Source of the DNA: Sphingobacterium wenxiniae
GTDB lineage: Bacteria > Bacteroidota > Bacteroidia > Sphingobacteriales > Sphingobacteriaceae
DNA: 64,000 bases
Direction: 5' to 3'
NCBI RefSeq assembly: GCF_900116225.1
Contig: NZ_FOZZ01000001.1
Span: forward strand, 248,001 to 312,000
How positions within the stretch are numbered: the stretch's first letter is position 1; each line of letters begins with the position of its first letter. Below are positions 1-64,000 of this stretch, in pieces. The translations under genes and the position numbers were made by a program. The notes under the pieces are model-generated. The model worked only from the letters and a program-made list of their open reading frames with translations. It made no database searches and was not told the origin of the DNA.

Positions 1-134
1 TTACTTTCCAATGATTCCTTTTCTTTCTTCTCCATTTGGGTATAGTAAGAAAAATAAATCACCGCAGAAAACAGCAACATAACGATAGTAAAAATCGTTA
101 CGGAATACAATGACAAACGATGCTTTAATTTCAT
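1..134 (-). CDS. Sensor histidine kinase, N-terminal fragment (window edge)
   Basis: Only the first 44 or so codons are inside the window. They begin MKLKHRLSLYSV and contain one hydrophobic segment (about residues 8-30), as expected for the first membrane helix of a two-component sensor kinase. The ATG lies 5 bases after the stop of the response regulator gene, so the two form one transcription unit. The kinase assignment rests on this arrangement and the N-terminal helix, because the catalytic domains lie outside the window. Confidence 0.65.
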   Translation of the reverse strand, partial: MKLKHRLSLYSVTIFTIVMLLFSAVIYFSYYTQMEKKEKESLES

Positions 135-139
135 AGTAG

Positions 140-820
140 CTACCCTTCTGTCTTAAACATATAGCCAACCCCTTTAACCGTATGTATATATTTATCGCCG
201 TTCTTTTCGATCTTGTTCCTTAAATAGGAAATATAGACATCAACCACATTGGTGTGGTTGTCGAAGGTAATCCCCCAGACTGCGTTCAGAATCTGTACAC
301 GGCCAACGGTTCTGTTTCTGTTCTCAACAAGGTAATTCAGCAATTTATATTCCCGAGGCGAGAGCTCTACCTCTTCTCCATTCACACTAACCTTATATTG
401 TTCCACATTAATCTGCAAATTTCCAAAACGGAGCTCTGTTTCAGGAAGTTCATGTAGATACTTCCTGCGGCGTGTCAATGCCTTGATCCGTGAAAGCAGT
501 TCATCAAAATGAAAAGGTTTAGTGAGGTAGTCATCGGCACCATAATCCAGTGCCGAAACCTTGTCTTGCACACTATTTAGCGCACTCAACATCAGTATAG
601 GTGAATAATTCTTTTTATAACGCAAGATTTGCAATAACTGCATACCATCCATTCCTGCCAGCATAATATCCAAGATGATGATATCCCAATCAATATTTGC
701 ATAAGTTTTCAAAACCTCCTCAGCATCCTTGCATAATGTAACCAAATACCCACACTCTTCCAGCCCTTTGACTAGAAAGTTACTGATTCGATTATCATCT
801 TCGACTACAAGGATTTGCAT
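140..820 (-). CDS. OmpR/PhoB-family response regulator
   Basis: 226 aa. The N-terminal receiver domain (about 1-115) has the acidic pair D8-D9, the phospho-acceptor D51, S79 and K101 of the switch. The C-terminal winged-helix DNA-binding domain (about 128-222) contains ELSPREYKLLNYL and the terminal VKGVGYMF typical of OmpR/PhoB proteins. It is expected to be phosphorylated by the kinase encoded immediately downstream on the same strand and to act as a transcription factor. The signal sensed cannot be told from the sequence. A perfect -7 element sits 18 bases upstream of the start codon. Confidence 0.93.
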   Translation of the reverse strand: MQILVVEDDNRISNFLVKGLEECGYLVTLCKDAEEVLKTYANIDWDIIILDIMLAGMDGMQLLQILRYKKNYSPILMLSALNSVQDKVSALDYGADDYLTKPFHFDELLSRIKALTRRRKYLHELPETELRFGNLQINVEQYKVSVNGEEVELSPREYKLLNYLVENRNRTVGRVQILNAVWGITFDNHTNVVDVYISYLRNKIEKNGDKYIHTVKGVGYMFKTEG

Positions 821-837
821 AACCTGATCTATTTTTA

Positions 838-845
838 CAAAACTA
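838..845 (-). promoter_or_regulatory. -7 promoter element upstream of the response regulator
   Basis: On the minus strand the sequence reads TAGTTTTG, a perfect match to the Bacteroidota -7 consensus TAnnTTTG. It lies 17 bases before the ATG at 820. No clear -33 TTTG is at the usual 19-20 base spacing, so the call rests on the -7 element and its position. Confidence 0.5.
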
Positions 846-964
846 GCGATTTTATTGGACAGCAGGTGCGCTTAATCAAAACTCTAATGCACTTCTAATA
901 TTGAACAGACAGATGATATCGCACCTATTAAGTTGTTCATCAGTTTGCAGTTTCTAATAGTATG

Positions 965-2455
965 CTATTCCCGATACTCCTTCCCTGTGAATATGTCAAT
1001 ATAATAGACCTCTTTTCCTTGCCCATTATTCAAACCTACTAAACCATCGGAAGATATGTGTTCATATCCCCTCTCTCCAATACGTTGTTTCCGCATATTA
1101 TCATAGAGATAGAAGCATTCATCTATGGAATCCCGCACAGCGAAAATCTGCTTTTCACCATTCAAAACAGATATATTAGAATAATCTGGCGACAAGTTCC
1201 AAGAACCTTCTTTTGTATTCCAAATCCCCCACATAGCTTTTTCTTCTCCTTTTTTTATCTCGGCTATATACAAATCTGCCCCAGCATGAGAAATATGTCG
1301 GATTTTCCCCACTTTCCAATCTTTAGGCAATGAAGCCGATTTAAACACCATGTGCTTATCAGGCCATATAGAATTTCCAACCTGATCATAGATAAAAAAA
1401 TCTTGTACATCGATCTCGCGTAGCAAATTACCCTTATCATCGATATATAGCCAATCATAAACCCAGACTGCATGATCGTAATTAAAACGTCCTAAGATAA
1501 AATACGGTGAATTGTTAATCGAATAGATCAAAGATACTTCTTTTAAAAAGTTACGTTGATCAGCAGTTGCCTGTCGGATTTGTTTTGGAAACGGCTTATC
1601 ATATTGTGGAAAGGCATAAATCTGATTTGTTTGCGGGTCTTTCAACAGCTTCGGGATAATAGGTAGAAAACGTTCTTGATTAATCGAATCCAGTAGAAAA
1701 GTTCCACCGGACAAAGTAACGGAAAGACGATCTACTCCAGTCAGATTCGCATGTACAGCCTTTCCTCCTCTCCCTACGTCATAAATAGCAAAAATTTTGC
1801 CCTGCGATTTTATATACCGATGGTTATCCAATACGAAATCAATATCACTTTTCAACTTTTTAAAACGCTTGTTCAACCGTTGATACAGGTTATTATTCCA
1901 GATATAATGTGTAGAATCAAGTTCATGGACGTATGAAGTATATTCATTATCGAAGTATGGAACATCATCTTTCACAAGCACTTGACCTGTTTCCAAAATT
2001 CGGGTTTCAACCTTAACGTAATTCGCTCTCTTTTTTATATGCTTACTAAAGATATTCCACTCCCATTTCCATATCGGCATTTTCTTTTCATGAGGTTCTT
2101 GCATCATTATAAGCGTAAACCCTCCTACCGCTGAAAGCGATATCTCTTTTTTAACATAAGGTTGTACAATCCTACCCATTCCATCAATTACTGCACATTC
2201 CTTTGCTTCATTCTGAACCACGGCATAACCAGTTGACGTGAATTTGCTCGCATTATTAAACGTTTGGGCAATCAATACATTTAAATCTTCATCTACATAT
2301 TGATATTTCCCCTGCTTCGTCAAAAATGGTATCCTATTTTCATGCTTGGTATGTAAAGAAGATTGTGCTCGGATTTCCATTGTGCTATTTCCACAACCTA
2401 TCAATAACCCCAATATAACGAGTATCCGAACCCGATAACTTATGTAACAGCACAT
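965..2455 (-). CDS. WG-repeat-like putative lipoprotein
   Basis: 496 aa. The N-terminus has a hydrophobic stretch ending in a lipobox-like LLIGC, so the product is probably a surface or periplasmic lipoprotein. The body resembles WG/beta-propeller-type repeats: segments such as LTKQGKYQYVDEDLN and CAVIDGMGRIVQPYV alternate short strands with glycine-rich turns. No catalytic motif is visible. It is monocistronic, with 144 bases to the response regulator gene downstream. The function is unknown. Proteins of this type in Bacteroidota are usually annotated only as WG-repeat proteins, and that family placement is moderate. Confidence 0.7.
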   Translation of the reverse strand: MCCYISYRVRILVILGLLIGCGNSTMEIRAQSSLHTKHENRIPFLTKQGKYQYVDEDLNVLIAQTFNNASKFTSTGYAVVQNEAKECAVIDGMGRIVQPYVKKEISLSAVGGFTLIMMQEPHEKKMPIWKWEWNIFSKHIKKRANYVKVETRILETGQVLVKDDVPYFDNEYTSYVHELDSTHYIWNNNLYQRLNKRFKKLKSDIDFVLDNHRYIKSQGKIFAIYDVGRGGKAVHANLTGVDRLSVTLSGGTFLLDSINQERFLPIIPKLLKDPQTNQIYAFPQYDKPFPKQIRQATADQRNFLKEVSLIYSINNSPYFILGRFNYDHAVWVYDWLYIDDKGNLLREIDVQDFFIYDQVGNSIWPDKHMVFKSASLPKDWKVGKIRHISHAGADLYIAEIKKGEEKAMWGIWNTKEGSWNLSPDYSNISVLNGEKQIFAVRDSIDECFYLYDNMRKQRIGERGYEHISSDGLVGLNNGQGKEVYYIDIFTGKEYRE

Positions 2456-2554
2456 CTTTATTCTCCTTCTATTTGTAAAGGGTAAACATAGGTATAAAGA
2501 ACTACTTAAGAAATAACGGATTCCAGTGATTTTTACCGATGGATTGTAGAAACG

Positions 2555-2587
2555 AAAAAAGCCCCAAAATTTTCATCTTGAGGCTTT
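2555..2587 (-). terminator. Rho-independent terminator after rny
   Basis: On the minus strand a 10-bp stem with one mismatch (AAAGCCTCAA paired with TTGGGGCTTT) is followed by a run of T. It begins 26 bases after the rny stop codon. Confidence 0.85.
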
Positions 2588-2613
2588 CTATTCATATTCG
2601 GTAAAGAATTAAC

Positions 2614-4173
2614 CTATTTGGCATAAGATACCGATCTTGTCTCTCTAATCACGGTCACTTTAATCTGACCTGGATAAGTCATCTCGGTCTGGATACGGTT
2701 GGAAATATCTGCCGCTAAAATTTCAGCTTGTGCATCCGAAACTCTCTCCGATTCTACCACTACGCGCAATTCACGTCCTGCCTGGATAGCAAAAGTTTTC
2801 TCTACGCCTGGGTAAGATAAAGCAAGCTCTTCTAATTCTTTTAATCGTTTGATATAGCTTTCCACCACTTCGCGACGGGCACCCGGACGAGCACCAGAAA
2901 TCGCATCACAAGCCTGAACAACAGGTGAAATCATCGAAGTCATCTCGATTTCATCGTGGTGGGCGCCGATAGCATTGCATACATCTGGATGTTCTTTGTA
3001 TTTTTCTGCCAGTTGCATACCTAAAATAGCGTGTGGCAATTCCGGGTTATCATCAGGTACCTTACCAATATCGTGCAATAATCCAGCACGTTTAGCAAGC
3101 TTCACGTTTAAGCCCAGTTCCGCAGCCATAGTAGCGGCAAAGTTCGCAACCTCACGGGAGTGTTGCAACAGGTTTTGTCCATAAGACGAACGGTAACGCA
3201 TACGACCAACCATACGGATTAATTCCGGATGCAATCCGTGTATACCCAAATCGATAACGGTACGCTCACCGATTTCAACGATTTCATCTTCAATTTGCTT
3301 ACGTGTTTTCGCAACCACCTCTTCGATACGTGCAGGGTGGATACGACCATCCGTTACCAAACGGTGTAGGGAAAGACGTGCAATTTCACGACGCACAGGG
3401 TCGAATCCGGAAAGGATAATCGCTTCCGGTGTATCATCCACGATAATTTCCACTCCTGTAGCTGCTTCTAAGGCACGGATATTACGTCCTTCACGACCAA
3501 TAACACGTCCTTTAATCTCATCGTTCTCGATATTGAAAATAGAAACTGTATTCTCGATAGCCGATTCCGTCGCTGTACGCTGAATTGTTTGGATAACCAC
3601 CTTTTTAGCTTCTTTGGAAGCGGTCAATTTGGCTTCATCTACAATATCTTTGATCTGCATGATAGCTTGCGAACGAGCTTCTTCACGTAAAGAAGATACC
3701 AATTGCTCTTTGGCTTCGTCAGCAGATAAACCTGCAATGGTCTCCAATTGCTTTATATGTTGGTTTTTCAAATGCTCAACTTCATCACGTTTCTTTTCAT
3801 TCAGTTCGACAAGTTGATCCAGTTTTTTGCTCTTGTTATCAACCTCCTGCTTCTCCCGATTCAAGCTTTCAAGCTTTTGATTCAGAGATTGCTCTTTCTG
3901 TTTTATCGTATTCTCTTTTTGCGCTACGGCTTGGTTACGTTGGTTTACTTCTTTTTCATGTTCAGCCTTCAATTGTAGAAACTTTTCTTTAGCCTCCAAA
4001 TTGCGTTGCTTCTTATGATGTTCAGCCTGTTGTTCAGCCTCTTTGATAATGCGTTGTGCCTTTTCATTAGCGGATTGTTCTTGTTTTTTGAAAACGAGTT
4101 GTAACAAAAAACGACCGATAACCACCCCAACGATAAGCGAAATTATAATTGAAATTGTTGTTAATAAGTCCAT
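2614..4173 (-). CDS. rny: Ribonuclease Y
   Basis: 519 aa, the usual length. An N-terminal membrane anchor (about 4-26) is followed by a long charged coiled coil (about 30-200), a KH RNA-binding domain containing [12 protein letters not shown] (222-233), and an HD phosphohydrolase domain with H367-D368 in LLHDIGK. RNase Y is a membrane-tethered endoribonuclease that starts mRNA decay. It is the last gene of the pheT/zapA block and is preceded by the candidate 6S RNA. A strong terminator follows it. All family landmarks are present. Confidence 0.97.
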
Positions 4174-4245
4174 TTTTATATTAAGTTGTTTTTATTTAAT
4201 TGTTTATTCGTTTAATTGTTTACTTGCATTTTTTTCAAAAAAAAA

Positions 4246-4411
4246 CCGCAATTAAATATAACAGGTCCCATGTATTATTAAACTTCCATTACACATGATT
4301 GAGCAATTGATCATGACCGAGATGGCTTACGCAAAATGGCCTACATCTTGTTTTCGCTCGTGATATTGAAGCGTTAAGTTTAAAATAGTGACAACCCGAA
4401 TTTAATTGCGG
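4246..4411 (-). ncRNA. ssrS: Candidate 6S RNA (6S-Flavo type)
   Basis: In the 278-base gap between zapA and rny, CCGCAATTAAAT (4246-4257) and ATTTAATTGCGG (4400-4411) pair as a perfect 12-bp closing stem about 140 bases apart. Read on the minus strand, the 3' arm runs directly into nine T residues, so the RNA would end in its own closing stem. Inside, AAACUU/AAGUUU can pair, CATGAT/ATCATG makes a perfect hairpin, and AGAU..GGC/GCC.AUCU makes another. The layout (long rod with a central open region) and the position next to zapA match 6S RNA, which also follows zapA in enterobacteria. It would bind housekeeping RNA polymerase and regulate it by growth phase. A weak TTTT-N19-CGAATTTG promoter lies at the 5' end. 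The identification is by structure and synteny, without a covariance-model search. Confidence 0.72.
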
Positions 4412-4451
4412 CAAATTCGTCGTTATAAAGCTCTACTTAAAAGAACGATAT

Positions 4452-4742
4452 TTATTTACTAAAGAAATTGTTCAGCAGGGCATCCAATTCATGAACCTGT
4501 TGCTCGACCCCATCTTCATGTTGCTGGGCTTTGCGTTCAGCCTTTATCATCCCTGTAGCATATTGCAATACACACATAGACAATAAATCCTGCTTATCAC
4601 GAACTGCATAATTATCTTGCAATTCCTTTATTCTTTCATTAACCAATTTCGCAGCGTGGCGGATAATCTCCTCCTCCTCTGTCTCTACCCGCAATGGGTA
4701 GACACGGTCTGCGATATTTATCTTTATGGAAATCTCTCCCAT
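4452..4742 (-). CDS. zapA: Cell division protein ZapA
   Basis: 96 aa. The N-terminal part (MGEISIKINIADRVYPLRV) and the segment EEEEIIRHAAKLVNERIKE match the ZapA FtsZ-associated fold. A helical C-terminus follows that would form the dimer or tetramer coiled coil. ZapA stabilises FtsZ bundles at the division site in the cytoplasm. It lies in a same-strand row after pheT and a small coiled-coil gene and is followed by the candidate 6S RNA, which supports the assignment. Confidence 0.92.
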   Translation of the reverse strand: MGEISIKINIADRVYPLRVETEEEEIIRHAAKLVNERIKELQDNYAVRDKQDLLSMCVLQYATGMIKAERKAQQHEDGVEQQVHELDALLNNFFSK

Positions 4743-4794
4743 GCTTTTTGAGCTTAAATAACGTAACAGGCTTTTACTTCTTCCTTTCTTACAC

Positions 4795-5103
4795 CTACTT
4801 CAACAAGCCTATACATTTGTCTATTTCTCGCACAAAATCGTTAATTTTTTGTTTTGTGTCAAGTATTTTTTCATTTATTGCTTCCCTATCCACATCCGAC
4901 TCTTCCAAGGATTTCGCAACTGCCAAAGCTTTAAGCTTTTCCTCCAATTGTTGTACTTTCGCCGAACTGGTTTCGAATGCAACCTGCAACGATTGTACTT
5001 CTAACTTTAGGAGGTCATTTTCCTCTTGTAAGGCCTCACACAATTGAATCAAATTTCTCGTTTTCTCAACGATGATATTCATTTGTGAAGATAGTGTAGC
5101 CAT
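4795..5103 (-). CDS. Small coiled-coil protein between pheT and zapA
   Basis: 102 aa counting from the ATG at 5103; an in-frame TTG three codons earlier is less likely. Nearly the whole protein is predicted coiled coil (LIQLCEALQEENDLLKLEV, KVQQLEEKLKALAVA). It has no signal peptide or catalytic motif. It starts 31 bases after pheT and ends 52 bases before zapA, so it is very probably co-transcribed with both. By size, shape and neighbour it could be a ZapB-like partner of ZapA, but I see no sequence motif that proves this. Confidence 0.8.
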   Translation of the reverse strand: MATLSSQMNIIVEKTRNLIQLCEALQEENDLLKLEVQSLQVAFETSSAKVQQLEEKLKALAVAKSLEESDVDREAINEKILDTKQKINDFVREIDKCIGLLK

Positions 5104-5134
5104 ATTTCGCAATTATACTTTATATGGAGCTGAA

Positions 5135-7528
5135 CTAACGTATTGTAGCTCCTGTCTCTTTCTCAAAGTTAAGAATTAATTTTTTAATTATTGCATCAAT
5201 TTGCTTGTCATTTAACGTTTTTTCTTCGTCCTGAAGGATAAAGCTCAGAGCATAAGACTTTTTGTCTGCTGCCAATTTATCGCCCTTATAAACATCAAAA
5301 ATATTAACCTCTTTGAGCAATTTACGTTCTGTCTTAATAGCGATATTTTTCAACTGCTCAAAAGTAACCGCATCGTCCACCAATAAAGCCAAATCACGGC
5401 GTACTGAAGGAAACTTAGAAACTTCTTGGTATTTGATGCTATTCTTACGGATAGCTTTGATAACCAAATCCCAATCAAACTGCGCGAAAAAGACCTTTCC
5501 ATCCACATCGGCTTTTTTCAAATTCACGGATGATACTGCTCCCAAAGTAACCAAGACCTTCTGGCCTTTCATATAGCTCAAACCGTAATCAAAGTATGTT
5601 CCATTAGCTTCCACAAGCTGTAAACCTGAAATGTTAAGGCGTTGAATAATAGCATCTACTGTGGCTTTCAAATGATAAAAGTTAACAGGCTGTGTTTTGG
5701 TCTTCCAGTGCTCTTCTCTGTCGTTTCCAGCTAGACAAATAGATAAATTCTGTTTCTCCGTATATCCTTCTTCTGATTTGAAATACGTTTTACCATATTC
5801 AAAATACTTCGCGTTCGGATTTTTACGTTTTTGGTTGTAAGACACCGATGTCAATGCTGAGAAAAGCAAATTTTGACGCATTGTGTCCAAATCCGAGCTT
5901 AACGGATTCACTAAACGCACAGCCGTATTTTCGTCATCGGCAAAGGCAAGTTTTGTCAGCGAGTTGTTTAGAATCTCTCTATAACCATTCGCAATCAACA
6001 AATCGGCAATTTGGTTCAGTACGACTTCCTTGTCTGGTTTTTCTTGTGTATTTAAGGATGCCTTTATCTGAGTCCCTAATTCAATATTGTTATAGCCGTA
6101 GATACGTAATACCTCTTCAATAACATCCACTTCACGAGTCACATCCACTTTATAGGCTGGAACGTTCACCAAAAGATCCTTCTCATCTTCCTTCACAATA
6201 GCAATTCCCAAAGCTGCAATGATACCACGGATTTCCTCTTTTGGAATTTCCTTACCGATTAAACGTTGCACGTTAGCATAATTGACCGTAAATTCAAATG
6301 GTTTGACTGGTTGCGGATATATATCTGTAACAGCTGAAGCAATCTGTCCACCTGCAATTTCCTGTATAAGCAATGCAGCTTTTTGCAATGCATATATCGT
6401 CATTTCAGGATCAGTCCCTCTCTCAAAACGGAAAGAAGAATCAGTTTTTAATGTATGTCTTTTGGATGTTTTACGTACAGAAACCGCATTGAAGTAAGCA
6501 GACTCCAAGAAGATATTCTTCGTTTCGTTGCTTACGCCAGAGTGCTCACCACCGAACACACCGGCAATACACATTGGTTTTTCTGCATCAGCAATAACCA
6601 AATCTTCCGAAGACAACTTACGCTCGACCCCATCTAAAGTAATGAAAGATTCATTCTCTTTAGCTAATCGGACAACAACCTCATTACCAGAAATTTTATC
6701 TGCATCAAACGCATGTAAAGGTTGACCTAAATCATGTAAGATATAATTGGTGATGTCAACAATATTATTGATTGGACGGATCCCTATGACTTGCAGTTTT
6801 TCTTTCAACCAATCCGGTGAATCTGTTACAGTCACATTACTGATATTGATTCCTGAATAACGTGGCGCAGCTTCTGAAGCCAAAACCGATACTTTGGTCA
6901 GCAAGTCATCTGTTGCTTTGAATGAAGAAGCCTCATTCAAGGTATAGGATTTACGGAAATATGCGGCTAAATCACGAGCAACCCCAAGATGTGAGGCCGC
7001 ATCGGCACGGTTAGGTGTCAAACCAATTTCATAGCGATAATCATCCTGGATATTGAAATAATCCTTCACCAAAGAGCCTACCTCAGCATCATCTTTCAAC
7101 TCAACAATACCTGCATGTGAGCTACCCAAACCTATCTCATCCTCACCACATAACATTCCCTCTGAAACTTCTCCCCTGATTTTGGATTTGGTGATTTTGA
7201 AAGGTTCGCCTTGCGTAGGATGGCAATGAGTACCAACTGTAGCGACGATTACTTTCAGTCCTGTACGGACATTAGGTGCGCCACATACGATATGCAACAA
7301 CTCTTCAGCCCCTACATCCACTGTAGTGACTTTCAATTTATCGGCATTCGGGTGTTGTTCGCAGCTCTTCACTTCGCCCACAACCAAACCTTCCAAACCT
7401 CCTGGAATGCTCTGTACCTTTTCCAGAACCTCCACTTCGAGTCCTATATCCGTCAAAATCAAGGATAGTTCCTCGGGTGTTTTATCTATATCAATGTAAT
7501 TCTTAAGCCAATTATAGGAAATATTCAT
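5135..7528 (-). CDS. pheT: Phenylalanine--tRNA ligase beta subunit
   Basis: 797 aa from the ATG at 7528. It has the EMAP-type tRNA-binding domain (about 40-150), the B3/B4 editing domain, the B5 domain, the inactive synthetase-like core and the C-terminal FDX-ACB anticodon-binding domain (about the last 95 aa, with KFPSVRRDLALLVDD). With PheS it charges tRNA-Phe; pheS is not in the window. An upstream in-frame GTG at 7552 is rejected because a perfect promoter -7 element overlaps it (7552-7559), so the mRNA would start downstream of that GTG. It heads the operon with the coiled-coil gene and zapA. Confidence 0.97.
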   Translation of the reverse strand: MNISYNWLKNYIDIDKTPEELSLILTDIGLEVEVLEKVQSIPGGLEGLVVGEVKSCEQHPNADKLKVTTVDVGAEELLHIVCGAPNVRTGLKVIVATVGTHCHPTQGEPFKITKSKIRGEVSEGMLCGEDEIGLGSSHAGIVELKDDAEVGSLVKDYFNIQDDYRYEIGLTPNRADAASHLGVARDLAAYFRKSYTLNEASSFKATDDLLTKVSVLASEAAPRYSGINISNVTVTDSPDWLKEKLQVIGIRPINNIVDITNYILHDLGQPLHAFDADKISGNEVVVRLAKENESFITLDGVERKLSSEDLVIADAEKPMCIAGVFGGEHSGVSNETKNIFLESAYFNAVSVRKTSKRHTLKTDSSFRFERGTDPEMTIYALQKAALLIQEIAGGQIASAVTDIYPQPVKPFEFTVNYANVQRLIGKEIPKEEIRGIIAALGIAIVKEDEKDLLVNVPAYKVDVTREVDVIEEVLRIYGYNNIELGTQIKASLNTQEKPDKEVVLNQIADLLIANGYREILNNSLTKLAFADDENTAVRLVNPLSSDLDTMRQNLLFSALTSVSYNQKRKNPNAKYFEYGKTYFKSEEGYTEKQNLSICLAGNDREEHWKTKTQPVNFYHLKATVDAIIQRLNISGLQLVEANGTYFDYGLSYMKGQKVLVTLGAVSSVNLKKADVDGKVFFAQFDWDLVIKAIRKNSIKYQEVSKFPSVRRDLALLVDDAVTFEQLKNIAIKTERKLLKEVNIFDVYKGDKLAADKKSYALSFILQDEEKTLNDKQIDAIIKKLILNFEKETGATIR

Positions 7529-7551
7529 CTTGGAATCCTCTATTTTAGGCA

Positions 7552-7559
7552 CAAAGATA
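7552..7559 (-). promoter_or_regulatory. -7 promoter element of the pheT-zapA operon
   Basis: The minus strand reads TATCTTTG, a perfect TAnnTTTG. It lies 23 bases upstream of the ATG at 7528 and fixes the start of pheT at that ATG. Confidence 0.65.
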
Positions 7560-7660
7560 GGTTTTTGTTAAGGGAATATCCATTATTCCAATGGAAAAAC
7601 CACGTTTTTTTTCGCAAATCATAAAGTCTTAAGTAATCGTTATTCAGCTTTATTCTAAAT

Positions 7661-8460
7661 CTACAACCGTTCCCGATATTCTTTTGGAGTTACACCCAAC
7701 ATTTTTTTCACATAACGAGTAAAGAACGAACGGCTCGAAAAATCCATTTCATCGGCAATTTCTGAGATATTCAGATTCTTGTTCTGTAGCAAAATGGTTA
7801 TCCGTTCTTTCACATACCGCTGTATCCATTCCGAAGCCGTAATTCGGGTATTGACTTTACAAATATAGTTGAGATATTTGGGTGTAATGTTCAACCTATC
7901 ACTATAAAACCGCACCTCTCGCTCTTTCATACAATATTCCTGTACCAACTGTATAAACCGTTCGTACAACGTGCCACTTTGCAAACTACGTTTGCGTCGG
8001 TCGATTTCGTCTTCAAAAATATGCCACATTTCCAAAAGAAAAAGTTGCATTTGGAGTTTCAACACTTCTTCATAAAATCGATGATTGGTTTCTTGTGATT
8101 TATCATACAACAACTGAAAATTTTTTAAGATTTTCTCTTTGTCTTTTTCTCTGGATGCAAAATCGGGTTTTCTTTGGAATGTACATAGCTGTCTATACTC
8201 ATAGTTGCACTGGGTAAATTCATTGTCAGCAGGTCGTTGTCCACAAACAAAAGCATGGCTTTAAAATTTGCGGAAAAACACAAATCAGAAACAGCAAAAC
8301 CAGCTAACCAAAAGATAAATTCCCCCTTTTTGCAATGATATTGCCTCCCATTAAAGACAAATTTCACACTTCCGCTTTGGCAATAAAGATGTGTGTGATA
8401 CCGAATTTGGAAGTCTTCCGGAAATTTGCGTATCTCTAAGACCCGCAGGTTCGGTCGCAC
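7661..8460 (-). pseudogene. AraC-family regulator with a frameshift
   Basis: Two reading frames together encode one AraC-type regulator: an N-terminal cupin-like sensing domain (8125-8460, RYHTHLY, GEFIFW) and a C-terminal double helix-turn-helix domain (7661-8113, ending KMLGVTPKEYRERL). The first frame stops after PEKKTKRKS. Adding one A to the run of five A (minus strand, 8144-8148) restores EKKDKEKILKNF and joins the frames in the expected place. The N-terminus is also damaged: no ATG precedes RPNLRVLEIRKFP, only a GTG, and this segment overlaps the truncated regulator upstream. Probably inactive, though an HTH-only product from the 7661-8113 frame is conceivable. Confidence 0.8.
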
Positions 8461-8974
8461 TTTGCTGCATTTGGAGCCCTAAAATGGTTAACAGTTTCCC
8501 GTGCGCATATAAACTAGCTCCCTCTGGAGAAGAATGTACAGCATTAATGGTTTGTATATTATAATGAAGCTGGTCACTAATATCATTGTTATCCTTGAAC
8601 ACAAACAAATCATTCTCTTCAATACCATCTGGCTTTAAGGAAAAGTAATCCATGATTTCCTTAAAATACAGAAATGGTAGTGTTATCATATATAAAGAAA
8701 GTGGCGATTCCTTGAGTTGCGAAGAAATCAACAATTCCTCTTTGGCAATAGTTATTGCATTAAATTGGTTTGCCTGTAGCTCCCTTGTCCGACTCTCCAC
8801 TTGGATTTCTATAGCCTGTCCATAGTTAAAAATCAAGCAAACACTAAGTTCTCGACTCTGAAACCGCAACTTGTCTCGGATAGCCTGTATATTAAAATAG
8901 GAGATACAGTCTGTCAATACAGTTCTATTTATAGTGCCGGAAATAGCAGAAGTCTGATTAACAAGCTTTAGCAT
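8351..8974 (-). pseudogene. AraC-family regulator remnant lacking its DNA-binding domain
   Basis: Residues 1-172 look like the sensing and linker part of an AraC-type protein, including the helix around LYAHGKLLTILGLQMQQ that normally precedes the HTH domain. After that the frame runs out of register into the start of the next AraC gene, giving a meaningless 35-residue tail. A deletion has therefore removed the HTH domain of this gene and the upstream region of its neighbour. The ATG at 8974 is intact. Without a DNA-binding domain it should not act as a regulator. Confidence 0.75.
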
Positions 8975-9095
8975 GATCTGTTATTATTTTATTTGTTTAG
9001 ACCTATTACAAATAAAAACACCGATTTTGTAGACATTCTGTTTTCATGGTGTTAAGAATTGCGTAAATTACTCACGTAACATTTTAAACGAAAAC

Positions 9096-9614
9096 ATGGA
9101 TAATATAACGATAGAGCAAGTAACCTTAAAAGATAAAGAGCAACTCCAACAGATTGGCCGACAAACTTTCTTCGAAACTTTTTCATCGAGCAACACAGAC
9201 GAGAATATGAAAAGATATCTCGAAGAAGGTTTTTCCTTATCGAAATTAGCACACGAACTTAACGATACTAATTCTGCCTTTTATTTTGCACGGATAGGGC
9301 AACAGATTATTGGTTATCTGAAAGTCAATTTTGGGGAATCGCAGACTGAATTAAAAAATGAACAAGCACTTGAAATCGAAAGAATTTATGTATTACGAGA
9401 ATTTCATGGTAAGAATATCGGTCAGGTTCTATACGAGAAGGCAATGGCTATTGCCATAGAGAAAAAAGCCGATTACATTTGGCTAGGGGTTTGGGAGGAA
9501 AATCCACGTGCTATCCGTTTCTATGAAAAGAATGGTTTTGTGGCATTTGATAAGCATATCTTCCTGTTAGGCAATGATGCCCAAACAGATATCATGATGA
9601 AAAAACAAATATAG
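9096..9614 (+). CDS. GNAT family N-acetyltransferase (PaiA-like)
   Basis: 172 aa. The acetyl-CoA binding motif is visible as YVLREFHGKNIGQVLYEKA (about 95-113), followed by the beta-5/alpha-4 region LGVWEENPRAIRFYEKNGF typical of GNAT enzymes. The overall pattern, including FFETFSSSNTDENMKRYL near the N-terminus, resembles the PaiA spermidine/spermine acetyltransferase branch, but the substrate is not proven. It stands alone between the decayed AraC genes (minus) and glmM (minus, convergent). Confidence 0.88.
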   Translation: MDNITIEQVTLKDKEQLQQIGRQTFFETFSSSNTDENMKRYLEEGFSLSKLAHELNDTNSAFYFARIGQQIIGYLKVNFGESQTELKNEQALEIERIYVLREFHGKNIGQVLYEKAMAIAIEKKADYIWLGVWEENPRAIRFYEKNGFVAFDKHIFLLGNDAQTDIMMKKQI

Positions 9615-9632
9615 AGGAGCTATCTCAAAAGA

Positions 9633-9706
9633 GAAAACATCACCAGATTGCTTCGTTTCTCCATCGCCAGAGGCGAGGCACAGCGCAATGACGGTGATGT
9701 TTTTCT
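9633..9706. repeat. Nested inverted repeat, family A copy 1
   Basis: Between the convergent GNAT and glmM genes, an outer stem (AAACATCACC with GGTGATGTTT) encloses AGATTGCTTCGTT ... CGCAATGACG. The inner part is shared in inverted orientation with 30887-30924, so it is an interspersed repeat. With the T-rich flanks it could also serve as a terminator for both genes. Confidence 0.65.
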
Positions 9707-9714
9707 TTGATACT

Positions 9715-11097
9715 TTACTTAATAATTTCCTCGATTTCGTTCATGATTTTCTTTGCTATAGCTTCCGCAGCCTCTGGTGTAGGTCCTTCGGAATAGATTC
9801 GGATAATCGGTTCCGTATTGGATTTACGAAGATGTACCCATTCTTCAGCAAAATCAATTTTCAACCCATCAATGGTGCTATGCTGCTCATGCTTATATTT
9901 TTCCTGCATTTTGCGCAATAAACCATCAATATCCAATTCTGGTGTTAACGTAATTTTATTCTTAGACATGTAATATTGCGGCAACTCGGCTCGATATACA
10001 GAGGCTTTTTTACCCAATTTTGCCAAGTGCGTCAAGAAAATAGCCACACCAACCAAGGCATCGCGCCCGTAATGCGATTCGGGATAGATAACCCCTCCAT
10101 TTCCTTCACCTCCGATGACAGCATGTACTTCCTTCATCTTCGTTACAACATTCACCTCACCTACAGCAGCGGCATAATATTCGCCACCATGTTTTACGGT
10201 TATATCACGTAAAGCACGCGTGGAAGAGAGGTTGGATACCGTATTTCCTTTCGTATGTTGTAAGATATAATCAGCTACTGCAACTAATGTATACTCTTCG
10301 CCAAACAGCTCGCCATCTTCCATCATAAATACTAAACGATCCACATCCGGATCAACCGCAATACCTAAGTCTGCTTGATTTTCTAAAACTGCAGCTGATA
10401 AATCGGTTAAATGCTCTTTCAGCGGTTCAGGGTTATGCGGAAAATGCCCATTAGGCTCACAATGTATTTTATATACAGTCTGAACACCTAAGGCTTCCAA
10501 CAAGGCTGGAATAAAAATCCCTCCCGTACTATTTACTGCATCTACTGCTACTTTAAAGTTTGCTTGACGAACTGCTTCCTTATCGACCAAAGGCAATGCT
10601 AAAACTGCATCAATGTGTTTTTGGAGGTAGCTATCATCATGAACAATCTGTCCCAAATCATCAACCTCAGCAAAGTCAAAATCCAAAGATTCACCTAGGG
10701 CCAGTACTTCTTTTCCCTCCTGATCGTTTATGAATTCACCTTTGTTATTCAAAAGCTTTAAAGCATTCCATTGCCCCGGGTTATGGGAAGCTGTCAGAAT
10801 AATACCACCTGCAGCATTCTCCATAGGCACTGCCAGTTCCACCGTCGGCGTAGTCGACAGTCCTAAATCAACCACATCTGCCCCAATACTTTGCAAAGTA
10901 CCCACAACGAGGTTATTCACCATCGCCCCAGACAGACGTGCATCTCGTCCTACCACAAATTTCTTATTACCGGTCTTCTCGATTAATATTTTTCCAAAGG
11001 CCGCTGTAAATTTTACGATATCGATAGGTGTCAAACCATCTCCCGGCTTGCCCCCTATTGTTCCTCTAATACCTGATATAGATTTAATAAGTGTCAT
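9715..11097 (-). CDS. glmM: Phosphoglucosamine mutase / phosphohexomutase
   Basis: 460 aa alpha-D-phosphohexomutase. The phosphoserine loop is TASHNP (S104), the metal loop DPDVDR (249-254), the sugar loop GEGNGG, and the C-terminal phosphate loop RKSNTEPIIRIYSE. It would convert glucosamine-6-phosphate to glucosamine-1-phosphate for UDP-GlcNAc and peptidoglycan synthesis. The phosphate loop has SNTEP in place of the more common SGTEP. A phosphomannomutase role cannot be excluded from sequence alone. It is monocistronic and convergent with the GNAT gene. Confidence 0.9.
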   Translation of the reverse strand: MTLIKSISGIRGTIGGKPGDGLTPIDIVKFTAAFGKILIEKTGNKKFVVGRDARLSGAMVNNLVVGTLQSIGADVVDLGLSTTPTVELAVPMENAAGGIILTASHNPGQWNALKLLNNKGEFINDQEGKEVLALGESLDFDFAEVDDLGQIVHDDSYLQKHIDAVLALPLVDKEAVRQANFKVAVDAVNSTGGIFIPALLEALGVQTVYKIHCEPNGHFPHNPEPLKEHLTDLSAAVLENQADLGIAVDPDVDRLVFMMEDGELFGEEYTLVAVADYILQHTKGNTVSNLSSTRALRDITVKHGGEYYAAAVGEVNVVTKMKEVHAVIGGEGNGGVIYPESHYGRDALVGVAIFLTHLAKLGKKASVYRAELPQYYMSKNKITLTPELDIDGLLRKMQEKYKHEQHSTIDGLKIDFAEEWVHLRKSNTEPIIRIYSEGPTPEAAEAIAKKIMNEIEEIIK

Positions 11098-11157
11098 ATT
11101 TTCTGTAAACTTTAAATCGTAAAAATAGCTTTATATCGTATAATTTTCATATAAAAC

Positions 11158-11188
11158 TTTCACATTTAAATTGGAAACATTACTTTTG
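11158..11188 (+). promoter_or_regulatory. Bacteroidota promoter, TTTC-N19-TACTTTTG
   Basis: A perfect -7 element (TACTTTTG, 11181-11188) is preceded at exactly 19 bases by TTTC, one mismatch from the -33 consensus TTTG. It points towards the PAP2/ZIP pair, which would give a 5' leader of about 165 bases. I see no other gene or clear riboswitch in the 262-base gap. Confidence 0.5.
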
Positions 11189-11359
11189 CGCAACATTGTT
11201 ACATTTAGATTGAGAACGGGACACTCTTTTATCCTTAGTTACTCGAACAAAGTGTTTACGATGGAAGATATAAATAGCTTCATTTTTATGGATACATGCC
11301 ATTTAATAAAAACGAATTATTTATGTTTGGGAAGTTTTTAAACATCATAGTTACGTATT

Positions 11360-11962
11360 ATGTTAAATCAGTTAATCCATTTTGACCAAGAGATATTTCT
11401 ACTCATCAATCAAGGAATGAGTAATCCTTTCTTTGATTGGTTACTGCCTATCCTTAGAAACCCCTATACTTGGGCACCTTTATATTTATTCCTGATTATC
11501 TTCTTTATCAAGAATTACGGTAAGATGGGGATAATTATTGTTGCCTTTACTTTAGCAAATTTCGGTGTATCCGATGCTTTGTCATCTCATATTATCAAGA
11601 AAAATGTCAAGCGCATACGCCCATGTAACGATCTAGTCTTTAAAGAAGAAGTCAACATTAGGGTTCGCTGTGGATCTGGATTTAGTTTTACTTCTTCGCA
11701 TGCCACCAACCATTTTGCCATGGCTTTTTTCTGGATAGCCCTATTCCGCAGGAGATGGAAACATACACTCTGGCTTTGCATTACCTGGGCATCACTTATC
11801 AGTTTTTCACAGATTTATGTAGGTGTTCATTATCCTTTTGATATTCTTTGTGGGGCACTATTGGGAATTGGTATAGGGACAGGTATGGGATATTTATTCA
11901 AACGGTTTTTCCCAAATTATTTACAAGCAGATACTAATAAAGCTACGGCTAACACACTATGA
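11360..11962 (+). CDS. PAP2-family lipid phosphatase
   Basis: 200 aa with five or six membrane segments. The PAP2 motifs are K80-x6-R87-P88 (KKNVKRIRP), SSH (113-114, where most members have PSGH) and GVHYPFD (H157, D161). Members dephosphorylate lipid phosphates such as undecaprenyl diphosphate or phosphatidic acid on the outer face of the inner membrane. The stop codon overlaps the start of the ZIP transporter gene (ATGA), so the two are translationally coupled. Confidence 0.9.
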   Translation: MLNQLIHFDQEIFLLINQGMSNPFFDWLLPILRNPYTWAPLYLFLIIFFIKNYGKMGIIIVAFTLANFGVSDALSSHIIKKNVKRIRPCNDLVFKEEVNIRVRCGSGFSFTSSHATNHFAMAFFWIALFRRRWKHTLWLCITWASLISFSQIYVGVHYPFDILCGALLGIGIGTGMGYLFKRFFPNYLQADTNKATANTL

Positions 11963-12762
11963 GTTCTTTTTTAATCGTCACGATTTTATTTGGATCAGCC
12001 TTTTTGGCGGGTCTGGCTGTTTTCTTTGTCAAGAGAGATAACACCAATTTATTAAAACTTACGCTTTCATTTAGCGGGGCTTATCTATTCAGTATCACGG
12101 TATTGCACCTGATTCCACATGTTTATCTCAGTTCCACAACAAGTCCTGAAGTGATAGGTCTTTATGTGCTTGGGGGCTTTATCTTCCAATTAGTGTTGGA
12201 ACAATTCTCACAAGGGATTGAGCATGGACATATCCACCACAGCAACCATCAAGTATTTCCATTGGGGATTTTGATAAGCTTATGCTTACATGCTTTCTTG
12301 GAAGGGATGCCCTTAGCAGCGGGCCATCAGACAGAGTTGGTATTTGGTATTGCTATCCATCACATTCCTGCAGCATTCGCATTGGGTAGCCTTTTGTTGA
12401 ACACCAAACTGAACAAGACAAAGATTACCTTATTTGTCTTGATTTTTGCGGCAATGACTCCACTAGGCTTTTTAACAAGTAAAGGGATTAGTCAAGGAGA
12501 GATAGGCAATATCGCACAATACTTCGACAAAATGATGGCTATCGTGATTGGTATTTTCCTACACATTTCTACTACCATTCTCTTTGAATCCGGTTCGGCA
12601 GATCACCATACTTTCAATAAAAGGAAAATGCTCGCTGTTCTTTTAGGAATAGCCGTATCGTTAGCAAACTTTCTATTCGATGGTCACAGCCATGACCACG
12701 GTGGAGGCCATCATCACGATCATGAACATCATCACCATCATGATGAGGAGCACCAACATTAA
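11959..12762 (+). CDS. ZIP-family metal transporter
   Basis: 267 aa with about eight membrane helices and the ZIP signature in the middle helices (LHAFLEGMPL, AIHHIPAAFALG), whose His and Glu residues form the metal path. The C-terminal tail is extremely His-rich (HSHDHGGGHHHDHEHHHHH), a likely cytoplasmic or periplasmic zinc-binding tail. It would move Zn2+ or another divalent metal across the inner membrane; the direction is usually import. It is the second gene of the coupled PAP2/ZIP pair and ends at a strong terminator. Confidence 0.9.
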   Translation: MSSFLIVTILFGSAFLAGLAVFFVKRDNTNLLKLTLSFSGAYLFSITVLHLIPHVYLSSTTSPEVIGLYVLGGFIFQLVLEQFSQGIEHGHIHHSNHQVFPLGILISLCLHAFLEGMPLAAGHQTELVFGIAIHHIPAAFALGSLLLNTKLNKTKITLFVLIFAAMTPLGFLTSKGISQGEIGNIAQYFDKMMAIVIGIFLHISTTILFESGSADHHTFNKRKMLAVLLGIAVSLANFLFDGHSHDHGGGHHHDHEHHHHHDEEHQH

Positions 12763-12806
12763 AAAACGAAGGGCTTTGTGTTATAACACAAAGCCCTTCG
12801 TTTTTT
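12761..12806. terminator. Perfect palindromic terminator after the ZIP gene
   Basis: A 46-base perfect inverted repeat (AAAAAACGAAGGGCTTTGTG on the left arm, T tract on the right) begins right at the stop codon. It is symmetrical and could work in both directions. Confidence 0.93.
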
Positions 12807-12850
12807 AATCTAATTCTTCTATATTTGGGTATAAACAATCTACAGCACCC

Positions 12851-13818
12851 ATGAAAAATCTCAAATATTTCTGAATACTCTTTGTTTTATACTTCGTATT
12901 TGCCCACCCCGCTATCATCTATTACAATATCCCACGAAATAATATTGCAGATGAAAACCCGATAATAGCATTGTTGCTGCTTGCTATAGCGGTTATTGGC
13001 TGGACAATCGTATTAGTTATACTGGCGCGATCCATCTAAAAAACACCTATGGTCAACGTACAAATATCAGCAAGATTCTTCAAAGCGGTCGCTCCGTTGT
13101 TGGTACAGTCATCAGTAGTAAGACATTGCCAAGCAACGATGATCGATATGTACCCAAAGAGGTAACTGTCGAATTTAACAACTTCGCTAAGCAGACTGTC
13201 CGCTACACGTTAACCATAAACAATAGCCAACCGCAGCTCCGTCGATATGAACCTGACAAAAAATTACGTTTGTGTATCGATGAACAATTGCGTTATCCCC
13301 CATATATTCTTCCGGAAGATATACAAGCTAAATTACATTCGGGTCGTATTGCAACATTATACATACTTTGGGGCTTATTCGTATTTGCTATTATCGGATA
13401 TTTCCTCTATGCTTACCAAACGGAAAACAATGGATACGGTTGGCGCTTCTTGGTCGCTTACCATCCCCTGCTTCTTTCACTTTACATGATTGCTCTCTTC
13501 GGTTTCATCGGCTATATGATAAAAGGTGGGTGGTACAACAGGGCTGCAAGAGGCAGCAAAGGAATGAAGCTATTACTTTTCGGAAATAAGACGAATGCGA
13601 CTGTATTATCCGCTACGCAGACCGGAACTTACATCAATAACCAACCGGAAGTGAAGTTTAATCTTTCTTTCATGGATACCAAAGGCAGAACCCACCAAGC
13701 AAGCATAAAAAAGATTGTCAACCTGTTAAATCTTTCCTACATACACAAAGAAACCAAAACAATACTTTATCTACCAGAGGAACCAGAAGTTATTGCTTTT
13801 GAAGAAGATATTGAATAA
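12851..13818 (+). pseudogene. DUF3592-like membrane protein gene, disrupted
   Basis: Reading from the ATG at 12851 gives MKNLKYF, then a TGA at codon 8 (12872), then an open stretch with clear membrane helices (FAHPAIIYYNIP; LLLLAIAVIGWTIVLVIL) to a TAA at 13037. The sequence continues in another frame (HLKNTYGQRTNISKILQSG) without a break into the open frame that runs to 13818. That frame has no ATG start, two membrane helices (about 13340-13530) and a soluble domain with a TGTYINNQPEVKFNLSF-type segment, like DUF3592 proteins. One nonsense change and one frameshift (about 13000-13035) thus separate it from a full gene of about 320 codons. The family placement is tentative. Confidence 0.72.
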
Positions 13819-13864
13819 AGTGAAGGAGGATCATTTACTTATATAACTTTAAAACACGAAACAC

Positions 13865-14524
13865 ATGATTAAAAGGACATTATATTTATTCATAGCCGCA
13901 ATCTTATGTACTTCTTGTCGGGAAATCAGTAAGTCTATTACCGATACACTACAAACCAATCAAGAGGAAAAGAAAGAAACAAATGTGCCCAAAAGCAATA
14001 CTGCTAATGAATTCTATAGTGAGGATGAATTAGCCGAATTAGGTCGATCTGAACAACAGAGGATATTCACGGCCGATAAAGAAGCACTACAACAGGCTGA
14101 GAACAGCTTGCGTCAGCGATCTGAGTTTCAAGGAAAGCCCATTGTTATCTTTCGTAATGCCCATTTCTATAATGATGGAAGAATTATCCTGACCATCCAG
14201 AATCCAGAGAATCCGGAATTTATTGACAGCTATCATTACAAAAATGGCCAATGGGGTGAGCCTGTGCGGACAACCAAAGCCGACCGTGTAGAGGAAAGGC
14301 TTATCTCCTTAGATAAAGTACCTTTCGTGAACGCGAATAAAGTATATGAAAGCATCCAACAAAAACTCAAAGAAATCGATTTTGAAAAGCCCGATATAAC
14401 GGTTTACTTTGTTATAAACAAGAATAAAACACGGTGGTATCCAGGTAGTATAGACACGGATCGGTCTCGTTATTCCTTGGAATTCAATGAAGATGGCACT
14501 TTAATAAACTTTAAGAAGGACTAA
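13865..14524 (+). CDS. Hypothetical lipoprotein
   Basis: 219 aa. A signal peptide ends in a lipobox (ILCTSC, Cys near residue 19), so it is probably membrane-anchored. The rest is hydrophilic, with a helical segment (EQQRIFTADKEALQQAEN) and a beta-rich C-terminal half (NARFYN-type strands, GQWGEPVRTTKAD). No recognised catalytic motif. It follows the disrupted membrane protein gene by 46 bases and may share its transcript. Function unknown. Confidence 0.75.
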   Translation: MIKRTLYLFIAAILCTSCREISKSITDTLQTNQEEKKETNVPKSNTANEFYSEDELAELGRSEQQRIFTADKEALQQAENSLRQRSEFQGKPIVIFRNAHFYNDGRIILTIQNPENPEFIDSYHYKNGQWGEPVRTTKADRVEERLISLDKVPFVNANKVYESIQQKLKEIDFEKPDITVYFVINKNKTRWYPGSIDTDRSRYSLEFNEDGTLINFKKD

Positions 14525-14534
14525 TCCTTCTTAA
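14511..14534. terminator. Hairpin between convergent genes
   Basis: TTAAGAAGGA and TCCTTCTTAA form a perfect 10-bp stem with a 4-base loop that includes the stop codon of the lipoprotein gene. No long T run follows, so terminator function is uncertain. Confidence 0.45.
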
Positions 14535-14544
14535 AGCTATTATA

Positions 14545-16134
14545 TTATCTCTTTGTTGTAGGCAGAAAACGCTTATCATTTGCTTCGGAATCACCATATT
14601 GCTGACGGGTGTCCGCAAGTTTTTTGTGCATATCCGCCCGCACCTGTGCGTAATCTGGATGGTTATAAACATTATTTAGCTCTTTTGGATCTTTCTCTAA
14701 ATCATAAAGCTCCCATTCATCAACATCATAGTAGAAGTGCATCAACTTATATCGGTCTGTCCGTATACCATAATGCCGTTTGACGGTATGAATAGACGGG
14801 TATTCATAATAGGTGTAATACACCGCATCCCGCCATTTCTTTTCTTTGCCATTGACCAGGTTTCGGAACGATTCGCCTTGCATATCTTGTGGAATTTCCA
14901 CGCCCGCATAATCCAACAAAGTCGGTGCAAAATCCAGATTCTGTACTAAGGCATCGGAAGTTTGACCAGATTTAATCTCAGCCGGATAGCGAACCAGTAA
15001 AGGCGTGCGCAGGGATTCTTCATACATAAAACGCTTATCGTACCAACCGTGCTCTCCAAGATAAAAACCTTGGTCCGACGTATACATCACAATGGTATTT
15101 TCATCCAATTCGTTTTCTTTCAAAAAATCCAACAAACGCCCTACGCCATCATCGACTGCTGCAACCGTTCCCAAATAGTCTTGCATATACCGTTGATATC
15201 GCCAACGCATAAGCTCCGTATCCGACATATGCGCATAATTCGCTTTAAAATCAGCCATAATAGGGTCGTATACCGCATCCCACTTAGCACGTTCTTCCGG
15301 ACTCATGCGTCCGAGGTTATTGTTGAACGCCGCCTTATCCCAAGACATATATTCCTTAATTCCCAGTTCGTCCATCATCGCTGGCGGAATCTTATTATCC
15401 CCTGCCCAATTCATGTGCTTTAGGATATGCATTTCTGCTGTTTTAGCAGCCGTCCCTCTCCCTTGGTAATCGTCAAACAAAGTTGTCGGTTCTTTATAAG
15501 TACGGGAAGTATATTCCTGAATATGTCGTAATGCTGGCAGCCATTCGCGATGAGGCGCTTTCTGATGATAAAGCACACAAAAAGGTTTGCTTGTATCACG
15601 CTTGGCAATCCAATCCAACGTCATATCGGTAGTCAGGTCAGTTACATAACCTTCTATCTGCTGCTTAGTGCCATTAATCACAAAGTTAGGGTTATAGTAT
15701 TCACCCTGGTCGATGAGCACTGCGGAATAATCAAAACCCTGTGGCAATCCATCCATATGGATTTTACCGATTAAAGCCGTCTGATAACCGTTCTTCTGCA
15801 AAAGCTTCGCAAAATTATCCTGATTCCAGTCAAATTTTGCTTCGTTATCAATCTTTCCGTTCACAAAACTATGTTTTCCCGTGAGCAAAACCGCACGGCT
15901 GGGCGCACACAGGGAATTAGTTACTGTCGCTCGAGTAAATAATACACCTTCTTTTCCAAGCCGATCAATGTGCGGTGTTTCATTCAGCCCATAGCCGTAA
16001 GCACTTACTGCCTGATATCCATGGTCATCACTCATAATATAGACAATGTTTGGACGTTTGGCCTTGGTCTGGGCACTACCTACAAATGGCAGCACCATAA
16101 AAAAGCTCACAGATAACAACTTACATATGTTCAT
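14545..16134 (-). CDS. Secreted sulfatase (type I, formylglycine-dependent)
   Basis: 529 aa with a cleavable signal peptide ending near GSAQ. The sulfatase signature CAPSR (C76-R80) carries the Cys to be converted to formylglycine; D36-D37 bind calcium. The C-terminal region (YDLEKDPKELNNVYNHP) is typical of S1-family glycan sulfatases. The closest functional group by eye is GlcNAc-6-O-sulfatase-like, but this is not proven. It would remove sulfate esters in the periplasm. It is divergent from the phosphoesterase gene across a 166-base shared regulatory region. Confidence 0.9.
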   Translation of the reverse strand: MNICKLLSVSFFMVLPFVGSAQTKAKRPNIVYIMSDDHGYQAVSAYGYGLNETPHIDRLGKEGVLFTRATVTNSLCAPSRAVLLTGKHSFVNGKIDNEAKFDWNQDNFAKLLQKNGYQTALIGKIHMDGLPQGFDYSAVLIDQGEYYNPNFVINGTKQQIEGYVTDLTTDMTLDWIAKRDTSKPFCVLYHQKAPHREWLPALRHIQEYTSRTYKEPTTLFDDYQGRGTAAKTAEMHILKHMNWAGDNKIPPAMMDELGIKEYMSWDKAAFNNNLGRMSPEERAKWDAVYDPIMADFKANYAHMSDTELMRWRYQRYMQDYLGTVAAVDDGVGRLLDFLKENELDENTIVMYTSDQGFYLGEHGWYDKRFMYEESLRTPLLVRYPAEIKSGQTSDALVQNLDFAPTLLDYAGVEIPQDMQGESFRNLVNGKEKKWRDAVYYTYYEYPSIHTVKRHYGIRTDRYKLMHFYYDVDEWELYDLEKDPKELNNVYNHPDYAQVRADMHKKLADTRQQYGDSEANDKRFLPTTKR

Positions 16135-16240
16135 CTTATTCTTTATTATACATAAAAATGATTATGGTGAAAATACAACTTTAATAATTAGGATACAAAT
16201 AACCTCACAAAACCTTAACGTTAGCTTAATCTAGCACCAG

Positions 16241-16248
16241 TACATTTG
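16241..16248 (+). promoter_or_regulatory. -7 element of the phosphoesterase gene
   Basis: TACATTTG is a perfect TAnnTTTG, 52 bases before the ATG at 16301. No clear -33 at the standard spacing. Confidence 0.5.
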
Positions 16249-16300
16249 TAGTATTCGATGTATACATTCCTTTTAATATACAATTAATTCAAATTCTATA

Positions 16301-17908
16301 ATGAAACATCAATTAAAAGCTTTTATCAGCAGCGGATTACTCTTGTTTTCTGGATGGAGTTATGCACAGGAAATGGCCATGGGTACAGTATACCACGACC
16401 AAAACAACAATGGTAAACGTGATAAGAAGGAAGTAGGACTTCCTAATGTATCCGTTAGTAATGGTGTAGAAGTCGTATTGACAGATGCGAATGGCAAATA
16501 CCAATTGCCTGTTGGCGATGATAATATTATATTCGTCATTAAACCAAGTGGCTATATCTCAGCATTGGATAATAACAATCTTCCCCAATCCTATTATATC
16601 CATAAACCCAAAGGTTCACCAGAGAATTTGACCTATAAAGGTGTTGCTCCCACCGGAGCATTACCGAAGAGCATCGATTTCGGGCTTCAAAAAACCGATG
16701 AATCCGATCAATTTCGCATTTTAGTATTCGGCGATCCGCAGGCCTACACCGAACAGGAGCTTGCTTTCTTCAATCGTGGTATCGTAGATGAAGTAGAAGG
16801 AATCAAAGGAATTAGCTTCGGTATCAGCTTGGGGGATTTGGTTGGTGACAATTTGGATCTGCACCACGGCTATAAAAAAAGTATTTCCCGTATCGGTGTT
16901 CCTTGGTACAATGTCATAGGAAACCACGATATGAACTTCAACGTAACGGCAGATAGCTTATCCGACGAAACCTTTGAGACCAACTTTGGCCCGGCAAACT
17001 ACGCCTTTAATTATGGCAAGGTACATTTTATTGTGTTGGATGATATTCTCTACCCAAACCCACGGACAGGCAAAGGTTATCTGGGCGGTTTCCGAAAAGA
17101 CCAACTTGACTTCGTAGAGAACGACCTGAAAACTGTACCCAAAGACCACCTCATTGTTTTGGCTTTTCACATCCCTTTAGAACATAACAACGGCGATGTT
17201 TTCCGTGCGGAAGACAGGCAACGTCTTTTCGACCTATTAAAGGACTATCCGAATACACTTTCACTATCTGCACACACACATTTACAAAATCAGCTATTTT
17301 ACACGAAAGAAAACGGATGGCATCAGGCAAAGCCGCACCATGAGTATAACGCAGGAACTACTTCCGGCGACTGGTATTCAGGACAATTGGATGAACGTGG
17401 TGTTCCGACTACAACAATGCGTGACGGAACACCAAACGGTTATGCTTTTATTGATTTTGACAACAACAATTATAACATCCGTTATCAAGTTGCAGGAAAA
17501 GACAGCAAGCATCAAATCAATGTATTCCATGCCAAGGTAGTTGGTCAAGGGAAAACTTCCCGTGCAGCCATCTATGCCAATTTCTTTATGGGGCATCACG
17601 GGAACAAAGTGGAGTATTCCGTAGACGGTGGTGAATGGAAAGTGATGCATCCAACCAATGCGACTGATCCAGCTTATCTGGCTTCGCTCTATCCATGGGA
17701 CAATGGAGATACACTACTTCCCGGTCGTCGTCCTTCTGATGCCGTAATCAGTCGACATCTGTGGTGGGCAGCCTTACCTGCTACACTTCCGGTCGGTCAA
17801 CACGAGATCCGTATCCGGGCTACAGACGATTATGGGAATACATATGAAACATCAAGTAGCTATCGTGTAGACCCCACTAAAAATTATCCTGACCCACCTC
17901 AGAAATAA
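16301..17908 (+). CDS. Secreted calcineurin-like phosphoesterase
   Basis: 535 aa. A signal peptide (to about residue 22) is followed by a SdrD_B/CarboxypepD-like beta domain (about 25-130; VYHDQNNNGKRDKKE looks calcium-binding), a metallophosphoesterase core (about 138-350) and a C-terminal beta domain (about 360-525). Metal ligands are in GDPQ (D145), GDLVGD (D179), GNHD (207-210), AFHIPL and SAHTH. The first motif is D-x-Q instead of the usual D-x-H, as seen in this subgroup. It probably hydrolyses phosphomono- or diesters in the periplasm. Its 3' end overlaps the convergent GT4 gene by 10 bases. Confidence 0.88.
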   Translation: MKHQLKAFISSGLLLFSGWSYAQEMAMGTVYHDQNNNGKRDKKEVGLPNVSVSNGVEVVLTDANGKYQLPVGDDNIIFVIKPSGYISALDNNNLPQSYYIHKPKGSPENLTYKGVAPTGALPKSIDFGLQKTDESDQFRILVFGDPQAYTEQELAFFNRGIVDEVEGIKGISFGISLGDLVGDNLDLHHGYKKSISRIGVPWYNVIGNHDMNFNVTADSLSDETFETNFGPANYAFNYGKVHFIVLDDILYPNPRTGKGYLGGFRKDQLDFVENDLKTVPKDHLIVLAFHIPLEHNNGDVFRAEDRQRLFDLLKDYPNTLSLSAHTHLQNQLFYTKENGWHQAKPHHEYNAGTTSGDWYSGQLDERGVPTTTMRDGTPNGYAFIDFDNNNYNIRYQVAGKDSKHQINVFHAKVVGQGKTSRAAIYANFFMGHHGNKVEYSVDGGEWKVMHPTNATDPAYLASLYPWDNGDTLLPGRRPSDAVISRHLWWAALPATLPVGQHEIRIRATDDYGNTYETSSSYRVDPTKNYPDPPQK

Positions 17909-19116
17909 TGGACAGAGGGATGTTGCGTATGTACACAACATCCCTTTTCTTCTTTTTCCAATTGTAATCGTTCAAAAAGCCTTGCATAATCTTTTACCAT
18001 CTTATCCCAACCAAAATGATTTAACGTATAATTACGGTAAGCTTCGCGTTGCTCCACCATTGCTTTAGAATCAACAAACAATTGCTTCAAGGTTTGCACC
18101 CACAATGCCTCATTTTCAGCTTCTATCAATAGACCATTTTTCCGATGATGTATAGCATCCGTTATTCCTTCGAGTTCTGACGCGATCACGATTGCTCCGC
18201 TAATACTCGCTTCTAAGCATACCAAACCAAATCCTTCCATATCTCCTGACACACGAATATTCGGCATCACAAATGCAGTTGCTTCCGCAAGGAGCACTTG
18301 CAAATCCTCTTGTGGAAGCTTACCTACATGCTTCACTTGATTGCTATATCGTTCATCACAAAGCAAACCTCGAAGTTCCTGTTCGTCAGAAGGGTATCCC
18401 ATCATCAACATATATAACTCCCGCCAACGAGCAGGTAAACGGTTAAGCCATTTCTCTTTCTTCGAGGGTTCAACTGAAAAAGGTCCTGCCATCACCAAAT
18501 AACTCTCTTCAGACAACTTTGGCAAAACGTTCTTTATAAACCAGGAAAACCCTTTTCGTTTTACAGGTCGTCCCAAGGTAGTAAGTATCCGACGATTTTG
18601 AGGAATATCGTATTTTATACAGAAATCTATCCATTGTTTTTCTTGTGTGGCCTGAGCAAAATGATGGTCTATGCCATTGGGAATGACTGTTATTTTATCC
18701 GCAGCGATTCCTCTTTCTATAGCAGCTTTCGCTGTAGCCTTGCTCACCGTCACTACTTGGTCGAAGCGGTTAAACCGAGGAAGAATAAAGCGCTGGTAAA
18801 TTTTCCATGGGAAGACAACATCTAATCCATGTAAAGTCACGACACGTTTCAAATGCACATAACCAACATGCCACAGACTCAATGCCGCAATCAGCCCATC
18901 ATTGAAATGCACGACACTAATTTTAGGATAGCGATGTATCATCGCCAAAATACGACCGTTCAACTTCCGGAAGAATTGAAAAGAACTCTCTTCTCCTGTA
19001 TAAACAATCTTTCTTACCGTGACACAGGTTTCCATACCTTTTATCAACTCATAGCTTTGTTTTTCCATCCCCCCTGTAGCAGGTGGATATTTATGACTGA
19101 CGAACAGGATTTCCAT
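17899..19116 (-). CDS. GT4-family glycosyltransferase
   Basis: 405 aa GT-B enzyme. The N-terminal acceptor domain starts MEILFVSHKYPPATGGMEK (the GG loop of GT4), and the C-terminal donor domain has GRPVKRKGFSWFIKNVLP and the E-x7-E-like motif in MEGFGLVCLEAS. It should be cytoplasmic or peripheral and transfer a sugar from a nucleotide donor. It is the last gene of a three-gene overlapping operon (26-base overlap with the membrane protein gene upstream). This setting points to glycolipid or polysaccharide assembly. Donor and acceptor are unknown. Confidence 0.9.
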   Translation of the reverse strand: MEILFVSHKYPPATGGMEKQSYELIKGMETCVTVRKIVYTGEESSFQFFRKLNGRILAMIHRYPKISVVHFNDGLIAALSLWHVGYVHLKRVVTLHGLDVVFPWKIYQRFILPRFNRFDQVVTVSKATAKAAIERGIAADKITVIPNGIDHHFAQATQEKQWIDFCIKYDIPQNRRILTTLGRPVKRKGFSWFIKNVLPKLSEESYLVMAGPFSVEPSKKEKWLNRLPARWRELYMLMMGYPSDEQELRGLLCDERYSNQVKHVGKLPQEDLQVLLAEATAFVMPNIRVSGDMEGFGLVCLEASISGAIVIASELEGITDAIHHRKNGLLIEAENEALWVQTLKQLFVDSKAMVEQREAYRNYTLNHFGWDKMVKDYARLFERLQLEKEEKGCCVHTQHPSVHYF

Positions 19117-20116
19117 AGTTGAAAAGTTTAAGTGTATCCGGTTTACGGACTAAAACATAACAGATTATGCCAATGAATATCCAAAAGACCTGACGCGCAC
19201 GGCGGAGTACAGATACTACTAGCCAAACCGAAACAGCCTGAATACCAATAACGGCTAGCACTAACTTATTTCCCAGTTCTTCTATACCTAACTGTCCGGG
19301 AATAAATGCGCCCAGGCTTTTCACAGCGATAACGCCCATATCCAATAGCAAGCTCTCCATCAGCGGGATATTATACCCCAGAAAGGAAAGAATATAATAA
19401 AATTCCATGCTCCCGACCAGCCAATGCAAAGCAAAGAGCAAATAGGAAAGCCAAAAATTCACAGACTGCTGCTGATAAAAACACCGAGCCTGAACGGCTA
19501 AATCCCTGACCTTATACACCCATCGACGAAAACATCCCCCTTCTTCAACATTCGCTCCTGTGGTTTTCGATGTTCGGCTAAGCCAGAAAAACAGAACAAT
19601 CTGCCCAACAATCAATAGATTAAGGAAAAACCACAACCCATATTTAACGTAAGCAGAAGATGTCCAATCCATATTGGACATCAGCCAGATAATAGCCAAT
19701 GTAAGTAACAATAATTGCGACAAGACAGCTGTTATCCGCGAACCAACGATTGATCGGGTTGTCAATTCGGTCGATATTCCATAAGGTTTAAGTAATTCAT
19801 TTTTCAAGACGTCCCCCCCTATCACACTGGTGGGGTTATACAAACCAACTGTTTCACCCACCTGACGGATCATAAAAAGTCTTGTAACCGTTATTTTTCT
19901 CCGCTGAGTGCCCAAACATACCCACCAGCCTAATGTACCCAAGAGATAGGCAACAAAAGTGACACCGATCAGCATGAAAAATTTCCATCCTATTTTTGTC
20001 AATTCTGCAAAGACCATCCGGAAATCAACCTGCACAATAAAAATCGTAATAGACACAAAGATAGCGGCTATGACCAGTAGTCTTAGGATCCGCGTGCTGA
20101 TTAACCGGCGAGCCAT
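19091..20116 (-). CDS. LPG synthase-type TM protein (UPF0104, flippase-like)
   Basis: 341 aa with about eight membrane helices. The motif GETVGLYNPTSVIGGDVLK (about 87-105) is characteristic of the lysylphosphatidylglycerol synthase transmembrane domain family (PF03706). The lysyl transferase domain itself is absent. Such stand-alone membrane proteins are common next to glycosyltransferases in glycolipid loci and are thought to move or organise lipids. The gene overlaps both flanking GT4 genes (16 and 26 bases), which is strong evidence for one operon and a shared role. Confidence 0.85.
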   Translation of the reverse strand: MARRLISTRILRLLVIAAIFVSITIFIVQVDFRMVFAELTKIGWKFFMLIGVTFVAYLLGTLGWWVCLGTQRRKITVTRLFMIRQVGETVGLYNPTSVIGGDVLKNELLKPYGISTELTTRSIVGSRITAVLSQLLLLTLAIIWLMSNMDWTSSAYVKYGLWFFLNLLIVGQIVLFFWLSRTSKTTGANVEEGGCFRRWVYKVRDLAVQARCFYQQQSVNFWLSYLLFALHWLVGSMEFYYILSFLGYNIPLMESLLLDMGVIAVKSLGAFIPGQLGIEELGNKLVLAVIGIQAVSVWLVVSVLRRARQVFWIFIGIICYVLVRKPDTLKLFNYGNPVRQS

Positions 20117-21276
20117 ATCAATTCCCGATTCGGTTTCAAACTTAATTGTGCAAGTTCCGCAAAATAGCGATTCGTCAATCTATTCCAGTCCATTTCCTGC
20201 ACCGTATCGAGTGCATGACGGGCGATGTAAGAGCGAAGACTATCATCCTCTAACAAAAGGCGGATATAAATCAAGTAATCTTCTGCTGCCTTTGGTTTGC
20301 ACTTATATCCGGTTTGTCGGTGACGTATCAAATCCGCACTTCCTCCTCCATTGGCAATGACGCACGGTAAACCCGAAGCCATAGCCTCCACCACTACATT
20401 TCCGTATGTCTCCGATACCGAAGGAAACACAAAAACATCGCACGACGCATATAAAGCAGCTAAATCGTTGTGGGATAGCTTACCCAAAAAAATAGCATTG
20501 GGCATTTGCTCTTGCATCTCTTCCTTCGCTGGTCCCTCCCCCACAACGAGAAAGTTATGCGCTATGCCCTGTTTATCCAACAAATGATAGATATCAATCA
20601 ACGTCTGGATATTCTTCTCCCAGACCAATCGACTGGCAAATAAAATATTAGGCTGATTATTGCCAGTAATTTCTTGTACATAATCCCTATCCCTTTTTCC
20701 GGGGTGGAACAGGTTCAAATCAATCCCTCTTTGCCAAAGCGTCAACCTTTCTCCTTCTACCCCCAAATCTTCCAATTGCTTCTGCATTGTCAACGATGGC
20801 ACATACGTCAATTGACAGGTATTATAGAATCTTCGTGTTGCTGCCCGCATCCAACGTTGTACAGGTTTAATCAGCAAAGGCATTTTTTTGAGGTAGTAAG
20901 GTATATAAGAAAGGAAATTGGTATGATATAGGCTGATAACTGGGATACTTCTTTGTCGTGCATATTTTAAAGCAAAAAATCCCAGCAGTGACGGCGTGGC
21001 GATGTGAATAACATCCGGTTGGAAGGCATCCAATTCCCGTATAAGTCTGCTCCTCACCAAGAGAGGCACACTCAGGCTATAATCTTTGTTGACTTTCGTA
21101 TTTACAGTAGGTACATGTAAGCACCGATGCCCATGTAATTCTTCCGGACCTTGACCACAAACAAACAAAAACGAAAATCTCGAGGCATCAATCCGATCTA
21201 TAATCTGAAACATGGTTCGCGATGCACCATCAAACTCTTGTATAAGTATCTCTGCAAAAAAAACTGTTTTCACCAT
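20101..21276 (-). CDS. GT4-family glycosyltransferase
   Basis: 391 aa from the ATG at 21276 (MVKTVFFAEILIQEFDGAS); a longer frame to 21333 adds an unlikely N-terminus. N-terminal domain with HIATPSLLGFFALKYAR and SLYHTNFLSYIPYY; donor domain with FASRLVWEKNIQTLI and the Glu motif in SVSETYGNVVVEAMASGLP. This resembles the lipid-acceptor GT4 group (digalactosyldiacylglycerol or mannosyl transferases). First gene of the GT4 / flippase-like / GT4 operon. Confidence 0.9.
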   Translation of the reverse strand: MVKTVFFAEILIQEFDGASRTMFQIIDRIDASRFSFLFVCGQGPEELHGHRCLHVPTVNTKVNKDYSLSVPLLVRSRLIRELDAFQPDVIHIATPSLLGFFALKYARQRSIPVISLYHTNFLSYIPYYLKKMPLLIKPVQRWMRAATRRFYNTCQLTYVPSLTMQKQLEDLGVEGERLTLWQRGIDLNLFHPGKRDRDYVQEITGNNQPNILFASRLVWEKNIQTLIDIYHLLDKQGIAHNFLVVGEGPAKEEMQEQMPNAIFLGKLSHNDLAALYASCDVFVFPSVSETYGNVVVEAMASGLPCVIANGGGSADLIRHRQTGYKCKPKAAEDYLIYIRLLLEDDSLRSYIARHALDTVQEMDWNRLTNRYFAELAQLSLKPNRELIWLAG

Positions 21277-21438
21277 ACGGTACCCTGATTTTATGGTGAA
21301 CAAGATAGATAGTGAATATTTCCTTAAAAACAACTGTATATTAACGATTTATGAAATTATAAAGATATTTCAAGATATACAAACAATTAGAAAACAAAAA
21401 ATTAATCAATTTTTCATAAACAGCTAATAACCACAAGG

Positions 21439-21446
21439 TAGCTTTG
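21439..21446 (+). promoter_or_regulatory. -7 element of the EEP-family gene
   Basis: TAGCTTTG, a perfect TAnnTTTG, lies 23 bases before the ATG at 21470. The same octamer recurs before the SusC gene (22496) and the DUF4268 gene (48828). Confidence 0.5.
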
Positions 21447-21469
21447 GGTAAAATAAAATAACTCACAAA

Positions 21470-22438
21470 ATGGTCTTCGAAATGGCTTTGCACAAAAAGA
21501 AGTTCTGGAACAAAGTATCCCCTGTTTTACTCCTCCTCCTGACAGGCGCCTATTGGATAAAGACGACATCTTCTACCCCCTATATCCAATCTAAGTCCGA
21601 ACTATCCACCGCTGAGTTAACAAATCTCAAAGAGGGAGAACTAAGTCTCCTGACATACAACATTGCAGGTCTTCCCGAAGTACTATCCGCAGCAAGTACG
21701 CCACGCGCAAGTAGCATAAAAGAAATTGCGAAGAAAATCAATCGATTTGACATCGTCAATGTACAAGAGGACTTTCACTATCACAAAGAACTTTATAATT
21801 CCGAGAATAATCACCCCTTTCGCACCTTGCATAAACCGGGACTCCCCTACGGCGATGGGCTCAACACCCTATCGAAATACCCTATAACCGAAACAAAACG
21901 CATTGCATGGAATGCATGCCATGGTTCTGACTGTTTAGCCGCCAAAGGATTTTCTTTTATCCGTATACAATTAACCAAAAATATCTATGTTGATGTGTAT
22001 AATGTGCATGCAACCGCCCGCGACGAAAAAGCCGCCGCCGCCGCTCGTCAAAAAAACATAGTACAATTGGCCGAATATATAAATATGCATTCCGCAAAAA
22101 ATGCAGTGCTTGTTATGGGCGATTTTAATGCACATTTTGCCGCTTCTTGGGATAATCTGCAATGGTTCACCAAGGAAACACAATTGCAAGATGTGTGGGT
22201 GAATATGATGCATAATGGAGAATATCCGGATGGGCAACCCTCTTTCACACCTAAAGAAAAATTGACATTGACCGATAATTGCGAAAGCATTGATAAGATA
22301 TTCTTCCGAAATAGTGAAGATATTATATTCCTACCTCGTCAATATAAGATTGAAGATCAATATTTTTCGAACAAAAAGCACACAGCCCTTTCCGATCATC
22401 ATGCTGTTTCATGCGTTATTTCATGGAAAACACGATAA
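21470..22438 (+). CDS. Exported endonuclease/exonuclease/phosphatase-fold enzyme
   Basis: 322 aa with an uncleaved or cleavable N-terminal hydrophobic segment (about 14-30). DNase I-like fold motifs: LLTYNIAGLPE, NVQEDF (metal Glu), VYNVHATA, VMGDFNAH (catalytic D/N) and LSDHHAVSC (D-H pair). The insert NACHGSDCLAAKGF is found in sphingomyelinase-like members, so a phosphodiesterase acting on phospholipid or sphingolipid is plausible. Nuclease activity cannot be excluded. It lies 112 bases before the SusC gene on the same strand. Confidence 0.85.
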   Translation: MVFEMALHKKKFWNKVSPVLLLLLTGAYWIKTTSSTPYIQSKSELSTAELTNLKEGELSLLTYNIAGLPEVLSAASTPRASSIKEIAKKINRFDIVNVQEDFHYHKELYNSENNHPFRTLHKPGLPYGDGLNTLSKYPITETKRIAWNACHGSDCLAAKGFSFIRIQLTKNIYVDVYNVHATARDEKAAAAARQKNIVQLAEYINMHSAKNAVLVMGDFNAHFAASWDNLQWFTKETQLQDVWVNMMHNGEYPDGQPSFTPKEKLTLTDNCESIDKIFFRNSEDIIFLPRQYKIEDQYFSNKKHTALSDHHAVSCVISWKTR

Positions 22439-22495
22439 AAAGAAAACTTAATAATCTATTAACCCTACATTAACCTTAAGGGAACTTACCTCCGG

Positions 22496-22503
22496 TAGCT
22501 TTG
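22496..22503 (+). promoter_or_regulatory. -7 element of the SusC gene
   Basis: TAGCTTTG, a perfect TAnnTTTG, is 47 bases before the ATG at 22551. It suggests that susC/susD have their own promoter in addition to any read-through from the EEP gene. Confidence 0.5.
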
Positions 22504-22550
22504 CCGCAAACTTTGAGTTAACTCATTTATAAAAGTAAACGGAATTCTTT

Positions 22551-25500
22551 ATGAAAAAAAGCAGGGGAACTACTGTAAACTTTGGAAAAGTTAGGTATTT
22601 GCCATTATTATTGGCATTACCGCTCCAAATGCCAGGAACAGCCATGGCAGTAAACAGCATGAACACCATTTGGCAAGAGCAAGTTCAGGTGACGGGTGTT
22701 GTTGTAAATGCCCACGACCAAACACCAATCCAAGGTGCTACACTCCACGTCAATCAGCAGACTGTCGGCACCACCGATGGTGCAGGTAAATTCAGTATTT
22801 CAGTGCCTGTTGGTAGTGAATTGCGGATAAGCAGCGTAGGTTTCACCACCGAGAGAATCGCTATTACCCAACAGCGAAATAATCTCGTTGTGTCATTGAA
22901 AGCCACCTCTGCCGATATCGACGAAGTCGTTGTCACGGCTTTAGGTATCCAACGCGAGGCACGCCAACTAGGGTATGCGGTGAGTACCATCAAAGGTGAC
23001 GAACTACGCGAGGCTATGCCTACAAACTGGTCAGACGCGTTAAAAGGTAAAGTAGCAGGATTGAATCTTACACAAGCAGGTTCTGGACCACTAAACAGCA
23101 CCCGCATAAACCTGCGTGGAGACCGTTCTTTCAGTCCCAATAACAATGAAGCATTGATTGTTATCGACGGTATCCCAATGATCAACAGTAGCGGTAAAGC
23201 CAGTTCTGGTGTCAACGATGCCTATGGTGCCGGTGTTACCGGAAACATAGACAAAGATATTCCCATCGATTTTGGTAATGGATTGAGCGATTTGAATCCT
23301 GATGATATTGCCTCCGTAACCGTGTTAAAAGGACCTGCAGCAGCAGCCCTTTACGGAAGTCGTGCTGGAAATGGGGCTTTAATCATCACGACTAAAAAAG
23401 GTCTTAAACGTGACGGTATCGGGATCTCCTTAAACTCTAACACAGCGATAAATGATATTTTAAGATGGCCGGATATACAATATCAATACGGTCAAGGTAA
23501 TAATAACCGTAATGCTAACGGTGAGCTTTATTATTCCTATGGTCTTTCTGAGGATGGTGTAAATACAGGTTCTACTTCCAGTGCCTGGGGTCCTAAATTT
23601 AATGGACAAATGTATTATCAATACGACCCCGCAACAGAAGAACAATCTACAGAACGTTTGCCTTGGCAGCCCTATAAAAACAATATCCGCGACCTATTCC
23701 AGACAGGGAGCACATTCACCAACAGTGTGTCACTTGACGGAGCTACGGATAAATTCTCTGCACGCGCCTCTCTGACGCACACCAAAAACAATTGGATTCT
23801 GCAAAATTCGGGGTTTGAACGCTTGGTCGCATCGATGAACACCAGTGCGCAGATTTCGGAGAAATTGAAGATCAATGCAAAGTTTTCTTATGCAAGCAAA
23901 AACAGCGACAATCTTCCGGGAACAGGATATAACAATCAGTCTATCTCCTATTTCATGATTTTCCAAAATCCAAACGTGGATTTGAATGCTGTATACGGCC
24001 CCCGTTGGAAACGTGGCCAAGAACAGTTGAAACAGATTCACCCATATAGCTCCTATATCGAGAATCCATTCATCATCATGCATGAGATGACCAACGGAAT
24101 CAACAGTATGAACATGGACGGTAATCTACAAGGGGTTTACACCTTTAATCCGAAATGGGAATTGATGGTGCGCTCGGGAATCAACCTACGTCAGGACAAA
24201 CGCGAAAGCCGTCGTCCTTTTGACACGGCAAACTTCCCTCGCGGTTATTACAAGCAGCAGGATGTATATTTCTTCGAGTCCAATACCGACGCTCTACTTA
24301 GCTTCAATGAGTCATGGGATGATCGTTTCTCGCTAAGAGCATCTTTAGGGGGCAACGTTCGTAAGTACAACAGCAAAGAGAACAATGCAGTAGCGCGTGC
24401 GCTAAACCTTCCCGGCATATACAAGCTGAGCAATTCTTTGGAAGCACCAGTTGCCAATAACACCATTGAAGAAAAAAATGTGAATAGTGTTTACGGTTTG
24501 GTCAACTTAGGCTGGGATGATAAAGTTTATGTAGACATTACTGGACGTAACGACTGGTCATCTACCCTTCCATCGTCCAACCGTTCTTATTTCTATCCAT
24601 CCGTAAGTTCCAGCTATATCCTTTCGGATATTTTTGAACTGCCTTCGACCATTTCTTTTGCTAAAGCACGCTTGTCTTGGGCAATGGTGGGTAACGACAC
24701 CGAACCTTATCGGTTGCATAAATATTATCAAATTTCGCCGTTCCCTGGATCGTCTACCTCTCCGTCAACATTACACAATACTAATCTGAAACCCGAAATT
24801 TCAACCTCTTGGGAAGCCGGGATAGACTTTTCGTTGTTCAACAGTCGCTTAAATGCGGATGTAAACTACTACAACAACGTTACTGTCAATCAGGTGTTAC
24901 GTGTACCGTTGGATATTACCACAGGTTACAGTTCCGCTTTCATCAATGGTGGCAAAGTACGCAACCGAGGCATTGAGGTTTTACTAAGCGGTCGTCCTAT
25001 CGTAAATGACAATTTTAGCTGGACAACTACGGCTACATGGGCAAAAAACAAAAACCGTATCTTAGAATTAAGTAAAGATCTAAACACTGAGGAGCAGGTT
25101 ATAGCAACAAGTGGAGCAGGAGCAGTTTCCATCATCGCACGTGAAGGAGGTACTACCGGCGACCTGTATGGTTATGCCTTAGTGCGCAATGAGCAAGGAC
25201 AGGTTATTTTCGATGCCAACACAGGTCTTGCTATACGTCCCACAGAAATGGAAAAAATAGGTAATGCTTATGCAGATTGGCGTGCAGGCTTCAACAACGA
25301 ATTCCAATACAAAAACTGGACTCTAGGCGTGCTTTTGGATGGTCAATACGGTGGTATCGTGTACTCACAAACCCACCACAAAATGACCGAACAAGGAAAA
25401 CTTGGGCATACCCTTCGGGGTCGTGAAACAATGACCATAGTTGGCGATGGCGTTATCCAAAATAGTGACGGCACCTATTCTCCAAATACCAAAGAGGTTG

Positions 25501-25808
25501 CTATCCAGACTTGGTACGGCGATTATTACCGCAGAGCGAATGCAGAGACCAATAGCTTTGATGCCTCTTATTTAAAATTACGTGAAGTTCGTTTAGAATA
25601 TCGTTTACCACAGTCTTTTAGTAAACGATTAAGAGTCTCTAACATTAATGTAGCCGTTTTCGGTCGGGATTTAGCGATGATTTCGAAATTCCCAATCTTT
25701 GATCCAGAAACAGCAGCGTTGAATGGCGATACGATTATGCCAGGCATGGAAATGGGCCAGATGCCTACACCACGTACATGGGGCTTTAACCTACAACTTT
25801 CACTATAG
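22551..25808 (+). CDS. SusC/RagA-family TonB-linked outer membrane protein
   Basis: 1085 aa. A signal peptide is followed by a CarboxypepD_reg-like domain (about 45-120), a TonB-box region (DIDEVVVTALGIQRE), a plug domain (about 130-240, with VLKGPAAAALYGSRAGNG) and a long 22-strand barrel ending in a terminal aromatic-rich strand (TWGFNLQLSL). SusC proteins import ligands through the outer membrane using TonB energy, with the SusD lipoprotein as lid. The susD gene follows after 24 bases. No glycosidase is immediately linked, so the ligand is unclear. Confidence 0.95.
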   Translation: MKKSRGTTVNFGKVRYLPLLLALPLQMPGTAMAVNSMNTIWQEQVQVTGVVVNAHDQTPIQGATLHVNQQTVGTTDGAGKFSISVPVGSELRISSVGFTTERIAITQQRNNLVVSLKATSADIDEVVVTALGIQREARQLGYAVSTIKGDELREAMPTNWSDALKGKVAGLNLTQAGSGPLNSTRINLRGDRSFSPNNNEALIVIDGIPMINSSGKASSGVNDAYGAGVTGNIDKDIPIDFGNGLSDLNPDDIASVTVLKGPAAAALYGSRAGNGALIITTKKGLKRDGIGISLNSNTAINDILRWPDIQYQYGQGNNNRNANGELYYSYGLSEDGVNTGSTSSAWGPKFNGQMYYQYDPATEEQSTERLPWQPYKNNIRDLFQTGSTFTNSVSLDGATDKFSARASLTHTKNNWILQNSGFERLVASMNTSAQISEKLKINAKFSYASKNSDNLPGTGYNNQSISYFMIFQNPNVDLNAVYGPRWKRGQEQLKQIHPYSSYIENPFIIMHEMTNGINSMNMDGNLQGVYTFNPKWELMVRSGINLRQDKRESRRPFDTANFPRGYYKQQDVYFFESNTDALLSFNESWDDRFSLRASLGGNVRKYNSKENNAVARALNLPGIYKLSNSLEAPVANNTIEEKNVNSVYGLVNLGWDDKVYVDITGRNDWSSTLPSSNRSYFYPSVSSSYILSDIFELPSTISFAKARLSWAMVGNDTEPYRLHKYYQISPFPGSSTSPSTLHNTNLKPEISTSWEAGIDFSLFNSRLNADVNYYNNVTVNQVLRVPLDITTGYSSAFINGGKVRNRGIEVLLSGRPIVNDNFSWTTTATWAKNKNRILELSKDLNTEEQVIATSGAGAVSIIAREGGTTGDLYGYALVRNEQGQVIFDANTGLAIRPTEMEKIGNAYADWRAGFNNEFQYKNWTLGVLLDGQYGGIVYSQTHHKMTEQGKLGHTLRGRETMTIVGDGVIQNSDGTYSPNTKEVAIQTWYGDYYRRANAETNSFDASYLKLREVRLEYRLPQSFSKRLRVSNINVAVFGRDLAMISKFPIFDPETAALNGDTIMPGMEMGQMPTPRTWGFNLQLSL

Positions 25809-25832
25809 TACACAAATCTTGAATACACGAAA

Positions 25833-27290
25833 ATGAAAAAATTATTTTATATACTACTTGGCGCTACTTCTCTCCTGACGACAGTGTCCTGTACGAAAGA
25901 TTTCGATGAGTTGAATATAAACCCAAACCTCATCGATAAAGTTACTCCTGGAAGTTTGGTTACTCCAACGGTATACGGGATGAGCAACTATTTTACCCTA
26001 AGAAGCTACGACTTCACTTGGCAAATCATGCAGGTTGGATTACCCAACCCAAGTGTACAGTTGGGCATCCACAGGTATGATTTCATGCCTACCTCTGGAA
26101 ACGGAACTTGGAATACCTGCTACACTTGGTTGAGAAGCGTACGGGAGATGCGGGAAGCAGCCGATGCTTTTAACCAACCTGTTTATCATGCTGTAGCTTC
26201 TACATTGCAGGCTTATATCGGTGGCATACTAACCGATTCATTCGGAGATGTACCTTTCAGCGAAGCCTTGTTGGCAGAAGACGGCATCAATCAGCCCAAA
26301 TTTGACACGCAAGAGGAAATTTACACCCGATTAATCAACGATTTAGAAGAAGCAAACAAAATTTACGCCGGGGAAGGCAACATGAGCGGCAACGACCTGC
26401 TCTACAATAACGACAAAACAAAATGGCGGAAATTCAACAATTCGTTATTGTTGCGTCTTTTACTACGAACTTCCAATCAATCTACATTTGACAGCTACAA
26501 CCGTATCCGTCAAATCTTAGGCAACGAGACTGAGTATCCAATTTTCACCAGCAATGCGGATGCTGCTCTTGTCACCATTACAGGTATTGCACCCTATAGT
26601 TACGCTTGGGCACGCCGTCAGGACTATGTGAACTTTGAAGCGATGTCAAGTTTTTTCGTTGATATGCTGAATGATATGAATGATCCCCGTCGTCCACTTT
26701 TCATGACACAGGCCAGCCGTATGGTGGACGGAGCCCCACAAGCCATCGGCTATAAAGGTATCCCAAGTGCACACTCCGGTGACGAATCCCAGTTTGACTA
26801 CTCGCCGAGCACGCCAAATGGAAATCTGATGATCTACGATCAGATAGGTACACCGATTAAGCAAGTGATGATGAGCTATGCCGAAGTGGAATTTATAAAA
26901 GCAGAGACAGCATTGCACATTGGAAACCAAGACCTTGCCAAAGAATGTTACGAAAGGGGTGTTACTGCTGCTATTACACAATGGAACGGTGGCGCTATAC
27001 CCGTGGACTATTTTGACAACGAGGCTGCGGCATTCGACGGCACATTAGAAAGGGTCCTAGATCAAAAATACCTTGCCCTTTTCTTTAATGATTACCAGCA
27101 ATGGTATGAATATCGCCGCACAGGTTACCCTGTATTGCCAAAAACAGAACATATGCTTCATGATGGCATCATGCCTTCCCGCTTTATGTATCACAGTGAT
27201 GTACAACGCTATAATCCCGAGAACTACAAGGCAGCAGTTGATCGCATCGGAAAAGATGATTTTCATACCAAAGTATGGTGGGAAAAATAA
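25833..27290 (+). CDS. SusD/RagB-family lipoprotein
   Basis: 485 aa. The signal peptide ends in the lipobox TVSC (C20), followed by TKDFDELNINPNLID, typical of SusD-like lipoproteins. Helical TPR-like segments follow (TLQAYIGGILTDSFGDVPFSEAL; YAEVEFIKAETALHIGN), and the C-terminus (FNDYQQWYEYRRTGYP) is a hallmark. It caps the preceding SusC barrel on the cell surface. A strong terminator follows, so the pair ends the unit. Confidence 0.94.
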   Translation: MKKLFYILLGATSLLTTVSCTKDFDELNINPNLIDKVTPGSLVTPTVYGMSNYFTLRSYDFTWQIMQVGLPNPSVQLGIHRYDFMPTSGNGTWNTCYTWLRSVREMREAADAFNQPVYHAVASTLQAYIGGILTDSFGDVPFSEALLAEDGINQPKFDTQEEIYTRLINDLEEANKIYAGEGNMSGNDLLYNNDKTKWRKFNNSLLLRLLLRTSNQSTFDSYNRIRQILGNETEYPIFTSNADAALVTITGIAPYSYAWARRQDYVNFEAMSSFFVDMLNDMNDPRRPLFMTQASRMVDGAPQAIGYKGIPSAHSGDESQFDYSPSTPNGNLMIYDQIGTPIKQVMMSYAEVEFIKAETALHIGNQDLAKECYERGVTAAITQWNGGAIPVDYFDNEAAAFDGTLERVLDQKYLALFFNDYQQWYEYRRTGYPVLPKTEHMLHDGIMPSRFMYHSDVQRYNPENYKAAVDRIGKDDFHTKVWWEK

Positions 27291-27317
27291 GTAGGATTAA
27301 ACAGGTAATTTAACCAC

Positions 27318-27355
27318 AAAGACGCAATTTCACACAAATGGAATTGCGTCTTTTT
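27318..27355 (+). terminator. Terminator after the SusD gene
   Basis: AAAGACGCAATT and AATTGCGTCTTT form a perfect 12-bp stem followed by TT tract and AT-rich sequence, 28 bases after the susD stop. Confidence 0.92.
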
Positions 27356-27542
27356 ATTATCTTTTGATTTGCCAGAAAAAAATGTATTTTCGCTTTCACA
27401 ACAATACATTAGCATCTCATGGATCCAAGTCATTTGTAATTTTTATCTATATCAAGAAATATGTTTTTTGTCGTGCTGGATGAAATTGAAGCCCCACAAT
27501 AAACATAAATCAAACAGTTTCCTAATTATTGAATCATTACAA

Positions 27543-28388
27543 ATGAAAAAGACAAATATCGCTGTTCCAGCAGCTCTCCTATCCATGATCTGTGTACAAG
27601 GGGGCGCTTCCATCGCTAAGCGGCTCTTTCCTACCGTGGGTGCTATCGGTACTTCGGCCTTACGAATAGGCTTAGCAGCTATATTACTTACCCTCATCAA
27701 CAGACCTAACTTCTCCAAGTTCACCAAACAACAATGGCTCTACTGCGCCATATACGGAATTGGCATTGCCGCTATGAACCTTATCTTCTACATGGCTATC
27801 CAGCGTATTCCTTTAGGTCTTGGCGTGACCATCGAATTCGTGGGGCCATTATTTTTGGCCTTGGTCCTATCCAGAAAATGGCTCGATCTGCTTTGGGCGC
27901 TACTGGCTTGTACAGGGATCCTATTGATTGTACCCTGGCAAAGCGGAGATGTGGATCCAATTGGTTTGCTGTTGGCCTTCACTGCAGGCATATTCTGGGC
28001 AGTCTATATCGTCATGGGCGGAAAAGTAGCCAAAGTGTTGCCCGGTAAAGATGCTGTAACCACTGGCATGCTCTTTGCCTTTCTGTTCATCATTCCTTTT
28101 GCTTTGTGGGACGGCGCTATCTTAAACAGCAACGGTTCTGTTTTTTTATTAGGACTTGGGGTTGCCATATTTTCCAGTGCGCTGCCCTTTTCGCTCGATT
28201 TTATCGCTTTGAAAAGACTACCGGCCAAAACCTTCAGTATTTTAACAAGCTTACAGCCCGCATTTGCAGCCTTATCTGGATTAATATTTCTACAGGAAAA
28301 ACTGTCTTTCTTACAATGGGTATCCATTGCTTGTGTAGTATTGGCAAGCATGGGAACAACCATCTTTAGCCAAGGTAAAACAGAGTAA
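27543..28388 (+). CDS. EamA/RhtA-type inner-membrane exporter
   Basis: 281 aa from the ATG at 27543, which gives a normal EamA N-terminus (MKKTNIAVPAALLSMICVQGG); the longer frame from 27369 begins close to the upstream terminator. Ten membrane helices in two EamA repeats, with the conserved segment VTIEFVGPLFLAL and a C-terminal FLQEKLSFLQW. The pattern is closest to RhtA threonine/homoserine exporters. Substrate is not proven. A promoter-like TTTTG-N18-TATTTTCG lies directly after the susD terminator. Confidence 0.87.
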   Translation: MKKTNIAVPAALLSMICVQGGASIAKRLFPTVGAIGTSALRIGLAAILLTLINRPNFSKFTKQQWLYCAIYGIGIAAMNLIFYMAIQRIPLGLGVTIEFVGPLFLALVLSRKWLDLLWALLACTGILLIVPWQSGDVDPIGLLLAFTAGIFWAVYIVMGGKVAKVLPGKDAVTTGMLFAFLFIIPFALWDGAILNSNGSVFLLGLGVAIFSSALPFSLDFIALKRLPAKTFSILTSLQPAFAALSGLIFLQEKLSFLQWVSIACVVLASMGTTIFSQGKTE

Positions 28389-28458
28389 TACCTGCTGATA
28401 AAGACTCTCGCAACAAAACTTTGACAACATTACAATGATAGAATCAATCTAAATTAAC

Positions 28459-28466
28459 TATCTTTG
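28459..28466 (+). promoter_or_regulatory. -7 element of feoAB
   Basis: TATCTTTG, a perfect TAnnTTTG, is 55 bases before the feoA ATG. I could not identify a convincing Fur box beside it. Confidence 0.5.
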
Positions 28467-28521
28467 GTCAATTTCAACTTATTATACTTAATATAAAAGT
28501 TATTATTTTTTTTAATCCAAG

Positions 28522-28758
28522 ATGCAAGAAAAACTTAGTCTTACCGTATTGAAGATTGGCGAAAAAGCAACAATCAGTGCCGTCAACTCTGAAGAACTGC
28601 CTGCCAAGTTTTTGGAAATGGGACTTCTTCCCGGTCACGTTATCGAGGTAAAGCACAAAGCTCCCTTCAACGGACCTATTGGCCTTCATATTCACTCATC
28701 CAATGTATTAATCGCCCTTCGCAAATCAGAAGCTGAACATATTTTTGTTGAAAAATAA
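28522..28758 (+). CDS. feoA: FeoA-domain protein
   Basis: 78 aa SH3-like FeoA domain (about 5-75), with LPAKFLEMGLLPGHVIEV and the terminal IALRKSEAEHI typical of the family. It is a small cytoplasmic partner of the FeoB iron transporter. feoB starts 3 bases after its stop, so the two are co-translated. Confidence 0.92.
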   Translation: MQEKLSLTVLKIGEKATISAVNSEELPAKFLEMGLLPGHVIEVKHKAPFNGPIGLHIHSSNVLIALRKSEAEHIFVEK

Positions 28759-28761
28759 CGC

Positions 28762-30864
28762 ATGAAAAATCCTATCATAGCCCTTTTGGGGAATCCCAAT
28801 GTAGGGAAAACTTCTCTTTTTAACCGTATTACCAAGTTACACCAGCGCGTGGGGAATTACCCCGGCATCACTGTTGAGAAACGTGAGGGAACCGTCAATG
28901 CAAACAGCAAAACCTATAGTGTCATTGATTTACCAGGCACCTATTCACTTTTCCCAACATCATTAGATGAAGCAGTTGTCTACGATGTCTTGGCCGATAA
29001 GAGGAACAAATATCACCCCGATTTAGTCGTCGTTGTCAGTGAACCCAATAACATCAAACGGTCTATTATCCTATACCAACAGGCACGTGAACTGGGCGTT
29101 CCTGCAATTTTTGTCATCAACATGATTGATGAAATCAAAGAAAAGGGATTAGAGATTGATTATGACCGCCTCGAGCAATATTTAAACACCAAGGTATACA
29201 CTACCGATGCCCGTAATGGTAAAGGCATACAGCAGTTGATACAGGCATTCGAAGAGCGTCCGTCACACTATGTCAGCCGCTTCACTATAGAAGAGAAATA
29301 CCAATCAGCTTTAGAGGAAGCTAAAAAACTATTCCCGCTACATACAGAATACCAGACCTGGCAGTTTTTAGCACAGGATCACGTATCATTTTTGGATGAA
29401 AAGCAACGTGCTGGCCTGAAAGCTATCAAGGACAAACACGCCTTCACCTTCCATGAGTTACAAAAAACCGAAGCATTGCAACGCAATGAGCAAACCAGCG
29501 AACTGATTAAAGATATTATCTTCCACAAAGATAACCTTCAACTGTCGGCTACCAATAAAATGGACCGTATTTTGTTACATCCTGTTTGGGGTTATGTCAT
29601 TTTCTTTGCGCTGCTATTTATCATCTTTCAGCTTGTCTTTACCTTGGCAACACCGATTATGGACTGGATCGATGAGCTTTTCGCTTCGCTGATTGACACA
29701 ACTGCTGCTGTACTTCCAGAAGGACCTTTTTCTGATTTACTTACACAGGGAGTTCTCGCAGGTATTGGGGGGATCGTCATTTTCGTGCCGCAGATTGCTA
29801 TCCTATTCTTACTCATTTCCATGATGGAAGAAACTGGTTACATGAGCCGTGTAGTATTCCTGATGGACAGATGGTTAAGACCTTATGGATTAAACGGAAA
29901 ATCGGTTATTCCACTGATGTCCGGAGCAGGTTGTGCCGTCCCGGCCATCATGGCAGCCAGAAATATTGAAAACACCAAGGAGCGACTGATCACGATGCTG
30001 GTCACACCCTTTATGACCTGTGCTGCCCGTTTACCTATCTATATTGTATTAATCGCTTTAGTTATTCCAAACGAAACATTCATGGGCTTTGGTTTGCAGG
30101 GATTGGTACTTAATGCATTATATATTTTAGGGGTATTAGCCGCGCTTCTATCGGCATGGGTATTGAGTAAAATCATCAAAACTACCCACAAGTCCTTCCT
30201 TATTTTCGAACTCCCGGCCTACAAAGGACCCGATTGGAAAAATGTAGGGTACAATGTTTGGGACAAAACCTCTGGTTTCTTATTTGGAGCCGGTAAAATC
30301 ATTCTGGCTATGGCTGTTATCCTTTGGGTATTGGGCAGCTTCGGCCCTAATGATAAGTTCAGCAATGCCGAGAGCTATGTAACTGAAGCTAATCCTACTT
30401 TGTCAGAGGACGAATTATCAGAAGAAGTCGCTTCTTATCGTCTAGAACATTCTTTCCTTGGATACCTTGGCATGGGAATTGAGCCGTTTGTTAAGCCGTT
30501 GGGTTACGATTGGAAAATGGGTATCGGATTGATTTCTTCCTTTGCAGCCCGTGAGGTATTTGTCGGCACAATGGCGACAGTATATAGTCTGGGAGAAGAG
30601 GTCGATGTGGAAGACGAGGAGGAACAACAGACTTTACTGTCAAAAATGCGTTCAGAGATAAACCGCAATACTGGAAAACCAGCTTATAATTTGGCTTCTG
30701 GTATATCATTGTTGCTGTTCTACGCATTTGCCATGCAATGTATGAGTACTATTGCCATCATGAAGCGTGAAACAGGTTCCTGGAAATGGACAATCATGCA
30801 GACTGTCATGATGACCGGATTAGCGTACGTTGTTGCATTTATTGCTTATCAGGCGTTGAAATAA
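28762..30864 (+). CDS. feoB: Ferrous iron transporter FeoB
   Basis: 700 aa. The N-terminal G domain has GNPNVGKTS (G1, about 9-17), DLPGTYS (G3) and NMIDE (G4). The C-terminal membrane part has two gate repeats with the core motif SGAGCAVPAIMAAR and the second gate LISSFAAREVFVGTMAT. It imports Fe2+ across the inner membrane, gated by GTP hydrolysis. It forms an operon with feoA and probably with the small Cys-rich gene downstream. Confidence 0.97.
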   Translation: MKNPIIALLGNPNVGKTSLFNRITKLHQRVGNYPGITVEKREGTVNANSKTYSVIDLPGTYSLFPTSLDEAVVYDVLADKRNKYHPDLVVVVSEPNNIKRSIILYQQARELGVPAIFVINMIDEIKEKGLEIDYDRLEQYLNTKVYTTDARNGKGIQQLIQAFEERPSHYVSRFTIEEKYQSALEEAKKLFPLHTEYQTWQFLAQDHVSFLDEKQRAGLKAIKDKHAFTFHELQKTEALQRNEQTSELIKDIIFHKDNLQLSATNKMDRILLHPVWGYVIFFALLFIIFQLVFTLATPIMDWIDELFASLIDTTAAVLPEGPFSDLLTQGVLAGIGGIVIFVPQIAILFLLISMMEETGYMSRVVFLMDRWLRPYGLNGKSVIPLMSGAGCAVPAIMAARNIENTKERLITMLVTPFMTCAARLPIYIVLIALVIPNETFMGFGLQGLVLNALYILGVLAALLSAWVLSKIIKTTHKSFLIFELPAYKGPDWKNVGYNVWDKTSGFLFGAGKIILAMAVILWVLGSFGPNDKFSNAESYVTEANPTLSEDELSEEVASYRLEHSFLGYLGMGIEPFVKPLGYDWKMGIGLISSFAAREVFVGTMATVYSLGEEVDVEDEEEQQTLLSKMRSEINRNTGKPAYNLASGISLLLFYAFAMQCMSTIAIMKRETGSWKWTIMQTVMMTGLAYVVAFIAYQALK

Positions 30865-30886
30865 GGAACTTTAAAAAGCAGGGCGT

Positions 30887-30924
30887 CATCGTCATTGCGA
30901 GGTGCGATAGCAACGAAGCAATCT
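30887..30924. repeat. Interspersed repeat, family A copy 2
   Basis: CATCGTCATTGCG ... AACGAAGCAATCT is the reverse complement pattern of the inner part of the copy at 9644-9699. The two arms (CATTGC/GCAAT) can pair. It lies between feoB and the small Cys-rich gene. Confidence 0.65.
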
Positions 30925-30959
30925 GCGTTTATGTTATAACTTTCGCAACTTAAAAAAAT

Positions 30960-31112
30960 ATGGACTCATTAACTATACAATACATTCTCATCACCGTCAT
31001 CTTTTTGGTGGCTGTTTATTATTTGATTAGGCGCTTTCTCCCTTCCAAAAAGAGGAACAGCGGAGGATGTAACAAAGGTTGTGGATGTGCCATGGACGAA
31101 ACAAAAAAATAG
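30960..31112 (+). CDS. FeoB-associated Cys-rich small membrane protein
   Basis: 50 aa: MDSLTIQYILITVIFLVAVYYLIRR..., then a basic stretch and the Cys cluster GGCNKGCGCAMDE. One membrane helix (about 7-24) and a cytoplasmic tail with four Cys residues match the FeoB-associated Cys-rich membrane protein family (PF12669-type), which in Bacteroidota takes the place of FeoC next to feoB. It starts 95 bases after feoB. It may bind metal or an iron-sulfur cluster and tune FeoB activity. Confidence 0.85.
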   Translation: MDSLTIQYILITVIFLVAVYYLIRRFLPSKKRNSGGCNKGCGCAMDETKK

Positions 31113-31130
31113 CTTTAGGGCTACTTTTTT
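31103..31130 (+). terminator. Probable terminator of the feo operon
   Basis: An A-rich run and TAGC pair with GCTA and a six-T run with one mismatch. The hairpin includes the stop codon of the small Cys-rich gene. Confidence 0.5.
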
Positions 31131-31200
31131 GTTTCTAAACTTACCTATCTTTATGGAATCTTAACAAAGAATGCATCGTTAAAATAAAGCTTACCGCAAA

Positions 31201-32796
31201 ATGAAACAACTCTTCATATTATCATTGGGGCTGGCTATAAGCCATTCATCATTCGCCCAAAAATCTATTGTACAGAAAGCCGACTTAAAAAACGTCACCG
31301 TCTTTACGCAAGCAGCTGAGCTGAACCATACAGCAACCGTAACATTACCAAGCGGTAGTAGCGAAGTCGTGTTCACACATGTAGCAAACAGTATAGACGA
31401 AAACAGTATACAAGTCGGTTCCGGTTCTGGTGTAACCATCCTTTCTGTACGCCCTGCACGTAACTATACTAACGTAGATGTAAAAACAGCGGCTTACACA
31501 GAAGTAGAAAACAGCTATAAACAAGCGCTGACTACGCTTAAGAAATTAGAGAATGAAAAAGCTACAGAAGAGAGCTTACTCAAACTACTGGAGAAAAATC
31601 AAAAGATAGCTGGAGAAAATAGCAGCACTACTGTTGCCGAACTGGCTAAAATGGCTGAATACTACAAACCAAAATACTTGGAAATAAAGAATAACATCAG
31701 TACATTGGAAGATAAAATCGTGCAACAGCAGGATATAGTCAACAAAGCCCAAGTACAATTTGACGAGGTCAAAGGACAAACTTCCGGATCTGGCGGGCAA
31801 TTGGCCGTGCAGATCATGAACAACCAGGCCGGAAATCAGCCTTTCCAGATTTCCTACTTGACACGACAGGCGCAATGGCATGCCTCCTATGAACTGCGGG
31901 CGGAAAACGCATCTGCGCCTTTACAACTGTTGTACAAAGCCAATATCTCCCAACAAACAGGTGTGGATTGGCAAGCGGTCAATCTACGTTTGTCCACAGC
32001 CAATCCTTCGCAAGGAGGAATAGCACCTACATTAAATCCATGGCATTTATACTATCAACAGGACTATAATCAACCAGCTAGAATTATGTTGCGTGGTACG
32101 ACAGCTAAGACCAGTAGCTCGGTCCAGATGGAAGAAGTTGCTGCATCTCCCGGGGCTTTAAACGACTATGTCCAACAAAGCGAGAATCAATTGAACACCA
32201 CTTTTGACATCGACATTCCTTACAGTATTGCTTCAAATGGAAATCAGCATTCGGTTAATTTACAATCATATACTCATCCGGCCACCTATCAATACTATGT
32301 AGCACCACGGTTGAACCAGGAGGTGTTTTTACGTGCAGAATTGACAGATTACGAGAAGCTAAACCTTGTGCCGGGACAGGCAAACGTACTCTTTGAAAAT
32401 ATGTTGGTCGGTAAAACATACCTTAATCCGAATGTAGCAAGCGACACGTTGAAATTGAGCTTAGGTCGTGATAAAATGATTGCTGTAAAACGCGAGAAAA
32501 TCAACGACCTCTCCTCTTCTAAAACATTTGGTAATAGCCGTACACAGACTTTTGTCTACGAGATAACAGTCAAAAATAACAAAAAATCGGCGATAGAACT
32601 TACCTTGGAGGAGCAATACCCCCTATCAACGGACAAATCTATGGACATCACATTAGATGAAGCCAAAGGTGCAATTATCAATAAGGAAACGGGCATCGTG
32701 ACTTGGAAATTAAATATTCCAGCTGGTGGCACACAGCAGATCCGTTTTGGTTATTCCGTTAAACATCCCAAAGACAAAACGGTGAACTTATTTTAA
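31201..32796 (+). CDS. MuiA/DUF4139-family protein
   Basis: 531 aa with a signal peptide (to about residue 19, SSFAQ). The N-terminal DUF4140 domain (ADLKNVTVFTQAAELNHTA), a central coiled coil (about 95-195) and the C-terminal DUF4139 beta domain (about 205-530; FQISYLTRQAQWHASYELR, GYSVKHPKDKTVNLF) match mucoidy-inhibitor-A-like proteins. Biochemical role is unknown. It is probably periplasmic or surface-exposed. A terminator lies about 85 bases downstream. Confidence 0.88.
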   Translation: MKQLFILSLGLAISHSSFAQKSIVQKADLKNVTVFTQAAELNHTATVTLPSGSSEVVFTHVANSIDENSIQVGSGSGVTILSVRPARNYTNVDVKTAAYTEVENSYKQALTTLKKLENEKATEESLLKLLEKNQKIAGENSSTTVAELAKMAEYYKPKYLEIKNNISTLEDKIVQQQDIVNKAQVQFDEVKGQTSGSGGQLAVQIMNNQAGNQPFQISYLTRQAQWHASYELRAENASAPLQLLYKANISQQTGVDWQAVNLRLSTANPSQGGIAPTLNPWHLYYQQDYNQPARIMLRGTTAKTSSSVQMEEVAASPGALNDYVQQSENQLNTTFDIDIPYSIASNGNQHSVNLQSYTHPATYQYYVAPRLNQEVFLRAELTDYEKLNLVPGQANVLFENMLVGKTYLNPNVASDTLKLSLGRDKMIAVKREKINDLSSSKTFGNSRTQTFVYEITVKNNKKSAIELTLEEQYPLSTDKSMDITLDEAKGAIINKETGIVTWKLNIPAGGTQQIRFGYSVKHPKDKTVNLF

Positions 32797-32880
32797 AATT
32801 TGTAGCTTTAAGCCATAAGCATCTATATAATTTATTTAAAGCTTATTGCTTAAAATTTATTTTAAATGAAATTCACAAAG

Positions 32881-32908
32881 AAACCGCTGATAATACAGCG
32901 GTTTTTTT
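32881..32908 (+). terminator. Terminator after the MuiA-like gene
   Basis: AAACCGCTG pairs with CAGCGGTTT over a 6-base loop, followed by seven T. It ends only about 12 bases before the ATG of the next gene, which therefore must be transcribed by read-through or start almost at its ATG. Confidence 0.85.
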
Positions 32909-32919
32909 ATTTTTACATT

Positions 32920-34236
32920 ATGAACAATAACAAGGTACTACCTTATGCCCTTTTCATACTGTTTTTGATGCAGGTTTTCACTGCTGAAGCACAAAGGAAA
33001 AAGAAGGATAAAAAGGATTTTGAACGTTCGCCAAAACAAGAATTGGTATACGATGACAAAGCTTACCTTCCGGTTATCCGTACTGTGCAGTTTTATCCGC
33101 AAGGAAAAGAAAACCAACTGCCAATATACACCTTGGGAAGTACAGAACGCTTGTTATTGACTTTCGATGACCTACGTGCCGATGTACGCAATTATTACCT
33201 AAGTATCGAACATTGCAACCAAGACTGGACACCGAGCCGGACAACTGTTCTGGACTACATCGATGGCTTTAACGAAGACCGTATCGATAATTTCCAAACT
33301 TCCCGAAGCACTTTCCGGTCCTATACACAGTACAAGCTTACTTTTCCAACAGAATACATCAAGCCTAAATTGGCTGGAAATTATATCTTAAAAGTCTACG
33401 AGGATGCCGATAAGAGCCGTCTTGTTCTAACACGCAGATTTTATGTCCTCAACAGTTTAATGCAGGTCAATTCTACCGTCCAGTCCTCATACAAAACCAC
33501 TAATCGTCTTAAAAACCAGAAACTGAACATCAACCTGACAACAGGGTTGACCATCCAAAACCCACAACGTGATTTGATAGTCCAGGTGAAACAAAACCAA
33601 CGTTCAGATAACCAGATGATATTGCAAACACCAAGTTTTGTAGGCAACAATGAGTTCCGTTACACCAATAGCGAAACTTTTGATTTCAAGGGAAACAACG
33701 AATTTAGATTTGTCGATATGCGCAGTTTTCGCATACCCTCTGAACGGGTGCAACAGATTACCCAAGATTCTATCACACAAATTCTGCTGTACACAGATGA
33801 AGATGACAGTCATGAAACCTATGCCGCTACATTTGATGAAAATGGCTTATATTTTATCCGCAATCGAGATCTCAATGATGATGCCTTAGACGCCGATTAT
33901 GCCGACGTGACCTTTTCACTCAAGACGAGCCAAACGATACAAGGAAACATTTATCTTGTCGGAGGTTTCAATCATTTTCAACGTACAGAAGAGAACAAGC
34001 TACATTTTGATGAAGAAAACCAAATATGGAAAGTGACTCTACGACTAAAGCAAGGGCTCTATGACTACGATTATGTTCTGGAAGATCAACAAGGAAATGT
34101 AATTACGGATGCTTTTTCAGGCACACATTTCCAAACCGGCAATGATTATCAGATATTCATCTATAACCGACGTCCAGGCGCCTATTGGGATGAGCTGGTA
34201 GGGTTCGGTCAAAACAGTATAAACAATAGAAACTAA
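32920..34236 (+). CDS. Type IX secretion system plug-domain protein (DUF5103)
   Basis: 438 aa from the ATG at 32920; the longer frame from 32866 would start before the terminator hairpin. Signal peptide (to about residue 24, TAEAQ), then the DUF5103/T9SS plug fold with YLSIEHCNQDWTPS and DYIDGFNEDRIDNFQTS, and a C-terminal segment GFNHFQRTEENKLHF...YDYDYVLEDQQGN typical of the family. In Flavobacterium the Plug protein caps the SprA translocon. The exact role here is inferred. Monocistronic by the upstream terminator. Confidence 0.85.
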   Translation: MNNNKVLPYALFILFLMQVFTAEAQRKKKDKKDFERSPKQELVYDDKAYLPVIRTVQFYPQGKENQLPIYTLGSTERLLLTFDDLRADVRNYYLSIEHCNQDWTPSRTTVLDYIDGFNEDRIDNFQTSRSTFRSYTQYKLTFPTEYIKPKLAGNYILKVYEDADKSRLVLTRRFYVLNSLMQVNSTVQSSYKTTNRLKNQKLNINLTTGLTIQNPQRDLIVQVKQNQRSDNQMILQTPSFVGNNEFRYTNSETFDFKGNNEFRFVDMRSFRIPSERVQQITQDSITQILLYTDEDDSHETYAATFDENGLYFIRNRDLNDDALDADYADVTFSLKTSQTIQGNIYLVGGFNHFQRTEENKLHFDEENQIWKVTLRLKQGLYDYDYVLEDQQGNVITDAFSGTHFQTGNDYQIFIYNRRPGAYWDELVGFGQNSINNRN

Positions 34237-34252
34237 AACCATACTTAACACT

Positions 34253-35683
34253 TTGAATACACAACAAAACGACGAAAAAAAGCTCAAACGTGGATTGAGC
34301 AACCGACATATACAGCTCATTGCCTTAGGCGGAGCCATAGGCACAGGTTTATTCTTAGGAATCGGACAGGCAGCTGTTTTGGCGGGTCCTTCAGTCATCT
34401 TAGGTTATGCTATAGCAGGCATGATCGCATTTTTTATCATGCGTCAGTTGGGCGAAATGGTAGTCCATGAACCCGTCTCCGGTAGTTTCAGCTATTTCGC
34501 CTACAAATATTGGGGACCATTTGCAGGTTATTCATCTGGATGGAACTATTGGGTGCTCTATCTTTTGGTAAGTATGGCCGAACTGACAGCTATAGGTCAT
34601 TACGTACAATTTTGGTGGCCGGAAATTCCACTATGGATATCCAGCCTATTTTTCTTTATTGTCATCAATGCCTTAAACCTAGCTTCCGTTAAGGTCTATG
34701 GCGAAACGGAATTCTGGTTTTCTATTATCAAGGTCGTAGCCATTATCGCCATGATTATTTTCGGGATTTACCTGCTTCTAAGTGGTAACGGTGGAGAACA
34801 AGCTACCATAGCAAACTTAACCAATGATGGAGGTTTTTTCCCAAAAGGTTGGTTAACAACTGGTGAAAATGGTGCTTACCAAGGCTTATTAGCGGCATTA
34901 GTCATGATTATGTTCTCTTTCGGCGGATTAGAATTAGTTGGAATCACCGCAGCAGAAGCTGAAAATCCAGAACGCAATATTCCCAAAGCGACCAACCAGG
35001 TACTTTGGCGTATCTTAATTTTTTATATCGGCTCGCTGATTATTCTTTTCTCCTTGATGCCTTGGCGACAGATTACTCCGGAGACTAGTCCTTTTGTTGA
35101 AGTTTTTGCCAGTCTGAAAGGCATGCAATTTGAACTGGCGGGTAAGACTTATTACTTTACGAACATCATTGCCAATGCTTTAAATATCATCGTACTCACA
35201 GCAGCCCTTTCCGTATACAACAGCTGTGTGTATAGCAACTCACGGATGCTCTACGGATTAGCGGAGCAAGGCAATGCACCTAAATTTCTGACCAAGTTGA
35301 ATAAGAACCACTCGCCGATCAATGCTATTTTGGTTTCCGCAGCCTTGGTCGCTGTCTGTATTGTCATCAACAAAGTGATGCCTGAGAAAGCTTTAGAGGT
35401 ACTGATGAGTCTCGTGGTATCTTCTCTGGTTATCAATTGGATTATGATTAGCTGGACGCATATATTCTTCAAAAACAAAATCAACAATTTAGGCGAGCCG
35501 TCCAAATTTCCGACTTTATTATATCCCTATACAAACTACATTTGCTTACTATTTCTATTAGGCGTATTAATCATGATGTGGTTTACCGGGTTAAAGATTT
35601 CAGTAGAACTTATACCTATCTGGTTGCTCCTACTTTACGTGAGTTATCGGTTAGTAAAGAGAAATCAAAATAATAGAAGATAA
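34253..35683 (+). CDS. Amino-acid permease (APC superfamily, AAT-type)
   Basis: 476 aa with 12 membrane helices. The N-terminal motif LSNRHIQLIALGGAIGTGLFLG and the following GPSVILGYAIAG are hallmarks of bacterial AAT-family permeases; FSFGGLELVGITAAEAENPERNIPKA is the other conserved block. It imports amino acids with protons. No ATG precedes the first helix in frame, so the start is the TTG at 34253, 16 bases after the plug-protein gene. Substrate is not determinable. Confidence 0.9.
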   Translation: MNTQQNDEKKLKRGLSNRHIQLIALGGAIGTGLFLGIGQAAVLAGPSVILGYAIAGMIAFFIMRQLGEMVVHEPVSGSFSYFAYKYWGPFAGYSSGWNYWVLYLLVSMAELTAIGHYVQFWWPEIPLWISSLFFFIVINALNLASVKVYGETEFWFSIIKVVAIIAMIIFGIYLLLSGNGGEQATIANLTNDGGFFPKGWLTTGENGAYQGLLAALVMIMFSFGGLELVGITAAEAENPERNIPKATNQVLWRILIFYIGSLIILFSLMPWRQITPETSPFVEVFASLKGMQFELAGKTYYFTNIIANALNIIVLTAALSVYNSCVYSNSRMLYGLAEQGNAPKFLTKLNKNHSPINAILVSAALVAVCIVINKVMPEKALEVLMSLVVSSLVINWIMISWTHIFFKNKINNLGEPSKFPTLLYPYTNYICLLFLLGVLIMMWFTGLKISVELIPIWLLLLYVSYRLVKRNQNNRR

Positions 35684-35826
35684 GTCGTTAAACAAATTTG
35701 TAGTCACTTTGTAGATAGTGTACAATAGATGCGTAGATGCTTTGTGGAAATAGTTTATTATGCCTGCTAGTGATAAATTCCTCAACTTTGGATAAGAAAA
35801 ATTATTCATTTTAAAATATCAAAAAC

Positions 35827-36150
35827 ATGGACAACAAAACACTTTCAATCGTATCCTACATCACGATCATCGGATGGTTAATTGCGTACTTTGCAGGAAA
35901 AGAAAAGGCAAATGACTTATTGAAGTATCATCTTAGACAATCTTTAGGGTTATTTATTTGCTCCGCTGCTTTCAACATTATTGTCACTATTTTGGTTTTA
36001 ATTATCCCCGCTTTGGCTATCCTTTCTTACTTTAGCATTATCTTTTTGATCCTTATTATTCTCGGGATCCTAAACGCTGCTAATGAGGTCAAAAAACCAT
36101 TGCCTATTATCGGTAAAATATTCGAAAATCAATTTGCTTTTATTGGTTAA
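35827..36150 (+). CDS. DUF4870-family small membrane protein
   Basis: 107 aa with three hydrophobic helices and the family motif DLLKYHLRQSLGLFI after a short loop. DUF4870 proteins are Tic20-like small membrane proteins of unknown function. It lies 23 bases before a split lipoprotein gene and may be co-transcribed with it. Confidence 0.85.
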   Translation: MDNKTLSIVSYITIIGWLIAYFAGKEKANDLLKYHLRQSLGLFICSAAFNIIVTILVLIIPALAILSYFSIIFLILIILGILNAANEVKKPLPIIGKIFENQFAFIG

Positions 36151-36173
36151 CCTGATTTCCAAAAGACACAGTC

Positions 36174-36726
36174 ATGAGAAAAATATTAATCTATAGTTTA
36201 ATTGCTTTTCTAGCAGTTCTTTACGCGTCGTGCAATTTCTTGGGTAGTAATCCAGATGAAATCTTTGCAAAAGTCGGGCTGAACGCCAACAAAATTCCAA
36301 GGAGCTTCAAAAGGTCTTTCGATGAAATCCGTGCACACCACAAACAGGGTTCTCTGACAATCATTACAAAGGATAATGAAGTAAAAAATGGGGTATCTGC
36401 TACAAAATATATCTAAGGCTATTGTGTTTCAACAAGATATCAAAAGCATACAGAAATTGAGAACAGACGAAGAATCGGAGCCTATTATTAACTTAGGCTT
36501 GGATATGTTTCGATATGCAGAAGAGATTTATCAAACCGATTTTCCTCGCATTGCCAAAATGATCGACGAGGGGAAACCGGACGAAGAAATCGACACGGCT
36601 ATTGAGGAGCTTGACAACAGTAAAGGTGTAATATTGGATGAAAAGTATGCAGCCCTAATGGAACAACTGCTCCCCTATGCTGATAAACATGGTGTAAAAT
36701 ATAAGACATTTAACTCACCGTTTTAA
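36174..36726 (+). pseudogene. Lipoprotein gene split by a 2-bp contraction
   Basis: The first frame (36174-36416) encodes a signal peptide with lipobox (LYASC) and a short domain ending SATKYI. The second (to 36726) carries KAIVFQQDIKSIQKLR... and a helical C-terminal half. The break is at TATAT (36408-36412): one more TA dinucleotide would give ATKYISKAIVFQQ and join them into one lipoprotein of about 185 aa. The family is unknown. It may be a pseudogene, a slippage-based on/off switch or a sequencing error. Confidence 0.72.
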
Positions 36727-36756
36727 CTACTTGGTATCTTGACATTAATACGCTAT

Positions 36757-38049
36757 ATGAAGAAATGGCTTATTATATTCATCAGCACAATGAGCTTTCT
36801 ATTTGCGGAGGCCCAACCGACATATCGGTTGGACTCCGTCGTTAGTGTTCGAAGCGATATACAAAAGAAGACTTCTTGGCAGAAACACGATACAGTTCAG
36901 AATCGCTTATTCGCCCAACATGAGAACAGAATCGAGACAATTCTCCATGAAGGTTCAAGACACGTTACACAATACGATCAGCGGGGTAACGAGCTTGAAC
37001 ATATCTACAGCAATTGGGACAGCACTGTACATAAATGGATCGAACAAGAGAAAGTTACCAAATCCTACGATAGCCAAGATCGTATGCTTTCCTACATAGA
37101 GTACGAAAAAATTGGTACAGACTGGATAGGACTCGCCAAAACCGAACAAATCTTTGAAGAAAGAGCCATCAGCAATATAGAGTATACAGGTAGAGGAGGT
37201 CGTTGGCATCCTATTTTTAAAAATGTAGAAATGTTGGGTGACAAAGATGTATCATTGCTCAGTTACAATTACCAATGGGATAGCCTTGCCAACGATTGGG
37301 TCTTCTGGATGAAGCACGACAAGACTTTTTCTAGCGACACCTTATTGCACGAATCTACTTATATATGGGAAAATGGCAAATGGATGAACAAAGAAAGGAT
37401 AAGCTATGTCTATGAAAAAAATAAGCTATCTGACCGTGTAGTCTATTCAGGGACAAAGGACGACTGGCAGTTTAATCACCTTATTCAATTCCGACCATTT
37501 GACACAGGTCATGCCGAAGAAGCTTTCTATTGGTCTGTAGAAGAAGAAAAATGGAAACCCGAATCTTTCCAAGAATCCTATATGGATAGACATGGACGGG
37601 TAACAGACTATGCCGCCTTTATCTGGAACAAGAAAAAAAGAGAGTATGTCCGCGCTGCACAAGGTATTACCGTATACGACGCAAAGGATAGAATAACATT
37701 CTTGCAAGAAGCGCAATACGATGACGAAGGCAAAGGAATCAACGGCTCGCAAATGACTCTTTATTTTGACAAAGAAGACAATTTATACCGTGAAATACAC
37801 CGCTCTTTCCATCCAAAAGATAGTTGGAGAACTCACCGAACCAAAGAAATCACTTTCCGTAAAGATATCACTTACCAAGACGAACAAGGAAAGACATATG
37901 TAATCGACCCAGCTCGATTAGGCATGGAGAACCTATCCAAAAGTCAATATGCTATAGACTGCATCTCCATCTACAAACATACTGATGGCCAAAAGATATT
38001 GGAAGAAGAGATCAGATATTACTATACCCCGCTATCCGAGAAGTACTGA
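36757..38049 (+). CDS. Hypothetical secreted protein with Trp-rich repeats
   Basis: 430 aa from the ATG at 36757 (MKKWLIIFISTMSFLFAEAQ, signal peptide). The mature part has repeated units of the form Y-x-W-D/E-x-x-x-x-x-W followed by strand-like segments (SNWDSTVHKWIEQEK, YQWDSLANDWVFWMKHDK, YIWENGKWMNKER, FIWNKKKREYV), somewhat like YD/RHS-type repeats. No enzyme motif. It follows the split lipoprotein gene by 30 bases. Function unknown. Confidence 0.78.
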   Translation: MKKWLIIFISTMSFLFAEAQPTYRLDSVVSVRSDIQKKTSWQKHDTVQNRLFAQHENRIETILHEGSRHVTQYDQRGNELEHIYSNWDSTVHKWIEQEKVTKSYDSQDRMLSYIEYEKIGTDWIGLAKTEQIFEERAISNIEYTGRGGRWHPIFKNVEMLGDKDVSLLSYNYQWDSLANDWVFWMKHDKTFSSDTLLHESTYIWENGKWMNKERISYVYEKNKLSDRVVYSGTKDDWQFNHLIQFRPFDTGHAEEAFYWSVEEEKWKPESFQESYMDRHGRVTDYAAFIWNKKKREYVRAAQGITVYDAKDRITFLQEAQYDDEGKGINGSQMTLYFDKEDNLYREIHRSFHPKDSWRTHRTKEITFRKDITYQDEQGKTYVIDPARLGMENLSKSQYAIDCISIYKHTDGQKILEEEIRYYYTPLSEKY

Positions 38050-38206
38050 ACAGCGCGCAATACTATACCCAAAAGGTAAACGCTAACTACAAAACCGAGA
38101 AAATAATCGATTTTGAAACAGCAATTATTATATTTGAAGGAAAACATAAACCTTCCATTTTATTTTGATATAAAAAATATGATGACTTGGTATAAAAGAT
38201 CAAACA

Positions 38207-38835
38207 ATGAAATCTAAATATATTCAACTCATGGTCTTGTGTATCGGAATCATCCTGCTGATCCTTTTTATAAACAGGTTTACCACTGTTAATCTCAATT
38301 TTACAACAAACTCAAAGAATATTCCTGATTTATCACAACCGATAGAAAATGATTTTTGCAGCATAAAAAGAGTGACTAAAGGCGATTGGAACGAGATACG
38401 CTATGACCCGAAAAATGATTTTTATATTATAGCCTGCAAAACAAAGATAAAACATATTGTTTGGACAAAGTTTCAAATGTTGCAATTCCTGCCGAATACA
38501 ACGACCACGATTTTAAATTGTATGACACTGAAGATCTCGGTATTGAAAACGGAGTATTAAGTATCCGGCTATATAGTATCGGACCAAGTGGAAATCATTT
38601 TGCTGGTTTCAAATATGTTGAGAACGAACTTATTCTGATCAGCTATGAAGGCTATTTCAGGGGTGCAGGTTCTCATTCCTCACGGACTTATAATTTTGAA
38701 AAAGAACAATTAACAGCAAATACCACAGATGTAATAGACGAAAAAGAAACGACAACATCTGAAATTATTCCTTTAAAAAAGAAAAAATATTTGTTTGAGA
38801 ATACATCAATTACCGATTTTTATAATCAAGATTAA
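38207..38835 (+). pseudogene. Single-pass membrane protein gene, frameshifted
   Basis: The first frame has an N-terminal membrane helix (YIQLMVLCIGIILLILF) and runs to IIACKTKIKHI before drifting; the second frame continues LDKVSNVAIPAEYNDHDFKLY to 38835. Adding one A to the AAAA run at 38438-38441 gives ACKNKDKTYCLDKVSNVAI, a smooth junction, for a protein of about 209 aa. No recognised family. Two intact halves and a homopolymer lesion point to a recent event or a sequencing error. Confidence 0.72.
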
Positions 38836-38836
38836 C

Positions 38837-38871
38837 AAAAAAAGGGTTTGGCAATTGCCAAACCCTTTTTT
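38837..38871. terminator. Bidirectional palindromic terminator
   Basis: AAAGGGTTTGGCAA and TTGCCAAACCCTTT pair perfectly, flanked by A and T tracts, between two convergent units. Confidence 0.93.
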
Positions 38872-38872
38872 G

Positions 38873-41662
38873 TTACTGAACATCCAGCTCTTTAATATAA
38901 ATATCTCTATACCAAACTTGTGAACCATGTGCTTGCAGTTCAATCTGCTCTTTCGGGAAGATGGACTGATTGCGATCCCAGTAGTTTTCCAACGTTACGT
39001 TATCAACCACCAGTTCACCGTTCAACCAAACCCAAACTTTCTCGCCGATCATACGGATTTTAAAAGTATTCCATTCGCCCAACACATTATCCGCTACTTT
39101 CAACGGGTCTTTCGGATTCTTTGCGTTGTTGTACAAACCGCCAGAACCAACCTGTGCTCCTACTTCTGTTCTGGAAATATCCCAAATCTGTACTTGCGGT
39201 GTACCCCTTAGATAAACCCCTGCATCTGGCTCTTTACCGTTAGGGTCTAATTTCCAATCCACTAACATTTCAAAATCACCATAGTGTTTTACCGTAGCAA
39301 TATTATCACCATGCCCACTGAAAACCAAGTCACCATTGACGGCAGTCCAGTTTTCACGCATATTTTTATCGGCAGCAGCCTGCTTATCTGCCAACTCCTT
39401 CTCCGACATCTGTGCGCGCTTGATTGGATTTTCTACCAATCCTTTCCAACCAGTCAAATCTTTACCGTTGAAAATGGACACATAGCCTTCGCCGGCAGAC
39501 ATTTCAGACAAGTGGCGCACAATGGCTTCACGCAAATACGCACTTTCACTACCCGAAAGATTACTCATTGCGGCATTCAGTATATTACGTACATCCGTAC
39601 CATCAAAATCATGAGTTTCCGTAGCAATGCTCATTGCAGTATTCGTTGCCGACCCTTTCAGTTCCGCATCATTCATATACTTCGCCGCGAACATCATCGC
39701 CTGATACGTTCCCGTTCCTTGCAAACTACCTAAAACCGAACGTTTCTGTGCTGTATTTTTAGCCAAAGCAAAAGCATCTTTCAACAGCAACGTTTTCTGT
39801 TCAGCAGTATGGCTGCTTGCATTGATCTGACGAACCAATCCACGGAAAGCCGTCTCAAAATTAGCTTCGTCCTTTTCCGTACGGGACAACGTAATCAAGG
39901 TAGGCAACGCGTCTGGTGTAGACCAGCCGGACAAAGAAGCAATTGCTGCATTGCGAAGATTTGCATTATCTAGGTAACTCTTCACCGCTTTCAGCGCATC
40001 ATCCCCTCCTATTCCAGCAAATACAGGAAAGTATTTTACAGACTGTGCTGTCGGATTACTTGCAATACTTGCTGCCAACGCTTTGATTTTAGCGTCTGTA
40101 TCGTTACTACTATGTAACGCAATAACCAAAGCCTGTTGAATATATCGGGCATCGCTTTCGGAAGCTTCCGGCAACAATTTGACCAAAGTATCGTAATCAG
40201 CAGCATTAACCACATTTGGCAAAGCTTTTAAAGCAGCAGTCTTTACATTATTGTCAGCCGATGAAAGCAATGGCAATACAACTTGTGAGGATTGTGCATT
40301 CGTACGTTGGGACAACAATTCCAATAATACCAATTGCGTCTTTACATCTGAACCGGCAACCGACTTGTTTATCGACTCTACAACGGTAGGGTTTTTCGAA
40401 GAAAGCAACAAAGATTTGATAGCTTCCGTAGTCAATGCGTCAGCCTGCGCGATTTCACCGATTAAATAATCCGTGTTCGCATAATTAGAAAGCTTGGATA
40501 AAGTATTCAGAGCCGCTATTTTAGCACGGGTATGCTGTACATTTCCCAAAGATTTTTCAATAGCAGGCACATCGTTAGCCGATGCTTCTTTCGCTAAGAA
40601 GTTCAAGATGCTTTCTTGTACCTCCGGTGAAGATTTTCGCAAAGTAGCAATCAGCGTTTTCGTGTCTGCATCTGATCCATGTTCACGCAACAAATCCAAT
40701 GCCGCTGCGCGATACAAGGTATTGCTGCTACTGGCAGCTTTCATCAGTTGTTTACGTGTCTTCGCTGGATTAGCTTTTGTAAGCAACTGTAAAGCCCCAA
40801 CCTGTAAAGCGGCCGACCCAGCTTTTTCAGCTTCCTTAGAAATTGTTGTTGCGATAGAGGTAGCTAACTTTTGCTGACCTTCATCAAATAGATTGTTGGC
40901 ATAATCCAAAGTCAATCCACCGATATTGCTTTTATCGAATTGATAATTTACAGATTTCAGTTTCTGCAAGAACACAGGAGCAGATTTAGCACCTGCTATT
41001 TTGCTTAAAGCAGTATACGTATTGCGCTGAAAGTTTTCATCCTGATATTTAGCTAATGTCGCCAAAACAGCGTCTTCATCAGATTTAGAACGTAAATCGC
41101 CTAATACTGCGACAATAGCTGTGGTAGCTTTCTCAGAACCTGCTTCCGCCAACGCTTTGGACAAAGCCTGCGAAGCTTCCGCTGTACGAATACCGTTCAA
41201 TGCCAATGCTGCCCGGTCTACCAAATAATCATCTTTCAGATAAGGCACGATAGCTTGGATAGCTTCATTTTTAGAAGCCTGCTTCATCAATGTCAGCACA
41301 AAACCTTTGTTATCTTTGTCGCTGATTCTATCCAAAGCCAGAATAAGACCTTCAGAGAAAGTAGCTCTTTTAGCATCCATCCCCGATTGCATGACGTAGA
41401 ACGCATAGGAATTTGCGGCATATTCTACTGCGGCATTGTCCTGTCCTTGCGGTTTCAATCCTTGTAAAAGTGTAGCGATGTCTTCTGCAGTAAAGCTTTC
41501 CAACTCCCGCATAGCCGATAAGAACTTAACCTGCTCTTCGGCAGGTTGCTGTGCCAGCACATCGGCAATCTTGGCTGTAGATGTCTTATGTGCCGGTTGT
41601 TGGGCATAGGCGCCAACTTGAAGCAATAATAAAGCTGATAATGTATTAAATACTTTTTTCAT
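38873..41662 (-). CDS. HEAT-repeat / 3-keto-disaccharide hydrolase (DUF1080) fusion
   Basis: 929 aa from the ATG at 41662 (MKKVFNTLSALLLLQVGAYAQQ, signal peptide). Residues about 40-710 are tandem two-helix HEAT-like repeats (GIRTAEASQALSKALAEAG, AALDLLREHGSDADTKTLI). The last 215 residues or so are the DUF1080/PF06439 beta-sandwich: SIFNGKDLTGWKG, DFEMLVDWKLDPNGKEPDAG, GEWNTFKIRMIGEKVWVWLNG. DUF1080 enzymes cleave 3-keto-glycosides. The HEAT part may present substrate or a partner. The oxidoreductase gene immediately upstream on the same strand would make the 3-keto substrate. Confidence 0.9.
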   Translation of the reverse strand: MKKVFNTLSALLLLQVGAYAQQPAHKTSTAKIADVLAQQPAEEQVKFLSAMRELESFTAEDIATLLQGLKPQGQDNAAVEYAANSYAFYVMQSGMDAKRATFSEGLILALDRISDKDNKGFVLTLMKQASKNEAIQAIVPYLKDDYLVDRAALALNGIRTAEASQALSKALAEAGSEKATTAIVAVLGDLRSKSDEDAVLATLAKYQDENFQRNTYTALSKIAGAKSAPVFLQKLKSVNYQFDKSNIGGLTLDYANNLFDEGQQKLATSIATTISKEAEKAGSAALQVGALQLLTKANPAKTRKQLMKAASSSNTLYRAAALDLLREHGSDADTKTLIATLRKSSPEVQESILNFLAKEASANDVPAIEKSLGNVQHTRAKIAALNTLSKLSNYANTDYLIGEIAQADALTTEAIKSLLLSSKNPTVVESINKSVAGSDVKTQLVLLELLSQRTNAQSSQVVLPLLSSADNNVKTAALKALPNVVNAADYDTLVKLLPEASESDARYIQQALVIALHSSNDTDAKIKALAASIASNPTAQSVKYFPVFAGIGGDDALKAVKSYLDNANLRNAAIASLSGWSTPDALPTLITLSRTEKDEANFETAFRGLVRQINASSHTAEQKTLLLKDAFALAKNTAQKRSVLGSLQGTGTYQAMMFAAKYMNDAELKGSATNTAMSIATETHDFDGTDVRNILNAAMSNLSGSESAYLREAIVRHLSEMSAGEGYVSIFNGKDLTGWKGLVENPIKRAQMSEKELADKQAAADKNMRENWTAVNGDLVFSGHGDNIATVKHYGDFEMLVDWKLDPNGKEPDAGVYLRGTPQVQIWDISRTEVGAQVGSGGLYNNAKNPKDPLKVADNVLGEWNTFKIRMIGEKVWVWLNGELVVDNVTLENYWDRNQSIFPKEQIELQAHGSQVWYRDIYIKELDVQ

Positions 41663-41681
41663 TTCTTGTCGATAGATAGAA

Positions 41682-42950
41682 TTAAATGGTCCAAGGTCCT
41701 CGCATCGGTTGATCAATCAAACGGTTAGCCGCTTCGTCATTCACAAACTCCTGCTTATCCGAATCGAAATGTAAGGTTCTGTTTAAGCGGAGTGCTGCAA
41801 GCCCTAAATTTACTAATGTTGCGGAATAATATCCGTTCTGTTCATTCAATGCAAATTTCTGACGTGTACGACAAGCCTCCACAAAATCCGTCATCTGCGG
41901 AGCAGGATCTGGGAATTGTGCTAATTTTCTTTCCAAATCCGGAATATCCGAAACGAAACCTTTATAAAGTTTACCTTTTGGTCCTTCGATATAGGCTTGT
42001 CCTGCTTCCGTTCCTGCGCCATCCAGTACGATCTGGCAACCATCGGCATACGTATAGGTAATTTTACGCCATGTGCCTACCGCGTCATTGTGTTGTTGCG
42101 GTGCATCAACTTCAATCTTGACAGGACTTTCATCGTCTTTACCTAAGAAATATTGAACAGGATCTAGATAATGCTGTCCCATATCGCCAAGACCACCCCC
42201 ATCATAATCCCAATAACCACGGAAAGTCGTATGAACACGGTGCGTGCTGTATGATTTGTATGGCGCCGGCCCCAACCACATATCATAGTCCAGCTCCTTA
42301 GGTGCCTGCTCCACCGGTAAATTCTCCTTCCCTACCCAATAAAATTTCCAGTCAAAACCCGTATGCTTACTGATAGTCACTTTCAAAGGCCAACCCAACA
42401 TACCCGTATCCACTAACTTTTTCACTTTCTTGACAGGCGTATTCAGTCCGTAGAAATTAGCGTCAAAACGAAACCAGGTGTTCAAGCGGAAAATATTTCC
42501 ATGTTGCGCCACGGCTTCTTTCACTTTTTTACCCTCACCTATCGTACGTGTCATCGGTTTTTCACACCAGATGTCTTTGCCTGAACGCGCTGCTTCCACG
42601 GCCATAATACCATGCCAGTGCGGAGGTGTTGCAATATGGACAATATCCACTTCAGCATTTTGGATTAGATCACGAAAATCATGATGCTCCTTTACCCCAC
42701 CGCCCAAAACTTTTTGAGCCAAAGACAAATGACGGCTATCTACATCACAGATAGCAACGGTTTTTGTTCCCGCATATTCAAAATGGCCTCTTCCCATCGA
42801 ACCTACTCCGATGACGCCCTTAGTCAAATGATCACTCGGAGCCAAGAACCCTTTACCACCAAGGACATAGCGGGGAACTATCGTAAAAGCTGCAGCACCA
42901 ATCAATGACTTTTTAATAAAATCACGTCTTGAAGTGTTTTTTTCCTTCAT
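41682..42950 (-). CDS. TAT-exported GFO/IDH/MocA-family oxidoreductase
   Basis: 422 aa. A twin-arginine signal (SRRDFIKKSLIGAAAFTI) is followed by a Rossmann fold (KGVIGVGSMGRGHFE, CDVDSRH), the EKPMTRTI motif (EKP catalytic Lys) and the C-terminal substrate domain (GGGLGDMGQHYLDPVQYFLG). The protein should fold in the cytoplasm with NAD(P) bound and act in the periplasm. With the DUF1080 fusion 19 bases downstream it fits glycoside 3-oxidation followed by hydrolysis. Substrate range is not known. Confidence 0.9.
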   Translation of the reverse strand: MKEKNTSRRDFIKKSLIGAAAFTIVPRYVLGGKGFLAPSDHLTKGVIGVGSMGRGHFEYAGTKTVAICDVDSRHLSLAQKVLGGGVKEHHDFRDLIQNAEVDIVHIATPPHWHGIMAVEAARSGKDIWCEKPMTRTIGEGKKVKEAVAQHGNIFRLNTWFRFDANFYGLNTPVKKVKKLVDTGMLGWPLKVTISKHTGFDWKFYWVGKENLPVEQAPKELDYDMWLGPAPYKSYSTHRVHTTFRGYWDYDGGGLGDMGQHYLDPVQYFLGKDDESPVKIEVDAPQQHNDAVGTWRKITYTYADGCQIVLDGAGTEAGQAYIEGPKGKLYKGFVSDIPDLERKLAQFPDPAPQMTDFVEACRTRQKFALNEQNGYYSATLVNLGLAALRLNRTLHFDSDKQEFVNDEAANRLIDQPMRGPWTI

Positions 42951-43062
42951 TTTTATTGCGTTAGTTTAATTGAATGTTAACAAAAAATATAATTGAAGCC
43001 TAAGTTATCAAATTATTGGCAATAAATTGTAGATTTATTCCCGAAAAACGAAATAGACCCAA

Positions 43063-44625
43063 ATGACATTCTGTAGAACAGCAGCATTAGACCATATAAA
43101 ACAAACGACCGATTGGGACATCGTCATTATCGGCGGTGGAGCAACCGGTTTGGGCATTGCCGTGGATGCCGCTTCCCGAGGCTACAGAACATTGCTACTG
43201 GAAAAACACGATTTTGCCAAGGGTACTTCCAGCAAAAGCACAAAACTGGTACATGGCGGGGTACGCTATCTGGCGCAGGGCAATGTCAAACTGGTATACG
43301 GTGCTTTAAGAGAACGCGGTTTAATATTTCAGAATGCTCCGCACGTTTCTTTCGTCCAAAGCTTTGTTATCCCTACCTACAGCCTTTGGGACAAATGGAA
43401 ATTCATCATCGGGTTAAAACTATACGATTGGATGGCCGGAAGCCTGCGCATTGGAAAATCCGTCATCCGCAACAAGCAAGAAGTGTTGAGCATGCTCCCT
43501 ACACTACAGCCCAAAGGTCTGTTGGGTGGAATACAATATTTCGACGGACAGTTTGACGATGCTCGGTTGGCTATCAATCTGGCACAGACAGCCGCTGAAC
43601 ATGGCGCAACTTTACTCAACTATGCGGATGTTACCAACATAACCAAAAACAAACAAAGCTATGTGAGTGGACTTTCCTTCACTGACCGCACAACCCAACA
43701 ATCTTACACAATTTCCGCTAAGGCAGTCATCAATGCTACGGGTGTATTTGTAGATGACATCCTAAAAATGGACAGCCCTAGCCACACCAACCTTGTGCGT
43801 CCCAGCCAAGGCACGCATATCGTTATCGACAAACATTTTTTGGGTGACAAAGATGCCTTGATGATTCCTAAAACCAGCGACGGGCGCGTTTTATTTGGTG
43901 TTCCCTGGCATGATAAAGTGCTCTTAGGTACAACCGACACACCGTTGGAACAACATCAAATCGAGCCCAAACCCTTGGAAGAAGAGATCGATTTCATATT
44001 AAAGACAGCGAGCCAATACCTCACTCAAGCTCCACAACGGAAAGATATACGCACTATATTTGCCGGATTACGCCCTCTCGCAGCTCCGACAAAGGACAAG
44101 CAAAGCACCAAGGAAATCTCGCGCGACCATAAGCTTATCCAAAGTTCATCCCGAATGATTACCATTACTGGTGGGAAATGGACAACTTACCGCAAAATGG
44201 CTGAGGAAACGGTAGATTTAGCCGTAAAAACTGCCAGGCTTCCCGAACAACCTTGTCAGACAAAGCACCTGCCTATCCACGGCGCTACATCCACACGCTA
44301 TGAGGGGCATTGGCAGGTCTATGGAGACGATTATCCTCGTATTGTGGAACTCATGCAAACCCATCCTTCATCGGCAGAAAAGCTACACCCAGATTATGAT
44401 TTCCGAATGGCAGAAGTGATCTGGGCTTGTCAACATGAAATGGTGGTCAAACTAGAAGATTTCCTTGCACGACGCATACGTTTTCTACTTCTTGATGCTA
44501 AAGCTTCTCTCGAAGCTGCCCCCAAAGTAGCCAAGCTGATGGCTGAGCAATTAGGCAAAGACGAGCAATGGATTGCAGCAGAGTTGAGTGATTATCAAGA
44601 ATTAGTTGAAACCTATATAGTATAA
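43063..44625 (+). CDS. glpD: Glycerol-3-phosphate dehydrogenase
   Basis: 520 aa. FAD-binding Rossmann motif GGGATGLGIAVDAASRG (from residue 24), the glpD signature KLVHGGVRYLAQGNVKLV, and a C-terminal DAO_C domain (TARLPEQ... RIRFLLLDA). Membrane-associated enzyme that oxidises glycerol-3-phosphate to DHAP and passes electrons to quinone. First gene of the glpD-glpK-glpF operon, 19-25 bases before glpK. Confidence 0.95.
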   Translation: MTFCRTAALDHIKQTTDWDIVIIGGGATGLGIAVDAASRGYRTLLLEKHDFAKGTSSKSTKLVHGGVRYLAQGNVKLVYGALRERGLIFQNAPHVSFVQSFVIPTYSLWDKWKFIIGLKLYDWMAGSLRIGKSVIRNKQEVLSMLPTLQPKGLLGGIQYFDGQFDDARLAINLAQTAAEHGATLLNYADVTNITKNKQSYVSGLSFTDRTTQQSYTISAKAVINATGVFVDDILKMDSPSHTNLVRPSQGTHIVIDKHFLGDKDALMIPKTSDGRVLFGVPWHDKVLLGTTDTPLEQHQIEPKPLEEEIDFILKTASQYLTQAPQRKDIRTIFAGLRPLAAPTKDKQSTKEISRDHKLIQSSSRMITITGGKWTTYRKMAEETVDLAVKTARLPEQPCQTKHLPIHGATSTRYEGHWQVYGDDYPRIVELMQTHPSSAEKLHPDYDFRMAEVIWACQHEMVVKLEDFLARRIRFLLLDAKASLEAAPKVAKLMAEQLGKDEQWIAAELSDYQELVETYIV

Positions 44626-44650
44626 AAAATTGAATCCATAAACTGTGATT

Positions 44651-46153
44651 ATGACCAAAGAATTTATTTTAGCGTTAGACCAGGGAACAACCAGCTCTCG
44701 GGCAATCCTGTTCAATAAAAAAGGACAGATTGAAAACGTAGCACAGAAAGAATTTACACAGATATATCCGAAATCAGGTTGGGTAGAACACGATGCACAG
44801 GAAATCTGGTCATCGCAATTGGCTGTACTTACCGAAGTTATTGCAAAAGCCAAAATCAAACTGCCACAAATCAAAGGTATTGGAATTACAAACCAGCGCG
44901 AGACTACTATCGTGTGGAACAGGAAAACAGGCGAACCTATTTATAATGCTATCGTATGGCAAGACAGGCGTACGGCAGAATATTGCAAACAGCTTGCCGA
45001 TAAAGGGCTTGATAAAAAGTTACAAGAAAAAACAGGACTGCTCATCGATGCTTACTTCTCCGCTTCCAAAATTAACTGGATTTTAACTCATGTCCGTGGC
45101 GCTAGAAAGTTAGCAGACAAAGGTGAGCTGGCTTTCGGAACAGTGGATTCATGGCTGGTCTATAATCTAACCAATGGTGAAAAACACATCACCGATGTTT
45201 CCAATGCATCACGCACTTTGTTATTTAATATCCACACCTTGTCTTGGGATGAAGAGCTGCTTACCCTTTTCGACATTCCGAAATCCATGTTACCGGACGT
45301 CTGCAGCAGCTCCGAAGTATATGGCGAAACCAGTACCGAATTAGGAAGCAAACCGATCCCTATTGCCGGTATCGCAGGCGATCAGCAAGCAGCTCTGTTC
45401 GGACAGCTATGCACACAAAAAGGCATGGTCAAAAACACCTACGGCACAGGTTGTTTTTTATTGATGAACATCGGCAAAAAACCAGTTATATCAACCAATA
45501 AGTTGGTCACAACAGTAGCCTGGAAAATAGGAAGTGAAGTAAATTATGCATTGGAAGGCAGTATATTTATCGGCGGTGCCGTTGTACAATGGTTACGCGA
45601 TGAATTGGGCATTATCAAAAAATCCAGTGATGTGGAGCGATTGGCAACACAAGTAGATAATTCAAATGGCGTTTATCTCGTTCCAGCTTTTTCTGGATTG
45701 GGTGCTCCCCATTGGAATCCACAAGCTCGAGGTACGCTTTTGGGATTATCCCGAGGCTCAAACGATGCACACATAGCACGAGCAGCATTGGAAAGTATTG
45801 CTTATCAAACCTACGATATTTTGAAAGCCATGGAAATCGATGCCAAATCTAAAATTAAAGAATTAAGAGTTGATGGCGGAGCAACACAAAATCAATTTTT
45901 GATGCAATTCCAGGCTAATATCCTACAGACCAATGTCATTCGGCCGGCAATTACTGAAACAACAGCAATGGGTGCAGCTTTTCTTGCCGGACTTGCCGTT
46001 GGTTTTTGGAAAAACCGGGAAGAATTACAAGCGCTCTGGAAAGAGGAAAAGACTTTCATGGCTGATAAAAAGAAAAAGCACAAAGTCGAGATACAAGAGT
46101 GGAAACGCGCAACGGAGACAGTAAAATATTGGGCAAACTATCAAAACTCTTAA
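44651..46153 (+). CDS. glpK: Glycerol kinase
   Basis: 500 aa from the ATG at 44651 ([21 protein letters not shown]), the canonical GlpK start; an ATG two codons earlier is also in frame. FGGY kinase motifs: [50 protein letters not shown]. Makes glycerol-3-phosphate for GlpD. glpF starts 2 bases after the stop. Confidence 0.97.
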
Positions 46154-46155
46154 TT

Positions 46156-46884
46156 ATGACACCTTTTATAGCAGAACTTATAGGCACTGGTGTAATGATA
46201 CTACTGGGAGGTGGCGTAGTAGCCAATGTATTATTAAAAGACACCAATGGAAACAATAGTGGCTGGATTGTAATCAGCACCGCCTGGGCTTTGGCCGTAT
46301 TTGTGGGCGTAAGTATCGCAGGACCATACAGTGGCGCGCACTTAAATTGTGCGGTAACTTTGGCCAATCTTGCTTTAGGGACCATGGATTTATCCACCGC
46401 TATAAATTATATGGCGGCACAGTTTCTAGGGGCTATGCTGGGAGCTTTAGTCGTTTGGTTAGTCTATAAAGATCATTTTGACCGCACCACCGATGCAGGA
46501 GCTAAACAAGCCGTGTTCTGCACCTCCCCTGCAATAAAAAACCTACCTGTCAATTTTTTGAGCGAAGCCGTAGCTACCTTTGTCCTGATATTTACTATCC
46601 TGCATTTTACAGATGCAAAACTCGGTGAGTCAAACACAATTGATCTAGGTTCTATCGGGGCTATTCCAGTTGCCTTTTTAGTTTGGGTAATCGGGCTTTC
46701 TTTAGGCGGGACAACAGGATATGCGATTAATCCGGCTCGAGACTTAGGACCACGTATCGTGCATGCACTGCTTCCTATCCAAGCAAAGGCTGGGTTTAAT
46801 CTCTCGTATGCTTGGGTTCCGGTCGTTGCTCCGATGGTGGGATCACTCTTGGCGGTCTTACTGCATACCTATATCTCTGGGTAA
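46156..46884 (+). CDS. glpF: Glycerol facilitator / aquaglyceroporin
   Basis: 242 aa from the ATG at 46156, which gives a normal MIP N-terminus (MTPFIAELIGTG). Six helices and two half-helices. The second half-helix has NPARDLGPR, typical of glycerol channels, while the first reads GAHLNCAVTLA, that is NCA instead of NPA (codon TGT at residue 65). It lets glycerol into the cell for GlpK and GlpD. Last gene of the operon, followed by a strong terminator. Confidence 0.92.
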   Translation: MTPFIAELIGTGVMILLGGGVVANVLLKDTNGNNSGWIVISTAWALAVFVGVSIAGPYSGAHLNCAVTLANLALGTMDLSTAINYMAAQFLGAMLGALVVWLVYKDHFDRTTDAGAKQAVFCTSPAIKNLPVNFLSEAVATFVLIFTILHFTDAKLGESNTIDLGSIGAIPVAFLVWVIGLSLGGTTGYAINPARDLGPRIVHALLPIQAKAGFNLSYAWVPVVAPMVGSLLAVLLHTYISG

Positions 46885-46897
46885 TACGCTGTAACAA

Positions 46898-46940
46898 AAA
46901 AAAGACTTCCGAAGTTTTTGAAACTTCGGAAGTCTTTTTT
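46898..46940 (+). terminator. Terminator of the glp operon
   Basis: GACTTCCGAAGTTT and AAACTTCGGAAGTC pair perfectly over a TTG loop, flanked by A and T tracts, just after glpF. Confidence 0.93.
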
Positions 46941-46986
46941 GTATTTGCCCTTAAATCGTTCTCGTTTGCAACGAGGAGGCATTCTA

Positions 46987-47047
46987 ATACTCGTTGCCGC
47001 ATCGTCGCGCCTCAGCTATGACGAAGGCTCAAGCGAGTACAAGAGAG
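46987..47047. repeat. Intergenic repeat, family B copy 1
   Basis: ATACTCGTTGCCGC ... CTCAAGCGAGTACAAGAG matches the pattern of copies at 47154 and 50218, with an internal extension. The ends (ACTCGTT/AGCGAGT) can pair. Confidence 0.65.
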
Positions 47048-47055
47048 TGTACAAT

Positions 47056-47101
47056 AAATTGTCATCTTGAGTCTCGCCCAAGGCGAGAAAAGACACAATT
47101 T
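47056..47101. repeat. Intergenic hairpin repeat, family C copy 1
   Basis: AAATTGTCATCTTGAGTC ... GACACAATTT forms an imperfect stem. It resembles 50170-50212 in its GTCAT-TGAG core. Confidence 0.55.
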
Positions 47102-47153
47102 GCTGATCTTCAAACACATTAAGTCCTTCCCGCTTGAAGCGAAACTCATTCTC

Positions 47154-47190
47154 ATACTCATTACCACTATCGCTTAAACGAGTACGAGAG
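47154..47190. repeat. Intergenic repeat, family B copy 2
   Basis: ATACTCATTACCACTATCG then CTTAAACGAGTACGAGAG, close to the copy at 50218-50253. Confidence 0.65.
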
Positions 47191-47202
47191 AAAGAACACT
47201 AT

Positions 47203-47736
47203 TTAATCCTGTACCGTCCATACTAACTTATCAATGGCATAGCCCGATTGTTTCGCATAGTCTAAGTATTTCTGTTTAACTTCCTCGGGAATATTTTTAT
47301 CTCGGGACAATATCCATAAGTAATCTAAGTTCTCACCGAATACCAAAGCATACCGGTAATCCTCATCAACCATAACCACATTATAACCCGAATAAAAAGG
47401 GCCGAAAAAAGAAACCTTTAATGCACCTTCATTTTCCCCACGAAGAAAACGCGCTTTACCCACACTTTGTTTATTCTTCTCCTTGACCATATCGTACCCC
47501 TGATTATTTACACGGATACTCCCGTCATCGTTTAGTGTATAAGTCGCAAGCACATTTTTCAGATTTTTCTCCCAATAGAAATCCATACGGGCAATTTCAT
47601 ACCACGCCCCTATATATTTTTCTTTTTCGAAATTTTCCACTACCGCAACTTCCGATCTGACTGGTTTCAATGCATTATAAAGAGCTGTACCTGCAGCCAC
47701 AGCCGCTAACAATAACAATGATTTTTTCTTATCCAT
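47203..47736 (-). CDS. Lipocalin (Blc-like)
   Basis: 177 aa. Hydrophobic N-terminal segment (LLLLAAVAAGTALY), then the lipocalin signature GAWYEIARMDFYWEK (from residue 43) and a barrel with VSFFGPFYSGYNVVMVD and YLWILSRDKNIPEEV. Blc-like lipocalins bind fatty acids or lysophospholipids and are envelope-associated. No lipobox Cys is seen, so it may be membrane-anchored by the N-terminal helix. Flanked upstream by Ohr on the same strand. Confidence 0.9.
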   Translation of the reverse strand: MDKKKSLLLLAAVAAGTALYNALKPVRSEVAVVENFEKEKYIGAWYEIARMDFYWEKNLKNVLATYTLNDDGSIRVNNQGYDMVKEKNKQSVGKARFLRGENEGALKVSFFGPFYSGYNVVMVDEDYRYALVFGENLDYLWILSRDKNIPEEVKQKYLDYAKQSGYAIDKLVWTVQD

Positions 47737-47854
47737 ATTAGTAAAATAATGAAAATGAGGAAAAAGTTTTTCAATACAAGTATCTTGATTAAATCAAAAA
47801 AAATACTGTCAACAATACTAAATTAAAAGGTGAATTGTATTGTTCATAATAGAA

Positions 47855-48280
47855 TTAAATTATAGTCGTGACGACATCAATCTTTCCTTTAGTTGCATTT
47901 GAATATGGGCAGATATGGTGCGCAAGTTCAACAAGCTTTTGTGCAGTCCTACTTTCAATACCCGGAAGGCAAACGAATAGTCTAGCTTGTAACTGATAGG
48001 CCTCGCAAGACACTCCAAGATCTACTTCCGCATCCACATAAGTATCTTCAGGAAGTACTGTCCCAAGCTTTCTAGCTGCAATAACTAAAGCACCAATATA
48101 ACATGCAGACCAGCCAACTGCAAATAGCTGTTCTGGATTTGTTCCTTTTCCTGCCGATCCCGGACGAGACAATAGCACATTCAATTTTTCGTCGCTGCTC
48201 TTTCCAATTCCGTCCCTACCACCCGTTGTGTGTGTGTGCTCGCTGTGTAGATTACTTTTTCGATGTTGTTCATTGCTCAT
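47855..48280 (-). CDS. ohr: Organic hydroperoxide resistance protein (Ohr/OsmC)
   Basis: 141 aa. The two catalytic Cys of Ohr are present: C60 in GWSACYIGALVIAAR and C124 in HHICPYSNAT; the N-terminal TTGGRDG and SRPGSAGKGTNPEQLFA are standard. It reduces organic hydroperoxides with lipoyl-dependent thiols. Two additional Cys (C92, C104) are noted. No adjacent OhrR regulator is seen. Confidence 0.93.
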   Translation of the reverse strand: MSNEQHRKSNLHSEHTHTTGGRDGIGKSSDEKLNVLLSRPGSAGKGTNPEQLFAVGWSACYIGALVIAARKLGTVLPEDTYVDAEVDLGVSCEAYQLQARLFVCLPGIESRTAQKLVELAHHICPYSNATKGKIDVVTTII

Positions 48281-48327
48281 GTTGTTTAATTAATGATGAA
48301 TTGTCTTCTACTTTTACTGACCCCTAA

Positions 48328-48783
48328 TTATTTTGCTTTATTTTTTTCTTTTTGTGCCTGTTGGCATCTCATATCTCTATTACCAAAGATACTATAAAGC
48401 CCTGATACTAAGAACGACCATAATTGGCTCAATATTAAATTTGAAGATAGAATCCAACAGAAATAAAAGAATTTACACACTTTTGGTGACAGTGCCTCTG
48501 AGAACACAACAAACTCTTTCGTTGACGCAACAAACTCTTTCGCTAACACGCCAAACTCTTTCGCTAACGCACCAAACTCTTTCGCCAACACACCAAACTC
48601 TTTCGCTAACTCACCAAACTCTTTCGCCAACTCACCAAACTCTTTCGCCAACACACCAAACTCTTTCGCCAACACACCAAACTCTTTCGCTAACACGTCA
48701 AACTCTTTCGCTAACACGCCAAACCATTGTAAACCTACATCAAACAGTTTAGGCTTTACAAAGGCCTGTAATATGCCATTCAT
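48328..48783 (-). CDS. Coiled-coil repeat ORF (heptad minisatellite)
   Basis: 151 aa, ATG at 48783. The centre is about ten copies of a seven-residue unit FGVLAKE (with E/A/D variants), encoded by the 21-bp tandem repeat at 48511-48720. With F and L at heptad positions a and d it would form a regular coiled coil. The C-terminal part has a possible membrane segment (LILSQLWSFLVSGLYSIFG). Whether it is expressed is unknown, since the opposite strand is also open through the repeat. Confidence 0.5.
   Translation of the reverse strand: MNGILQAFVKPKLFDVGLQWFGVLAKEFDVLAKEFGVLAKEFGVLAKEFGELAKEFGELAKEFGVLAKEFGALAKEFGVLAKEFVASTKEFVVFSEALSPKVCKFFYFCWILSSNLILSQLWSFLVSGLYSIFGNRDMRCQQAQKEKNKAK
48511..48720. 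repeat. 21-bp tandem repeat, ten copies
   Basis: The core AAACTCTTTCGCTAACRCRCC-type unit starts at 48511 and every 21 bases up to 48700, with small substitutions; a degenerate copy begins at 48721. The period is a multiple of three, so reading frames stay open through it. The copies are contiguous with no spacers, unlike a CRISPR array. Confidence 0.95.
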
Positions 48784-48803
48784 CGCTTACCACTTATAAC
48801 TTA

Positions 48804-48835
48804 TTTGGAAACTTCAGGTGTCTGTGATAGCTTTG
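48804..48835 (+). promoter_or_regulatory. Promoter of the DUF4268 gene, TTTG-N20-TAGCTTTG
   Basis: Both elements match consensus perfectly (TTTG 48804-48807; TAGCTTTG 48828-48835), the best promoter in the window. Transcription would start about 48840, after the TTG at 48805, so the start codon is probably the TTG at 48853. Confidence 0.75.
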
Positions 48836-48852
48836 CAAAAAGAAAGAATATT

Positions 48853-49317
48853 TTGTACACAAAAGAAGAAGCAAAAAAACTAAAAGAGAAGTTCTGGACC
48901 AGCTTTGGTCAATATATGTCCTTAAATTTATCGGACGAAGGCCTCAAAACCAATTGGATAAATTACAAAACGGGCATAAAGCATCTGTACTTCCGTATGG
49001 ACGCGGACAACAAAACTGCTCAAATCTATATCGAAATAGCCCATACTGACGAAGGAATCCGCGAACTTATCTTTGCCCAGTTTCAGGAATACAAAGCTAT
49101 ATTGCATGCTGAATTGGGGGAAGAATGGGAATGGGATGCCTGCTATTACGATGCCTACGGAAAGCCAACAGCAAGGATAGGAATCGTACTTGAGGAGAAA
49201 GTTTCCGTATTAAAACAGGAGGACTGGCCAAAACTCATCAGCTTTTTCAAACCCCGAATCATGGCTTTAGACAGTTTTTGGAGCAATGCGAAATATGGCT
49301 TTGACATGTTTAAATAA
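48853..49317 (+). CDS. DUF4268-domain protein
   Basis: 155 aa from the TTG at 48853 (MYTKEEAKKLKEKFWTSFGQYM). The DUF4268 fold is seen in KLKEKFWTSFGQYMSLNLSD, INYKTGIKHLYFRMDADNK and EWEWDACYYDAYGKPTARIG. Members are related to restriction/nuclease-associated C-terminal domains but are of unknown function when stand-alone. The promoter above rules out the longer frame from 48805. The S1/P1 nuclease gene follows by 26 bases. Confidence 0.8.
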   Translation: MYTKEEAKKLKEKFWTSFGQYMSLNLSDEGLKTNWINYKTGIKHLYFRMDADNKTAQIYIEIAHTDEGIRELIFAQFQEYKAILHAELGEEWEWDACYYDAYGKPTARIGIVLEEKVSVLKQEDWPKLISFFKPRIMALDSFWSNAKYGFDMFK

Positions 49318-49343
49318 GCATAGATATACTTAACTTTACCCAC

Positions 49344-50141
49344 ATGAAAACAATACTAAAACTTATACTTATCTGCTTACTAGTCTTGCAACATCAATTC
49401 GCAAATGCTTGGGGCATGACAGGTCACCGGGTCATTGCGGAAATTGCAGAAAACCATCTGAACAAAAAAGCAAAAAAGAATATCCAAAAAATCATTGGCA
49501 ACCAAAAACTGGCTTACTGGTCCAACTGGGCGGACTTCATCAAATCCGATCCAGATCCTGCATTAAACCGGACAGGTTCCTCTCATTTCCTAAACACCAA
49601 TGGCAATCTTTCTTTTGAAGCTTTTGTGCAGGAAATCCAAGCCAGTCCGGATTTTAACCTTTACAAATCCTACAACCGCATCAAAGAAGAAGCCAAACAG
49701 GCAGGGCTCTCACAGAAACAGCAGGAACAAAACCTATATTTCATTATCCATTTATTAGCCGATGCTCACCAGCCTATGCATGTCAGCCGTGCGGAAGATC
49801 TAGGTGGTAACAAGATTGAAGTAGATTTTTTTGGGCATAAGACTAATATACACCGTGTTTGGGACTCGGATTTGGTAGACAATGAAAAATATAGCTATAC
49901 AGAATATGCTCGTGTGTTGGACATCCGTTCCCCGGCCTATTACAAGCAATTTACGGAAAGTAGTTTTGAACAATGGCTGTATGAATCCCATCAAATGGCA
50001 AATACCATTTATGATGATGTTGCTAAAAATGCCAACTTGCGGTACGAATATATCTATCAGAACAAATACCGTATGGAAGAGTGTTTATTAAAAGCAGGCC
50101 TCCGTTTAGCAAAAGAACTAAACGAGATATACGGGAGATAG
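49344..50141 (+). CDS. S1/P1-type nuclease
   Basis: 265 aa. The signal peptide is cleaved before W23 (WGMTGHRVIAEIAENHL), so Trp at the mature N-terminus and H28 can bind zinc as in P1 nuclease. Other metal ligands: NWADFIKSD, HLLADAHQPMHV, DLGGNKIEVDFFG, NIHRVWDSDLV. It is a secreted or periplasmic zinc nuclease for single-stranded nucleic acid and possibly 3'-nucleotides. A weaker -7 (TAACTTTA) lies 5 bases before the ATG. Confidence 0.92.
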   Translation: MKTILKLILICLLVLQHQFANAWGMTGHRVIAEIAENHLNKKAKKNIQKIIGNQKLAYWSNWADFIKSDPDPALNRTGSSHFLNTNGNLSFEAFVQEIQASPDFNLYKSYNRIKEEAKQAGLSQKQQEQNLYFIIHLLADAHQPMHVSRAEDLGGNKIEVDFFGHKTNIHRVWDSDLVDNEKYSYTEYARVLDIRSPAYYKQFTESSFEQWLYESHQMANTIYDDVAKNANLRYEYIYQNKYRMEECLLKAGLRLAKELNEIYGR

Positions 50142-50169
50142 TCCCGATGAGAATTTTCAGAAAAGTAGA

Positions 50170-50212
50170 ATAGATTGTCATGGTGAGCGAAGTCGAACCA
50201 CGATAATCTATT
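50170..50212. repeat. Intergenic hairpin repeat, family C copy 2
   Basis: ATAGATTGTCATGGT and ACCACGATAATCTAT pair with a few mismatches; the loop GAGCGAAGTCGA is a common intergenic element in Bacteroidota genomes. Confidence 0.6.
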
Positions 50213-50217
50213 CACAC

Positions 50218-50253
50218 ATACTCGTTACCGCTATGCTCAAACGAGTACGAGAG
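50218..50253. repeat. Intergenic repeat, family B copy 3
   Basis: ATACTCGTTACCGCTATG then CTCAAACGAGTACGAGAG. ACTCGTT and AACGAGT pair as a short stem. Confidence 0.65.
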
Positions 50254-50283
50254 GTGGTAATACAAACCTTCAAGGTTTCAGAT

Positions 50284-51258
50284 TTAACTTTCCCGATGAT
50301 ACCGCTGCGCGATAATAGTAACCACCAGAATCTGAAACGCGTGGAAAATCATTAAGGGTAAAAAGAATAACCCTGCACTGGTAGAATTAGCAAACAAAAA
50401 CTTCCCGAAGACAGAACCGTGTGTCAGTGATTTTTTTGACCCACAAAACAACGCTGTAATACGGTCTTCCCTATTGAAGCGAAAAACGTATTTTACCAAG
50501 ACATAAATCAGTCCATATACCAGAAAGAATAAGACCACAACTCCTGCGAACAGTGCTAAAAGATAGTTTTGGCTTATCTTATCAAAAACACCGCCAACGA
50601 AGGATTCTGCAAAGCTGGCATAAACGATGAGTAAGATAATACTTTTATCGAATTGGCTCAATTGCTTGCTGTATCGAGTTGCCCACTTGCCCCAATAAGG
50701 TTGCAACAGCAATCCCAAAATAACCGGAATGATGATTTCCTTGATAAGTCCCCAATACACATCGCCCCACACATTGATTTCCTCAAATTCCAAAAAGAAC
50801 TGCATCCACAATGGTGTAATCAACACCCCCAATAAGCCGGAAATACTTGCATTGAAAATAGCTGCCGGAATATTGCCCCGAGCAATGGATACCATGACCA
50901 CAGAAGAAGAAACCGTGGAAGGCAATGCCGCCAAAAAGAAAAATGATAGCCAAAAATCATGTTGTACAGCGTTCTCAACCAAAGGATAAAACGGAAGCAC
51001 AAGCTGCGGAAACAGCCCAAAAGTAGCAAATTGCACTAAGAGATGCAGTCGCCAGTTACCCAGCCCCTCCTTAATCTGCTTAAAGCTTAGCTTCAACCCA
51101 TAAAAGAAAAATATCAGCGATACGCCTACGGTTGTCACCCAACCCAACACTTCGCCATCCCGCCATTGAGCGAGTTGCGGAAATACATAGGCTACACCAA
51201 TAACAAGCAACAAAGCGACAATAAAGCCATCGAAATTAACTTTCTTTGAAAATGACAT
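50284..51258 (-). CDS. SBF-like transporter (bile acid:sodium symporter family, YfeH-like)
   Basis: 324 aa from the ATG at 51258 (MSFSKKVNFDGFIVALLLVIG). About nine to ten helices; FFFYGLKLSFKQIKEGL and ALPSTVSSSVVMVSIARGN are SBF_like signatures. The -7 element at 51263-51270 lies between this ATG and the longer in-frame ATG at 51282, so the shorter start is right and the mRNA has almost no leader. The transported solute is unknown. Confidence 0.9.
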   Translation of the reverse strand: MSFSKKVNFDGFIVALLLVIGVAYVFPQLAQWRDGEVLGWVTTVGVSLIFFFYGLKLSFKQIKEGLGNWRLHLLVQFATFGLFPQLVLPFYPLVENAVQHDFWLSFFFLAALPSTVSSSVVMVSIARGNIPAAIFNASISGLLGVLITPLWMQFFLEFEEINVWGDVYWGLIKEIIIPVILGLLLQPYWGKWATRYSKQLSQFDKSIILLIVYASFAESFVGGVFDKISQNYLLALFAGVVVLFFLVYGLIYVLVKYVFRFNREDRITALFCGSKKSLTHGSVFGKFLFANSTSAGLFFLPLMIFHAFQILVVTIIAQRYHRES

Positions 51259-51262
51259 GCCC

Positions 51263-51270
51263 CAAAGATA
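51263..51270 (-). promoter_or_regulatory. -7 element of the SBF-like gene, leaderless type
   Basis: Minus strand TATCTTTG, perfect, is followed by only four bases and then the ATG. Confidence 0.65.
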
Positions 51271-51363
51271 AAAAATTCCCATTGAAACGGTATCCTTTCA
51301 TCTGTTTTGACAGATAATTACCATTTTATCAAAAAATTACTGCAATAAATGCGATGCATATAA

Positions 51364-51371
51364 TATATTTG
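51364..51371 (+). promoter_or_regulatory. -7 element of the aminotransferase gene, near-leaderless
   Basis: TATATTTG, perfect, is followed by seven bases and then the ATG at 51379. Confidence 0.65.
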
Positions 51372-51378
51372 CAGTATC

Positions 51379-52584
51379 ATGAGTACACCATCATATTTAT
51401 CAGATAGGATTAACAATTTATCCGAATCTGCGACCCTAAAAATGACAAAATTAGGGCGCGAGTTGGCTGCTAAAGGCGTCAACGTTATCAGTTTAAGTGT
51501 GGGCGAGCCCGACTTCAACACCCCTGACAACGTTAAAAATGCTGCAAAGAAGGCTCTGGATGACAACTTCACCCGCTATTCACCCGTTCCGGGATACCCA
51601 GATCTGCGTCAGGCTATCGTGGACAAGCTAAAGCGTGAAAATGGATTAGACTACGAACCTTCACAGATTGTAGTATCTACAGGAGCGAAGCAATCCTTAT
51701 CTAATGTGATCCTAACCTTGATAAATCCGGGCGATGAGGTCATCATTCCGACCCCATATTGGGTTTCTTATTCGGAAATGGTTGTTCTTGCTGAAGGTAA
51801 ATCAGTATTTATTAATACAGATATTGAATCTGATTTCAAGATTACGCCGGAGCAATTGGAAGCTGCCATCACACCGAAAACGAAACTATTCATGTTCTCG
51901 TCCCCTTGTAACCCAACCGGGTCTGTCTATAACAAGGAAGAATTAGCGGCATTAGCCAAAGTTTTTGAAAAACACCCACAGATTTTTATTCTTTCCGATG
52001 AGATTTATGAACATATCAACTTTGTTGATAAGCATGAATCTATTGCGCAATTTGACAGCATCAAAGACCGCGTGATTATTGTCAATGGTTTTTCCAAAGC
52101 ATTCGCGATGACCGGCTGGCGATTGGGCTATATTGCTGCCAACAAAGAGATTGCTGCCGCAAACGACAAGCTACAGGGACAAACTACATCTGGAACATGC
52201 TCTATCGCACAGAGGGCTGGTATCGTAGCCTACAACGAAGGTTTGGATAGTGTGCAACAGATGAAAGAAGCTTTCCTCCGTCGCAGACAATTGGTATACG
52301 ATTTATTAAATGACATCCCGGGTGTGAAAACCAACCTTCCACAAGGTGCTTTTTATTTCTTCCCGGAAATCAGTTCCTTTTTCGGTAAAAAAGACACACA
52401 AGGCAACGTCATCAAAGATTCTGCCGACTTGGCTTTATACCTATTAAACGAAGGACATATTGCTACTGTTGGAGGTGACTCTTTCGGAAACAATAATTAT
52501 ATCCGTCTTTCCTACGCTGCTTCGGATGAAAACCTCAAAGAGGCTTTAAGAAGAATGAAAGAGGCTTTAGGAAAATTAGCCTAA
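51379..52584 (+). CDS. aspC: Aspartate aminotransferase (class I PLP)
   Basis: 401 aa fold type I aminotransferase. SLSVGEPDFNTP near the N-terminus, N178 in SPCNPTG, D207 and Y210 in SDEIYEH, and the PLP Lys K240 in NGFSKAFAMTGWRLGY, R248 in the same block. It transfers amino groups between aspartate (or related amino acids) and 2-oxoglutarate. Gene name is by family; substrate range (Asp, Phe, Glu) is not certain. Confidence 0.92.
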   Translation: MSTPSYLSDRINNLSESATLKMTKLGRELAAKGVNVISLSVGEPDFNTPDNVKNAAKKALDDNFTRYSPVPGYPDLRQAIVDKLKRENGLDYEPSQIVVSTGAKQSLSNVILTLINPGDEVIIPTPYWVSYSEMVVLAEGKSVFINTDIESDFKITPEQLEAAITPKTKLFMFSSPCNPTGSVYNKEELAALAKVFEKHPQIFILSDEIYEHINFVDKHESIAQFDSIKDRVIIVNGFSKAFAMTGWRLGYIAANKEIAAANDKLQGQTTSGTCSIAQRAGIVAYNEGLDSVQQMKEAFLRRRQLVYDLLNDIPGVKTNLPQGAFYFFPEISSFFGKKDTQGNVIKDSADLALYLLNEGHIATVGGDSFGNNNYIRLSYAASDENLKEALRRMKEALGKLA

Positions 52585-52586
52585 CA

Positions 52587-52624
52587 CATAAAAAAACGAA
52601 GCCAATTGGCTTCGTTTTTTTATG
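52587..52624 (+). terminator. Terminator after the aminotransferase gene
   Basis: A perfect 38-base palindrome with centre CCAATTGG and flanking A and T tracts. Confidence 0.92.
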
Positions 52625-52625
52625 C

Positions 52626-52633
52626 TATATTTG
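52626..52633 (+). promoter_or_regulatory. -7 element of the DUF763 gene
   Basis: TATATTTG, perfect, 25 bases before the ATG at 52659. It starts only two bases after the upstream terminator. Confidence 0.55.
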
Positions 52634-52658
52634 TGCTAATAAATATAGCATTCCTTAC

Positions 52659-53864
52659 ATGAAACGTTCCGGAACAGCAGATCTTCCCTTGCATTATGGC
52701 AAAGTGCCTGCCTGGCTCTACGAGCGTATGTCAGCCTTGGGGCTTTCTATTGTAGAAGTTATATTGGCAGACTATGGTCCGGATGAGGTGCTAAGGCGGT
52801 TAGCTGACCCATTCTGGTTTCAGAGCTTGGGCTGTGTCTTAGGGATGGACTGGCATTCTTCCGGTATTACCACCTCTGTCATGGGTGCGCTAAAGCGAGC
52901 CATTAATCCCCAAGCAGCTTCTTTGGGTATCTATATCTGTGGCGGAAAAGGTAAGTTTTCAAAAGGTACGCCTACTGAGTTATTGCGCATAGCCGACCAT
53001 ACAGGCTTACCCGGCAACGAATTAGTGCGAGCCAGTAAATTATCAGCCAAAGTAGACAATACGTCCATACAGGACGGCTATCAGCTTTATTTGCACAACT
53101 TCATCGTATCGGACAAAGGGAATTGGACAGTCGTGCAACAAGGTATGCATGACCATAATGGAACGGCACGGCGCTATCACTGGCATTCCGCTAATATGCA
53201 GTCGTTTATCGACAATCCACATACTGGTATTGAAGGACTTTCGCAAGGTACTATTCTCAACCTTACGGATACACAAGCAGCCCCGAACCGACAGGGCATT
53301 CTGGATATTTCCCATGAAGACCCTACCAAGATATTGCAGGAATTTACGCACTTGGTTATGCCTACCCGACACGACATACGCTCTTCTGATGTAGACTTGA
53401 AACGTCTGGGGGCATTACTCTACGTGACCCGCGAAATGCCATTGGACAATTTTGAGGATCTTCTTTTGCTGAAAGGTGTTGGTCCACGTACAATGCAATC
53501 TTTGGCACTGGTCAGCGAAGTCATCCACGGTGCTCCGGCTCGTTTCCGTGATCCCGCCCGATTTGCCTTTGCTCATGGTGGAAAGGATGGTCATCCCTTC
53601 CCTGTCCCTCTCGACATTTATGACGACAGCATACAGATATTAAAAAAAGGTATTGAAAAATCAAAGATGGGCAATAGCGATAAATTGCAATCTATACATA
53701 CGCTCCACGAAATTATCTTGCAGGCCGAGACACATTTTACACCGAAATTTGACGTGCAGCAAGTCATCGAACAGGAGCGCCGTGATTCCTGGAAGTACGG
53801 CGGTATGACCTGTGAAGGAAAAGCAAAGCCATACCCTCAGGACAATCAGCTATCCCTTTTTTAA
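52659..53864 (+). CDS. DUF763-family protein
   Basis: 401 aa. The start MKRSGTADLPLHYGKVPAWL and blocks GMDWHSSGITTSVMGALKRA, GIYICGGKGKFSKGTP and MHDHNGTARRYHWHS match DUF763, a family shared by bacteria and archaea and not characterised. A helix-hairpin-helix-like segment (LLKGVGPRTMQSLALVSEVI, about 268-287) suggests DNA binding. The many conserved His and Asp residues in the first half could bind metal. It is flanked by terminators, so it is monocistronic. Confidence 0.9.
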   Translation: MKRSGTADLPLHYGKVPAWLYERMSALGLSIVEVILADYGPDEVLRRLADPFWFQSLGCVLGMDWHSSGITTSVMGALKRAINPQAASLGIYICGGKGKFSKGTPTELLRIADHTGLPGNELVRASKLSAKVDNTSIQDGYQLYLHNFIVSDKGNWTVVQQGMHDHNGTARRYHWHSANMQSFIDNPHTGIEGLSQGTILNLTDTQAAPNRQGILDISHEDPTKILQEFTHLVMPTRHDIRSSDVDLKRLGALLYVTREMPLDNFEDLLLLKGVGPRTMQSLALVSEVIHGAPARFRDPARFAFAHGGKDGHPFPVPLDIYDDSIQILKKGIEKSKMGNSDKLQSIHTLHEIILQAETHFTPKFDVQQVIEQERRDSWKYGGMTCEGKAKPYPQDNQLSLF

Positions 53865-53985
53865 GCTTCTCCCCTTCTTTTTGTTAAAGATTGTTAATAC
53901 AACCCTGCGGATGTAATGTTTCGTCCATAGCGGACGTTATTATTGTACTTTTCATAGATTAGTTTATAATTGGTTAGTTAGCAGA

Positions 53986-54016
53986 AATCCCGGAGTTCCC
54001 CGCTCCGGGATTTTCT
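53986..54016 (+). terminator. Terminator hairpin in the 53.9-54.4 kb gap
   Basis: AATCCCGGAG and CTCCGGGATT pair perfectly over a seven-base loop followed by TTCTTTT. It is 122 bases past the DUF763 stop and could end that mRNA or a short RNA. Confidence 0.82.
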
Positions 54017-54392
54017 TTTCTAAAAAAATTACACCTCAACACAATATTCCCGAAATACCATCGTTTTAATAATACAAAGAAAGCAATAAACAGGTGATAG
54101 CCAATAGGCATCATCTTCAAAATAAACGCTTCTTTATTGAATTTTGTAAAGAATAAGCAAAGGGTTTATTCGAAAAAAGAAACAAGAGAACATAAGAAAC
54201 AAGAAACGAAAAAAAAGAAAAACAGTAAAGAAGTCTGAAAGGGTTTAGAAGAGATTCTAAACCCTTTTGCTATATATAATGCCGCCATTATTTCAGCAAA
54301 TTCGTAACAAAATGGATATTCTTATTTTCTGAAAGGTTCAGAATCTCTAGAACTTCGTAACTTTATGACTATACAACTTCATAACTTAAGAA
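54017..54392 (+). other. Gene-free region with purine-rich tract and hairpin
   Basis: No open frame of note. Positions about 54170-54240 are almost free of T (A, G and C only), then AAAGGGTTTAGAA (54238-54250) and TTCTAAACCCTTT (54255-54267) form a perfect 13-bp stem. A near-consensus -7 (TAACTTTA) is close to the following lipoprotein gene. Possible small RNA, not established. Confidence 0.4.
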
Positions 54393-55775
54393 ATGAACAA
54401 AAACCTTATTTACCTGTTTACCTGCATGCTATTTATAGCCTTGTCTTCGAGCAGTTGCCAATCTTCCAAAGCAACATCACACAAGGAATTTCCGATGTTC
54501 TGGACTTGGTTAGATTACCGTTCTGATATAAATTTTGATTCACTGTGTCGGGAAATGAACGAGTTGGGGATTGAAGGAGTCATGCTTAACGCACCTACCC
54601 CCGAGGATTATAAAGTAGCCATTCCCATTGCAAAAAAATATAATATTCAAGTCTACGCGTGGCTATGGACTATGAATCTGGAACATGACAGAGAAAAAAT
54701 ATTAAAAGAACACCCCGAATGGTTCAGTGTCAACAGGTTGGGGAATAGTCTAGCGGATACAACAGCTTATGTGGGGTATTATAAATTTCTGTGTCCTATT
54801 CTTCCTGAAGTGCAGGAATATATTAAAGCAAAAGTAAAATCTTATGCGGAAATAGAAGGCCTAGATGGTATCTCCATCGATTACCATCGGTTTGTGGATG
54901 TTGTTCTTCCGACTACGCTTTGGCCAAAATACGGAATTGTTCAAGACCGTGAGTATCCAGAATGGGATTTTGGTTATCATGCCGAAATGATTAAACGTTT
55001 TCAAGAAGAACATGGTTATGATCCTCGCGAGCAGGAAGATCCATCGAAAGACACGACATGGAGACAATTTCGTTGTGACCGCATCACAGATGTAGCCAAT
55101 ATGATTGCTGACGTCGTTCACGAGCATGGAAAAACCATGGCTGCATCACCATTCCCAACACCAAAAATGTCTGCACGTATGGTTAGACAGGATTGGGGAA
55201 AATGGAACTTAGATATTGTTTTCCCTATGGTTTATCACCAATTTTATACAGAAGATGTCAGCTTCATTGCCGACTGTACCATTGACAATGCAAAGAACAA
55301 AAATCCAAACACCAGTTTATACTGCGGCATTATGGCCAACGACAGTACAGAAGTAATCCAAGCCATGGACGCTGCTTTAGAAAATGGTGCGCAGGGAATA
55401 GCGATATTTACCATGCGCAGCCTAAAAAGCCCGGAAATAAAACAACAATTCAAAGCTTATACCGATAAAGCGAAGGCTTTACGTAAAGAAAATGGTGGTA
55501 TCTATCCTACAAAAACCACCTCAAAGATTAACAAAAACCCTTTCGAGAACCAGCATATTATGAGCCGTATCGAAAAACGTATTCAACGAGATATTCAGGC
55601 TAAGAATAAACTAAAATCCAGCCCTACATTATCCCTTTCCCCCTATGAGTTAGTAGAGGAATACGACGTAACCAAGCGCTATAAGATAGAAGATAAGAAT
55701 AGTGGACAGGTTTTCCATATCACATTCTATTTCTATGGCGATCTGTTATCAGGTTGGGACGTGAAAGCTATATAA
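54393..55775 (+). CDS. GHL10-like TIM-barrel lipoprotein
   Basis: 460 aa. Lipobox SSSC (C22) after a signal peptide. The body (about 35-375) is a TIM-barrel of the COG1649/GHL10 glycoside-hydrolase-like type: EFPMFWTWLDYRSD, GIEGVMLNAPTPEDY, YAWLWTMN, LDGISIDYHRFVD (likely catalytic Asp), DIVFPMVYHQFY. A small C-terminal domain (about 395-460) follows. It is probably surface-anchored and acts on glycans, but substrate and activity are unproven. Confidence 0.85.
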   Translation: MNKNLIYLFTCMLFIALSSSSCQSSKATSHKEFPMFWTWLDYRSDINFDSLCREMNELGIEGVMLNAPTPEDYKVAIPIAKKYNIQVYAWLWTMNLEHDREKILKEHPEWFSVNRLGNSLADTTAYVGYYKFLCPILPEVQEYIKAKVKSYAEIEGLDGISIDYHRFVDVVLPTTLWPKYGIVQDREYPEWDFGYHAEMIKRFQEEHGYDPREQEDPSKDTTWRQFRCDRITDVANMIADVVHEHGKTMAASPFPTPKMSARMVRQDWGKWNLDIVFPMVYHQFYTEDVSFIADCTIDNAKNKNPNTSLYCGIMANDSTEVIQAMDAALENGAQGIAIFTMRSLKSPEIKQQFKAYTDKAKALRKENGGIYPTKTTSKINKNPFENQHIMSRIEKRIQRDIQAKNKLKSSPTLSLSPYELVEEYDVTKRYKIEDKNSGQVFHITFYFYGDLLSGWDVKAI

Positions 55776-55901
55776 TTTATCGTAGAGGGGTAAAAGAAAG
55801 TTAATTTTTGTTAACGGCACAGGACTAAACTCTATAATGGCATCGCAATTGTAACCTATATATGACAATCAAAACATAAGGTATCATTAAAAAAAGAGTT
55901 T

Positions 55902-56285
55902 ATGAAAACAAGTATCAAAATTTTAAGCTTACTGTTTATTGCCCTATTTACTTTTGCCTCCTGTAGCAAAGATGACGATCCTTCAGATAACGATTTGTTT
56001 ATCGGAAAATATGAAGGTCCGATTTCCTTTTCCAGTTCAAATGAGGGCGATACCGATGTGCCGAGGAAAGACGGTTCAGTTACAGTAACGAAAATTGGAG
56101 ATAATTATACCTTCAATTTTTCCGATGGCATTCCTACATTAAGCAATATCGAAATGAAAAAGGGCGACAACAACACGCTGATTATCGGCGATGGCGCTTT
56201 AGGAACCATTACAATAACGGCCTCCACGCTGGTAATTGCGTATACAACGGATGGCCGTGCATGGACAGCCAATTGCGAACGCTAA
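55902..56285 (+). CDS. Small lipoprotein of unknown function
   Basis: 127 aa. Signal peptide with lipobox FASC (C21) followed by SKDDDPSDND, typical of Bacteroidota surface lipoproteins. The remainder is a small beta-rich domain (GKYEGPISFSSS, GSVTVTKIGDNYTFNF, GTITITASTLVIAY) that looks like a lipocalin-like or META-like barrel. No family is recognised. A strong terminator follows. Confidence 0.8.
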   Translation: MKTSIKILSLLFIALFTFASCSKDDDPSDNDLFIGKYEGPISFSSSNEGDTDVPRKDGSVTVTKIGDNYTFNFSDGIPTLSNIEMKKGDNNTLIIGDGALGTITITASTLVIAYTTDGRAWTANCER

Positions 56286-56300
56286 TAAAGTATGTAGATA

Positions 56301-56345
56301 AAGCATAGAAAAGCCAACCTTAAGAAGGTTGGCTTTTCTATGCTT
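56301..56345 (+). terminator. Terminator after the small lipoprotein gene
   Basis: A perfect 21-bp stem (GAAAAGCCAACCTT arm) over a three-base loop. It excludes the longer frame start at 56329 for the next gene. Confidence 0.9.
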
Positions 56346-56376
56346 TATAATCCTACCGAATGTTTATTTTTATCCT

Positions 56377-57324
56377 ATGGATATTGCCAAAAGGTTTAAC
56401 AGAATAGTCTCAATATATTTTCATCTGCAAGCTAAGTCGGTAGTTAAAGCTCAGGAACTAGCTACACGTTTTGAAGTAAGCTTGCGCACGATTTATCGGG
56501 ATATTAAAGCCTTGGAGCAAGCCGGTGTCCCCATATATGGAGAAGCAGGAACGGGCTATACGCTGATGGACGGTTATCGGCTTCCTCCTACCCGCTTCTC
56601 CTCCGAAGAGATATTAAGCCTTACTGCCGCAGACAAGTTAATGAGGAAATTTGTCGATGCTGACCTGTACAAAAACTTTGATACGGCAATCAACAAGATA
56701 AAAGCACATTTACGCTATACGGATAAAGACCAGATAACCACTTTGGAAAATAATATGTGGATGAGTTCTATAGGCAATACCTTCAACGAGCAAGTTCCTT
56801 CAGCCCTTTCTACTCTCTTTGAAAGTATTGCCGAACGTAAAATAGTAAACCTAAGTTACCAAGGCAATGCATATACAGAGTGCTCTTATCGGGAAACAGA
56901 GCCTGTCGGTGTTTTTCATCAGGGGAATTATTGGTATTTTATGGCCTATTGCCACCTAAGAGACGATTATCGACAATTCCGAATTGACCGAATACAGCAA
57001 ATCAAGCTAACGGATAGAAACTTCACCAAAGCACACCGTGAACTTTCTTTCTACTTACCGCAAAAGGAAGATATTTCCACCACAACAGTTCGGATTTCCG
57101 TTCCTGTATCATTTGCTCACTATATGCATTGGGACCGCCCTTATTACGGGTTTATTGAAGAAGAAGTAATAGATGGGCATGCAATTATGACATTTCATAG
57201 CCGAAATGTGGAAGAAGAATTTGCCCGTTGGTTTTTGATGTTTGCCGATAAGGCAATTATTTTAGAGCCTATGAGTTTAAAAATGCGAATAAAGGAACTT
57301 GTAGATGCTATTCGTATTCCTTAA
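56377..57324 (+). CDS. WYL-domain transcriptional regulator (YafY-like)
   Basis: 315 aa from the ATG at 56377 (MDIAKRFNRIVSIYFHLQ). An N-terminal HTH_11 domain (AQELATRFEVSLRTIYRDIKALE, about 22-45) precedes a WYL ligand-binding domain (RKIVNLSYQG, GNYWYFMAYCHLRDDYRQFRIDRIQ) and a C-terminal WCX segment. Members usually repress or activate neighbouring genes. It may bind the palindromic site at the DinB gene 1.6 kb away (inference). Confidence 0.93.
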   Translation: MDIAKRFNRIVSIYFHLQAKSVVKAQELATRFEVSLRTIYRDIKALEQAGVPIYGEAGTGYTLMDGYRLPPTRFSSEEILSLTAADKLMRKFVDADLYKNFDTAINKIKAHLRYTDKDQITTLENNMWMSSIGNTFNEQVPSALSTLFESIAERKIVNLSYQGNAYTECSYRETEPVGVFHQGNYWYFMAYCHLRDDYRQFRIDRIQQIKLTDRNFTKAHRELSFYLPQKEDISTTTVRISVPVSFAHYMHWDRPYYGFIEEEVIDGHAIMTFHSRNVEEEFARWFLMFADKAIILEPMSLKMRIKELVDAIRIP

Positions 57325-57394
57325 TTTTTTCATCTCTTTACTTCTTATTTACAGTCAAAAACAGTAAGTTATATAACTATAATAAACCGACTAC

Positions 57395-58357
57395 ATGATG
57401 AGATATATACAGTTTTTATGCTTTATTTTTTTGTTGACCATCACAACAACATTACGCGCGCAACAGAATCCAGTATTTCCAGGCTGGTACGCCGATCCGG
57501 AAGCGATTATTTATAATAACGAATATTGGATATTTCCGACCTATTCTGCTCCCTATAAAGAACAGATTTTATTTGACGCATTCTCATCTAAGGATCTGGT
57601 CAGCTGGACCAAACATCACCGTATATTAGATAATACTGAAGTGAAATGGGCACACATGGCAATGTGGGCGCCCAGTGTTATTGAGAAAGATGGTAAATAT
57701 TATTTTTTCTTTGGAGCGAACGATGTACATGAAGGCGAAATCGGTGGAATCGGCGTAGCGGTTGCCGACCAACCACAAGGGCCATATAAAGATTTACTGG
57801 GAAAACCCCTTATCAACGAAATTGTCAATGGTGCACAACCCATAGACCAGTTTGTATTTAGGGATAAAGACGGTCAGCATTACATGTTTTATGGCGGCTG
57901 GCGACACTGTAATGTGGTAAAATTAAGTGATGATTTCAAAAGCCTTGTGCCTTTTGAAGATGGCAGTATTTACAAAGAAGTTACGCCTGAAAATTACGTA
58001 GAAGGCCCTTTCATGTTTATTCGTGATGGGAAATACTATTTCATGTGGTCAGAAGGCGGATGGACAGGCCCTGATTATAAGGTAGCCTATGCTATTTCAG
58101 ATTCTCCTTTCGGTCCCTTTGAACGCATTGGCACCATCTTGGAACAAGACCCAGAAATTGCAACCGGAGCCGGTCATCATTCGGTGATTAAAATCCCAAA
58201 TGAGGATAAATATTATATCGTTTACCACCGCAGACCTTTAGGGAAAACACAGGCCCATGAAAGAGAAACCTGTATCGAGCCCATGACTTTTGATGAAAAG
58301 GGTTTTATAAACCCCGTGAAAATGACCTTTGAAGGTGTGAGACATGAGTTAAAATAG
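57395..58357 (+). CDS. Secreted glycoside hydrolase, family 43
   Basis: 320 aa, signal peptide to about residue 22. Five-blade beta-propeller with the three GH43 acidic residues: D34 (WYADPEAI, base), D151 (GAQPIDQFVF) and E203 (YVEGPFMF, acid). GH43 enzymes remove arabinose, xylose or galactose from plant glycans. It ends at a strong bidirectional terminator. Confidence 0.92.
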   Translation: MMRYIQFLCFIFLLTITTTLRAQQNPVFPGWYADPEAIIYNNEYWIFPTYSAPYKEQILFDAFSSKDLVSWTKHHRILDNTEVKWAHMAMWAPSVIEKDGKYYFFFGANDVHEGEIGGIGVAVADQPQGPYKDLLGKPLINEIVNGAQPIDQFVFRDKDGQHYMFYGGWRHCNVVKLSDDFKSLVPFEDGSIYKEVTPENYVEGPFMFIRDGKYYFMWSEGGWTGPDYKVAYAISDSPFGPFERIGTILEQDPEIATGAGHHSVIKIPNEDKYYIVYHRRPLGKTQAHERETCIEPMTFDEKGFINPVKMTFEGVRHELK

Positions 58358-58401
58358 CTTAATCAGCCAGCAAGAACCTTATTCTTGCTGGCTGATTAAG
58401 C
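58357..58401. terminator. Bidirectional palindromic terminator
   Basis: A perfect 20-bp stem with a five-base loop between the convergent GH43 and DinB genes. Confidence 0.9.
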
Positions 58402-58412
58402 TTATTCTATTA

Positions 58413-58883
58413 CTACCTATCCCAGAAAAAAGGTGGTTCTATCCCTAGAGCCCGCAGATAAACAAATCCTTGTGCCCGGTGATGGATTTCATTATCCACG
58501 AAATAGAGCAGATTGCTATAAATAGGAAATTTGTACTCTCCAAATAGATTGTGTTCTTTATGGAAATCTTCCTCAGGAATACGGTTATAAAGTTCTATAA
58601 TCTTAGGCGTATCTGCATCCCAACGAGACAGCAGGGCTTCTTTAGTACTTAAACCCAAATCGTGCACATACCCTTCCTCACTTCGTTCCACAATACCTCT
58701 CAAACCTGGCTCGGCAATGGATATCAATTCCATGACTAACTGCGCAAAAGAACGCATGCCTCCGATTGAAAATTCAAAAAGGTCCTTTTCCGGGAATTTC
58801 TCTATAGTGCGACGTGTCAACACACGGTGTCCCAACCAATGCTGCAAAAACTCCTCTTTTGTTAAAATTACTGCTGTATTCAT
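58413..58883 (-). CDS. DinB-family protein (YfiT/DinB superfamily)
   Basis: 156 aa four-helix bundle. Metal-binding His residues of DinB proteins: H19 in LGHRVLTRRTIEKFPE and the pair in DNEIHHRAQGFVYLR near the C-terminus. DinB-like proteins are often thiol-dependent metal enzymes of unknown substrate; some take part in bacillithiol-type detoxification. Regulated from a promoter with an internal palindrome (see 58927-58962). Confidence 0.9.
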   Translation of the reverse strand: MNTAVILTKEEFLQHWLGHRVLTRRTIEKFPEKDLFEFSIGGMRSFAQLVMELISIAEPGLRGIVERSEEGYVHDLGLSTKEALLSRWDADTPKIIELYNRIPEEDFHKEHNLFGEYKFPIYSNLLYFVDNEIHHRAQGFVYLRALGIEPPFFWDR

Positions 58884-58926
58884 GATAATAAATATTAAAT
58901 GTTCTTAATTACTGCTGTGCACACCA

Positions 58927-58961
58927 CAAAGGTAAAACCCGATTATGACAACAGTATGTCA
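58927..58961 (-). promoter_or_regulatory. Promoter and palindromic operator of the DinB gene
   Basis: Minus strand TACCTTTG (58927-58934) is a perfect -7. Upstream of it, TGACA-ACAGTA-TGTCA (58946-58961) is a perfect inverted repeat with 6-base spacer, placed where a regulator would block RNA polymerase. Confidence 0.55.
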
Positions 58962-59059
58962 ACAGAAAACGTATATATTTCACTTTTTTTATTGACTCTA
59001 TTTTCACCGATGGCTACCCCTCTTTTACCGAGAAAAGACATTGATTGGTCTAATCTCCA

Positions 59060-59090
59060 TTTCGCAGGAACCCTGTTTAATCTACCTTTG
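59060..59090 (+). promoter_or_regulatory. Promoter of the NTF2-like gene, TTTC-N19-TACCTTTG
   Basis: Perfect -7 (59083-59090) with a one-mismatch -33 (TTTC, 59060-59063) at exactly 19 bases. The leader would be about 50 bases. Confidence 0.6.
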
Positions 59091-59148
59091 AGTCAACAAA
59101 ACAGAAAATAAATAATTAAAATATTTAAAACATTAAAAACACAGTATC

Positions 59149-59574
59149 ATGAAAAAGACATTGGCAACCCTCGCAACAGCATTCGTTATGGTAGCATCAT
59201 TCAGCTCATTTGCAGCAGAATCACCACGTCCTTCAAAAGAAAGTAAATCAACACACATGATTGACAACTATTTAGCTTCGTCTACTTTGGGGGACATCAC
59301 TTGGAACAATGCCCTTTTTGCTGAAGATTTTGAATACCGCAATCTCAACAACAACGATCAATTCGACAAAAAGGCATACATGAAGTTCTTAAAAGAAAAT
59401 AAGAATAAAAAATACAACTGCACGACGACATACAGCATTTTAGATGAAAACGCCCAGACCTGCTTGGCTAAAGCAACAATGGTTTTCGAAAATTTCACCC
59501 GTGTAGATTATATTACGCTAAATAATAGTGAAGACGGTTGGAAAGTCAGTAAAGTAGTGACGACATACCCATAG
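59149..59574 (+). CDS. Secreted NTF2-like (putative lumazine-binding) protein
   Basis: 141 aa. Signal peptide to about residue 22 (SFAAES), then an NTF2-like cone fold: a helix with IDNYLASSTLGDITW, a curved sheet containing FAEDFEYRNLNNNDQFDKKAY, and a C-terminal strand with GWKVSKVVTTYP. Members often bind small molecules or act as non-catalytic scaffolds. Function unknown. A terminator follows. Confidence 0.82.
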   Translation: MKKTLATLATAFVMVASFSSFAAESPRPSKESKSTHMIDNYLASSTLGDITWNNALFAEDFEYRNLNNNDQFDKKAYMKFLKENKNKKYNCTTTYSILDENAQTCLAKATMVFENFTRVDYITLNNSEDGWKVSKVVTTYP

Positions 59575-59637
59575 AAGCAAGGGTTATTGCTTCAAATCAA
59601 AATATCACTCGATATTTAATTGTTTAGTTTAATTGTT

Positions 59638-59667
59638 AAAAGCCTGTATCTCCTACAGGCTTTTTTG
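59638..59667 (+). terminator. Terminator after the NTF2-like gene
   Basis: AAAAGCCTGTA and TACAGGCTTTT pair perfectly over a 5-base loop with a T run. Confidence 0.9.
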
Positions 59668-59678
59668 ACGTAATATGA

Positions 59679-60128
59679 CTAAAAAATTTGTTGTATCTGT
59701 TGTTCCCTATCATTGAATTGAAAAATCTCTCCAACTTCTTTTTCCCACAACAAACGACCTATCGGGGAGTGCGGAGAAATAACCATATAGGTATTTCCAG
59801 CTATCTCCAGCTTTCCCAAACTAATTGCAAGAAAATATGTAGCGCCTTCCGTCACAATCACAGCACCAAGAATAGCTTTCTCCTTTGGTTTAAGCTCTAT
59901 TTGCTGCAGAACAATCAAATCCTTTTTAACCTGATTCAGTTGGTCCTGATAGCGACTTAAATCCTGCTGTATCATCTCCCGAGAGGTTTCATACTTATCA
60001 CCGGCGCTACTTTTTGTTTCGCTTTCCAAAGATTCTTGTGCCTGTGTCATCCCTAGTTGTATTTCTTCAAAACGTGCTTGGGTACGTTTCAGACAAGATT
60101 CCTTCAGTAGCTCTTTTATATTTCCCAT
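59679..60128 (-). CDS. GreA/GreB-like protein
   Basis: 149 aa. The N-terminal coiled coil has KSSAGDKYETSREMIQQ (about 40-56), equivalent to the acidic tip region of GreA, and the C-terminal half is a GreA/GreB FKBP-like domain (GAVIVTEGATYFLAI, GNTYMVISPHSPIGRLL, VGEIFQFN). It probably binds RNA polymerase and modulates elongation or backtracking. It is shorter and more divergent than GreA. Confidence 0.82.
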   Translation of the reverse strand: MGNIKELLKESCLKRTQARFEEIQLGMTQAQESLESETKSSAGDKYETSREMIQQDLSRYQDQLNQVKKDLIVLQQIELKPKEKAILGAVIVTEGATYFLAISLGKLEIAGNTYMVISPHSPIGRLLWEKEVGEIFQFNDREQQIQQIF

Positions 60129-60145
60129 AGTTACTCTTTCCCTAT

Positions 60146-60194
60146 AAAAATAAGATAGGCTGACCCAAACTTTCGTTTATAGGACAGCCTATCT
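60146..60194 (-). terminator. Terminator of the His-rich lipoprotein gene
   Basis: AGATAGGCTG and CAGCCTATCT close a 22-base loop and are followed on the minus strand by TATTTTTA. Confidence 0.7.
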
Positions 60195-60219
60195 GATGCA
60201 AAGATACCTGACTTCGCTA

Positions 60220-60714
60220 TTAATTTTTCAAAGCTTCTTTTAAGTTTTTCGCTTTTCTTTCTGCGTCATTAGCAATCTCTTTGGTTTTATCTGCTGTTTT
60301 TTCAGCAGCTTTATCTAAAGCCTTGCCTGTAGAGTGCGCCGCATCTTTTGTAGCATCTACCGCAGAACCTACGCCTTTTTCCACTTTATCCCCAACATTT
60401 TTAGCGGCATCTTTTACTTTTTCCCATGCATTTTTCGTTTCATCCACAGATTTCTGAGCCGCTTCTTCTGCTTTTTTATCTCCCTTAGCAACCGCAGCTT
60501 CTAAATCTGCTTTTGCTTTGAGATAAGCTTCTTCTGCTCTTGCTACGGCATCGTCAGCTGAATGATCGTGACCTGCATGGTCATGGTTGTGACCTGCGTG
60601 ATCGTCAACTACAGATGTACTATCTGTATTATTTGATGAATTAGTAGAAGCATTATTACACGAGGCCATTATCAAGGCTCCCGCAACTAAAGACAATAAT
60701 CCAATTTTTTTCAT
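60220..60714 (-). CDS. His-rich, LEA-like lipoprotein
   Basis: 164 aa. Lipobox MASC (C19), a Ser/Asn/Thr linker, then a metal-binding type cluster HAGHNHDHAGHDHS (about 40-53) and a long amphipathic helix rich in Ala, Lys and Asp (KVKDAAKNVGDKVEKGVG, DKTKEIANDAERKAKNL) like late-embryogenesis-abundant or apolipoprotein-like stress proteins. It may buffer zinc or copper at the envelope (inference). Confidence 0.8.
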   Translation of the reverse strand: MKKIGLLSLVAGALIMASCNNASTNSSNNTDSTSVVDDHAGHNHDHAGHDHSADDAVARAEEAYLKAKADLEAAVAKGDKKAEEAAQKSVDETKNAWEKVKDAAKNVGDKVEKGVGSAVDATKDAAHSTGKALDKAAEKTADKTKEIANDAERKAKNLKEALKN

Positions 60715-60774
60715 GATTATAATTTTTTTAAATTGACGAGTATGATATACAATATTTATGCCAAATGAATATAA

Positions 60775-61662
60775 TTAAGCTTTAGGATAAATAGTACCTT
60801 TTGCTGCCTCCAAGGTGTTTTTCAATAGCCCTACGATGGTCATAAGCCCTACACCTCCCGGTACAGGTGTAATCCAAGATGCTTTTTTAGCCACAGGCTC
60901 AAAATCCACATCACCATACAATTTAAAACCAGACTTAGTTTCTGTAGAATTTTCTCGGTTGATACCCACATCGATAACAATAGCACCCTCTTTAACCATA
61001 TCTGCGGTAACAAAGTTTTTCTTACCGATAGCTGCCACAACCACATCACCTTGCAAAACTTCTTCCTTAAGATTTGCCGTGCGGCTATGCGTCAACGTCA
61101 CCGTACAGTTCCCTGGATTACTATTACGCGCTAACAAGATACTCATTGGGGAGCCTACGATATTGCTACGTCCAACCACAACAGCTTTCTTACCGGCAAT
61201 ATCCAATCCATAATGCTCCAACATCAACATTATTCCATATGGTGTGGCCGGGATAAAGCAAGGAAGATTTCGTTGCATACGACCCAAATTTATGGGGTGA
61301 AAACCGTCCACATCTTTACGGTAATCTATCGCTTCAGTAATTTTATCCGGATCGATATGCTTCGGTAATGGAAGCTGCACAATCAATCCATCGATAGTAG
61401 GGTCTAGATTAATCTCATGGATTTTAGCAATAAGCTCTTCTTCTGTAATATCGACACCATAGCGGATATTCGTCGATTCGAAGCCTACCAGTTCACAGTT
61501 ACGCATTTTACTGGCAACATAGGTTTCACTTCCGCCATCGTTGCCTACCAAGATAGCCACCAAATGAGGTTTACGTCCTGCAGAAGCTGTAAATTCAGCA
61601 GCTTCTTTTTTAATATCTTCCTTAATTTTCGCAGAAACTACTTTTCCGTCTAATAAGTTCAT
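60775..61662 (-). CDS. folD: Bifunctional methylenetetrahydrofolate dehydrogenase / cyclohydrolase
   Basis: 295 aa. The catalytic Lys region SETYVASKMRNCE, the GLIVQLPLPKHI motif and the NADP loop VVGRSNIVGSPM followed by TPVPGGVGLMT are standard FolD. It interconverts 5,10-methylene- and 10-formyl-THF in one-carbon metabolism. Confidence 0.96.
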   Translation of the reverse strand: MNLLDGKVVSAKIKEDIKKEAAEFTASAGRKPHLVAILVGNDGGSETYVASKMRNCELVGFESTNIRYGVDITEEELIAKIHEINLDPTIDGLIVQLPLPKHIDPDKITEAIDYRKDVDGFHPINLGRMQRNLPCFIPATPYGIMLMLEHYGLDIAGKKAVVVGRSNIVGSPMSILLARNSNPGNCTVTLTHSRTANLKEEVLQGDVVVAAIGKKNFVTADMVKEGAIVIDVGINRENSTETKSGFKLYGDVDFEPVAKKASWITPVPGGVGLMTIVGLLKNTLEAAKGTIYPKA

Positions 61663-61732
61663 TTTTTTAGTATTGAGTATAGCGCATTGAGTATTGCCCG
61701 GTCTTTCTATTAACCAACAATACCCGGTACAT

Positions 61733-61765
61733 TTTCAAATCTTCAAATCTTCAAATTTCCAAATT
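61733..61765. repeat. Short direct repeat between folD and lepA
   Basis: Four contiguous 8-base units of CTTCAAAT type, two identical and two near-identical. Simple sequence; significance unclear. Confidence 0.55.
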
Positions 61766-61767
61766 CC

Positions 61768-63558
61768 CTAATCCAACTTCAACACGGCCATAAACGCCGA
61801 TTGTGGAATCTCCACGTTTCCAACCTGACGCATACGTTTTTTACCTTTTTTCTGTTTCTCCAAAAGTTTGCGTTTACGCGAAATATCACCACCATAACAT
61901 TTTGCCGTAACATCCTTACGCAAAGCCGAAATCGTTTCACGGGCAATAATCTTAGCGCCGATAGATGCCTGTATACGAATCTCAAATTGCTGTCTTGGCA
62001 GAAGTTCTTTCAATTTTTCACAGATTTTTTTACCAAAATCATAAGCATTGCTTCGGTGAATTAACGATGATAGTGCATCCACAGGTTCATCATTCAGGCG
62101 AATATCCAATTTCACCAAGTCAGATTGACGATAACCGATCTGATGGTAATCAAAAGATGCATACCCTTTGGAAATAGTCTTCAATTTATCATAGAAGTCA
62201 AATACAATCTCCCCCATCGGCATTTCAAATACCAGTTCAACACGATCAGAAGTCAAGTAAGATTGATTGATGATCGTTCCTCGTTTTTGTATACAAAGGG
62301 ACATCACTGGCCCAACAAATTCAGCTTTGGTAATGACATTGGCCTTGATATAGGGCTCTTCGATGAAATCCAACTTACTCGGATCCGGTAAATCGGAAGG
62401 GTTATGTACTACAATTTCTTCTTTATCCTTGGTTAAGAACGCACGGTAAGAAACGTTGGGAACGGTCGTGATAACCGTCATGTTAAACTCTCTTTCCAAA
62501 CGTTCCTGAATAATCTCCATGTGGAGCATGCCCAAGAAACCACATCGGAAACCAAAACCTAAAGCTGCTGAGGACTCTGGCTCAAATACCAACGAAGCAT
62601 CGTTCAATTGTAAGCGGTGCATGGACTCGCGAAGCTCTTCATAATCTTCGGTATCGACCGGATAAATCCCTGCAAATACCATAGGTTTTACCTCTTCAAA
62701 TCCTTTGATAGCCTCCGAGCAAGGTCTTTCTTTGTGGGTGATGGTATCCCCTACTTTGACTTCCCTTGCTTCCTTGATACCCGATATGATATAACCTACA
62801 TCACCCGTTTTAATCACATCTTTAGCTACCTGATTAAGTTTCAAAGTACCGACCTCATCAGCAAAATACTCTTTTCCTGTAGCCACAAACTTTACTTTAT
62901 CTCCTTTACGAATTTCCCCATTTTCCACTTTGAAATAGGCCATAATCCCTCGGAAAGAATTGAACACTGAATCGAAGATCAAAGCTTGCAAAGGTGCGCC
63001 CGGATCACCTTCCGGTGATGGAATGCGGTCGATAATAGCAGACAAAATATCTGGTATTCCCATACCAGTCTTACCCGATGCAGGGATGATATCCTCACGT
63101 TTACCACCAATCAAGTCAACAATCTGGTCTTTCACTTCCTCTGGCATTGCTCCTGGCAAGTCCATTTTATTCAAGATGGGAATAATTTCCAAATCGTGTT
63201 CCAATGCCAGATATAGATTGGAAATAGTCTGCGCTTGTATACCTTGCGAAGCATCTACAATCAACAAAGCTCCTTCACAGGCAGCGATCGACCTTGACAC
63301 TTCATAAGAAAAATCTACGTGTCCCGGTGTGTCGATTAAGTTTAACACATATTTTTCTCCATCTCTCGTATATTCCATCTGAATCGCATGCGACTTGATG
63401 GTGATACCACGCTCACGTTCTAAATCCATATTATCCAACAGTTGTGCTTGCGCTTCCCGCTGAGAAATGGTATTGGTATACTCCAACAACCTATCAGCCA
63501 GCGTACTCTTTCCGTGGTCAATATGTGCTATAATACAAAAATTACGTATATGCTTCAT
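61768..63558 (-). CDS. lepA: Elongation factor 4
   Basis: 596 aa translational GTPase. G1 [11 protein letters not shown]3 DTPGHVDF, G4 NKMDLPGA, and the LepA C-terminal domain with [15 protein letters not shown]-type basic tail are all present. Acts on ribosomes under ionic or temperature stress. The -7 at 63588 gives a 5' leader of about 30 bases. Confidence 0.97.
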
Positions 63559-63587
63559 AAAGGATTTTATCCAAAATAACTAAATGG

Positions 63588-63595
63588 CAAATATA
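63588..63595 (-). promoter_or_regulatory. -7 element of lepA
   Basis: Minus strand TATATTTG, perfect, 29 bases before the ATG. Confidence 0.55.
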
Positions 63596-63649
63596 GTCTA
63601 TTTACAATAGATTTTTACCATTATTTTTCGGAAGCGCTCGGCAGTAAAC

Positions 63650-63684
63650 AAAAAAAAGGCCCTACATAAGTATTATGCAGGACC
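63650..63684 (-). terminator. Terminator after the ammonium transporter gene
   Basis: Minus strand GGTCCTGCATA pairs with TATGTAGGGCC (two G-T pairs), followed by seven T. Confidence 0.88.
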
Positions 63685-63718
63685 AACTCATAAATTAGTC
63701 AGTTAGTAGTAAACTTCT

Positions 63719-64000
63719 TTACAATTGTTCTCCGTGCTGGGATAAATCCAAACCAACCTCTTCCTCTGCTTCACTGACACGCAAAGGCGTAATGATATCG
63801 GTGAGTTTAAGTAAAATAAAAGCAACGACTATGATAAAAACTGAAGCTCCGATTAAGCCTATAATATGTGCGGTAAAAAGCGAAGTTTCACCAAAGAACA
63901 AACCATTGGCTTCAACAGCTTCATTAATCGATTTGTGCGCAAACACGCCGGTCAACACCATCCCCACCATACCACCTACACCATGACTTGGAAACACATC
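63719..64000 (-). CDS. amt: Ammonium transporter, C-terminal fragment (window edge)
   Basis: The last 93 codons of an Amt/MEP channel. DVFPSHGVGGMVGMVLTG is the helix with the conserved His-twin region, followed by a final membrane helix (AHIIGLIGASVFIIVVAFILL) and the cytoplasmic tail ending VGLDLSQHGEQL, typical of Amt. The 5' part lies beyond the window. Confidence 0.93.
   Translation of the reverse strand, partial: DVFPSHGVGGMVGMVLTGVFAHKSINEAVEANGLFFGETSLFTAHIIGLIGASVFIIVVAFILLKLTDIITPLRVSEAEEEVGLDLSQHGEQL

Follow-up and report, generated by a model that had tools for sequence, protein, structure and literature searches.

Evidence for a 6S RNA gene between zapA and rny in the Sphingobacteriaceae that Rfam models do not recognize

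6S RNA is an established class of RNA whose action is to block RNA polymerase. Its canonical form, SsrS (RF00013), is rod-shaped, with a central bubble between a closing stem and a terminal stem. In beta- and gamma-proteobacteria, 6S RNA follows zapA (PMC7641849); in Escherichia coli, ssrS begins 41 nt after zapA and the downstream gene is fau/ygfA. The 6S-Flavo RNA is described by Rfam family RF01685 (Weinberg et al., 2010, PMC2864571). 6S RNA has also been detected as a transcript and listed among the small RNAs of Flavobacterium psychrophilum (PMC9723704), and it was detected, together with product RNAs, in Bacteroides thetaiotaomicron (PMC7366714). Finally, the Ms1 RNA of Actinobacteria has a 6S-like fold, binds core polymerase, and is missed by sequence searches, its family having been found largely through gene order (PMC9130861).

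We analyzed a stretch of 64,000 nt of the Sphingobacterium wenxiniae genome (contig NZ_FOZZ01000001.1, positions 248,001 to 312,000), hereafter the window. This DNA very probably carries a single 6S RNA gene (ssrS) on the minus strand, extending from about position 4412 to a T9 tract at 4237-4245. A 6S RNA candidate had been proposed at this place in a first-pass annotation, and position, homology, and a covarying structure now support that proposal. The gene is assigned to 4237-4412 (minus strand) from its conservation and from the match, at 4239-4412 with 139.7 bits, of a covariance model termed R1, which was built from ten Sphingobacteriaceae sequences and has a rod-shaped fold. Its 5' end would be at about 4412 or some tens of nt further upstream, and its 3' end in the T tract.

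The upstream neighbor is zapA (4452-4742, minus strand; PF05164, 4.6e-20) and the downstream neighbor is rny, encoding RNase Y (2614-4173, minus strand; TIGR03319, 4.6e-200). Identification of both proteins by Pfam and NCBIfam confirms the slot between zapA and rny that had been read from the letters. The zapA-rny gap measures 278 nt in the window, with the candidate RNA inside it and 40 nt between the zapA stop and the stem. As the first-pass annotation had stated, no open reading frame competes with the RNA, the sole one within the stretch being a 41-aa frame with a TTG start. Further out, the 496-aa protein encoded downstream of rny (965-2455, minus strand) has no Pfam family above the cut-off. 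A 105-aa coiled-coil protein (4795-5112, minus strand), encoded between pheT and zapA, is kept in every locus of the family and has a weak, sub-threshold match to ZapB (PF06005, E 0.019). The order coiled coil-zapA-6S recalls the ZapB-ZapA-SsrS order of beta- and gamma-proteobacteria (PMC7641849).

The perfect 12-bp closing stem noticed earlier is confirmed, as an inverted repeat formed by 4246-4257 and 4400-4411. Read on the minus strand, 4246-4411 starts with CCGCAAUUAAAU and ends with AUUUAAUUGCGG, which pair over 12 bp. Nine U follow the stem directly (4237-4245, minus strand); this T-run, probably a terminator, is kept in relatives. The T9 tract claimed for the 3' end therefore exists, just beyond the interval 4246-4411 in which it had been placed. 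The predicted folding energy is -45 kcal/mol, better than that of 200 out of 200 dinucleotide shuffles (z -2.73). Taken alone, the closing stem is weak evidence, since with the composition of the window 0.85 inverted repeats of 12 bp separated by 80-250 nt are expected by chance and one is found.

Among 101 Sphingobacteriaceae genomes, a 190-nt stretch has strong blastn matches within the genus as well as in numerous other genera, and in more distant genera its two arms match separately at the correct spacing. R1 finds the RNA in 74 of these 101 genomes, at one locus each apart from antisense echoes; such echoes arise at the same loci because a long hairpin is symmetric, and they were therefore excluded. 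The RNA is hence conserved in most of the Sphingobacteriaceae genomes sampled and, where found, single-copy. A 28-nt piece around the 5' strand of the bubble occurs in 77 records, nearly all of them named Sphingobacterium or Parapedobacter and the others Sphingobacteriaceae-like. In all 72 records having both genes, this piece is flanked by zapA and rny and shares their strand. The zapA-RNA-rny order and strand are kept in 30 out of 30 family loci examined, with total zapA-rny gaps of 216-424 nt and with spacers from the U tract to rny that differ widely in length and sequence.

From the outside inwards, R1 folds into the closing stem P1 (13 bp), two stems of 9 and 4 bp, the inner closing stem P2 (7 bp), the central bubble, and a terminal stem of 6+3+5 bp. 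In 40 Sphingobacteriaceae sequences, 96.7% of the cells pair in this fold vs. 86.0% in shuffled alignments (sd 0.4), and double, compensatory changes are seen in 31 of 47 pairs vs. 16.5 in shuffles, a count that none of 500 shuffles attains; these counts lean towards the R1 structure, to which the alignment was fitted. An artifact is argued against by the size of the effect and by the failure of an alternative interior on the same alignment. Sliding the pairing partners lowers pairing to 32-45%. The RNA has the rod architecture of 6S RNA, in which a long closing stem and a terminal stem-loop enclose a central bubble, and this fold covaries in these 40 sequences and in the 13 Flavobacteriales-type sequences described below. 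The R1 matches measure 162-178 nt (174 nt in the window) between model ends rather than transcript ends, within the 160-200 nt or so of 6S RNA.

On the minus strand of the window, the 5' arm of P1 (4400-4411) and its 3' arm (4246-4257) belong to a covarying helix with double changes in 7 of 13 pairs. P2 follows, with its 5' arm UUAAACUU at 4376-4383 and its 3' arm AAGUUUAA at 4278-4285; this helix has 98.6% of cells paired and is common to 6S-Flavo. The 5' strand of the central bubble (AACGCUUCAAUAUCAC, 4360-4375), a candidate template for product RNAs, exceeds every other unpaired stretch in conservation (1.72 bits per column), and the 3' strand (4286-4300) is unpaired in the covarying fold. 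The terminal stem is closed by GAGCGA (4354-4359) and UUGCUC (4301-4306), whose outer pairs covary in relatives (5/5), and its interior (4307-4353) contains two more short covarying helices, paired at 96.6% and 97.5%. The internal hairpins of the first-pass annotation stand only in part: a single terminal stem-loop covaries, and the multi-hairpin interior of minimum free energy finds no support from covariation. The latter, with a hairpin AACGCU/AGCGU in the 5' strand of the bubble, has 73.7% of cells paired vs. 74.1% in shuffles and zero double changes.

The closest described relative is 6S-Flavo. In Flavobacteriales, RF01685 loci sit between zapA and rny, with all three on the same strand, in 12 out of 12 loci examined; this position as a family-defining trait of 6S-Flavo is a result of the present analysis. 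R1 detects, on the sense strand only, 13 out of 13 Flavobacteriales-type loci (E 2e-7 to 6e-4), namely these 12 loci and one more from a family where RF01685 also scores. Its fold covaries in the 13 sequences too, with 90.4% of cells paired vs. 78.2% in shuffles and double changes in 17 pairs vs. 7.8. The Sphingobacteriaceae RNA and 6S-Flavo have in common the sequence AAACUyAACrCU ahead of the bubble and CUAAaCyUGU...GrAGUUU following it. The two RNAs are alike in slot, strand, and fold, and they share sequence blocks at P2, in the terminal stem, and in both strands of the bubble, whereas the outer stems, the interior hairpin, and the bubble sequence have diverged.

Rfam itself is silent on this RNA. 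The check suggested by the first-pass annotation, with the 6S (RF00013) and 6S-Flavo (RF01685) models, gives nothing for the window, an outcome that, as one half of the criterion set there, would speak against 6S RNA. No Rfam family reaches its cut-off in the window, none appears at E 10 in the local stretch, and no credible RNA family is found in 12 relatives. The whole genome holds no credible match to either model; RF00013 returns nothing at E<=10, either for the window stretch or for the genome, and does not attain the 6S family cut-off. RF01685 exceeds its 85-bit cut-off in none of 39 family genomes; it has 36 sub-threshold matches in them, and the highest-scoring one (26.7 bits) falls on this very RNA in a genome of the same genus. 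Since the same models mark 6S RNA in the zapA-rny slot elsewhere in the phylum, the miss reflects the divergence of the Sphingobacteriaceae form. For RF00013, it is a matter of model coverage and not of biology, because genomes with curated 6S-Flavo matches also lack an RF00013 match. Being below 85 bits, the RNA is placed within 6S RNA as a subfamily that is sister to 6S-Flavo, outside RF01685 as modeled.

The same slot recurs across Bacteroidota. Over 90 genomes of the phylum, RF00013 has matches in 22 genomes, all outside the class to which S. wenxiniae belongs; 22 out of 22 precede rny by 26-133 nt, on the rny strand, and only one is above the curated cut-off (47.1 bits). In these deep branches, RF00013-type 6S RNAs are seen between zapA and rny, nearly all of them sub-cut-off. 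Most 6S genes in such groups probably escape Rfam annotation as well. Because RF01685, R1, and RF00013 matches all fall there, zapA-rny is the 6S slot in deep branches, Flavobacteriales, and Sphingobacteriaceae. R1 found nothing in the other families of the class sampled, nor in the RF00013-positive 6S RNAs of the deep branches. In several other families of the class, zapA stands beside rny with no match between them and a gap mostly too short for a 6S RNA; there, 6S would have been lost or moved, and any 6S genes would be located elsewhere. Compared with canonical 6S RNA, the S. wenxiniae RNA has the same rod, follows zapA, and occupies the slot before rny used in deep branches of the phylum. 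It differs from E. coli ssrS by its downstream gene, rny instead of fau/ygfA, and by the lack of a detectable RF00013 score. With Ms1, it shares a 6S-like fold and a route of discovery through gene order; Ms1 differs in binding core polymerase and in having other gene neighbors (PMC9130861).

Other explanations must be weighed against a 6S RNA gene. The element might be a cis-acting leader of rny, read only within a zapA-rny transcript, in which the stem and the U9 tract form an attenuator controlling RNase Y. In favor of this reading, the element immediately precedes rny, is encoded on the same strand, and finishes with a U tract, within an invariant gene order. However, the stretch from the U tract to rny varies widely in length and sequence among relatives, as the range of zapA-rny gaps (216-424 nt) illustrates, its homologues in that slot match RNA families curated as 6S, and 6S is among the small RNAs detected in a Flavobacterium (PMC9723704). 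We regard this reading as very unlikely, though the two roles could coexist in one element.

That neither Rfam 6S model recognizes the RNA would also fit a replacement of 6S in the Sphingobacteriaceae slot by some other conserved small RNA, such as a base-pairing regulator. Such a replacement is highly improbable: the fold and the bubble-flanking blocks (AAACUyAACrCU; CUAAaCyUGU...GrAGUUU) are common to 6S-Flavo, and the model of the Sphingobacteriaceae RNA finds the 6S-Flavo loci. As for a chance inverted repeat next to a T-run in an AT-rich intergenic gap, which the expectation of 0.85 repeats of such spacing per window might have suggested, it deserves practically no credence, being refuted by family-wide conservation and strong covariation.

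A mechanism for the 6S RNA can be proposed from what is known of the 6S family. The rod would mimic an open promoter and would be held by RNA polymerase carrying the housekeeping sigma factor, and transcription would be dampened when nutrients run out. The RNA would be released as the polymerase uses the conserved 5' strand of the bubble as template for a short product RNA. This strand (AACGCUUCAAUAUCA) is the best-conserved single-stranded stretch, its 1.72 bits per column comparing with 1.26 for all unpaired columns, as would be expected of a candidate product-RNA template. The closing stem and U9 probably also terminate transcription. The -7 motif of Bacteroidota, TAnnTTTG, shows no clear enrichment over AT-rich background in the 3' strand of the bubble; UAAACyUG is present there in many homologues, with a score no better than that of background positions. 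A sigma-70 scan, built for another promoter type, recognized no promoter of the RNA's own.

A further conserved element, CGTTCTTT (4440-4447, minus strand), is located between zapA and the RNA, just past the zapA stop codon and about 20-40 nt before the 6S stem. In 76 out of 76 testable Sphingobacteriaceae records, GTTCTT is found no more than 54 nt upstream of the RNA. It is followed in 69 of the 76 by AGAGC (4430-4434 in the window), which can pair with GTTCT. GTTC(T/A)TT or a close form is also found in Flavobacteriales loci and apparently, as judged by eye, in deep-branch loci. This element may be a promoter or a processing element. One may speculate that zapA-6S is a very old pair predating the split between Bacteroidota and Proteobacteria, joined in Bacteroidota to rny because RNase Y and the GUUCUUU element process 6S from the zapA transcript or drive its synthesis; we consider this scenario rather doubtful. 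If it were true, the supply of 6S RNA would be tied to cell division and RNA decay.

The RNA described here is an addition to the known 6S family that Rfam does not see. A text search of an accessible collection of papers returned none mentioning both 6S RNA and Sphingobacterium; the gene may have been predicted before. An annotation gap is filled, as a whole Bacteroidota family that appears devoid of 6S in Rfam-based annotation has one. R1 provides a ready covariance model for Sphingobacteriaceae 6S RNA, and across much of the phylum the zapA-rny slot is a reliable marker of 6S. A linkage of zapA with 6S, already known in Proteobacteria, also exists in Bacteroidota, and the phylum-wide zapA-6S-rny order, an echo of the zapA-ssrS of Proteobacteria, is the most interesting part of these results. 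Finally, product RNAs, promoter mimicry, and stationary-phase control become testable in the Sphingobacteriaceae.
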